Assembly: GCA_030266395.1 (NCBI GenBank)
Contig: JAJDHX010000011.1
Span: 1-37,545 of the forward strand
DNA from: Selenomonadales bacterium OttesenSCG-928-I06
GTDB lineage: Bacteria > Bacillota > Negativicutes > Sporomusales > Sporomusaceae
Direction: 5' to 3'
DNA: 37,545 nt
Below, piece by piece: positions 1-37,545 of the stretch. The translations under genes were made by a program, and so were the position numbers. Each line of letters opens with the position of its first letter. Position 1 is the stretch's first letter. Below the pieces are notes generated by a model. The model was not told where the DNA came from, searched no databases, and saw nothing but the letters and a program-made list of their open reading frames with translations.

Positions 1-144
1 ACAAACATTAACACATTCCCTGCAATCATTACACTTGCCAGTATCCAATTTCAACTGACCACGATAATTCTCAGAAGCCTTAGTAAAAGTCTGCTCCTGA
101 GTAACAGTTCCCGTTTTCCAAATCTTAAAAATAATCTCTAACAT
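1..144 (-). CDS. hyfH: Hydrogenase-4 ferredoxin-like subunit HyfH/HycF, N-terminal part
   Basis: This gene is cut by the left window edge; 48 codons are visible from an ATG at 144. The visible part ends in CNDCRECVNVC, a C-x2-C-x2-C-x3-C [4Fe-4S] signature at residues 38-48. In the family (HycF/HyfH, also NuoI-like) this polyferredoxin subunit passes electrons between the electron-input partner and the [NiFe] subunits on the cytoplasmic side of the membrane complex. It follows hyfG on the same strand, which is the usual hyf/hyc order, but a 186-base gap holding repeat E1 separates the two. No good SD precedes the ATG, so translation may be weak or coupled. The second cluster motif and the C-terminus lie outside the window. 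Confidence 0.8.
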   Translation of the reverse strand, partial: MLEIIFKIWKTGTVTQEQTFTKASENYRGQLKLDTGKCNDCRECVNVC

Positions 145-192
145 AAAAAACCATCCCATCTATCCAACTTAAATCCAAACCAATCCTACTAC

Positions 193-334
193 CACCCAGC
201 CAAAAAATCATTAGAAGTGCTCAGATACAAGGCGGATTTTAAATAGACCGGAGTCGTCGTACTCCCTGTACGTCGACTGTGGGCTATTTGAAACCAACGC
301 AGTAGGTGAGTACTTATCATGATTTTTTGTCTAC
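193..334. repeat. Interspersed hairpin element E, full copy E1
   Basis: This is a nested inverted repeat between hyfG and hyfH. The outer stem is AAAAAATCAT (202-211) with ATGATTTTTT (319-328). The middle stem is AGTGCTCA (216-223) with TGAGTACT (307-314), one G-T pair. The unpaired core is CAGATACAAGGCGG on the left and CCAACGCAGTAG on the right. The inner arm is AAATAG (241-246) with CTATTT (284-289), then AGTCG-T-CGTAC with GTACG-T-CGACT. E2 at 20788-20929 has the same core with different but still complementary stems. The right edge contains the hyfG stop codon (331-333). I do not recognise it as a named family; a non-autonomous mobile element or a structured 3'-UTR element are both possible. 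Confidence 0.85.
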
Positions 335-1920
335 CTGTCACAGCAGGCATAGCACAACTCGAAGCTTTTGTTAATAACAGGAAAATCTGGCACAATGTTT
401 CCTGGCACTGCAAGTGCCACTGCTGGCCAATTATTATAAGTAGCAGACCTAACTCTATATCTAAACACCTTATTATCCGGCCCAATCATAAGCCAATGAC
501 AATTCTCGCCACGAGCTGACTCAGTCCAGCCAATGCCAATGGTATAAGGTCTTATCATGCCAACTTTAGTACAAACTTCACCTTCAACTAAATTAGCAAT
601 TGCCTGTTTAACTATTCCCATAGATTCTTTAATCTCTTCTATTCTAATATTCGCCCTTGCCAGAACATCTCCGTGTTCATCGCAAACAACATTGAACTTC
701 ACCTTATCATACAAAGCATACGGATGACTCTTTCTGCAATCCACATTACGCCCGGAAGCTCTTGCTGCCACACCAACTACCTCAAGATCTTCAGCCTGCT
801 TCAAAGACAAAACTCCAGTAGTAGCCATACGGTCTACTGCTATATCATGAGACAATAAAATCTCTGTAAGTTCATCAAAAGATTTTGCTACTTCATCTAA
901 AGTTTCTAAAATTAATTTTAAATCATCTGAACTGATATCTCTGTGTAACCCGCCTAAAGCAATAATCCCTCTCAAATAGCGGTTACCTGTAATATGTTCA
1001 TTGAGTCTAAGCAACTGTTCCTTTAGGCGACTGCCATGGCTTATGCCCACAGCAAAACCAAAACCTGCGCAAATATTACCTACATCACCAACATGATTAT
1101 AGATTCTTTCCAACTCCAATAAAACCATACGCAAATATTTAGCTCTTTCAGGAATATCTATATTTGCCGCATCTTCCACCGCCTGAGCAAAAGATACTGC
1201 ATGAGACATTGCACAAACACCACAAACTCTCTCAGCTAATAATAAAGCTTTATCCAAACTCATCCCTTCTGCTATCTTTTCAATGCCGCGATGAGTAAAA
1301 AACAACCTGGCATCAAGATGAAGAACAGTATCTCCAACTACGCCAAAACGAAAATGACCTGGCTCAATTATGCCTGCATGAATAGGACCTACAGGAATCT
1401 GAACAACCTCTTTGCCTTCATACTCCATATAAGATTCTCTGTTTTCCACCCTAGGAGCCATTTGTTTGGCATCATAATCTTTCCTAAGCGGATAAACATC
1501 TTCAGGCCAATCTCCGTGAAGAACCAAAGGTCTCCTGTCAGGATGTCCCAAAGCTCTCAAACCTAATAAATCATTGACTTCCCGTTCATACCAATTGGCA
1601 GCAGGAAGCTCTGCCGAAACTGAAGGAAAAGTCGGTTCTGCTTCATCAATATCAATTTTTACAGTCATAAATACTTGATATTTGTCAAAAGCAAAAACAT
1701 AGTAAAGAGAAAAATATCCTGTAACCTTTCTTTCATCAGTGCCAACCATAGTAAACAAACGACCGCCTTGTTCTTTCTCTAAAAACAGGCACACCTCTAA
1801 AAGATTATATTTATTAACTTTTAATACTGTATTCAATTGATTAGATTTATCAATAGATACAGCCTTATTTCCTATTTTTTGAATTAGCAATAAAATAAAA
1901 TGTTCTCTGGTAAGCTCCAT
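331..1920 (-). CDS. hyfG: Group 4 [NiFe] hydrogenase large subunit, HycE/HyfG type (30-kDa domain fused)
   Basis: Catalytic large subunit of a membrane-bound [NiFe] hydrogenase, 529 residues. The N-terminal third is the NuoC-like 30-kDa domain (WYEREVNDLLG at 110-120). The rest is the NuoD-like domain. The L1 nickel motif is RVCGVCAMSH (231-240; C233, C236) and the L2 motif is CYAC (C523, C526). Having all four Ni-binding cysteines separates it from complex I NuoCD. The protein stops at CYACCDR, ending on R529. In E. coli HycE the equivalent Arg (R537) is where the protease HycI removes a 32-residue tail, so this subunit appears to be encoded already in its mature length. The TAG stop lies in the border of repeat E1. 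Its ATG overlaps the hyfF stop (TAATG), indicating coupled translation. Confidence 0.93.
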   Translation of the reverse strand: MELTREHFILLLIQKIGNKAVSIDKSNQLNTVLKVNKYNLLEVCLFLEKEQGGRLFTMVGTDERKVTGYFSLYYVFAFDKYQVFMTVKIDIDEAEPTFPSVSAELPAANWYEREVNDLLGLRALGHPDRRPLVLHGDWPEDVYPLRKDYDAKQMAPRVENRESYMEYEGKEVVQIPVGPIHAGIIEPGHFRFGVVGDTVLHLDARLFFTHRGIEKIAEGMSLDKALLLAERVCGVCAMSHAVSFAQAVEDAANIDIPERAKYLRMVLLELERIYNHVGDVGNICAGFGFAVGISHGSRLKEQLLRLNEHITGNRYLRGIIALGGLHRDISSDDLKLILETLDEVAKSFDELTEILLSHDIAVDRMATTGVLSLKQAEDLEVVGVAARASGRNVDCRKSHPYALYDKVKFNVVCDEHGDVLARANIRIEEIKESMGIVKQAIANLVEGEVCTKVGMIRPYTIGIGWTESARGENCHWLMIGPDNKVFRYRVRSATYNNWPAVALAVPGNIVPDFPVINKSFELCYACCDR

Positions 1921-3395
1921 TATTTCACTACTCCTTGCTGAATAACACTAGACGCTGCACTAATAAGTTCATTTAAAAAATTGGGAACATGAAAACCACA
2001 CAAAATAACAAATGTAAGTGGTACAAAAAGTGAAAAAGCTATCCAAGGACTAAATTTGATTTTTTCTATTCTAGTAGATGCTGTCCCAAATACCATTCTT
2101 ACAATGTAATACATCATACCCGCAAAAATAAGCACTATCAAAACAGCAAACAAAATTGTCACAACTAAATACCCTGCCTTAAAACCTGCAATTAAAATCA
2201 TAAGTTCACTCATAAAAATACTAAACGGCGGCGAACCTGCAATTGCAAAGGCAGATAAGAGAAAAATTCCGCCTATAATAGGCATTGTTTTTAACAAACC
2301 GGTAATCCTTTGCATCTGTTTAGTATGATAATGATGACATATCACACCTGCCGAAAAAAACAGCAAAGACTTAGTTAAAGAGTGATTAAACATATGTAAA
2401 AGTGCTCCGTAAATACCGATAGGACCACCTATCCCAATACCTAAAGTAATAATCCCCATATGCTCAACACTTGAATAAGCAAGCATTCTTTTTAAATCTG
2501 ACTGTACTGTTATAAAAGGTACGGTAACAGCAACAGAAATCAAACCAAAAATTATTAAATATTCAGCCACACCTGTTGTAATAGTCATATTGGCAATTGT
2601 ATAAACTCTAAAAAGACCATACAATGCAGTATTTAAAAGCACACCTGACAAAACAGCACTAATAGGAGAAGGCGCCTGACTATGTGCATCTGGTAGCCAA
2701 AAATGCATAGGAGCAAGACCTGCCTTAGTACCAAAACCTATTAAAACTAAAACAAACCCAATCTTAAACCAATGCGGATCCAGCTGACTGGCAACTTTGC
2801 ACAACTCTGTCCATTGCAGAGCAAATATTTGATGCCCTTCTATACTTAGTGAAGATATATAAATAAATATAATGCCAAGAAGTGCAAAAGATATCCCTAC
2901 ACTACCCATAATCAAATACTTCCAGGCAGCTTCTAAAGCATATTGTTTGCCATAAAAAGCAACCAAAAGAGCTGAAATAAGTGTAGTAAGCTCAATTCCA
3001 ACCCACAAAAGACCTAAATTATTAACAACACTTGCCACAAACATGGAAATTATAAATAAATAGAAAAATAAATAATAAAATCTTAACTGACCTTTTGTTA
3101 TTAACTTTTCCTTAAATTCAGTTTCCATATAATCTTTAGAATAAATTGCAGCTAAAGCCCCTACTAAAGAGATCAGCAAAACATTCAAAGCACTTAAACC
3201 ATCTACATAAACCGCCTGATCCCAAAAAACTATAGGTGCACCTGTCGAAACAACAGTATAAGCCATCGCAACTGCTGCAAAAAACATTACAACAGAAAAA
3301 ACAGCTTGTATTTTGCCATAAACTACATGATTAGAAATACTTAAACTGATTATCGCTAAAAGAGGTGTTATAAATAAAAGTAATACATATTCCAT
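1920..3395 (-). CDS. hyfF: Hydrogenase-4 membrane subunit HyfF (antiporter-like, NuoN/NuoM family)
   Basis: Polytopic membrane protein of 491 residues with roughly 13-14 predicted transmembrane helices, belonging to the proton-conducting Mrp/Nuo antiporter-like family. The segment FGTKAGLAPMHFWLPDAHSQ, followed by APSPISA, is the family hallmark: a membrane-buried Lys and His on the discontinuous helix used in proton translocation. A second typical block, HMFNHSLTKSLLFFSAG, follows. The length and position between HyfE and HyfG match HyfF. The ATG at 3395 has an SD (AAGGGG) inside the end of hyfE. It forms the proton-pumping arm together with HyfB. Confidence 0.9.
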   Translation of the reverse strand: MEYVLLLFITPLLAIISLSISNHVVYGKIQAVFSVVMFFAAVAMAYTVVSTGAPIVFWDQAVYVDGLSALNVLLISLVGALAAIYSKDYMETEFKEKLITKGQLRFYYLFFYLFIISMFVASVVNNLGLLWVGIELTTLISALLVAFYGKQYALEAAWKYLIMGSVGISFALLGIIFIYISSLSIEGHQIFALQWTELCKVASQLDPHWFKIGFVLVLIGFGTKAGLAPMHFWLPDAHSQAPSPISAVLSGVLLNTALYGLFRVYTIANMTITTGVAEYLIIFGLISVAVTVPFITVQSDLKRMLAYSSVEHMGIITLGIGIGGPIGIYGALLHMFNHSLTKSLLFFSAGVICHHYHTKQMQRITGLLKTMPIIGGIFLLSAFAIAGSPPFSIFMSELMILIAGFKAGYLVVTILFAVLIVLIFAGMMYYIVRMVFGTASTRIEKIKFSPWIAFSLFVPLTFVILCGFHVPNFLNELISAASSVIQQGVVK

Positions 3396-3399
3396 CTAA

Positions 3400-4035
3400 T
3401 CACCCCTTCAAATTCTGCATTCTGCTTGTATTTATACTATGGAACACATTGTAAATCTTAAGAGTTAGAGTAGCAATTACAGCAGCAGCCACTAACATGT
3501 CAAGCATAATTCCCAGTTCAATAAACAATGGCATACCATAACTAATCGCCAGCGGAATTAAAAATATCGCATTTTCTATAACAATCAAACCAATACCTTG
3601 CATAATAGGATGGTTATGATCAATCATCGCAAACGTGCCAAGCAAAAGAAGACTAATTGATGTAGCTAAATAAGCTTGCCCATGATGATTCTCTGCCAAA
3701 GGCAAATATGCTGCTACATGATAGCCAAGTATCATTAAAACAAGTGCTATAAACACTGAATAGTGAGAAGAAAAAACCCTCTTAATTTTTCTTTTAGCCA
3801 TCTCACCTCTGGAAACCCTAAACAAAATAGCCGGAATAAGAAGAGTTTTAATCAAAAAAGTCAAACAGGCAGCAAGAAGAACATGCCCTATACCTGTCTC
3901 CAGCCAGATCATTGTGGCAATAATAGCTAGAATACAAGATTGCAGAGCAATAATCACTACAGCATCTACGACTTTATTTATTCTAAATAACATCAAAGTA
4001 CTAAGCAAAAGTACTATCGCAAAAAATGCATCCAT
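3400..4035 (-). CDS. hyfE: Hydrogenase-4 membrane subunit HyfE (NuoK-like)
   Basis: Small polytopic membrane protein of 211 residues with about six or seven hydrophobic helices, fitting HyfE, whose C-terminal half resembles NuoK/MrpC. The stretch MLDMLVAAAVIATLTLKIY near the C-terminus is typical of that half. HyfE is present in Hyf complexes and absent from the simpler Hyc formate hydrogenlyase, so this gene is the main reason to call the complex Hyf-like. An SD (AAGGAG) precedes the ATG and lies just after the hyfC stop. It is tightly spaced with hyfC and hyfF. Confidence 0.85.
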   Translation of the reverse strand: MDAFFAIVLLLSTLMLFRINKVVDAVVIIALQSCILAIIATMIWLETGIGHVLLAACLTFLIKTLLIPAILFRVSRGEMAKRKIKRVFSSHYSVFIALVLMILGYHVAAYLPLAENHHGQAYLATSISLLLLGTFAMIDHNHPIMQGIGLIVIENAIFLIPLAISYGMPLFIELGIMLDMLVAAAVIATLTLKIYNVFHSINTSRMQNLKG

Positions 4036-4046
4036 TATTTTTCTCC

Positions 4047-4991
4047 TTACTTAACCACCGTAATTATTATTGCCAGAATGGAAAGAAGCATAGAAGACGC
4101 TAAAAGTCTAGGCACTTGAAACAATCTCATCTTAGCATACATTGTCTCTATCACCGCAAAAAACACACCTAGACAAACCAGCTTTAAGATAAAAACAACA
4201 AGCCCCAAACCCAAACTAACAATATCATTTGCTACAGCCGACATCCCCCAAGGGAAAAACAGACTTATAAAAATACTGAAAATAAGTAATTGTTTTATTT
4301 GAGATGCCCACATCATCAAGCCTAAATAACGACCGGAATACTCTAAAAGCATACCTTCATGAATCATAGTCAACTCTAAATGAGTATCAGGATTATCAAC
4401 AGGTATTCTGCCTGTTTCCGTAATTATAACAATAACCATGGCAATAAAAGCCAAAAAGTAAGTTGGCTGTAATACTAAACCAGGAGCACTATTTATAGCA
4501 GTAGCTGCTACATAAAGCTTAGTTGTCCCTATTTGCAAAAGTATAGCTAAAGCTGATAGAAGAAGTGCCGGTTCTAATATTGCAGATAACATTATTTCTC
4601 TGCTTGAACCCATACCGCCAAAAGAACTTCCTGCATCAAGTGCAGTAAGTGCGGTGAAAAATCTGCTTAAAGCAAAAAGATAAATAACCAATATTAAATC
4701 ACTGGCAAATCCCAACGGAGCAGACAAAGTAATCATCGGAATCATCAAACTTATTACCAGAACAATAGTAAAACAAATATACGGCGTTACTCTTGTAAAC
4801 CAAGATGCATGATCTGAAATAACCGCATCTTTCTTAAAATATTTTATTAAATCACGATAAGGCTGAAAAATGCTGGGTCCAACCCTATTTTGCATCTTAG
4901 CTTTGGCATTTTTTATAATCCCTTGAATAAAAGGAGCCAGTAAGACGCATAAAATCACTTGTGTTAAAGCCAACAATATTTTTTCTAACAT
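4047..4991 (-). CDS. hyfC: Hydrogenase-4 membrane subunit HyfC (NuoH/HycD-like)
   Basis: Membrane anchor of 314 residues with about eight helices. GPSIFQPYRDLIKYFKK near residue 38 and RIPVDNPDTHLELTMIHEGM in the C-terminal half are the NuoH/HycD/HyfC hallmarks. The acidic residues in the second motif line the putative proton path at the junction with the catalytic arm. The SD AGGAGG overlaps the end of hyfB, so the two are translated in tandem. It sits between hyfB and hyfE; no hyfA or hyfD gene is present here. Confidence 0.9.
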   Translation of the reverse strand: MLEKILLALTQVILCVLLAPFIQGIIKNAKAKMQNRVGPSIFQPYRDLIKYFKKDAVISDHASWFTRVTPYICFTIVLVISLMIPMITLSAPLGFASDLILVIYLFALSRFFTALTALDAGSSFGGMGSSREIMLSAILEPALLLSALAILLQIGTTKLYVAATAINSAPGLVLQPTYFLAFIAMVIVIITETGRIPVDNPDTHLELTMIHEGMLLEYSGRYLGLMMWASQIKQLLIFSIFISLFFPWGMSAVANDIVSLGLGLVVFILKLVCLGVFFAVIETMYAKMRLFQVPRLLASSMLLSILAIIITVVK

Positions 4992-5001
4992 CTAACTCCT
5001 C

Positions 5002-7023
5002 CTACTCTAAAAACAAAAGAGCAATAATTAAGGCACAAACCATATAAGCCAAATAGCTTTGCAAATTGCCGCTTTGAATCATTTTTATTTTTTGAGATAA
5101 AGTAACTGCTAAATCAATCATAGGTTTATATATCTTATCTTCTAAGCCAATATCTACTTCGATGTTGGCTTTAATTTGTTTAGGATAATATTCATACTTT
5201 TGTTTAACCTGAACCTTACTTTCCAGACCAATGATTTTCTTAAATACAACCATAACAGAATGAGAATAAGAAGTACCGTTATACTCCATCAAATCATTCA
5301 AAGGTGTACCGCAATTCCAAGTTTCATCAATTACATATCTACTTTTGCCAAAATACCAAGTAATTGCTGCTAATGCTATCAAAATAATAACTATAAAAGC
5401 AAATGTAGCAATACCTACTGAAATCCCTTCGCCTCCTACAAAAGGTATATAGAACAACATATTGCTTTTTATCTCAGTAAGAAAATATTGTTTACTTAAA
5501 GGCGAAGTAAGGGCAAGAACAGCTTGTGGCATAAAGCCAAAGACAATTATAAATACACCTACAAAAGCCATACCCAATTGCATTGCCAAAGGAACTTCCT
5601 TAGCTTCTTCTGCCAATTTTGAACGAGGCATAGCTAAAAAAGCAGTACCAAACTGTTTAATAAGTGCTGCAAGAGCAAAAGCTCCTACCAAAGCAAGTAT
5701 TGCCACAGCTAAACAACCCATCACCTTAAGCCAGGCGCTGGACAAATCAAAACTTACATGAAGCAAAGACTGCAATATAGCCCATTCGCTTATAAACCCG
5801 CTGAGTGGTGGTAAAGAAGCCATAGACATACCGCCTATTAAAAATAAAATAGCCGTTTTTGGCATCTTCTTAATCAAACCGCCAAGTAAATTTATATCTT
5901 TGGTATGAGTTGCATACAAAACAGAGCCTGCACTCATAAACAGCAAACTTTTAAACAAAGCATGACTCATAACATGAAACAGCAATGCAGTAACAGCAAG
6001 AGCTCCCAAAAAGATTTGTCCCTCTGCTTTAAAGATAAGAGCAGTACCTAAAATCACGAAAATCAAACCCATATTTTCAGAACTGCTGTAAGCTAAAAAT
6101 CGTTTCATATCATTTTCAGCCAAAGCCAAAACAATCCCTATAAAAGCTGAAGCAAGTCCTATTACTATAAGAAGTACACCCCACCAAACAGGACCTCCGC
6201 CCAGAAAATCAAAACTCATTCTAAACAAACCATAAATAGCTGTTTTAAGCATAACAGCAGACATCAAAGCAGATATATTGCTTGGAGCAGCCGGATGTGC
6301 CCTAGGCAGCCAAACATGCAACGGAAGTATCCCTGCTTTTGTACCAAAACCAATTATACTCATAACAAATATAATATCTTTTGTTGTTTGAGGTATAGCA
6401 GAGCCAAGAGCAGTAAAATCCGAAAAACTTAAACTTCCTGTATATAAAAACAAAGTTAAAAATGACAAAGTAAGAAAAACCGTGCCTAAATGAGTCATCA
6501 CAACATAAATATAACCGGCAGATCTTACCTCTTTCTTCTCATGATCATACATTACCAAAAGAAAAGACACCAAAGACATAAGTTCCCATGATAACAAAAA
6601 CGAAAAAACACTTGTAGAAGTAACAACCGCTATCATAGACAACATAAATATATTCATTAAACCGCTAAGCCAAGCGATATTCTTTCTGCCCTGGTATTCT
6701 CCGACATAGCCAATAGAATAAATAGTAACAGCAATCCCTATCAGAGAAATTACCAACACAAAGTAAGCAGATAAATTATCCATCGCTAAAACAAGCGGAA
6801 AACTTTCTACTATACTCCATAAATACAAACTAATTTTACTTGTCTTTAATAAAACACCTAATGACGAAACCACACCCAAAACACTTCCTGCAAAAGCACA
6901 AAAAATCGCAAAAAAGTGTGCCAACCTCTCTGATTTATAACTTAAAAAAGTAGCTAGACCACCTATTAAAAAGAAAATCAGACAACTGGCAAAAATCGAT
7001 GTTTGCAAATCAACCGTCTCCAT
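5002..7023 (-). CDS. hyfB: Hydrogenase-4 membrane subunit HyfB (HycC/NuoL-like antiporter module)
   Basis: First gene of the hydrogenase operon: a very hydrophobic protein of 673 residues from the chosen ATG, with about 16-17 helices. FGTKAGILPLHVWLPRAHPA (Lys/His on the discontinuous helix) and HALFKSLLFMSAGSVLYATH are antiporter-like family signatures. The C-terminal region with RYVIDETWNCG is typical of HycC/HyfB. The reading frame stays open to a TTG at 7050, but no SD precedes that codon. The ATG at 7023 has GGGGGA about 12 bases upstream, and the N-terminus METVDLQTSIFASCLIFFLI resembles family starts. The promoter at 7074-7102 gives a leader of about 45 bases. Confidence 0.9.
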   Translation of the reverse strand: METVDLQTSIFASCLIFFLIGGLATFLSYKSERLAHFFAIFCAFAGSVLGVVSSLGVLLKTSKISLYLWSIVESFPLVLAMDNLSAYFVLVISLIGIAVTIYSIGYVGEYQGRKNIAWLSGLMNIFMLSMIAVVTSTSVFSFLLSWELMSLVSFLLVMYDHEKKEVRSAGYIYVVMTHLGTVFLTLSFLTLFLYTGSLSFSDFTALGSAIPQTTKDIIFVMSIIGFGTKAGILPLHVWLPRAHPAAPSNISALMSAVMLKTAIYGLFRMSFDFLGGGPVWWGVLLIVIGLASAFIGIVLALAENDMKRFLAYSSSENMGLIFVILGTALIFKAEGQIFLGALAVTALLFHVMSHALFKSLLFMSAGSVLYATHTKDINLLGGLIKKMPKTAILFLIGGMSMASLPPLSGFISEWAILQSLLHVSFDLSSAWLKVMGCLAVAILALVGAFALAALIKQFGTAFLAMPRSKLAEEAKEVPLAMQLGMAFVGVFIIVFGFMPQAVLALTSPLSKQYFLTEIKSNMLFYIPFVGGEGISVGIATFAFIVIILIALAAITWYFGKSRYVIDETWNCGTPLNDLMEYNGTSYSHSVMVVFKKIIGLESKVQVKQKYEYYPKQIKANIEVDIGLEDKIYKPMIDLAVTLSQKIKMIQSGNLQSYLAYMVCALIIALLFLE

Positions 7024-7073
7024 TGCTATGTAATATCCCCCAAAATTCAAACTATTGAATATCTAATTATTTA

Positions 7074-7102
7074 AACATACGAAAATATCTAGGATTTGTC
7101 AA
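7074..7102 (-). promoter_or_regulatory. Sigma-A-type promoter of the hyf operon
   Basis: On the minus strand, TTGACA (7097-7102) and TATGTT (7074-7079) are separated by exactly 17 bases. It is placed upstream of hyfB and downstream of the TetR terminator, so the hydrogenase operon has its own start of transcription. Confidence 0.75.
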
Positions 7103-7153
7103 TGGATATAAAAGGATTTTAATAAATTTCATTCCTGTTTCTCAATAAAAATA

Positions 7154-7192
7154 CAAAAAAACGACATACTCTCAAAATAGAGAGTGTCGCTT
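7154..7192 (-). terminator. Rho-independent terminator after the TetR pair
   Basis: The minus strand reads AGCGACACTCTC, a short loop, then GAGAGTATGTCG followed by seven T. It lies about 65 bases after the second TetR stop and separates the regulators from the hyf promoter. Confidence 0.8.
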
Positions 7193-7255
7193 CCATTTGT
7201 AATTTAAAAATATATAACTAAATTAAATTTTTTTAAGAAAACAATTCACAATTAC

Positions 7256-7861
7256 CTAATACTTAAACGGTATTAACTTTGGTAGTTCACTGCAACTTTC
7301 TTTTTCTGCTTTCTGCCAACTACTTGTTTGCTCAGGTTCAATCAAGATAGATTGCCCAATAAACATCTTAAAACTTAGAATAACCAAACTAACAGCAGGA
7401 ATATTGAACTCATGAAATCTGCCAATTTGTACCCCAAAATTAAAAAATTCCCCCAAATATTTCATGGAACAATTTATTTCATCCATATATATTTCTTTTG
7501 CTTTAGTATCTGTGTACATTCGGGAAAAAATTATAAATAAGGTTAAAACCATATTTTCAATAACTTCCTCTGAAAACAGATAATTTACAGTAGCAAAAAC
7601 TTCTTCTTTTGTTCCACTCCTAATGATAGGTTCATATTGGTCTTTTTCCAGCCTGGTGTCATGACGATGTTCAAGATAAAAATTATAACAATCATCTAAA
7701 ATTTCTTCTTTACTACCATAATGATAATAAATTGAAGATGTTTTTATGCCAACCACATCTGCTATATTCCTTATAGAAACATTCTCATAACCATTTGCAG
7801 CAAATAAACGCAAAGCCGTATTAAAAATTTGTGTTTTTGTATCAGAATCATTTACATCCAT
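7256..7861 (-). CDS. TetR/AcrR family regulator (second of tandem pair)
   Basis: 201 residues. The N-terminal TetR helix-turn-helix is clear at residues 10-57 (FNTALRLFAANGYENVSIRN, then VGIKTSSIYYHYGSKEE). The C-terminal ligand domain is not assignable. The DNA-binding domain resembles that of the neighbour at 7969-8634, so the two look like a tandem duplication with diverged effector domains. The gap to the neighbour is about 107 bases with no clear terminator, so they are probably co-transcribed from the promoter at 8742-8770. The ATG at 7861 has only a poor SD (GGGAT). The hyf operon follows after a terminator, so this protein is not transcribed with hyf; whether it controls hyf cannot be told. 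Confidence 0.88.
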   Translation of the reverse strand: MDVNDSDTKTQIFNTALRLFAANGYENVSIRNIADVVGIKTSSIYYHYGSKEEILDDCYNFYLEHRHDTRLEKDQYEPIIRSGTKEEVFATVNYLFSEEVIENMVLTLFIIFSRMYTDTKAKEIYMDEINCSMKYLGEFFNFGVQIGRFHEFNIPAVSLVILSFKMFIGQSILIEPEQTSSWQKAEKESCSELPKLIPFKY

Positions 7862-7968
7862 TAATTTAATTATCCCATATTCATATTATTTTCCTCTGAC
7901 CACATATTACTCTACCCCTAATTTAAATATTAGCTTTAAAAATGATATTTATTTAACAAAACAAAAGG

Positions 7969-8634
7969 CTAGACTTCTTCCTGATTTTCATCAGAATCCT
8001 GACTGCCTTGTAAGAGTGACGCAGTTAAAATTTTTTTCATATTTCTATACAGTTCTTTAGAATCAATCGGAGGGTTTGCGCCTGCCCATTGATGTATGCT
8101 TATGTCATTTCCGACCATAACACAAAACATAAAAATCGTAGCTATTGTTTTGGTATCTGAAGGAGGAATTATCCCTTTTTCTATCAGCCTGTCAAAATCA
8201 GCTTTCATAAGTCTTATGCTGTGTTCATACAAAAGTTCAAAAACTCGTCTGCGGGCAACTTCGTTATTATGCTGTTCTTTGATTGCCAGTGAAATACCAA
8301 GACAAGCCGGAGGATTAAGCATTTCCAAAAATTCTTTATTAAACATATTATCCATGAGTTCTTCCAAAGATTCCACCTTGGAATTAACATTTGACAGCCA
8401 ATCAAAATAAAGTCTATATCCTTCCTCAAAACGTGATAAAACATCCTCTAATAAAGCTTCTTTGCTTTCATAGTAATAATAAATAGAACTCATTTTTATT
8501 CCTACTGCCTTGGCAATATCTCTCATAGATACAGCATCAAAGCCTTTTAAGGCAAAATGCTCAGAAGCTATGTCTAAAATCTTGTTTCTTGTTTCACTGT
8601 CATAACCCAAACTAGGAATTTCTCTCACCGACAT
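7969..8634 (-). CDS. TetR/AcrR family regulator (first of tandem pair, divergent from glgC)
   Basis: 221 residues. The TetR DNA-binding domain spans about residues 12-62 (ASEHFALKGFDAVSMRDIAK, then VGIKMSSIYYYYESKEALLE). The C-terminal effector domain is not assigned; it includes a cysteine in PPACLGISLAIKEQH. The SD AAGGAG precedes the ATG at 8634. It diverges from the glgC-like gene across a region with two back-to-back promoters and palindromes of the CTAAC/GTTAG and CTATCG/CGATAG kinds, the classical layout for a TetR protein controlling itself and its neighbour. The acidic tail (SQDSDENQEEV) is unusual but uninterpreted. Confidence 0.9.
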   Translation of the reverse strand: MSVREIPSLGYDSETRNKILDIASEHFALKGFDAVSMRDIAKAVGIKMSSIYYYYESKEALLEDVLSRFEEGYRLYFDWLSNVNSKVESLEELMDNMFNKEFLEMLNPPACLGISLAIKEQHNNEVARRRVFELLYEHSIRLMKADFDRLIEKGIIPPSDTKTIATIFMFCVMVGNDISIHQWAGANPPIDSKELYRNMKKILTASLLQGSQDSDENQEEV

Positions 8635-8656
8635 TACCTTTTCTCCTTATTTCAAC

Positions 8657-8704
8657 ATTTTTTTATTAAAAATATATTTAGAAATATATTTTTAATAAAA
8701 AAAT
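8657..8704. repeat. Perfect 23-bp inverted repeat in the TetR leader
   Basis: An all-A/T palindrome with two 23-base arms and a 2-base AG centre (680-681). It lies between the TetR -10 element and its SD. In the transcript it would form a long AU hairpin ending about 20 bases before the start codon. It is not followed by a T-tract that makes sense as an intrinsic terminator for either neighbour. Confidence 0.85.
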
Positions 8705-8741
8705 AAGCAAATATTTCCCAAATATAGTTTGTATTAACTTA

Positions 8742-8770
8742 AGTATATCTATGTTCTCCTAACATGTCAA
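8742..8770 (-). promoter_or_regulatory. Promoter of the TetR pair
   Basis: Minus strand TTGACA (8765-8770), 17-base spacer, TATACT (8742-8747). The -35 element lies 30 bp from the -35 element of the divergent glgC promoter, with a CTAAC/GTTAG palindrome between them. Confidence 0.78.
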
Positions 8771-8779
8771 TAAATACAT

Positions 8780-8793
8780 CTAACATTTGTTAG
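8780..8793. promoter_or_regulatory. Candidate TetR operator 1
   Basis: CTAACATTTGTTAG has perfect 5-bp arms and is centred between the two divergent -35 boxes. Binding here could affect both promoters. The CTAAC half-site recurs at 8805 and, inverted (GTTAG), at 8855-8859. Confidence 0.55.
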
Positions 8794-8800
8794 AATTTTC

Positions 8801-8829
8801 TTGACTAACTATCGATAGGTTGGTATAAT
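8801..8829 (+). promoter_or_regulatory. Promoter of the glgC-like gene
   Basis: TTGACT (8801-8806), 17-base spacer, TATAAT (8824-8829): a near-consensus, strong promoter. The spacer contains the palindrome CTATCGATAG (8809-8818), so a bound regulator would block RNA polymerase directly. Confidence 0.85.
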
Positions 8830-8859
8830 ATATACACATCTCTATCGAGCGATAGTTAG
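8805..8859. promoter_or_regulatory. Candidate TetR operators 2 and 3 flanking the glgC -10 box
   Basis: Two sites form a large inverted repeat: CTAACTATCGATAG (8805-8818) and CTATCGAGCGATAGTTAG (8842-8859). Each also contains its own palindrome (CTATCGATAG; CTATCG-AG-CGATAG). They bracket the -10 element and the expected start of transcription, fitting repression, possibly with looping or dimer-pair binding. Confidence 0.65.
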
Positions 8860-8921
8860 TATTGAATTTAATTCACCCACACTACACACTAAACCACAAT
8901 ACTATACAAGGAGGATTCTAT

Positions 8922-10190
8922 ATGCAACAAAAAGAATGCATCGCAATGATCCTCGCAGGTGGAAGAGGAGAGCGACTAGGAGCACTAACCCGCCATATTG
9001 CAAAACCTATAGTACATTTTGGCAGCAAATATCGGATTATTGATTTTACTTTAAGCAACTGTACATACTCTAACATCGACTCACTGGGAATATTGACCCA
9101 ATATAACTCTATGGCTCTGCATGATTATATCACCAATGGACAAGCTCCAAACTTTACGGGGCTAAACAGCAATGTTTTCATGTTGCCATCCTCCAGATGC
9201 AGAAATATTTATACAGGCACTGCCAATGCAGTCTATCAGAACTTTGACTTTATCAGCAAATTCAACCCAGAACATGTATTGATATTATCTGCTGACCATA
9301 TCTATAAGATGGATTATAGAGAAATGCTCGAGTTTCACAAAAAAACAAACGCTGATATAACGATTTCTGTCACTTCTGTACCATGGGAAGAAGCGTCACG
9401 ATTCGGTATTATGAGCATAAATAAAGATAAAAAAATTATTGAATTTGAAGAAAAACCTAAACAACCAAAAAGCAACCTGGCTTCTATGGGTATATATATT
9501 TTTAAATGGAGCAGTTTAAAAAGATATCTTTCTTTTGACCAAAACAACAGCAAATCAGAACATGATTTTGGCAAAAATATAATACCTGCTGTAATATCTG
9601 CCAAACAAAATGTATATGCCTACGAATTTGAAGGTTATTGGCGAGATGTAGGTACAATACAAAATTTGTGGGAAACTAACATGGATTTACTCAAAGATAT
9701 CCCTCCTATAAATTTAAACAACAACCACTGGAAAATACTCACACAAACACAACACCATGCACCATGTTACATCTCGGCTATGGCAGAAGTTAAGCGTAGC
9801 CTTATTGCTGACGGCTGTAACGTATATGGCAAAATAAGCAATTCTATCTTATTTCATTCTGTAACTGTAGAAAAAGATGCAGAAATAATAGACTCCATAC
9901 TATTGCCAGGTGTTGTTATTGGCAAAGGTGCCAAAATATATAAATCAATTATTGGAGAAAACGCATTTGTAGGAACAAACGCAGAAATTGGAACAGAAAA
10001 AGGCATCAGTGCTTTTTTAGACAGCAGAATATGCACAAAAGATATTTCTTTAATAGGTCCTGGCATTTGCATTGCTAACGACATGAAAATTATGAGAAAT
10101 TCGCATATCAGAAAAGAAGTATTTTTGAGAGACTATCTTCACATGCCTCCCATCCCTCAGATTCCTGATTCTGAAATGATTTATGCCTAA
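8922..10190 (+). CDS. glgC: Glucose-1-phosphate adenylyltransferase (ADP-glucose pyrophosphorylase)
   Basis: Makes ADP-glucose from glucose-1-phosphate and ATP for glycogen synthesis. 422 residues from the ATG at 8922, which has a perfect SD (AAGGAGG, 8908-8914); the frame is open upstream to a TTG at 8862 with no SD. The N-terminal nucleotidyltransferase domain has GGRGERLGALT (13-23), KPIVHFGSKYRIIDF, GTANAVYQN, SADHIYKMDY (about 123-132, containing the catalytic Asp), FEEKPKQP and FEGYWRDVGTI. The C-terminal third is a left-handed beta-helix typical of the family. GALT replaces the usual PLT and HFG replaces PFGG, so sugar or effector preference could differ. No other glg gene is adjacent. 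It has its own operator-laden promoter facing a TetR gene, an unusual setting for glgC. Confidence 0.88.
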   Translation: MQQKECIAMILAGGRGERLGALTRHIAKPIVHFGSKYRIIDFTLSNCTYSNIDSLGILTQYNSMALHDYITNGQAPNFTGLNSNVFMLPSSRCRNIYTGTANAVYQNFDFISKFNPEHVLILSADHIYKMDYREMLEFHKKTNADITISVTSVPWEEASRFGIMSINKDKKIIEFEEKPKQPKSNLASMGIYIFKWSSLKRYLSFDQNNSKSEHDFGKNIIPAVISAKQNVYAYEFEGYWRDVGTIQNLWETNMDLLKDIPPINLNNNHWKILTQTQHHAPCYISAMAEVKRSLIADGCNVYGKISNSILFHSVTVEKDAEIIDSILLPGVVIGKGAKIYKSIIGENAFVGTNAEIGTEKGISAFLDSRICTKDISLIGPGICIANDMKIMRNSHIRKEVFLRDYLHMPPIPQIPDSEMIYA

Positions 10191-10196
10191 AAAAAA

Positions 10197-10369
10197 AGAC
10201 AAATGATAAGCACACGGCTTATGACATTCATCTTTATATCGAGAATATTCTAAGTTACTATAGCACATAAATTCCTGCCACCCCTTACAAGGTAATTTAC
10301 GCTCTATCCTATTCTCTTAAAATGCAGCAACATTCTTCGCACCATGAGCCGTGTGCCTATCATTTGTCT
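10197..10369. repeat. 173-bp element bounded by 27-base inverted repeats (element F)
   Basis: The arms at 10197-10223 and 10343-10369 are complementary over 27 bases with two differences, both allowing G-U pairing in RNA. Inside are further pairings: GAGAAT with ATTCTC, AAGTTAC with GTAATTT, and a small CCTT-ACA-AGG hairpin, so the whole segment can fold as one rod. It fills the space between the convergent glgC and panD genes. Read on the minus strand, the left arm is followed by a run of T, so it could also act as the pan terminator. The termini (AGACAAATGATAAGC) resemble the stop-proximal border of E1 (AGACAAAAAATCATGATAAG). Confidence 0.8.
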
Positions 10370-10384
10370 AAATAAAATAAACTT

Positions 10385-10768
10385 TTAGGAAGTCTGTCCG
10401 TGTAATTCCACTTGACGGACTTCTTTAATCTTATTATCCTTGTCTACCATAACAACTGTAGGCGAAAAGCTTTTAGCTTCTTCAGTTGTCATTATACCGT
10501 ACGTAATAATAATAACAACATCACCAGGCTGAACAAGTCTGGCAGCAGCACCATTAAGACAAATCACACCAGAACCACGTTCACCTCTAATAGTATACGT
10601 CTCCAAACGATTACCATTGTTGTTATTAACAACTTGTACCTTTTCGTTAGGAAGTATATTAGCTGCATCCAATAAATCCTCATCAATTGTTATACTTCCC
10701 ATATAATTTAAATTCGCCTCTGTAACTGTCGCACAATGAATCTTAGATTTAAAACTAGTAATAAACAT
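10385..10768 (-). CDS. panD: Aspartate 1-decarboxylase
   Basis: Pyruvoyl enzyme that makes beta-alanine from aspartate for pantothenate. 127 residues, the usual length. The self-cleavage site is Gly24-Ser25 (NYMGSITID), where Ser25 becomes the pyruvoyl group. CLNGAAARL and the [10 protein letters not shown] block are family features. The start codon overlaps the panC stop (TAATG). Last gene of panGBCD; element F follows. Confidence 0.95.
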
Positions 10769-11622
10769 TAGTTTGCCTCCAAAACAATATTATCGATAAG
10801 ACGAGTCGTTCCTACTTTTACCGCCACTGCCAAAAGAGCAATATCTTTTATTTCATCAATCTCTTCTAAACTCGGGCAATCATAAATCTCTACATAATCT
10901 ATCTCAGCAAGCTTTTCTTTCGTGATTTCATTTACAACCATTTCTTTTAACTTCTTAATTTCCCTCTCGCCATTTTTTACAGCATCTTCTGCTAAATTGA
11001 GGCTGCGAGGTATAACTAAAGCGGCTTTTCTTTCTTCATCAGAAAGATATTGGTTACGAGAACTAAGGGCAAGTCCGTCTTCATCACGAACTGTATAGCC
11101 CACACAAATCTTAACATCAAAATTTAAATCATTGGCAAATTTCTCAATAACAAGCGCCTGCTGGGCGTCTTTTTGACCAAAGTAAGCATAATTTGGTTTC
11201 ACAATATTGAAAAGTTTGCTTACAACAGTAGCTACTCCTTGAAAATGACCTGGTCTGGAAACACCACACATTTTTTCAGTAATACCACTAACATTAACAA
11301 AAGTAGAAAATCCATCTGGATACATTTCACTGGCTTCAGGAGCAAATACCACTGTACCGCCGGCTGAATCTGCTTTAGAACAATCCTCATGCAAATCCCG
11401 CGGATATTTATCAAGATCTTCATTTGGACCAAACTGAGTCGGATTCACAAAAACACTTACAACTACCAAATGACACATTTCTTTTGCCATTTTAATCAAA
11501 CTCAAATGTCCTTCATGCAAAGCACCCATTGTAGGAACAAGACCAATAACCCTTTCTTTGGATTTTGCCTGTTCTATCAATTCTCTCATTTCATCAATTG
11601 TTTTTATTAATCTAATCGCCAT
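10768..11622 (-). CDS. panC: Pantothenate synthetase (pantoate-beta-alanine ligase)
   Basis: ATP-dependent joining of pantoate and beta-alanine. 284 residues. [10 protein letters not shown] near residues 30-39 is the HIGH-like nucleotide-binding motif; [18 protein letters not shown], the YFGQKDAQQ block and LALSSRN are further family signatures. It follows panB by 16 bases with an SD-like GGAGAAAAATGG context and is coupled to panD by a TAATG overlap. Confidence 0.95.
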
Positions 11623-11638
11623 TTTTCTCCACTTTCAC

Positions 11639-12472
11639 TTAATATAATTTTTCTAAAACATCGTCAGACATTTTAAAACTATTTTCTTCACCAGGAAAAG
11701 TTCTTGCCACAACTTCTGTCATATAAGAAGTTACTGCTTCACTGATAATTTTATTTAAATCAACATATTTTTTAGCAAGTTTAGGAGTAAAATCAGCATC
11801 CATTCCTAAAATATCATTTATAACTATTACTTGTCCGTCACAACCATTACCTGCACCAATACCGATAGTAGGAATCTTTAAGCTTTTTGATACTTTGTCA
11901 GCCAATTTACTTGGCACACATTCCAGAACTATAGAAAACATACCTGCTTCTTCCAGCATTTTTGCGTCATTTATAAGTTTTTGAGCAGTTTGTTCATCTT
12001 TGCCCTGAACCTTAAAACCACCCAATTGATGAACTGACTGAGGAGTTAACCCCAAATGCCCCATAACAGGAATTCCTGCACTGACTATAGCTTTCACCAC
12101 AGGTACAATTTCCTCGCCGCCCTCAATCTTAACCGCCTGGGCACCGCCTTCTTTAAGAAGTCTGCCAGCATTTCGCACTCCGTCAGCAATACTGGTCTCA
12201 TAAGACATAAAAGGCAAATCAGTAATTATCATAGCTCTTTTAGCAGCACGACAAACTGCTTTAGTATGATGAATCATATCTTCCATTGTTACAGGTAAAG
12301 TAGAATCATATCCAAGCACCACATTGCCTAATGAATCACCTATTAAAATTGCGTCCATACCACATCTGTCTATAATCTTTGCCATAGCATAATCATAAGC
12401 AGTAATCACAGTAATAGGTACATTTTCTTCTTTTCTTTTTAAGAAAACACTTTTTGTTATTCTACTATTCAT
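11639..12472 (-). CDS. panB: 3-methyl-2-oxobutanoate hydroxymethyltransferase
   Basis: First committed step of pantothenate synthesis: transfers a hydroxymethyl group from methylene-tetrahydrofolate to ketoisovalerate, giving ketopantoate. 277 residues, TIM-barrel family. Motifs include TAYDYAMAKIIDRCG, IGDSLGNVVLGYDST (Mg-binding Asp), GHLGLTPQSVHQLGG and VLECVP (catalytic Glu). The gene overlaps the end of panG by 8 bases, so translation is coupled. Confidence 0.96.
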   Translation of the reverse strand: MNSRITKSVFLKRKEENVPITVITAYDYAMAKIIDRCGMDAILIGDSLGNVVLGYDSTLPVTMEDMIHHTKAVCRAAKRAMIITDLPFMSYETSIADGVRNAGRLLKEGGAQAVKIEGGEEIVPVVKAIVSAGIPVMGHLGLTPQSVHQLGGFKVQGKDEQTAQKLINDAKMLEEAGMFSIVLECVPSKLADKVSKSLKIPTIGIGAGNGCDGQVIVINDILGMDADFTPKLAKKYVDLNKIISEAVTSYMTEVVARTFPGEENSFKMSDDVLEKLY

Positions 12473-13358
12473 TAAAATCCCCTTCTATTTTTAAAGTTTT
12501 TTCTAATTCTTTTTTTTCTTCTATTGTTATTGTTCTATTTTTTTCAGCTATTTTCAAAGCATAACTACCCAGACTTTGATACAACTTCATTTCATCATAG
12601 CTGTTGTTTTCTCTCATTTTATTAACATGTTCCAAAACTGTTTGGTTATCACCTCTGGAAATAGGACCTGTCAGAGCCTTGTCCACTCCCAGTTTTGCTA
12701 TATTCTCAAGTGTTCCTTTATATAAAGGCAAAAGAGCTTCAGTCGCTTCTTTAGAAGTTAAGTTACAACAAGAAAGTATCTGACTTGCCGCACTAGCAAG
12801 TGCAACAGTATAATTTGAAGCAAAACAAGCGGCAGCATGATATAAGGCCCTGTTCTCCGGATCAATAAAAATTGTTTTTCCACCTAAAACTTCCACAATT
12901 TTCTTTGCCAGCTCCACAGCCTCCACGCTGCCGTCAATAGCATAATAAATATTTATAAGATCTTCTTTAGTAACATCTTTATGGGCAAACGAATGAAGCG
13001 GATGAAAGGATGCTATATATGCACCACATTCCTCTGCATCTTTTAAAACCTCGGCACTCATCGCGCCACATGTATGAAAGACAAATTGATTTTTTCTAAA
13101 ACCACCATTTTCAGCAATTTGTCTGCAAGTATTAACAATAGCGTTATCTGTTGTTGTTAAAAAAACTATATCAGCCTTTTTAGTTATTTCAGACAAATCT
13201 GTTGAATAAATACTTCGAACTCTCTCAGCCAGCTCTTTTGCAGATGTTTCAGTTTTGCTTCCAATGCCGGCAACTTTAAAACCATTTTCGAAAAAAACTC
13301 TTGCCAGAGCATTTCCTACTTTGCCTGCACCGATGATAGCAATACCAGAGTTAAGCAA
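12465..13358 (-). CDS. panG: PanG-type ketopantoate reductase candidate (Rossmann/DUF2520 protein)
   Basis: 297 residues: an N-terminal NAD(P)-binding Rossmann fold (IIGAGKVG, residues 8-15) followed by a DUF2520 domain (ASFHPLHSFA and FASNYTVALASAA regions). DUF2520 proteins encoded at the head of pan operons correspond to PanG, the ketopantoate reductase described in Francisella that replaces PanE. No panE is visible here, and this gene starts the panBCD operon, which supports that role; the function is inferred from family and context. The start is a TTG at 13358 with SD GGAGG seven bases upstream. A hairpin sits in the leader just before the SD. Confidence 0.8.
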   Translation of the reverse strand: MLNSGIAIIGAGKVGNALARVFFENGFKVAGIGSKTETSAKELAERVRSIYSTDLSEITKKADIVFLTTTDNAIVNTCRQIAENGGFRKNQFVFHTCGAMSAEVLKDAEECGAYIASFHPLHSFAHKDVTKEDLINIYYAIDGSVEAVELAKKIVEVLGGKTIFIDPENRALYHAAACFASNYTVALASAASQILSCCNLTSKEATEALLPLYKGTLENIAKLGVDKALTGPISRGDNQTVLEHVNKMRENNSYDEMKLYQSLGSYALKIAEKNRTITIEEKKELEKTLKIEGDFNE

Positions 13359-13874
13359 GGCTGCACCTCCGTTTTTCCGTATAAATTAAAATGCCTTCCA
13401 AACATTGTCTGGAAGGCAGAAAAATACACTAAAATATTATCTACCGTCTCAGTCAACATTGATCTAAGCGGAATATATCATTTTAATTTTTTCAAAATCA
13501 TTGGTTAAATAAAGTATGATGTCATATGACTATCATCTTGTCTAACACAATAATAATAACATAAAGTATTATTTCAACGCAAGTCGTTTTTTTCCACTTT
13601 TTGTATTAAGTATTAAAAACTCAGAAATTGGTAAATTCAGCCGACCATACAACTTCTTTTAAGATAATACAAAATATATCTTTTCTTTGCTCATTGACAT
13701 ACTATACATAGCCAAATTAACAGTTCCTGATTGAGCTTGTTAATTAATCACACTTAATATCATTTTCCCTACACAAATTCCCAAAAAATAAAACAGTTTC
13801 TTCTTTAACATACATTTATCTCCCCTCTGCACAAAAGAGGTACAGGTAAATATTCGCAGACATGAGGTGAAATT
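13359..13874. other. Intergenic control region between panG and the SLOG gene
   Basis: 516 bases without a convincing gene. It contains a hairpin close to panG (TGCCTTCCA 13392-13400 with TGGAAGGCA 13410-13418; minus-strand readout TTTTAATTT follows, so it is at best a weak attenuator). It also contains a near-palindrome ATGAT-GTCATATGAC-T-ATCAT (13516-13536) whose centre is a perfect 10-bp palindrome, a candidate operator. TTGACA at 13694-13699 on the plus strand lacks a good -10 element at 17 bases. I found no riboswitch core that I recognise. Confidence 0.6.
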
Positions 13875-14333
13875 ATGAATATATCTTTTTGTTGTGTAAT
13901 AGGGCATAGAAAAATTGATATAACCAAAAGAAGCTATGTGAAAGCTGAATTAAAACAAGAAATCAAAAAAGCTATCCAGGACGGCTATACAAATTTTATC
14001 TCTGGTTTCTCACCAGGGACAGATTTGATGTTTGCAGATATTATTGTGGAATTGCAAAGAAAATATCCTATCAACCTAATTGCGTATATTCCATATGTCA
14101 ACATTATGAAAACAAAAAACAGAACCTTTCAAAACCTTATTTATAAATGCAACAGTATAAAAATTTATTCAGAATATTATGCACCGTTTTGCTTTATCAG
14201 AAGAAGCCAGTTAATGGTTCAAAATTCAAGAAGAGTAATAGCAGTCTACGACGGTAGACAAAAAGGCGGCACCATCAACACAATCAATTACGCCCGAAAA
14301 TTAGGCAGAGATTTAAAGATTATAGAGATTTGA
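13875..14333 (+). CDS. SLOG-family protein (YpsA/DUF1273-like)
   Basis: 152 residues. CVIGHRKID at the start, SGFSPGTDLMFADIIVEL in the middle and AVYDGRQKGGTINTINYA near the end match the SLOG/DUF1273 (YpsA-like) Rossmannoid fold, whose GxxxGxD-type loop binds a nucleotide-like ligand. It is somewhat shorter than YpsA (about 180 residues). The biochemical role of the family is not settled; some SLOG proteins act in nucleotide signalling or defence. SD GAGGTG precedes the ATG. It stands alone on the plus strand between minus-strand genes and ends in a bidirectional terminator. Confidence 0.72.
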   Translation: MNISFCCVIGHRKIDITKRSYVKAELKQEIKKAIQDGYTNFISGFSPGTDLMFADIIVELQRKYPINLIAYIPYVNIMKTKNRTFQNLIYKCNSIKIYSEYYAPFCFIRRSQLMVQNSRRVIAVYDGRQKGGTINTINYARKLGRDLKIIEI

Positions 14334-14344
14334 CTTTGCGGGCA

Positions 14345-14389
14345 AAAAAATGAACATAATAATCATTTAGACTATTATGTTCATTTTTT
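14345..14389. terminator. Bidirectional intrinsic terminator
   Basis: A 17-bp stem (14345-14361 with 14373-14389) flanked by A6 on the left and T6 on the right, between two convergent genes. It can serve the SLOG gene (plus) and the DUF2007 gene (minus). Confidence 0.88.
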
Positions 14390-14393
14390 CGAT

Positions 14394-14891
14394 CTATTTT
14401 TCCAAAAGACTTATCAAATAAAAAATACCAACAATCACTACTATTGTCCCACAAATAAAGAATGTCTTTATTTGTTTTTTTAACGATTTAATATCTATAT
14501 CACCATCAGCCTCAAAATCATCAAAATCAGATGGTTTATGAAGCAAAGCACTTGATCCTATCATTCCAACCATTATTTCGCGTGCCTCAGCAACCAAATG
14601 GGGCGGAACATAAATTTCCTTGCCATATTTAGAAAAACCCATATACACAGAAAGATATTGCCCGGCTCCACTGCTTTTCATCATTGCTGGAATCCCCTCT
14701 TTTTGCAGAACTTCCATCAGCATGCTGACCTCTATATCATCAAAAATTTCGCAAAGCAATACAGGTTCTGTATCTGCTGTTATATCAAAAGCAGGCAATG
14801 GCTCCAGTATTTCAACAAGCACCTCGCCACAATCTACACACTCTGTAAACTCCTGACGATATTCCACACGACATGTCGGGCAAAACGGCAT
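14394..14891 (-). CDS. Zinc-ribbon, DUF2007 and single-helix membrane protein
   Basis: 165 residues from the chosen ATG at 14891, which has SD AAAGGAG about 8 bases upstream; the ATG at 14912 lacks an SD and would overlap that site. Residues 4-21 carry a zinc ribbon (CPTC ... CVDCG). Residues about 45-110 resemble DUF2007 (putative signal-transducing domain: LCEIFDDIEVSMLMEVLQKE, IPAMM, KEIYVPPHLVAEAREIM). An acidic linker follows, and then one C-terminal transmembrane helix (about 145-162). Probably tail-anchored with the soluble part in the cytoplasm. Function unknown. Confidence 0.75.
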   Translation of the reverse strand: MPFCPTCRVEYRQEFTECVDCGEVLVEILEPLPAFDITADTEPVLLCEIFDDIEVSMLMEVLQKEGIPAMMKSSGAGQYLSVYMGFSKYGKEIYVPPHLVAEAREIMVGMIGSSALLHKPSDFDDFEADGDIDIKSLKKQIKTFFICGTIVVIVGIFYLISLLEK

Positions 14892-14965
14892 ATAAATCGC
14901 TCCTTTACACATAAAGTACGACTTATAACCTAAACTTCGCCAAAATACCGCTATTTCCTTTTAAC

Positions 14966-15003
14966 AAAAAAACTCATACAACCAAACTAAAAATCCTTAT
15001 GAG
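14966..15003 (-). terminator. Possible weak terminator after the Cys-rich gene
   Basis: On the minus strand CTCATA, a 19-base loop, TATGAG, then seven T. The stem is only 6 bp, so efficiency is doubtful. Confidence 0.4.
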
Positions 15004-15027
15004 AAAATTTACCATACGGGTTTCTTT

Positions 15028-15207
15028 TCAGTGCTCTTTTAGCCCATCCAACAATCTCTTCCTTTTGATCTTCAATTCATCTTCGTCTATCTTAACCAGA
15101 ATTCCGCAAGCACATAAACCTATTTCATTAAGTTCTATTTCATTTAATGTACAAGCTTCTTTACTCCAATAAATACAATAATCATTTTCACAAATTACTC
15201 TAACCAT
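15028..15207 (-). CDS. Small Cys-rich protein, 59 residues, unknown function
   Basis: The frame runs from ATG (15205-15207) to TGA (15028-15030). An SD (AGGAG) lies six bases before the ATG, and a consensus promoter (15271-15299) lies about 64 bases upstream, so I regard it as a real gene. The product begins MVRVICENDYCIYWSKEACT and has cysteines at 6, 11, 19, 32 and 34 (the last pair as CAC), suggesting metal binding, followed by a charged Lys/Arg-rich C-terminal helix. The spacing loosely recalls small clostridial DUF1540-type proteins, but I cannot assign it. Its promoter spacer holds a perfect palindrome, probably the binding site of the divergent Xre regulator. Confidence 0.7.
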   Translation of the reverse strand: MVRVICENDYCIYWSKEACTLNEIELNEIGLCACGILVKIDEDELKIKRKRLLDGLKEH

Positions 15208-15270
15208 TATATTCTCCTAAGTATCCCAAATATTAATGCTCATCTTAAAAAAACTTGTTTCCCTAAAATA

Positions 15271-15299
15271 ATTATATGACAAATTGTCATGATAGTCAA
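15271..15299 (-). promoter_or_regulatory. Promoter of the Cys-rich gene
   Basis: Minus strand TTGACT (15294-15299), 17-base spacer, TATAAT (15271-15276). The spacer is almost entirely filled by the palindrome at 15276-15290. Confidence 0.82.
15276..15290. promoter_or_regulatory. Candidate Xre operator inside the promoter spacer
   Basis: ATGACAAATTGTCAT is a perfect palindrome with 7-bp arms around one base. The half-site GTCAT recurs as direct repeats at 15303-15307 and 15311-15315, nearer the Xre gene. This suggests repression of the Cys-rich gene and autoregulation of the Xre gene from one cluster of sites. Confidence 0.65.
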
Positions 15300-15334
15300 T
15301 ATGTCATTCGGTCATAATAAACTTAGGTGATATT

Positions 15335-15550
15335 ATGAAGAATATTAAAAAATTACGTCTTGAACAAAATCTTACACAATTAGCACTTCAAATGAAAACA
15401 GGAATAGATCAAGCTCTAATATCAAAGTATGAAAACGGCGAACGCATCCCAACTATAGAGAATTTATTAATTTTAGCAAATTATTTCAAAACCAGTTTGG
15501 ACTATCTCATGGATAGAACTGATGAAAGAAAACCTTACCAACCAAAATAA
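15335..15550 (+). CDS. Small Xre-family HTH regulator
   Basis: 71 residues: essentially a single Cro/C1-type helix-turn-helix domain (RLEQNLTQLALQMKTGIDQA, then LISKYENGERIPTIENLLIL) followed by the common LDYLMDRTDERK tail. SD AGGTGAT precedes the ATG. It is divergent from the 59-residue Cys-rich gene with GTCAT-type sites between them. With no effector domain, it probably responds by abundance, oligomerisation or a partner protein. Confidence 0.9.
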   Translation: MKNIKKLRLEQNLTQLALQMKTGIDQALISKYENGERIPTIENLLILANYFKTSLDYLMDRTDERKPYQPK

Positions 15551-15560
15551 AATAATTATA

Positions 15561-15595
15561 AAAAAACAGACACTTTTTTGTGTCTATTTTTTTAT
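15561..15595 (+). terminator. Intrinsic terminator of the Xre gene
   Basis: AGACAC (15568-15573), T6 loop, GTGTCT (15580-15585), then a T-rich tract; upstream A6 extends the stem. Confidence 0.85.
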
Positions 15596-15636
15596 TTCAT
15601 TGCTGTCTGCCAGTATATTGTTATAACTCGTTATCC

Positions 15637-16116
15637 TCAAACACTAATTTTTACTTCCCGCAGGAAGTCTACGAATTTTATCAACCTAATGCCATACTCT
15701 TCACAGACGTTGGGGATTTTCACAGGTTGTCCATCGCCCGCTTTTGTTTCGTCCGAAACAAGGGTACAGTCCTTTTGCTTTGCCAATGCAATAACAAAGG
15801 GGTCTGCATTATTAGATTTTCTAGTTCCCGTCACCAATCCTGGATATTTTCGCAAAATATCACGCACTATCAATTGCACATCTACTCCGCTCGTCACAAA
15901 TGCTGCACTCCTAATCTTAACCCAATTAACCAAGTCATCATTACCTATAGATATTTCGTCAAGTACCTCGCCGCAAGAAATAACAATACCGCTATCAATA
16001 GTGTTGGCCATTTTTGTCCATAGACTACCAAACACATCAAGTGGATGACGCCTCTGCATATTGATGAAAACATTAGTGTCTAGAACATATTTTGCATTGC
16101 TCAAGAGAAGCACCAC
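15637..16116 (-). CDS. PIN-domain toxin (DUF4411-like)
   Basis: 159 residues. The acidic PIN active-site residues are recognisable: VLDTNVFI near the N-terminus, the Glu in CGEVLDEI, the Asp in NNADPFVIALA and the Asp/Glu in LVSDE. PIN proteins of this kind are Mg-dependent ribonucleases. It directly follows and overlaps an Xre-ImmA/IrrE gene, the arrangement known for DUF4411 toxin-antitoxin pairs. Start uncertain: GTG codons at 16116 and 16113, or a TTG at 16104 that overlaps the upstream TGA and has a better-placed SD (AGGTGG). Confidence 0.85.
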   Translation of the reverse strand: MVLLLSNAKYVLDTNVFINMQRRHPLDVFGSLWTKMANTIDSGIVISCGEVLDEISIGNDDLVNWVKIRSAAFVTSGVDVQLIVRDILRKYPGLVTGTRKSNNADPFVIALAKQKDCTLVSDETKAGDGQPVKIPNVCEEYGIRLIKFVDFLREVKISV

Positions 16117-17288
16117 CTTTCCACCTTATCGAAATGCTGCACACGCAATCCCGATAAAAATTGAGATGCATCCCTCGGAGTGATAACCTCTTGAGTATAG
16201 GCATTCATAACGGTTTGGGCATAAAGTTTTCCTACTTGCGAACATATATTTGTACTTGGCGGCAAAAAGCCTCTTTTTTTGCTTTTTTGATTGCGTTGAT
16301 ATTGCTCGTACTCATTGTTGTATTGAGATAGTTTAGCATTATAAAAATCAAAAGTTATTTTACCAAGAGTAAGCAAACGCCCAATAATAACTTCACGGCT
16401 TACAGAAAATTTTCTAGCTGTTTTTCGGATGAAAACATCATCCAAATTGGATTGAGCAATCTTATTCCAGTGGCTATCATTCATTAAAGTATCTTGTGGC
16501 ACAAGGGCTTCGGCAGCAATTCGATTGCACCTAATCTCAATTTCAAATTGGCTCTGATGTTCTATGCTAAAAGTGTCACAAATCCCCGGTGTTCTTGTCA
16601 GAATATGTACAAATTCGTGTAGCAAAGTAAATATCCTTGCATTGTATTCATCTTTTCGGTTCACAACTATAATCGGAAAAACTGGATCATAAACAGACAT
16701 TCCACGCATAATACTCTTATCAATATTGCCGGCCTGAAAGACAAGAATACCAATCGAAGACAATGCTTCCCTATAGTAATTAAATGCCTCGTTACTGTCT
16801 TTAAATTTCTGCTGTTTTGTATAAGTGATTCCAAGTAATTGTCTTATTGTTTCAGCAATAGTAATATCTCTCACAGTTTCAGCATCCATGTACTCTTCAA
16901 AGCGAGGAAGCGGTGTATCCATTTCTGCATACAATTCTATCATCGCATCACGGCGCATGGAAATATCAATAAGTAGGTAATTAAGTTCTATAGAGTAATC
17001 AGACATTGCTTGATTGGCAAATGTCCTATAATCAGCATTTTTAGGAAGTTTAAATTTTTGAGGAGGGGTATCCAAAAAAAGCCAGGCATATGCTACCCTG
17101 ACTTTTTGTGCAAACTTTTTAGCTTGATTTATGGTGGGTAACTGCTCTCCCGATTCCCAGCTTTGGTATTGTTCAACTGTTACACCAATGGCCTTTGCCA
17201 CCAGCTCAACAGGCATACTTATTCGCTCTCGTGCCCAAATAAGAAGCTCTGGCGTTATTAGCGCATCGTTCCTTGGCATATTACCCAA
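16101..17288 (-). CDS. Xre-ImmA/IrrE metalloprotease, putative antitoxin
   Basis: 395 residues. An N-terminal helix-turn-helix (about residues 15-60: RERISMPVELVAKAIGVTVE ... SWESGEQLPTI) is followed by an ImmA/IrrE (COG2856) metallopeptidase domain with HEFVH at 224-228, the HExxH zinc motif, and a downstream EIEIRCNRIAAEALVP helix. The domain pair acts as a regulator that can be cleaved or can cleave a repressor; next to a PIN toxin it is most likely the antitoxin/regulator. The start is TTG at 17288 (SD GGAGG seven bases away) or ATG at 17279. It lies only 74 bases after frdB, with a half copy of repeat E between them and no clear promoter. Confidence 0.85.
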   Translation of the reverse strand: MGNMPRNDALITPELLIWARERISMPVELVAKAIGVTVEQYQSWESGEQLPTINQAKKFAQKVRVAYAWLFLDTPPQKFKLPKNADYRTFANQAMSDYSIELNYLLIDISMRRDAMIELYAEMDTPLPRFEEYMDAETVRDITIAETIRQLLGITYTKQQKFKDSNEAFNYYREALSSIGILVFQAGNIDKSIMRGMSVYDPVFPIIVVNRKDEYNARIFTLLHEFVHILTRTPGICDTFSIEHQSQFEIEIRCNRIAAEALVPQDTLMNDSHWNKIAQSNLDDVFIRKTARKFSVSREVIIGRLLTLGKITFDFYNAKLSQYNNEYEQYQRNQKSKKRGFLPPSTNICSQVGKLYAQTVMNAYTQEVITPRDASQFLSGLRVQHFDKVERWCFS

Positions 17289-17344
17289 CCCCCTTCCTCC
17301 TTTTTTATGTGAATTTTGTCTGCAGTTTTATATGGTTTTGCCAA

Positions 17345-17363
17345 ATACTTCTAATGCGTTTTT
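17345..17363 (-). repeat. Half copy of element E (E4)
   Basis: On the minus strand AAAAACGCATTAGAAGTAT is identical over 19 bases to the left arm of E3 (22344-22362). It begins within the frdB stop codon. The core and right half are absent. Confidence 0.7.
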
Positions 17364-18100
17364 TAAAAATCAAAGAACCTACTCAAAGTAAATATATTAA
17401 CCTCTCGATTCAACTTCCCTAAAGCATCTGTAAGAGGTATCTGTTTCGGACATGCCTCTACACAGTTCTGCGCATTACCGCAAGAAGCTATACCACCTTT
17501 ATCTTTGAGAGCCTCTAGCCTATCAGCTTTTTGCATGTTACCTATAGGATGAGTATTAAAAAGTTTAACCTGAGCAATTGGAGCAGGTCCAATAAAATCA
17601 GAATCCTTACTGAAATTCGGACAAACTTCCAAACAACAACCACAAGTCATACATTTGGAAATAGGATAAACTTCTTCTTGTTTATGACGAGGAAGTCTAG
17701 GACCTCTGCCAACATCAAAAGAACCATCTATTTCTACCCAAGCTTTAAGTCTCTTTAAAGCTTCAAACATCTTAGACCTGTCAACAATTAAATCTCTCAT
17801 TACAGGAAATTTAGTCAAAGGCTCTAATCTAATCGGCTGTTCTAAATCAGCTATCAAAGCAGAACATGCCTGACGCGCTTTACCATTTATACGCATTGTA
17901 CAAGCACCGCAAACTTCTTCCAAACAATTGCAGTCCCAAGCAACAGGATTAACCATTTGACCGTCTTTAGTAACAGGATTTTTCTTTATTTCCATCAAAG
18001 CTGTAACAACATTCATATTTTTAGTCACAGGAACTAAAAACTCTTGAGTATATGGCTTAGAATCAGGAGAGTCCTGACGTTTTATAATAAGATGAATCAC
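17363..18100 (-). CDS. frdB: Fumarate reductase/succinate dehydrogenase iron-sulfur subunit
   Basis: 245 residues. The N-terminal [2Fe-2S] ferredoxin domain has C59, C64, C67 and C79, the spacing of SdhB/FrdB. The C-terminal domain has CMTCGCCLEVCP (C150, C153, C156, C160) and a second cysteine group in CGNAQNCVEACP for the [4Fe-4S] and [3Fe-4S] clusters. It transfers electrons between the flavoprotein and the membrane quinone site. The start is GTG at 18100, directly after the frdA stop and with SD GGAGGG seven bases upstream. Last gene of frdCAB. Direction (fumarate reduction is likely in an anaerobe) cannot be read from sequence alone. Confidence 0.95.
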   Translation of the reverse strand: MIHLIIKRQDSPDSKPYTQEFLVPVTKNMNVVTALMEIKKNPVTKDGQMVNPVAWDCNCLEEVCGACTMRINGKARQACSALIADLEQPIRLEPLTKFPVMRDLIVDRSKMFEALKRLKAWVEIDGSFDVGRGPRLPRHKQEEVYPISKCMTCGCCLEVCPNFSKDSDFIGPAPIAQVKLFNTHPIGNMQKADRLEALKDKGGIASCGNAQNCVEACPKQIPLTDALGKLNREVNIFTLSRFFDF

Positions 18101-19852
18101 TTATTTACCCTCCTTTTTGTTAACATTCACATCATAACGACGTTCTCTTGGCGCCAGAAGCGAAGTATCAACTTCTTCATAACTAAGCACAGGTCCATCA
18201 GGAGTATACTGAGCTTTAGTTGTTTTAAGCCAGTTTTCATCATCACGATTAGGAAAATCAGGTTTATAATGTGAACCTCTGCTCTCATTTCTAGCAAGAG
18301 CACCCACTGTAATAACTCTGGCAAGTTTCATCATATCTTTTAAATTTCTAATAAACATGGCATTTTGGTTAGCATATTTAGAATTATCGTTAAGCTTAAT
18401 GCGGCTCCAGCGTTCTTCTAAATCCATTAACTTATTGTCAGTTTCTTTTAATTTATCATTATATCTTTCAATAGTAACATGTTCTGTCATAAAATCGCCC
18501 ATTTCTCTGTGAATAACATGAGGATTCTCAGAACCGTCCATCTTAGTAATTTTTCTGAAAGCTTCAATTTCTTTTTGTTTATATTCTTCTATAGTGCTTT
18601 CTTTTAAATATCTTCTTTCACTTAAACCATTAACAAAATTAACAGCATTAGGACCTGCAACCATACCACTATAAGTAGCAGACATCAAGGAATTACCGCC
18701 TAAACGATTAGCTCCATGATACATATAATCACATTCCCCAGCAGCAAAAAGCCCCGGAATATTTGTCATATGATTGTAATCAGTCCAAAGACCGCCCATA
18801 CTATAATGCATTGAAGGGAAGATTCTCATTGGAATCTTACGAGGATCCTCACCAATGAATTTTTCATAAATCTCTATTATACCGCCAAGTTTGCGATCAA
18901 GTTCTTTAGGATCAAGATGAGTTAAATCAAGATAAACCACATCTTCGCCGTTAATTTTATAGCCCAGTTCATTACAAACCTTAAAAATAGCTCTGGCTGC
19001 AACGTCACGAGGAACTAAATTGCCATATGCAGGATACCATTCCTCTAAGAAATACCAAGGCTGACCATCTCTATAAGTCCAAATCCTGCCGCCGTCACCA
19101 CGAGCAGATTCACTCATCAAACGACGTTTATCTTCGCCAGGAAGAGCAGTTGGATGAATTTGAATAAACTCTCCGTTAGCAAAATAAGCACCTTGCTGAT
19201 AAACAATAGAAGCAGCAGTACCAGTACTTGTCATGCCATTTGTACTTCTGCCATAAATCATACCTAAACCACCTGTAGCCAAAATTACAGCATCTGCCTG
19301 AAAAGCTTCAATTTCCATAGTTAAGATATTTTGAGCTACAATACCGCGGCAATAACCATTATCATCTAAAATAGCAGATAAAAACTCCCAGCCTTCACGT
19401 TTCTTAACCAAACCCTGAACTTCATATCTTCTGACTTGTTCATCTAAAGTATTTAAAAGCTGTTGTCCTGTAGTTGCTGAAGAAAACGCTGTTCTTCTAT
19501 GTTTAGTTCCGCCAAAAGGTCTTAAATCTAAAAGCCCTTCTTGAGTACGAGTAAACATCATGCCCATTCTATCCAGAGCATAAATAATCTTAGGAGCAGC
19601 TTCACACATAGCCTTTACAGGAGGTTGATTCGCTAAAAAGTCTCCTCCAAAAACAGTATCTATAAAATGTTGTTCAGTTGAATCATTCTCGCCTTTAGTA
19701 TTAAGCGCACCGTTAATCCCGCCTTGTGCACAACCTGTATGAGAACGTTTAACAGGAACAAGAGAAAACAGTTCTACTTCTTGTTTCATCTCTGCGATCC
19801 GAAGCGAAGCCATCAGCCCAGCTGCACCGCCGCCTACAACAATGATTTTCAT
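18101..19852 (-). CDS. frdA: Fumarate reductase/succinate dehydrogenase flavoprotein
   Basis: 583 residues. It has an N-terminal FAD-binding Rossmann motif (GGGAAGLMAS, residues 7-16) and a covalent-FAD histidine in RSHTGCAQGGINGA (H38). The capping and active-site regions contain QIHPTALPG, RIWTYRDGQP and LVPRDVAARAIF (with the proton-delivery Arg). The FAD C-terminal block HYSMGGLWTDYNHMTNIPGL is also present. The layout with a single cytochrome b subunit matches the B. subtilis/Wolinella type (frdC-A-B). The start codon overlaps the frdC stop (TGATG). It reduces fumarate to succinate, or the reverse, at the membrane face. Confidence 0.96.
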   Translation of the reverse strand: MKIIVVGGGAAGLMASLRIAEMKQEVELFSLVPVKRSHTGCAQGGINGALNTKGENDSTEQHFIDTVFGGDFLANQPPVKAMCEAAPKIIYALDRMGMMFTRTQEGLLDLRPFGGTKHRRTAFSSATTGQQLLNTLDEQVRRYEVQGLVKKREGWEFLSAILDDNGYCRGIVAQNILTMEIEAFQADAVILATGGLGMIYGRSTNGMTSTGTAASIVYQQGAYFANGEFIQIHPTALPGEDKRRLMSESARGDGGRIWTYRDGQPWYFLEEWYPAYGNLVPRDVAARAIFKVCNELGYKINGEDVVYLDLTHLDPKELDRKLGGIIEIYEKFIGEDPRKIPMRIFPSMHYSMGGLWTDYNHMTNIPGLFAAGECDYMYHGANRLGGNSLMSATYSGMVAGPNAVNFVNGLSERRYLKESTIEEYKQKEIEAFRKITKMDGSENPHVIHREMGDFMTEHVTIERYNDKLKETDNKLMDLEERWSRIKLNDNSKYANQNAMFIRNLKDMMKLARVITVGALARNESRGSHYKPDFPNRDDENWLKTTKAQYTPDGPVLSYEEVDTSLLAPRERRYDVNVNKKEGK

Positions 19853-20469
19853 CAGATTCCCCCCTTAAACATTACTACTGCAACAATACCTAAAGCAGCA
19901 AGTAACACACCTAAACTCAAACATAAAACCTGGCTAATTGTTTGAGATTTTTCCCCAGTAGTAATACCCCAAGTAATTAAAAAGCCCCATAAACCATTAC
20001 AGAAATGGAATACTACTGCCAAATAACCAATTATATGAATTATAAAATAACAGGGGTCTGACATAATTTGAGTCAACTGTTCAAAAGTATTAACAGAACC
20101 TAGTCCTGCTCCGCCAAAACGAAGTGCCCATACATGCCAAATAATAAATACAAAAGCAATGTATGCTGTAATCCTTTGCAAGAAAAACGTCCAATTTCTA
20201 AAATAACTATATGTAAAAACATTATTTTTACTAAGCAGCGCTACATACAATCCATATCCAGCATGAAATATCAGCGGAATAGCAATAAAGAATATCTCAA
20301 TAAACCCTTTTACAGGTATATTTCCAAAAAACTCTGTTGCCGCATTAAAATAAGCTGCTCCAAAAATCGCTAAAGAAATCGTAAAGATATGTTCCAATAA
20401 AAAAAGTCCTACAGGTATGACTCCAGTCAGCGAGTGAAGTCTTCTCAAAAGAAAATCACCTTGGCTCAA
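19852..20469 (-). CDS. frdC: Fumarate reductase/succinate dehydrogenase cytochrome b subunit
   Basis: About 205 residues with five hydrophobic helices, the size and topology of the di-heme SdhC/FrdC family that joins menaquinone to FrdAB. Histidines that may bind heme include those in RRLHSLTG, FLLEH, FHAGYG, IWHVW and IHIIGYLAVVFHF. I place the start at TTG 20469 (MSQGDFLLRRLHSLTG) because SD GGAGGGG lies six bases upstream; the GTG at 20484 overlaps this SD and has none of its own. A promoter lies 50-80 bases upstream. Confidence 0.9.
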   Translation of the reverse strand: MSQGDFLLRRLHSLTGVIPVGLFLLEHIFTISLAIFGAAYFNAATEFFGNIPVKGFIEIFFIAIPLIFHAGYGLYVALLSKNNVFTYSYFRNWTFFLQRITAYIAFVFIIWHVWALRFGGAGLGSVNTFEQLTQIMSDPCYFIIHIIGYLAVVFHFCNGLWGFLITWGITTGEKSQTISQVLCLSLGVLLAALGIVAVVMFKGGI

Positions 20470-20519
20470 AATGTTCCCCTCCACTATTAAAAAATATGTA
20501 CAAATACAAGTATCTTATA

Positions 20520-20549
20520 ATTATAGTATATAGCCTGTTTCATAGTCAA
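20520..20549 (-). promoter_or_regulatory. Promoter of frdCAB
   Basis: Minus strand TTGACT (20544-20549), 18-base spacer, TATAAT (20520-20525), about 50 bases before the frdC start. Confidence 0.78.
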
Positions 20550-20606
20550 TTAAATTAATAATTTCACTAAAGTCTCCAAAAAGACAAAACTAATTTTCAT
20601 CCCCTT

Positions 20607-20651
20607 AAAAAAAACCAAAAAACAAGCGAGTTCTTGGCGAAGCCCAAGAAC
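20607..20651 (-). terminator. Terminator-like hairpin A1 downstream of paaK
   Basis: On the minus strand GTTCTTGG, six-base loop, CCAAGAAC (arms at 20644-20651 and 20630-20637), then a T-rich run ending in eight T. It is part of the first tandem unit; the second unit has the same hairpin (20749-20770) with one G-T pair and a shorter T-run. Confidence 0.65.
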
Positions 20652-20826
20652 AGCCCGTAAAAATCAGCCACCAAGCCAAAAACCACAAAAAAATATCCAG
20701 ATACAAGAACCCTTTCAACCCTTTAAACAAACTCCCCAAAACAAGCGAGTTCTTGGCAAAGCTCAAGAACAGCCCGTAAAAATCAGCCACCAAGCCAAAA
20801 ACACACGAGAAGTGTCCAGATACAAG
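20621..20826. repeat. Tandem direct repeat, two 87-base units
   Basis: Units at 20621-20707 and 20740-20826 are offset by 119 bp. The first 63 bases differ at only a few positions. The last 12 bases (TCCAGATACAAG) are identical and lie at the same distance (75 bases) from the unit start. The 12 bases between are diverged. The second unit runs into full element E2, and the first ends where the E core begins, so the unit looks like a hairpin module plus the left arm of E, duplicated. Confidence 0.75.
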
Positions 20827-20929
20827 GCGGATTAAAAAATCCAGGACAGGCGCGTACTTGAGTACGTAACTGGTCTGGATTTTTTAACCAACGCAGTAGA
20901 TGGATGCTTATCGTGTGTTTTTTATCTAC
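20788..20929. repeat. Interspersed hairpin element E, full copy E2
   Basis: The outer stem is AAAAACACACGA (20797-20808) with TCGTGTG-T6 (20911-20923). The middle stem is AGTGTCCA (20811-20818) with TGGATGCT (two G-T pairs). The core is CAGATACAAGGCGG and CCAACGCAGTAG, identical to E1. The inner arm is AAAAAATCCAG (20834-20844) with CTGGATTTTTT (20875-20885). The apical CGTAC-TTGA-GTACG matches the apical CGTAC/GTACG of E1. The right end contains the paaK stop codon (20922-20924). Confidence 0.85.
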
Positions 20930-22214
20930 GGTTATCAATGACCCTTTTGGCTTTACCTTCACTCCGTTCAATACTTTGAGGTTCAACAAGCTTAACAATA
21001 GCTTTTACCCCAAGCACACCTTTAAGTCGCTCTTTAATCTCTGCTTCCAACTTAATCAACCTAGTCTGACTCTCTAAAAACAACTCTTCTGTCATCTCAA
21101 CCCTAACAGTCAAAATATCAAGATTATTTATTCTATCTACTACAAGCTGATAATGAGGTGCCAGAATTCCCATACCTAAAAGAACACTTTCCACTTGAGA
21201 CGGGAACATATTTACACCACGAATAATAAGCATATCATCAGATCTTGCCATTACCCTTTTCATCTTCAAAGTAGTCCTGCCACAAGGGCATTTATCTCTA
21301 TAAAGTCTAGTTAAATCTCTAGTTCTATAACGGATCATAGGCATAGCTTCTTTTGTTAAAGTAGTTATTACAAGCTCGCCCTCCTCGCCTTCTGGCAGAA
21401 CCTCGCCAGTCTCAGGATCTATTACCTCTAAATAAAAATGATCTTCCTGAATATGAAGCCCATTTTGCTCTGGACAATCACAAGAAACACCAGGTCCTAT
21501 AATCTCACTTAAGCCATAAATATCATATGTCTTAACCTTATATTGTCTTTCCAGTTCTCTTCTCATATCTTCTGACCAAGCCTCTGCCCCGCAGAAAACA
21601 GACTGTATATTCAACTCATCTATACTAATACCTTCTGCATCCATAGTCTCTCTTAGGAAAAGAGCATAAGAAGGAGTAGCAATAAAATGTGTTGTGCCAA
21701 AATCTTTCATAAGCATAATCTGTCTGGCAGTATTACCTGTAGAAGACGGAATAATAGTTGCACCAATCTTTTCAGCAGCAGACTGCATACCAAGACCACC
21801 TGTAAAAAGGCCGTATTTAACAGTCACCTGAAAAATCGACTCTTCACAAAGCCCTCCTGCCGCAAGCGAACGAGCAAGAACCTCTGCCCAAATATCAAGA
21901 TCATGTGCAGTATAAGCTACTGCTGTAGGTCTGCCGGTAGTTCCGCTTGAAGTATGAAACCTTGATAACTTCTTAATCGGCACAGCCAACATCCCATGCG
22001 GATATCTTTCTCTCATATTTTGTTTCGTAATAAAAGGCAGTTTACTAATATCAGCCTTAGATTTAATATCTTGTGGTGATATTTTATGTTCCTTCAAAAG
22101 CTCATTATAAAAAGGAACATTCTCATAAGTATATTTTACAACCTTAAGTAATCTTTCTTCCTGCAAAGACTCCATCTTAGAAGGATCCATAGTCTCATAT
22201 TTATTCCAAATCAC
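20922..22214 (-). CDS. paaK: Phenylacetate-CoA ligase family protein
   Basis: AMP-forming aryl-acid CoA ligase of 430 residues. The ATP-binding motif is SSGTTGRPTAVAYT. YDIYGLSEIIGPGVSCDC, MIRYRTRDLTRLY, CPCGRT and RSDDMLIIRGVNMFPSQVE are PaaK-family signatures. It activates phenylacetate or a related arylacetate (indoleacetate, hydroxyphenylacetate) to the CoA thioester; the exact substrate is not visible. The start is GTG 22214 with SD GGAGG seven bases upstream. No indolepyruvate oxidoreductase genes are adjacent. Transcription passes through a T-box leader with a Trp-like specifier, which ties this enzyme to amino-acid supply. The TAA stop is formed in the border of repeat E2. Confidence 0.93.
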   Translation of the reverse strand: MIWNKYETMDPSKMESLQEERLLKVVKYTYENVPFYNELLKEHKISPQDIKSKADISKLPFITKQNMRERYPHGMLAVPIKKLSRFHTSSGTTGRPTAVAYTAHDLDIWAEVLARSLAAGGLCEESIFQVTVKYGLFTGGLGMQSAAEKIGATIIPSSTGNTARQIMLMKDFGTTHFIATPSYALFLRETMDAEGISIDELNIQSVFCGAEAWSEDMRRELERQYKVKTYDIYGLSEIIGPGVSCDCPEQNGLHIQEDHFYLEVIDPETGEVLPEGEEGELVITTLTKEAMPMIRYRTRDLTRLYRDKCPCGRTTLKMKRVMARSDDMLIIRGVNMFPSQVESVLLGMGILAPHYQLVVDRINNLDILTVRVEMTEELFLESQTRLIKLEAEIKERLKGVLGVKAIVKLVEPQSIERSEGKAKRVIDNRR

Positions 22215-22334
22215 GATTTTGCCTCCTCAACCATTAATTTTTATATATAAAAGCTATCCAAATCAGCTCCACCATCGCCACTTAACTGACCCAATATTCA
22301 TATAAAATAACTCCTTTTTAAAGACTTTACCTAT

Positions 22335-22386
22335 CACCCAGCCAAAAACGCATTAGAAGTATGTAGATGCATGCTTACCATGCGAT
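22335..22386. repeat. Internally deleted copy of element E (E3)
   Basis: The outer stem CGCAT (22349-22353) pairs with ATGCG (22380-22384), and the inner stem AGTATG (22358-22363) pairs with CATGCT (22370-22375, one G-T). TAGAAGT on the left and GTAGATG...GCTTAYC on the right align with E1 and E2, but the CAGATACAAGGCGG core, inner arm and CCAACGC are missing. It also shares CACCCAGCC upstream with E1. It sits in the paaK leader between the T-box terminator and the SD. Confidence 0.7.
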
Positions 22387-22393
22387 TCAAACT

Positions 22394-22431
22394 AAAAAAA
22401 CCTCAATCCCAAAAACTTTTAAGGGACGAGG
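22394..22431 (-). terminator. T-box regulated terminator
   Basis: Minus strand CCTCGTCCC (22423-22431), loop, GGGATTGAGG (22401-22410), then seven T. Its 5' arm directly follows the T-box sequence, as expected for the terminator that competes with the antiterminator. Confidence 0.88.
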
Positions 22432-22690
22432 TTAAACTCGCGGTGCCACCCTGGTTGACCAAAATTAATTGATCCGGCTCAATAAAGTACGGAATCTTAA
22501 ACAAGACTCGATACTCATTTCTAAAATAACGGCAGAAAATCCCGGCAGCGCCTACCCCTTTTCAGGCTCAGACTGCATCTCACAGACCCATTCAATATAC
22601 CAAGTAATACTGATCTTACACTACCATCAGCTCGCTGAAATCCTTTTTGTATATTTACTATCTCTGATCATTGATTTTAAGATATAAATT
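22394..22690 (-). ncRNA. T-box leader, probably tryptophan-specific, controlling paaK
   Basis: The minus strand contains the T-box consensus AGGGTGGCACCGCG (22439-22452) and, just after, a terminator. Upstream is a Stem I: the distal part has GAGCTGATGGTAG and GATCAG. The specifier loop is closed by AATATAC/GTATATT above and CAGA/TCTG below, with AGTA on the 5' side and GAATGGG on the 3' side. Reading the usual GAA-NNN-purine layout gives the specifier UGG (Trp; 22588-22590). One base later would be GGG (Gly), which fits the layout less well. T-boxes sense uncharged tRNA and allow readthrough when the amino acid is short. Confidence 0.88.
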
Positions 22691-22696
22691 ACACTT

Positions 22697-22726
22697 AGTA
22701 TATCAATCATAACTTGTCATTGTCAA
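22697..22726 (-). promoter_or_regulatory. Promoter of the T-box leader/paaK
   Basis: Minus strand TTGACA (22721-22726), 18-base spacer, TATACT (22697-22702). It puts the transcript start near 22690, just before Stem I. Confidence 0.8.
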
Positions 22727-22751
22727 CACATTAATCTTTAATTATTTAATA

Positions 22752-22778
22752 TAAAAAGACGGTCTGATAACCGTCTTG
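22752..22778 (-). terminator. Terminator after the YmaF-like gene
   Basis: Minus strand AAGACGGT, six-base loop, ACCGTCTT followed by T-rich sequence. It ends the upstream transcript just before the T-box promoter. Confidence 0.82.
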
Positions 22779-22790
22779 ATTATTTATAAT

Positions 22791-23243
22791 CTACTCATCC
22801 TCATCATCACTATACTCGCTTTGACGTCCATAACCATAATTTTGACCTTGATTGTAATTATAATTACCGCCAAACTGAGAACCAAAACCATCAAAAATAT
22901 TTGCAGCAACCAACTCTGTACTTCCTATAAAATTATGACTATGTCCCGCATTAGTACCGGTAACTCCTGAAAAATAATGAACATGACTGCCATCAGGCAT
23001 TTGAAAAGCAATATCTGTTAGAATATCGTAAGAATGCCAGTGTCCTTCATTATTAGCAGTATCATAATCTGTCCTGCCATTTAATTTATGCACATGAGAC
23101 GGTCCTCTTTTACAAGCCTGACACGATATCCCAAGCACTTTATGCTGATGACCCCAAGTAGCATCTGTTGTTATCACATAAGAGTGAACATGAATACGCC
23201 ACTTTGGCATCTCATTTTTGCGATCTTCTTCAGAACCAGCCAT
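22791..23243 (-). CDS. YmaF-family His-rich protein
   Basis: 150 residues with repeated His motifs (HVHSY, WGHQHKV, SHVHKL, EGHWHSYD, SHVHYFSG, AGHSHNF), which is the pattern of the YmaF family. The His pairs suggest metal binding, but no activity is established that I know of. The C-terminal tail is low-complexity Gly/Asn/Tyr/Gln followed by acidic residues (SDDEDE). SD AAGGTGG precedes the ATG. A single-gene unit with its own terminator. Confidence 0.75.
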   Translation of the reverse strand: MAGSEEDRKNEMPKWRIHVHSYVITTDATWGHQHKVLGISCQACKRGPSHVHKLNGRTDYDTANNEGHWHSYDILTDIAFQMPDGSHVHYFSGVTGTNAGHSHNFIGSTELVAANIFDGFGSQFGGNYNYNQGQNYGYGRQSEYSDDEDE

Positions 23244-23307
23244 CTTAGCGCCACCTTTCTAAAATTCTATGCAAGATATACTATGCAGAAAAGTGGCTTT
23301 AGTTGCA

Positions 23308-24147
23308 TTATAACGTTAATAATTTTTTATATACATCATCAATAAGCCAATCCGGTGTAGATGCCCCTGCCGTAATACCTATTTTAGAAACACCGTCAAA
23401 CCAGCTTCTCACCAACTCATCATCTGTCTCAATATGATAAGCCCTGCAGCCTATATTCTCACAAGTCTTAGCAAGCCTTGTAGTATTAGCACTGTTCTTG
23501 CCGCCAACAACTATCATAACATCTACTTTTTGAGCCAAATCAAGTGCCGCTTTCTGTCTGTTATCTGTAGCAGTACAAATAGTTCTTTGAATCCTGATAT
23601 GCTTACACTTTGTTTTAACTACCTCAACAATCTCATCAAACTCTTTAGAAGAAAAAGTAGTTTGAGCAACAACCCCTATTTTATCAACATATGGTAATTT
23701 TTCCGCATCTTCTAAAGTCTCAACAATAATTGCCTGCTGATTAGTCCAAAGAAAAATACTTTGAACCTCAGGATGATGTGCCTCACCTAAAATAACTATC
23801 TGACACCCTCTCTCCACCAACTCATGGGCAGCCATTTGAGCTTTCTTAACATGCGGACAAGTTGCATCAACTATTTCTATATCAAGTTCTTTAGCCTTCT
23901 CATATATCTCAGGTCCAACACCATGTGAACGAATAATAATAGTAGCATTCTCAGGTGCATCTTCTATTTTATCAACAACTCCAATACCCTGCTCTGCCAA
24001 ATGGGCAACCATCTGAGGATTATGAATTATCGGTCCTAAAGTATAAACCTCTCTATCCTGACCTTCTTTTTTGGTATTTAAAGCAAGATTTACCGCTCTT
24101 CTTACCCCATAACAAAAACCACAATATTCAGCTAAAATAACTTCCAT
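23308..24147 (-). CDS. ispH: 4-hydroxy-3-methylbut-2-enyl diphosphate reductase
   Basis: Last enzyme of the non-mevalonate isoprenoid pathway; an iron-sulfur reductase of HMBPP to IPP and DMAPP. 279 residues from the chosen ATG. Conserved cluster cysteines lie in CGFCYGVRRA (C12), VDATCPHV (about 97) and TICTATDNRQ (about 191). SHGVGP, GEAHHPEV, GGKNSANT and TAGASTPDWLI are further signatures. I choose ATG 24147 because GGGAG lies eight bases upstream; GTG 24156 and ATG 24153 overlap that SD. In some Firmicutes this protein is fused to S1 domains; here it is not. Confidence 0.95.
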   Translation of the reverse strand: MEVILAEYCGFCYGVRRAVNLALNTKKEGQDREVYTLGPIIHNPQMVAHLAEQGIGVVDKIEDAPENATIIIRSHGVGPEIYEKAKELDIEIVDATCPHVKKAQMAAHELVERGCQIVILGEAHHPEVQSIFLWTNQQAIIVETLEDAEKLPYVDKIGVVAQTTFSSKEFDEIVEVVKTKCKHIRIQRTICTATDNRQKAALDLAQKVDVMIVVGGKNSANTTRLAKTCENIGCRAYHIETDDELVRSWFDGVSKIGITAGASTPDWLIDDVYKKLLTL

Positions 24148-24243
24148 TGCCATCACTCCCTGGTTTTATGTATCTATATAAATTTTACAAATTCCTTAAA
24201 AACAAATTTATCATTTCTCCACTTATATAGCAACACAAAATAA

Positions 24244-24277
24244 AAAAAGGTTCAACAAAAATCTATTGAACCTTTTT
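24244..24277 (-). terminator. Terminator of the TPR gene
   Basis: A 12-bp stem (AAAAAGGTTCAA with TTGAACCTTTTT) with a 10-base loop and a T-run in the minus direction. The symmetric A/T flanks could also stop plus-strand transcripts. Confidence 0.88.
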
Positions 24278-24285
24278 AACTTACA

Positions 24286-25026
24286 CTAATTTTTCTTCAG
24301 TTCATTAACTTTCTTTTCTGCCCCAATAATCCTGCTGTCACTGATATCAGCATTTGCTATAAACAATTCATATGACGTAATTGCTGCATCCTTATTACCT
24401 AACTCTTCCTCAGAAGAAGCTCTATTATAATAACAAATTACATTTCGAGAATTCAATTCTAAAGCTTTATTAAAATCTAAAATTGCATTACTGTGCTGAT
24501 AAATTTTTTGATAAAGAATACCACGATTATTATAAAAAGCACTATTACCGGCATCTAAATAAATAGCTTGATTATACTCTTCAATAGCTTTGCTAAACTT
24601 GCCTAAATCAGAATAAATCTGTGCTTTAAGTGCATAAGAAGGTGCATGTTTTTTGTTTAACTTTATAGCTTTATCCACATCTGCCCTAGCATTCTCATAA
24701 TCTTTTAAAGCAAGATAAGCAAGACTGCGATTATAATAAGCAACATAATAACCAGAATCATACTTTACAGCTTTGTTATATTCTAAAAGCGCTTCATCAT
24801 ACTTCTTTTGAGCAAAATAAACACTGCCTTTACCTATATAAGCATCAACAAATTTCTTACTCATCGAAATTGCTTTATCAAAACTTTCAATAGCTCTATC
24901 ATATTCTCTTACTTTATAATAATCCAATCCTTGGCTATAGTAGTCACCTGCTCCATAACCAAAAACCGAAACAATACTCAAACTAAAAAAAACTAACAAT
25001 AAAAACACTGTATTTTTTATTTTCAT
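24286..25026 (-). CDS. Secreted or periplasmic TPR-repeat protein
   Basis: 246 residues. The N-terminal signal peptide (MKIKNTVFLLLVFFSLSIVS, then VFGYGAG) has no lipobox cysteine. Six consecutive 34-residue TPR units follow from about residue 27 to 228, each with the Y/A/F/D-KAI pattern (for example YDRAIESFDKAI, YDEALLEYNKAV). A protein-protein interaction scaffold outside the cytoplasmic membrane; partner unknown. SD AAGGTG precedes the ATG at 25026. The zinc-ribbon membrane gene lies 30 bases upstream on the same strand, so they probably form an operon. Confidence 0.85.
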   Translation of the reverse strand: MKIKNTVFLLLVFFSLSIVSVFGYGAGDYYSQGLDYYKVREYDRAIESFDKAISMSKKFVDAYIGKGSVYFAQKKYDEALLEYNKAVKYDSGYYVAYYNRSLAYLALKDYENARADVDKAIKLNKKHAPSYALKAQIYSDLGKFSKAIEEYNQAIYLDAGNSAFYNNRGILYQKIYQHSNAILDFNKALELNSRNVICYYNRASSEEELGNKDAAITSYELFIANADISDSRIIGAEKKVNELKKN

Positions 25027-25056
25027 GTTTTCACCTTCATTATTTACTTAATTATT

Positions 25057-25443
25057 TTATATTTTTTCCTGACAATGCGGACACACTTTCCAATCTTGCT
25101 CCAACTTAGCTCCGCAATTTTTACATTGCAGCTTCAAAGAACAACCACAATAAGGACAAACCTTAAAATCCTCCTGCACTTCTTTTAAACACTCAGGACA
25201 ATTAAAAACATCTTCAACCTCTGTTGCTTCAACATCTATAATATAATGCTCATCACTGTCAGGCTTCTCTTTTTTATCCTTTTTTCTGCCCACAACAAGA
25301 TAAAGAGGCAAAAATACAATCAACAACAAAAATACGCCTAAAGCCCATAACAAAGCATCATTGGTGCCTTTTCCCAATTCTTTTGCATCAAAATATACCC
25401 AACCTGCCGCAACCAGAGCAATAACTATACCAATACTAAACAT
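25057..25443 (-). CDS. Membrane protein with double zinc ribbon
   Basis: 128 residues. Two N-terminal helices (about 3-20 and 30-51) are followed by a Lys-rich stop-transfer segment and a cytoplasmic C-terminal part. That part carries two or more zinc ribbons: CPECLKEVQEDFKVCPYCG, CKNCGAKLEQDWKVCPHC. Function unknown; such proteins are common small membrane accessory factors in Firmicutes. SD GAGGTGG precedes the ATG. Confidence 0.8.
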   Translation of the reverse strand: MFSIGIVIALVAAGWVYFDAKELGKGTNDALLWALGVFLLLIVFLPLYLVVGRKKDKKEKPDSDEHYIIDVEATEVEDVFNCPECLKEVQEDFKVCPYCGCSLKLQCKNCGAKLEQDWKVCPHCQEKI

Positions 25444-25558
25444 TTAAGCCACCTCTTGATAAAATATTTACAAACAAGAAGTTCATCATAATAAAATTCT
25501 GTGCTTCTTATTGTTTTCCTTCTTCTTGTTAAATGTTTTATGTTTCCTGTATTTTCAC

Positions 25559-25586
25559 AAAAAACCCACTAACTTTAGTTAGCGGG
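25559..25586 (-). terminator. Terminator of nrdD, overlapping its stop codon
   Basis: The minus-strand stem CCCGCTAAC / GTTAGTGGG (25578-25586 with 25565-25573) encloses the TAA stop (25575-25577) in its loop and is followed by six T. The last codons of nrdD therefore form the 5' arm. Confidence 0.85.
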
Positions 25587-27914
25587 TTTATAATACATTT
25601 CTGCAAAACTGCGTATATTAGATAAATTTATATACTCATTAACCTTAGAGTCTTTTTCTATAATAAGAGTCGGCGCACTTTTAACATCATACTTAGAAAC
25701 TAAACCTGGATTTTCCTCAGCTTCTACTACCTCATAATTGATATTTGCCTTATGTAAAAACTTCTTAGCAACACTACAATTAGGACAAGTTTTGGTAGTA
25801 AAAAGCATGATTTTTTCTTCTTTATTTGTTTTTTTCTCAATTTCATCTGATAAATTATACAACTTGCGTTCTTTATACTCTTGTGTTTTGCCTTCATTCC
25901 AGTTTTGAACAGGTCTATAATACCCTGTTATACGGCTATATACTTCTGTTGCTTCACCACATTCAGCACATACATAAGCCTCACCATTTAAATAGCCATG
26001 ATTTTTACAAATAGAATAAGTTGGCGAAATAGTATAATAAGGCAATTTATAATTATCTGCTATCTTTTTAACCAATGTCGCCGCAGACTTCCAACCAGGT
26101 AACTTTTCTCCAATAAAAGCATGGAAAACAGTACCGGAAGTATACAAAGTTTGCAACTCATCCTGAACATCCAATGCTGCAAAAATATCTTCTGTATATC
26201 CTACAGGCAAATGGGATGAATTCGTATAATATGGTGTTTCACCAGCTTTGCCAGCTGTGATAATATCCGGATAAAACTTTACATCATGTTTAGCCAAACG
26301 ATAAGAAGTACTCTCTGCCGGAGTTGCTTCCAAATTATATAAATCTCCATACTCTTCCTGATAATCAGCAAGGCGTTCTCTCATATAAGTAAGCACTTCT
26401 TTAGCAAACTCACGAGCTTTCTGATCTGTCAAATCAGTACGCAACCACTTAGCATTCAAAGCAGCCTCATTCATACCAAGTAAACCAACAGTAGAAAAAT
26501 GATTATCAAAATTACCCAGATACCTTCTGGTATAAGGATAAAGACCTTCATCCAGTAATTTTGTTATAATAGTACGCTTAGTTTTTAAACTCCTGGCAGC
26601 AATATCCATCAATTTATTAAGTCTAAGATAAAAATCAGCTTTACTTCGTGCCAAATAAGCAATCCGCGGCATATTGATAGTTACAACTCCAATAGACCCT
26701 GTACTTTCACCGCTGCCAAAGAATCCGCCGGATTTTTTGCGCAGTTCACGAAGATCCAGTCTCAAACGGCAACACATGCTTCGCACATCACTTGGTTCCA
26801 TCTCGCTATTAATATAGTTGGAAAAATAAGGAGTGCCATATTTAGCCGCCATCTCAAATAACAGGCGGTTATTTTCAGTCTCGCTCCAATCAAAATCTCT
26901 GGTAATAGAATAAGTAGGAATAGGATATTGAAAACCTCTGCCATTTGCATCGCCTTCTATCATTATCTCGATAAAAGCCTTATTAACCATATCCATTTCT
27001 TTTTTGCAATCTTTATATTTAAAATCCATCTCCTTGCCACCAACAATAGCAGGTAATTCTGCCAAATCATTTGGCACTACCCAGTCTAAAGTGATATTAG
27101 AAAAAGGCGCTTGTGTACCCCAGCGCGAAGGAGTATTTACACCATAAATAAAACTTTCTATACATTTTTTCACTGCTTCATAAGAAAGGTTGTCCACCTT
27201 AACAAAAGGTGCTAAATATGTATCAAAAGAAGAAAACGCCTGAGCACCAGCCCATTCATTTTGCATTATTCCAAGAAAATTAACCATCTGATTACAAAGT
27301 GTCGCAAGATGTGCGGCAGGAGATGATGTGATTTTCCCTGGTATGCCTCCTAAACCCTCTTGTATCAGCTGTTTTAAGCTCCAGCCTGCACAATATCCTG
27401 TTAACATCGAAAGATCATGCAAATGAATATCAGCTTTGCGATGTGCTTCTGCTATTTCAGGATCATATATTTCACTAAGCCAATAATTTGCAGTAATAGC
27501 ACCAGAATTATTTAAAATAAGCCCACCTACCGAATAAGTAACAGTTGAATTTTCTTTTACTCGCCAATCAGTTACTTTTACATAACTATCAACTGTTTCC
27601 TTAAAATCAAGAATAGTAGACTTCATATTTCTGATTTTTTCATGTTGCTTACGATATAAAATATAGGCTTTTGCTACATCAGCATAGCCACCTTTAATAA
27701 GCACTGCTTCAACACTATCTTGTATACTCTCTACAGAGATCGTTTCATCAGTTATTTTAGGCTCAAAATCTGCTGTTACCATTAGCGACAAAAAATCTAT
27801 TGTTTGTTGATGATATTGTCTGTTTTGTGAATCAAAAGCTTTTGTTATTGCACTGCTGATTTTTGACAAATCAAATTCTACTAATTGACCATCTCTTTTG
27901 ACTATTTGGTACAT
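25575..27914 (-). CDS. nrdD: Anaerobic ribonucleoside-triphosphate reductase with C-terminal redoxin domain
   Basis: Class III, glycyl-radical ribonucleotide reductase, 779 residues. The N-terminal ATP-cone (MYQIVKRDGQLVEFDLSKIS, residues 1-90) gives allosteric control. The catalytic barrel follows. Near residues 636-652 Cys/His residues (C636, H639, C649, C652) form the probable zinc site. RITGYYRP holds the glycyl-radical residue at about G664. Residues about 700-779 are an added glutaredoxin/thioredoxin-like domain with active site CPNC (710-713) and the SAPTLII cis-Pro segment. The fusion suggests dithiol reductant rather than formate for turnover. Encoded downstream of its activase nrdG. 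No NrdR-type box was found upstream. Confidence 0.93.
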   Translation of the reverse strand: MYQIVKRDGQLVEFDLSKISSAITKAFDSQNRQYHQQTIDFLSLMVTADFEPKITDETISVESIQDSVEAVLIKGGYADVAKAYILYRKQHEKIRNMKSTILDFKETVDSYVKVTDWRVKENSTVTYSVGGLILNNSGAITANYWLSEIYDPEIAEAHRKADIHLHDLSMLTGYCAGWSLKQLIQEGLGGIPGKITSSPAAHLATLCNQMVNFLGIMQNEWAGAQAFSSFDTYLAPFVKVDNLSYEAVKKCIESFIYGVNTPSRWGTQAPFSNITLDWVVPNDLAELPAIVGGKEMDFKYKDCKKEMDMVNKAFIEIMIEGDANGRGFQYPIPTYSITRDFDWSETENNRLLFEMAAKYGTPYFSNYINSEMEPSDVRSMCCRLRLDLRELRKKSGGFFGSGESTGSIGVVTINMPRIAYLARSKADFYLRLNKLMDIAARSLKTKRTIITKLLDEGLYPYTRRYLGNFDNHFSTVGLLGMNEAALNAKWLRTDLTDQKAREFAKEVLTYMRERLADYQEEYGDLYNLEATPAESTSYRLAKHDVKFYPDIITAGKAGETPYYTNSSHLPVGYTEDIFAALDVQDELQTLYTSGTVFHAFIGEKLPGWKSAATLVKKIADNYKLPYYTISPTYSICKNHGYLNGEAYVCAECGEATEVYSRITGYYRPVQNWNEGKTQEYKERKLYNLSDEIEKKTNKEEKIMLFTTKTCPNCSVAKKFLHKANINYEVVEAEENPGLVSKYDVKSAPTLIIEKDSKVNEYINLSNIRSFAEMYYKPAN

Positions 27915-28027
27915 GATTTAGCTCCAATTCATTTTATACTTTACCCTAAATGATAGCACCAGAAACCCCACTGGTCAAGCACCTTTTCCTTATTTTTCAT
28001 GATAAAAAAATCACAAGCCTGACAGAC

Positions 28028-28720
28028 CTATATCCCACGAATTTTTACCGACTTTACAAATGGTTCAACTAAAGATTTAAATTTCTCCAGTTCCTCTTTT
28101 GCATATCCGCTAAGACCTTTTCTGAGGACATTTTCAGAATCAACAAAACATTGAAGATAATAATCTTCCGCCCCGCAAAGCCAACTGCCGATCGAAAGAA
28201 AATCTTTTTCACTATGCAGTTCACGCACCACAGTTGTCCGAAACTCATATGGCACCACTCCAGACAACAAAAACTGCACACTTTCTTTAACAGCATCTAA
28301 ATCATATTTTAATAATCCTATTGTTTCAGAATATTTCTCCTGCGAATTTTTAATATCCATAGCAACATAATCTATAAGACCATGAGAAACTAAACTTTTT
28401 AATTTTTCAGGCAAACTGCCATTAGTATCAAGTTTAACCTCAAAACCAAGCAACTTTATTTCTCCAATAAAATCAGCCAAACCATCTTGTAATAACGGTT
28501 CCCCACCACTTATACATACTCCATCTAAAAGCCCTTGTCTTTTCTTTAAAAACGACTTTACCTCTGGCCAAGACACCCCTTCTTTAGAAGTATCGCAAGT
28601 TATAAGAGAAGCATTATGACAAAAAGGACAGCAATAATTGCAGCCCAGAGTAAACAAAGTACAACAAGTTTTATCAGGAAAATCCAATAAAGAAAGTTTT
28701 TGCACACCATCAATAATCAT
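28028..28720 (-). CDS. nrdG: Anaerobic ribonucleotide reductase activating protein (radical SAM)
   Basis: 230 residues. CNYCCPFC near residue 27 is the Cx3Cx2C motif that holds the [4Fe-4S] cluster; GVCISGGEPLLQ is the SAM-binding GGE motif. It generates the glycyl radical on NrdD. The NrdG2-like start (IIDGVQKLSLLDFPDKTCCT) is the form often paired with redoxin-type NrdD. A promoter lies at 28762-28791, and nrdD follows after 113 bases, so the pair is probably an operon. Confidence 0.92.
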   Translation of the reverse strand: MIIDGVQKLSLLDFPDKTCCTLFTLGCNYCCPFCHNASLITCDTSKEGVSWPEVKSFLKKRQGLLDGVCISGGEPLLQDGLADFIGEIKLLGFEVKLDTNGSLPEKLKSLVSHGLIDYVAMDIKNSQEKYSETIGLLKYDLDAVKESVQFLLSGVVPYEFRTTVVRELHSEKDFLSIGSWLCGAEDYYLQCFVDSENVLRKGLSGYAKEELEKFKSLVEPFVKSVKIRGI

Positions 28721-28761
28721 TTAAATATTTCCTTTTTATTAAAACAATACTACTAATAAAC

Positions 28762-28791
28762 ATGATAACAAGCCAAAGTTAATTTAGTCAA
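28762..28791 (-). promoter_or_regulatory. Promoter of nrdGD
   Basis: Minus strand TTGACT (28786-28791), 18-base spacer, TATCAT (28762-28767), about 40 bases before the nrdG start. Confidence 0.65.
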
Positions 28792-28933
28792 ACAACAAAT
28801 TCTCTTCATTTTTATCTTGAATTTTAAATTTTCCTTTATTTATCACATCTAAAAATGTAAAATAAAAATAGCGATGTTATTATTTAAATACTTAATAATT
28901 TAAATAACCTAAAAAATAAAGGAGCATAATAAG

Positions 28934-31900
28934 ATGAAAATGCGTCTTGTTTTGGGCAGAGCAGGCTCTGGAAAAACCCAACTTTGTCTGAATGAAATAT
29001 TGCAAGAACTGTCTTTGCCGAATGTTAAAGACCCTCTTATTCTTATTGTGCCTGAACAAAACACATTCGAAACCGAAAGACTTCTTACTTCGCTTTGTAA
29101 AAACAAAGGCTTTTTCCGGGTACATGTCGTAGGCTTTAAACGCCTTTCTTATCGAGTTTTCAACCAAACCGGCGGAGCTTCCAAACCATATATTACAGAC
29201 CTCAGCAAAAGACTTGCTTTAAGCAAACTTCTTTTTAAACATGAAGAAGAGTTAAAAATCTTAAAAAATCTCAACTTGCGAAATACCCTTACTGAAACCT
29301 TAGAACAAACAATCAAAGATTTTAAAAACCACAATATTTCCCTTGAAAAACTGGAAGAACTTTCGCTGGAAGAAGATAAAATAGAAAATCCTATACTTAA
29401 ACAAAAAATAAACGATCTATGTCTGCTTTACAAAGGTTTTAATCAATTTTTAGAAAACAAATACATAGACCCTGAAGATTCTTTAAATCTATTAACAGAG
29501 AAAATCCCAAACTCTGACCTCATAAAAAATGCTAAAGTTTGGATAGACGGTTTCTCTTTTTTCACAACTCAAGAATATCAAGTAATAGAAGCAATCACTA
29601 CCACAGCTAAAGAAGTTAATATTACTCTTTGTCTGGACAACCCGGAAAAAGATGTTTTTCAATATGAAGACTCTATTTTCTATCGTCAATTTGAGACAAA
29701 AGATAAACTATTTGAAATAGCCAGCAAAATAAATTGCCAGTACCTACAAAAAGAACTTGCCGCAACATATAGATTTAAAAGAACTCCAATTTTAGAAAAT
29801 ATCGAAAAAAGCTTTGTTGATGAAAAAAACACATCAATAAATCCAGATATTCAAAATACACCTGCTTTCACTTTAGCCAGAGCAGCTAACAAACAACTGG
29901 AAATTGAAGCAGTCTCTCGTCAAATTCTTGATTTAGTAAGAAATCACAATTTGCGTTTTAAAGATATAGCAATATTTTTTAGAAACACAGAAATGTACCA
30001 AGAAATAGTTGAAACAACTTTAGCTGATTATAATATCCCATTTTTTAGTGACAACAATCGCAAAGCAACAAACCATCCTCTAGCAAATCTGATCCGTTCA
30101 GCTCTTGAACTTTCCTTAGGCAATTGGAATTATGAAATATTATTCAGAGCTCTAAAAACAGACTTATTTGCCCTAAACAGAGATGATATAAACATTTTGG
30201 AAAACTATTGCTTAGAATTTGGCATTACAGGCAGACACTTTATAGCAGATAAAGATTTCAATTTTATCAAAAGAAGCTATGAAGATGCAGACTTAACAGA
30301 CTTTGAACAAAATAAAAAAGAAGAAGAATTTTTAGCTAAAATTAACGAAACCAGAAAAACAGCTACAACTGATTTGTTAAACTTGTCTAATATTCTAAAA
30401 GATTCTGTTAACAAAGAAGTCTCTTTTGAATTTTTAGCTAAAACACTTTACGAATTTTTAATAAAACTCAATATACCTGAAACACTGGAATCTTGGGCTG
30501 CTGCCGCTGAGCAAAAAGGGCTTCTTGCCGAAGCAAAAGAACATCGCCAGATATTTCAAGAAATATTAGAATTGCTTGATCAAATTGTAGAAACATTCCA
30601 AGACGAAAAAGCAACCTTATCTTTGTTCTCAACCCTTATAAACGAAGGATTAGAAGCAATAAACCTATCTCTGATCCCGCCAGGACTTGATTATGTAACA
30701 ATAACAAATATAAAAAGAACAAAGTTGCAAAATATAAAAGCAGCTTTTGTTCTTGGTGTCAACGAAGGAATTTTTCCTCAAAACTATACTGATTCTGATT
30801 TTATTAATGAAAGCGACCGGGAAATATTATTAAACTTAGGCATAGATATACCCCAAAAATCAAAATACGATATCTTTGAAGAACAGTTTTTAATATACAC
30901 AGCACTCACCAGAAGCAGTGATTATTTGTGGATCAGCTATCTTATCGCAGACGATGACGGCAGATCTCTTTTTCCTTCCTTAATCATTAATAAATTGAAA
31001 AAATTCACTAATACCCAAATCAAAACATATTCTCATGATTTAGAAGAACTTCCTTTTGAATATATCTCAACTCCTGATAAAACAATTGCCCTTTATCCTC
31101 ACATAATTAAACATTACAAAGACTATAAAAAGCTTGCTTCATATTGGATAGATGTATACAACTGGGCTCTAGCTAAAGATGACCTCAAAGAAAAACTGCG
31201 GTTTATTCTTTCAAGCTTCGAAAGAAAAAACACAGCCCAAAAACTCTCATACAAAACAGCCAGAACCCTTTTTAGCAATAAAAACGTTCTAAAAACAAGT
31301 GTAACCAGATTTGAAAGTTTTAAAGACTGCCCATTCAAACATTTTGCCAAATATGGTTTAAAACTAAAAGAACGTCCTGTCTATAAACTTAAAGCACTTG
31401 ACCTTGGCCAATTTCTTCATTTTACTTTAAAATCATTTGGCGAAAAAATGCTCAACCTGGAAAATCAAAAAAAAGAGATAACTCAAGAAGAAGTCAAACT
31501 CTCTTTACAACAAGTTATAGAACAAATTGCACCCACTATCCAAAACGAAATACTCACAAGTTCAGCTCATCATAGACACCTTTTAAAAATGTTAGAAAAA
31601 AGAGCTCTTCGCTCTACAGAAAGATTAATAGATTTTTCTCAAAATACCTCTTTCAAACCTGTAGCCTTAGAAAAATCTTTTGGCAAAGAAGAAAATTCAC
31701 TCCCGCCGCTTGTTCTAAAACTAAGCAAAGGTGTTTCCCTTCACCTTACAGGTCAAATAGACAGAATAGATAAAGTTACCCACAACAACCAGGAATATAT
31801 TCTGGTAATAGATTATAAATCAGGTGTCACAACTTTCAACTTAAATGAAATTTTCTATGGCCTAAAAATACAACTTATCACATATCTTATGGCTATACTG

Positions 31901-32416
31901 GAACTCAGCGATAAAAAATATCTGCCTGCAGCAGCTGTTTATTATTACCTGAAAAACCCACTGATTACAAGCAAAACACCACTAACTTTAGAGCAGGTTC
32001 AAGAAGAAATAAACAAAAGCTTAAAAATGTCAGGCTGGCTTCTGTCAGACCCTTCTATAGTAAAACTTCTTGACAATTCACTTCCCGGCAACTCTGAATT
32101 CTTCAAAGTAAGTTTAAAAGGAAGTGATGAATTCTATAAAAACTGCCTTACTAATCTAAAATCAGAAGAAGAATTTGAAGCTATATTTCACCATGTGAAA
32201 AACGAACTTAAAATAACAGGCGAAAAAATCTTAGCAGGAACTGTAGCAATCTCCCCTTATCGTCTAGACAAACACACTCCTTGTAAATATTGCCCTTACG
32301 AATCAGTTTGTCAATTTGATCCTAACCTTAACGAAAATAGATATACAGTATTTAAAAAACTACCTGAAGAAGAAATTCTAGCTAAAATAGTAAATGATTT
32401 TAAAGGAGGAGCATGA
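28934..32416 (+). CDS. addB: ATP-dependent helicase/nuclease subunit B
   Basis: 1160 residues, the usual AddB length. Walker A motif GRAGSGKT (8-15), the middle helicase-like region (YVTITNIKRTKLQNIKAAFV, then LGVNEGIFPQ; YTALTRSSDYLWISY) and a C-terminal RecB-type nuclease domain with VIDYKSG. The iron-sulfur staple consists of a Cys in FKDCPFKHFA and the CKYCPYESVC group near the C-terminus. AddAB resects double-strand breaks and responds to Chi sites. The usual partner addA is not downstream; a HutP-like gene follows with its SD inside the end of addB. SD AAAGGAG precedes the ATG at 28934. Confidence 0.95.
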   Translation: MKMRLVLGRAGSGKTQLCLNEILQELSLPNVKDPLILIVPEQNTFETERLLTSLCKNKGFFRVHVVGFKRLSYRVFNQTGGASKPYITDLSKRLALSKLLFKHEEELKILKNLNLRNTLTETLEQTIKDFKNHNISLEKLEELSLEEDKIENPILKQKINDLCLLYKGFNQFLENKYIDPEDSLNLLTEKIPNSDLIKNAKVWIDGFSFFTTQEYQVIEAITTTAKEVNITLCLDNPEKDVFQYEDSIFYRQFETKDKLFEIASKINCQYLQKELAATYRFKRTPILENIEKSFVDEKNTSINPDIQNTPAFTLARAANKQLEIEAVSRQILDLVRNHNLRFKDIAIFFRNTEMYQEIVETTLADYNIPFFSDNNRKATNHPLANLIRSALELSLGNWNYEILFRALKTDLFALNRDDINILENYCLEFGITGRHFIADKDFNFIKRSYEDADLTDFEQNKKEEEFLAKINETRKTATTDLLNLSNILKDSVNKEVSFEFLAKTLYEFLIKLNIPETLESWAAAAEQKGLLAEAKEHRQIFQEILELLDQIVETFQDEKATLSLFSTLINEGLEAINLSLIPPGLDYVTITNIKRTKLQNIKAAFVLGVNEGIFPQNYTDSDFINESDREILLNLGIDIPQKSKYDIFEEQFLIYTALTRSSDYLWISYLIADDDGRSLFPSLIINKLKKFTNTQIKTYSHDLEELPFEYISTPDKTIALYPHIIKHYKDYKKLASYWIDVYNWALAKDDLKEKLRFILSSFERKNTAQKLSYKTARTLFSNKNVLKTSVTRFESFKDCPFKHFAKYGLKLKERPVYKLKALDLGQFLHFTLKSFGEKMLNLENQKKEITQEEVKLSLQQVIEQIAPTIQNEILTSSAHHRHLLKMLEKRALRSTERLIDFSQNTSFKPVALEKSFGKEENSLPPLVLKLSKGVSLHLTGQIDRIDKVTHNNQEYILVIDYKSGVTTFNLNEIFYGLKIQLITYLMAILELSDKKYLPAAAVYYYLKNPLITSKTPLTLEQVQEEINKSLKMSGWLLSDPSIVKLLDNSLPGNSEFFKVSLKGSDEFYKNCLTNLKSEEEFEAIFHHVKNELKITGEKILAGTVAISPYRLDKHTPCKYCPYESVCQFDPNLNENRYTVFKKLPEEEILAKIVNDFKGGA

Positions 32417-32417
32417 T

Positions 32418-32861
32418 ATGAACAAAACAAGTAGCATAGACATAGGCAGAGCAGCCTTAAGAATGGCAATAACTTCATCCAGACAAGAAGAAGAAGTTAT
32501 AAGCAAAGAATATTTAAAAGAAAATGTCATAACAGCAGCAGTAGATTTTGGGGGAGATTTTACATCTTCTATAAGAAAAATAATAGAAAGAACTGTTGTC
32601 GCAGCCCAAAGACAAAACCTTGTTCCTACAAGCCATATAGGCGAAGGAGCAGTTGCCGGTGCGGCTAAAAGTGCCATAGAACAAATTTTCGCCAAAGCAG
32701 CAGGCTTTAATGTTGGTGGCAAAATAGGAATAGCACGTCAAGGCGAACACATCTGTGTGGCACTCTACTTTGGAGTAGGACTTCTGCATCTTAACGAAGT
32801 CACTGTAGGCATTGGCCACCGCTCTATTCCCTTTAATAATTCCAGCGAAAAAAATCTGTAA
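32418..32861 (+). CDS. HutP-family protein, probable RNA-binding regulator
   Basis: 147 residues from ATG 32418, which has a perfect SD (AAAGGAGG, seven bases away). An in-frame ATG at 32394 lies within addB and has no SD. The end of the protein (VALYFGVGLLHLNEVTVGIGHRSI) resembles the C-terminal segment of HutP, the histidine- and Mg-dependent antiterminator of Bacillus histidine-utilisation operons. The GHR replaces a metal/histidine-contacting region of HutP, and no hut genes are nearby, so the ligand and target RNA are unknown. Translation follows addB closely. Identification rests on recalled family features and is moderate. Confidence 0.62.
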   Translation: MNKTSSIDIGRAALRMAITSSRQEEEVISKEYLKENVITAAVDFGGDFTSSIRKIIERTVVAAQRQNLVPTSHIGEGAVAGAAKSAIEQIFAKAAGFNVGGKIGIARQGEHICVALYFGVGLLHLNEVTVGIGHRSIPFNNSSEKNL

Positions 32862-32927
32862 AAATTTATGTAATAAATTGTACTATTAATTGCATTAAAT
32901 TATAAATTAATGTAGAATAAAATAGAA

Positions 32928-33389
32928 ATGAGTAAAATTAAGAAAACAGCAGTAACAAAAGCCGATATATGGCTTATAAGCATCTTAATAATAGCATCAT
33001 TAACAGGTATTTTTTTTAGTATTAAAACTTTAAAAAACACCTCAGAAAAATATTGCCAAATAAGTGTTGATAGTAAAGTAATAAAGACTATTACTTTACG
33101 TGAAGGATACACTGAAAAAATAACAATAGAAACAGAAAATAAAGATAATAATTTGAAAAACATCTTTTTTAAAAATCCGGATACTAAAAATTTAAAATCT
33201 TACAATATAATTGAAATAAAAAATGGCACAGTAGAAATGATAAAAGCAGACTGCCCTGATCAAATATGTGTCAAATCAGGTTTAATAAGCATTCCTTCCC
33301 AACAAATAGTCTGCCTGCCAAATAAAGTTATCGTCAAGGTAATTTCTAAAGATGAAAATGAAGATGAACTTGACGATATAACAAGATAA
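32928..33389 (+). CDS. NusG-domain-II membrane-anchored protein
   Basis: 153 residues. One N-terminal transmembrane helix (about 13-33, IWLISILIIASLTGIFFSI) is followed by an extracytoplasmic NusG-domain-II (DUF1312) fold with the conserved DCPDQICVKSGLIS and QQIVCLPNKVIVKV segments. The two cysteines in CPDQIC may form a disulfide or carry a cofactor. In many Firmicutes this gene is next to the Gx-family membrane protein, as here, and the two may work together. It has only a weak SD. Confidence 0.82.
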   Translation: MSKIKKTAVTKADIWLISILIIASLTGIFFSIKTLKNTSEKYCQISVDSKVIKTITLREGYTEKITIETENKDNNLKNIFFKNPDTKNLKSYNIIEIKNGTVEMIKADCPDQICVKSGLISIPSQQIVCLPNKVIVKVISKDENEDELDDITR

Positions 33390-33407
33390 ATTTTCGAGGA
33401 AAAATAA

Positions 33408-33926
33408 ATGAGCAAAGTTAAGAGAATAATAATATTAGCATTATTAGTAGCTATTGCAAGCATCCTTCATGTTGTTGAAGGATGGTTCCCTATTTTTCTA
33501 GCCATACCAGGCGCCAAAATAGGACTGGCTAATATTATCTCTTTATATGCTATTTTAAATTTAGGCTTAAAAGACACCTTATATATAGTTATTGCCAGAG
33601 TAATCATAGGCTCTTTATTTGGAGCCTCATTCTTAGGTCCTGCCTTTATAATGAGTTTTGGCGGTTCAATTGCAAGTGTAATTGCCATGCATTTTGCTTT
33701 AAAAACACATCCTTTATTTTCTATATTCGGAATTAGTATAATCGGCGCAGTAACTCACAACATAGTACAAGTTATGCTTGCTTCAGTTCTAATATCCAGC
33801 ACAACAATTTTGTGGTATATACCATATCTTACTTTCTTTGCAATATTTACCGGTTTCATAACTGGCCTTATTACAAAATATTTAAACGAAAGAATACCAA
33901 AAGAACTTTATATCTCTCCTAACTAA
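33408..33926 (+). CDS. Gx transporter family protein (heptaprenyl diphosphate synthase component I-like)
   Basis: 172 residues with about five helices. The PGAKIGLANIISLYAIL motif and the GSLFGASFLGPAFIMSFGGS block are typical of the Gx/Hep_synt_I family, which resembles ECF-type S components. The older name refers to a polyprenyl synthase component; a transporter role is equally possible. It follows the NusG-II gene by 18 bases and has SD GAGGA, suggesting co-translation. Confidence 0.82.
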   Translation: MSKVKRIIILALLVAIASILHVVEGWFPIFLAIPGAKIGLANIISLYAILNLGLKDTLYIVIARVIIGSLFGASFLGPAFIMSFGGSIASVIAMHFALKTHPLFSIFGISIIGAVTHNIVQVMLASVLISSTTILWYIPYLTFFAIFTGFITGLITKYLNERIPKELYISPN

Positions 33927-33961
33927 ACTAAATTATTTTTAAAGCAGGTGTTCTTAAAAAT

Positions 33962-34645
33962 ATGTGTTCTCAAATAATGACAAAAGATTTACCGGTTTCA
34001 GAAAGACCCAGAGAAAAGCTTATAACTAAAGGAGCTGACTCTTTAAGTCTGGTAGATTTATTAGCTATACTTCTTAGAACAGGAACTAAAAATAAACCTG
34101 TTAGACAACTGGCAGAAGATATAGTTACTAAATATGAACTAGAAGGACTTGGCAATATATCTCCTTTAGAATTAAATAAAATAGACGGAATAGGTCTTGC
34201 GAAAGCAGTTACAATAGTAGCAGGAATTGAGCTGGGAAAAAGACTTAGTACAAAAGCTCCTACTAAAAAACCTATTATTAAAAAACCTAAAGATATAGTA
34301 AACCTGATAATGCCTTTTTTGCGTTACGAACCAAAAGAACATTTTATGGCAATTTTATTGTCTACCAAAAAACAAGTTTTAGCTCAGGTAGGTTTATTTA
34401 TAGGAAACCAAAACTCTGCCTGTATTGATCCCAAAGAAATATTTAAAGAAGTATTATCCTACAATGCTGCTTCAATAATATTAGTTCACAACCATCCTAG
34501 TGGAGATCCCACTCCCAGCCAAGAAGATATTGAGATAACTTTAAATATTGTTAAAGCTGGACAACTTATGCACATCCCAATAAATGACCATATCATTATT
34601 GGCGATGGAACTTATATTAGCTTTAGAGAACAAGGAATATTTTAA
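33962..34645 (+). CDS. radC: RadC (JAB domain) protein
   Basis: 227 residues. Two N-terminal helix-hairpin-helix segments (LLAILLRTGTKNKP; LNKIDGIGLAKAVTIVAGIE) are followed by the JAMM/MPN metalloprotease-like domain with HNHPSGDPTPSQED. Often called a DNA-repair protein, but its biochemical role is unsettled. The position just before mreB is a common arrangement in Firmicutes. The SD (GCAGGTG) is a little far from the ATG. Confidence 0.95.
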   Translation: MCSQIMTKDLPVSERPREKLITKGADSLSLVDLLAILLRTGTKNKPVRQLAEDIVTKYELEGLGNISPLELNKIDGIGLAKAVTIVAGIELGKRLSTKAPTKKPIIKKPKDIVNLIMPFLRYEPKEHFMAILLSTKKQVLAQVGLFIGNQNSACIDPKEIFKEVLSYNAASIILVHNHPSGDPTPSQEDIEITLNIVKAGQLMHIPINDHIIIGDGTYISFREQGIF

Positions 34646-35710
<1,065 letters not shown>

Positions 35711-35741
35711 TTTATCTTAATAACAACTGGAGGTGACAATA

Positions 35742-36635
35742 GTGGGTTTTTTTCGCAAAAAGTCGGTAATTCTTATAATTGTATTTTTAGTAGTACTTAC
35801 ACTGTCCGGCTTAGTTGCGACAAAAAAATATAAAGTTGCCTTTTTAGAAACAACTTTTAACACTGTTCTGGCACCGTTTGAACAAGCAACCTCTTTTGTA
35901 AGTTTCAAAATAAATAATGTAGTCTATTCCTTTTCAGATTTTATATCTGTCTACAGAAAAAATCAGCTTCTCAGAGAAGAAAACAATGAACTTAGAAAAC
36001 AGCTTTTAAATTCAAATGAAATCGCGGCAGAAAACAACAGACTTAATAAAATGCTGGATTACCAAAACCAAAATCAGCAACACGAACTTGTGATATCAAG
36101 AATCATAGGCAGAGACCCAGGTTCTTGGACAAATATAATAATAATTAATCGTGGTACTAAAGACGGAATAACCAAAAACATGGCTGTAATTAACCAAAGC
36201 GGACTTATCGGCAATGTCATAAATGCCTATCCAAACTGCTCTAAAGTTCAATTGATTACAGACCCCAGAAGTGCAGTTGGAGCTTTAGTACAAAGAGAAG
36301 AATCAAGAGTGGCCGGAATACTTGAAGGAAACAGTTCAACTCCTTCCAATCCCCATATGGTTAACTTAGCTAACGACGCTGATATAATAGTCGGCGATAA
36401 AATAATCACTTCAGGATTTGGCGGAATATACCCCAAAGGACTTTTAATAGGCGAAGTTACAGAAATTATTAATGACGAAATAGGTTTTTTAAAAAATGCT
36501 AAAATTGCGCCTGCTGTAAATCTAAACAAACTTGAAGAAGTATTTGTTATCAAAAAAACCAGAGAACAACTACCTTTTACAGATTCAGCAGAGTCTGCAT
36601 CCTCCCTCAATAGCAGAGGAGGTAATCTGCTCTAA
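35742..36635 (+). CDS. mreC: Rod shape-determining protein MreC
   Basis: About 297 residues. One N-terminal helix, a coiled coil (about 65-100: KNQLLREENNELRKQLL...) and a C-terminal beta-domain with ISRIIGRDPGSW and the VGDKIITSGFGGIYPKGLLI signature. Links MreB to the periplasmic elongation machinery. I choose GTG 35742 because SD GGAGG is eight bases upstream; the in-frame GTG at 35733 overlaps the SD. Stop and mreD start overlap (TAATG). Confidence 0.94.
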   Translation: MGFFRKKSVILIIVFLVVLTLSGLVATKKYKVAFLETTFNTVLAPFEQATSFVSFKINNVVYSFSDFISVYRKNQLLREENNELRKQLLNSNEIAAENNRLNKMLDYQNQNQQHELVISRIIGRDPGSWTNIIIINRGTKDGITKNMAVINQSGLIGNVINAYPNCSKVQLITDPRSAVGALVQREESRVAGILEGNSSTPSNPHMVNLANDADIIVGDKIITSGFGGIYPKGLLIGEVTEIINDEIGFLKNAKIAPAVNLNKLEEVFVIKKTREQLPFTDSAESASSLNSRGGNLL

Positions 36636-37126
36636 TGAAAAAACTAGGTATTTGGTTTGTTATCATACTTATAGCACTAATTATTCAAACATCATGTTTG
36701 GGTATTTTTTTCCCTCCTCATATAAAACCGGATTTACTTTTAGCAATAGTAATCTCAGTTGCTCTTTTATACGGCAAAGAAGCCGGTTTCTTCACAGGGC
36801 TATTTGCCGGTATATTGCAAGACTTAATTTCTGGTAATATATTTGGTCTGAACGCACTTTCCAAAATGATTATAGGATACACCCTGGGACTTATAGAAAG
36901 TCAAGTCTTTAAAGAAAATACTCTTCTTTCTATTGTATCTGCAATTATAGCAACCTTTTTTAATGCTGCATTTTTATCGCTGTTTATCTATTTATTAAAC
37001 TATAAAATCGAACCTTTTTACTTTTTTATAAATCATTTCATTTTAAATCTAATTCTAAACATAATCATAACAGTGCCTGTACATCACTCCTTACATAAGT
37101 TTTTTGTTAAAAATAAGAAAAATTAA
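36635..37126 (+). CDS. mreD: Rod shape-determining protein MreD
   Basis: 163 residues, five to six helices; PHIKPDLLLAIVISVALLYG and FAGILQDLISGNIFGLNAL are typical of MreD. It overlaps mreC by one base (TAATG) and leads into mrdA. Confidence 0.92.
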   Translation: MKKLGIWFVIILIALIIQTSCLGIFFPPHIKPDLLLAIVISVALLYGKEAGFFTGLFAGILQDLISGNIFGLNALSKMIIGYTLGLIESQVFKENTLLSIVSAIIATFFNAAFLSLFIYLLNYKIEPFYFFINHFILNLILNIIITVPVHHSLHKFFVKNKKN

Positions 37127-37144
37127 AAAAGATGGTATTTTTCT

Positions 37145-37545
37145 ATGATAGAACATGAAAAAAAACAATATCCCCAAAGACTAACTTTTTTTCTGACTAT
37201 AACAATTCTCATATTTCTTGTTTTAATTGGACGCCTTTGGTATTTACAAATACTCAATGGCGAATTTTATGAGCGCTTAGCAGAAGGTAACAGAATAAGA
37301 CTAATCCCGGTACTTGCGCCAAGAGGCAATATATATGACAGAAACGGTATTCCTCTTGTTACTTCCAGACCGGCTTTTGAAGTGTCTCTTCTGTCTGTAG
37401 ATAAACCTATAACCAAAGAAGTTATAGTTAAACTAGCAGAAATTCTATCTATGGATCCTCAAGAAATCGAAAAAAAACTAGACCAAAGCAAATCAGGCTT
37501 TGAACCAATCAGAGTAAAAACAGACCTTAACCCGGAAACAGTAGC
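37145..37545 (+). CDS. mrdA: Penicillin-binding protein 2 (elongation transpeptidase), N-terminal part
   Basis: 133 codons are visible before the right window edge. A short cytoplasmic start, a single transmembrane helix (about residues 13-32, LTFFLTITILIFLVLIGRLW), then LQILNGEFYERLAEGNRIRL and the APRGNIYDRNG motif, which opens the class B PBP pedestal domain. Context after mreBCD identifies it as PBP2/MrdA rather than FtsI. The catalytic domain lies outside the window. The start is ATG 37145; the SD is poor. Confidence 0.9.
   Translation, partial: MIEHEKKQYPQRLTFFLTITILIFLVLIGRLWYLQILNGEFYERLAEGNRIRLIPVLAPRGNIYDRNGIPLVTSRPAFEVSLLSVDKPITKEVIVKLAEILSMDPQEIEKKLDQSKSGFEPIRVKTDLNPETV

Follow-up and report, generated by a model that had tools for sequence, protein, structure and literature searches.

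The window (the whole 37,545-nucleotide stretch analysed here) contains a single T-box, which lies on the minus strand at 22680-22419 ahead of paaK1, a gene for a PaaK-type aryl(acetate)-CoA ligase of 430 residues (20922-22214, minus strand; GTG start, Shine-Dalgarno sequence GAGGAGG at 22222-22228). The leader matches the Rfam covariance model RF00230 end to end (114.7 bits, gathering score 93, E 7.4e-25, model positions 1-219 of 219); it is an ordinary T-box, and its membership of RF00230 is not in doubt. Upstream, a consensus scan scored a candidate sigma-70-type promoter at 11/12, a pattern match only (TTGACA-18-TATACT with TG before the -10 element, 22697-22726, minus strand). The antiterminator, AGGGUGGCACCGCG...CUCGUCCCU (22422-22452, minus strand), folds at -8.2 kcal/mol with the pairs expected from Rfam, and AGGGTGGCACCGCG occupies 22452-22439 on the same strand of the T-box region. 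The alternative structure is an intrinsic terminator (about 22394-22433, minus strand, -14.0 kcal/mol, with a run of seven T). Folding showed that the two have strands in common, AACCUCGUCCCU, and are mutually exclusive. The complete Trp-type T-box leader of the original prediction is thus present ahead of paaK.

Alignment to the Rfam model places the specifier codon UGG (Trp) at 22590-22588 within GAA-UGG-G (22593-22587, minus strand), as had been predicted. The UGGC of the antiterminator bulge (22445-22448, minus strand) is complementary to the GCCA of tRNA-Trp. The tRNA-Trp of the window genome (CCA anticodon, contig C11) has the 3' end CCCCU-G-CCA, and UGGC therefore pairs with GCCA at four of four positions. 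Neither the specifier nor the bulge varies in an alignment of 11 sequences, comprising ten Trp T-boxes preceding paaK1 and the T-box of the window genome's trpB. A shifted register, which would make the specifier a Met (AUG) or a Gly (GGG) codon, is ruled out by the GAA context, this invariance and the match of UGGC to G73 of tRNA-Trp. For the trpX leader of Streptococcus suis, likewise a Trp T-box, mutational work has verified the UGG/UGGC combination (PMC9382623). On these sequence grounds, Trp-specific T-box control of paaK is firmly supported.

PaaK1 contains an AMP-binding domain (PF00501) and the PaaK C-terminal domain AMP-binding_C_2 (PF14535), both above cut-off. Its best named model, also the nearest equivalog family, is PaaK (TIGR02155), but the score of 514.3 bits does not reach the curated equivalog cut-off of 646.3; "PaaK-type aryl-CoA ligase" is therefore a safer name than "phenylacetate-CoA ligase". 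The closest solved chains are 4r1l, 2y27 and 2y4o (E 1e-119 to 1e-113), the first two of which are phenylacetate-CoA ligases. Residues ~132-147 and 208 are group-specific and differ in PaaK1 from those in other ligases.

The next genes downstream of paaK1 are sdhCAB. They have a promoter-like site of their own (20549-20520), suggesting that paaK1 is apparently the sole gene of the T-box unit. A position of iorAB directly 3' of paaK1 was rejected, as sdhCAB is found there instead. Between paaK1 and sdhC lie two 114-nt direct repeats and a 62-nt inverted repeat (20594-20826 and 20797-20922), members of a repeat family that occurs at many sites in the window genome and may explain its fragmented assembly. 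Two further features of the minus strand were observed. An HTH and ImmA/IrrE-type (M78) protein that resembles repressor/antitoxin families adjoins sdhB (16101-17288), and a pan motif (RF01749, 50.5 bits, 13440-13539) precedes a DUF2520/Rossmann gene and homologues of panB and panC.

The interval between the terminator and paaK1

A dispersed-repeat copy (22331-22371, minus strand; about 80-95% identity to many genome loci by blastn) lies at the position of the relatives' trpP. Closer to paaK1 is the 12-codon ORF MNIGSVKWRWWS (22263-22301, minus strand), a short, Trp-rich (WRWW) reading frame between T-box and gene with the Shine-Dalgarno sequence AAGGAG upstream. In 5000 dinucleotide shuffles of this region, ATG ORFs containing three or more Trp codons appeared 106 times, four times together with a Shine-Dalgarno-like motif. 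The ORF was rejected as part of the dispersed repeat, because the repeat stops upstream (22331) and comparable matches are lacking for the ORF segment. At the position of MNIGSVKWRWWS the relatives carry trpP (compared genomes, none of the same genus), and (F/Y)RW is found near the N terminus of their TrpP. MNIGSVKWRWWS may be the decayed start of trpP, or it may encode a Trp leader peptide like that of the Bacillus subtilis at operon. Its stop codon is 34 nt from the Shine-Dalgarno sequence of paaK1, a spacing at which a stalled ribosome would not obviously block paaK1. A tandem sensor, in which the T-box would sense tRNA-Trp charging in transcription and MNIGSVKWRWWS would sense Trp supply in translation, both gating an indoleacetate-CoA ligase, is considered rather unlikely. 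If true, the at logic would have evolved a second time, independently, out of what is left of a deleted transporter gene.

T-boxes ahead of ligases in relatives and in other ligase lineages

Comparison with ten other Negativicutes genomes showed a T-box (GAA-UGG followed by G or A, with UGGC), a TrpP-family gene (PF17099) and the closest ligase, in this order. Five of the genomes belong to family f1 (G001-G005), which includes Sporomusa malonica DSM 5090 (G005), and five to family f3 (G013, G020, G023, G025 and G027). Of the ten leaders, seven score above the Rfam gathering threshold; the remaining three, from G001, G003 and G023, were identified by their motif and by alignment to the others. 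The first gene after the T-box is trpP in all ten. The PaaK1 ligases form one clade (support 100/100), beside but separate from the PaaK2-ACT clade of Negativicutes. At three f3 loci another UGG T-box motif occurs, a few kb ahead of the trpP-paaK1 unit, and precedes genes whose products resemble, by eye, ATPases of ECF-type transporters and a CbiQ-like protein.

Other ligase lineages are also preceded by T-boxes. In the Sporomusa-family genomes G001, G003, G004 and G005, a T-box with UGGU and the specifier GAAG-UAC precedes a sodium/solute symporter gene and paaK3, the codon being read as Tyr with a one-base shift downstream relative to the Trp leaders, as in the Rfam register, with the discriminator bases as the only check. 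The tRNA-Tyr of G004 ends in ACCA, which fits the UGGU bulge. In some of the paaK3 loci (L156-L159 and L068, from Sporomusa-family genomes and G002), an ORF of about 35 residues precedes the symporter gene; in G002 the symporter gene is gone and only a short ORF is left, with the T-box motif and paaK3 retained. In three Sporomusa genomes (G010, G008 and G006; L164-L166) a T-box with AAA-UGG-A lies directly before iorA-iorB-paaK4. These leaders score 82-87 bits, below the gathering score, with E values of about 1e-16. A UGG T-box of 96.3 bits directly precedes paaK4 alone in G045 (L161). The bulge of the paaK4 T-boxes is UGGU, so that a G-U pair with G73 is required. The distant Negativicute G040 (L042/L065) has a T-box of 131 bits with UGGU, followed by a paaK2-ACT unit, iorA and iorB; its specifier, GAAG-UUC, is read as Phe in the same shifted register and with the same single check as the Tyr codons. 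A tRNA-Phe from Negativicutes ends in ACCA and fits UGGU. T-boxes near the paaK2-ACT genes of Sporomusa were not counted because they lie downstream of the ligase. None of the T-boxes found directly upstream of a ligase has a non-aromatic reading. The T-box-bearing ligase lineages are thus read, from their leader sequences, as sharing aromatic specificities: Trp, Tyr and Phe.

Trp genes of the window genome and the proposed role of paaK1

The window genome belongs to family f1 and to a Sporomusaceae-like Negativicute with a small genome; it is a 1.33-Mb draft, 72% complete, with seven T-box matches. One of these is a Trp T-box (UGG, UGGC) ahead of a stand-alone trpB (contig C18, 11963-13439; L049), beside which the ORFs are unlike trp genes. 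This arrangement suggests indole salvage. Searches for trpA, indole-glycerol-phosphate synthase (IGPS), chorismate-binding (TrpE-type) enzymes and TrpP found none in this genome, and because of its 72% completeness each absence is weak by itself. Within the limits of this draft, the predicted loss of trp biosynthesis genes agrees with the missing trpA, IGPS and chorismate-binding enzymes and does not extend to trpB. TrpA is present in every f1 relative that is at least 98% complete, and trpA is kept in most complete relatives, for which the indoleacetate-to-Trp route proposed below would be a second one.

The indolepyruvate:ferredoxin oxidoreductase (IOR) genes iorA and iorB are present on contig C28 of the window genome (729 bits, cut-off 650.9, and 269 bits, cut-off 230, respectively), and a second ligase gene, paaK2, adjoins an ACT-pair gene on contig C12. 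The original prediction proposed looking for iorAB behind the same leader. The iorAB of the window genome has no T-box match. Beyond this genome, the arrangement does occur, in the Sporomusa iorA-iorB-paaK4 operons with their UGG T-boxes; in G040 the T-box is likewise there, with UUC rather than UGG as the specifier. In G001 and G002, which are 98-99% complete and have the T-box-trpP-paaK1 unit, no IorA match better than 2e-25 was found; other OFOR-family proteins are present. In several f3 genomes, all IorA-like proteins fall short of the curated cut-off.

We consider it probable that paaK1 encodes an arylacetate-CoA ligase for Trp supply and is turned on by the T-box in response to uncharged tRNA-Trp. 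When Trp is short, uncharged tRNA-Trp would pair with UGG in Stem I and, via GCCA, with UGGC of the antiterminator, and RNA polymerase would then transcribe into paaK1 by standard transcription antitermination. PaaK1 would convert scavenged indole-3-acetate to indoleacetyl-CoA, IOR (encoded elsewhere in the window genome) would act in the carboxylating direction to give indolepyruvate, and an aminotransferase would yield Trp. In the reduced window genome this route would stand beside the lone TrpB (indole and serine) with its own Trp T-box, and the window unit would be a descendant of the T-box-trpP-paaK1 operon, minus trpP. The computational observations are the T-box with its conservation and its specificity for Trp, and a trpB behind a leader of the same kind; what PaaK1 acts on, which way IOR runs and how cells respond to Trp are inferred. 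The indoleacetate-to-Trp reading is a proposal with good comparative support. Its regulatory half stands, with the invariant UGG/UGGC and the match to the genome's own tRNA-Trp. The anabolic half through IOR is a putative route supported by comparison, and G001 and G002 without IorA speak against a strict IOR route. Also counted against the anabolic reading are the iorAB of the window genome without a T-box match, the low-scoring IorA-like proteins of several f3 genomes, the trpA of most complete relatives, the incompleteness of the window genome behind the gene absences, and the score of PaaK1 below the equivalog cut-off. In these two genomes another 2-oxoacid:ferredoxin oxidoreductase, or a different route, would be needed.

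The constant place of trpP directly behind the T-box in all ten relatives could mean that the leader serves Trp uptake, with paaK1 as a passenger that has no role in Trp supply and was left behind when trpP was deleted in the window. This is quite unlikely, because paaK1 is retained behind trpP in two families, its link to the T-box outlives trpP in the window, and other PaaK lineages stand under aromatic T-boxes, some of them without a transporter (iorA-iorB-paaK4, and paaK-ACT with iorAB). The link between T-box and ligase outlasts the loss of trpP in the window and of the symporter in G002, and is thus counted for the anabolic reading. It is decidedly unlikely, in turn, that the activation of an aromatic acid by PaaK1 during Trp shortage serves some other end, such as vectorial uptake and trapping of an aryl acid or the formation of another aryl-CoA, without reductive carboxylation to an amino acid. 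The genomes G001 and G002 without IorA and the score of PaaK1 below the PaaK equivalog cut-off would fit such a purpose. However, the T-box operons of Sporomusa (UGG) and G040 (UUC) join ligase, IOR and aromatic amino acid, and the other OFOR-family proteins of G001 and G002 also argue against it. Phenylacetate degradation is the best-known context of PaaK, and paaK1 could accordingly be catabolic, with incidental T-box control. This is highly improbable for a gene whose leader turns on with uncharged tRNA-Trp, whose downstream neighbours are sdhCAB with their own promoter-like site and no degradation pathway, and whose control is conserved across two families, with parallels among other lineages of ligases.

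T-box specifiers serve as built-in labels for gene purpose. Here the labels Trp (PaaK1 and PaaK4), Tyr (PaaK3) and Phe (one PaaK-ACT-IOR operon) fall on different lineages of a single enzyme family, whose usual annotation is that of a catabolic phenylacetate-CoA ligase. If the anabolic reading is right, many "phenylacetate degradation" annotations in anaerobic Firmicutes would represent biosynthesis or salvage, and aryl acids from other microbes would be amino-acid precursors traded in anaerobic communities. The incorporation of arylacetates into aromatic amino acids by anaerobes is an old observation, which would gain candidate genes and substrates.

Comparison with known systems

A literature search for a link between T-boxes and paaK, phenylacetate-CoA ligase, phenylacetate or IOR returned nothing relevant; a mention in the surveys of Gutierrez-Preciado 2009 and Vitreschak 2008 is possible. 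The RNA itself is of a known kind. What is new is its target, an arylacetate-CoA ligase, together with the recurrence of aromatic readings among several lineages of ligases.

In the at (rtpA/yczA) operon of B. subtilis, a Trp T-box is followed by a short ORF with Trp codons and a Shine-Dalgarno sequence before the regulated gene. Papers on its leader peptide are cited in PMC11255114. The window shares with the at operon the Trp T-box and the short ORF, MNIGSVKWRWWS. However, the at operon regulates anti-TRAP, whereas the window ORF ends 34 nt from the paaK1 Shine-Dalgarno sequence and is possibly a trpP remnant. The Trp T-box of S. suis trpXYZ (PMC9382623) resembles that of the window in the Stem I UGG, the UGGC bulge, the attenuation by terminator and antiterminator and the connection to Trp acquisition. 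It controls a Trp ABC transporter, whereas the window T-box precedes an aryl-CoA ligase gene, joined in relatives by that of the TrpP transporter. The iorAB-paaK-ACT clusters of Geobacter, Clostridia and others likewise encode ligase and IOR together. These clusters have no T-box motif before the ligase; the PaaK1 genes do not lie beside iorAB and have no ACT gene. In Methanococcus maripaludis, aromatic amino acids are formed from aryl acids through IOR (Porat et al., as cited in PMC4162585), which, so far as described there, is the same pathway as proposed here, from aryl acid through IOR to the aromatic amino acid. That route is archaeal, whereas the one proposed for Negativicutes is deduced from RNA control and gene content.
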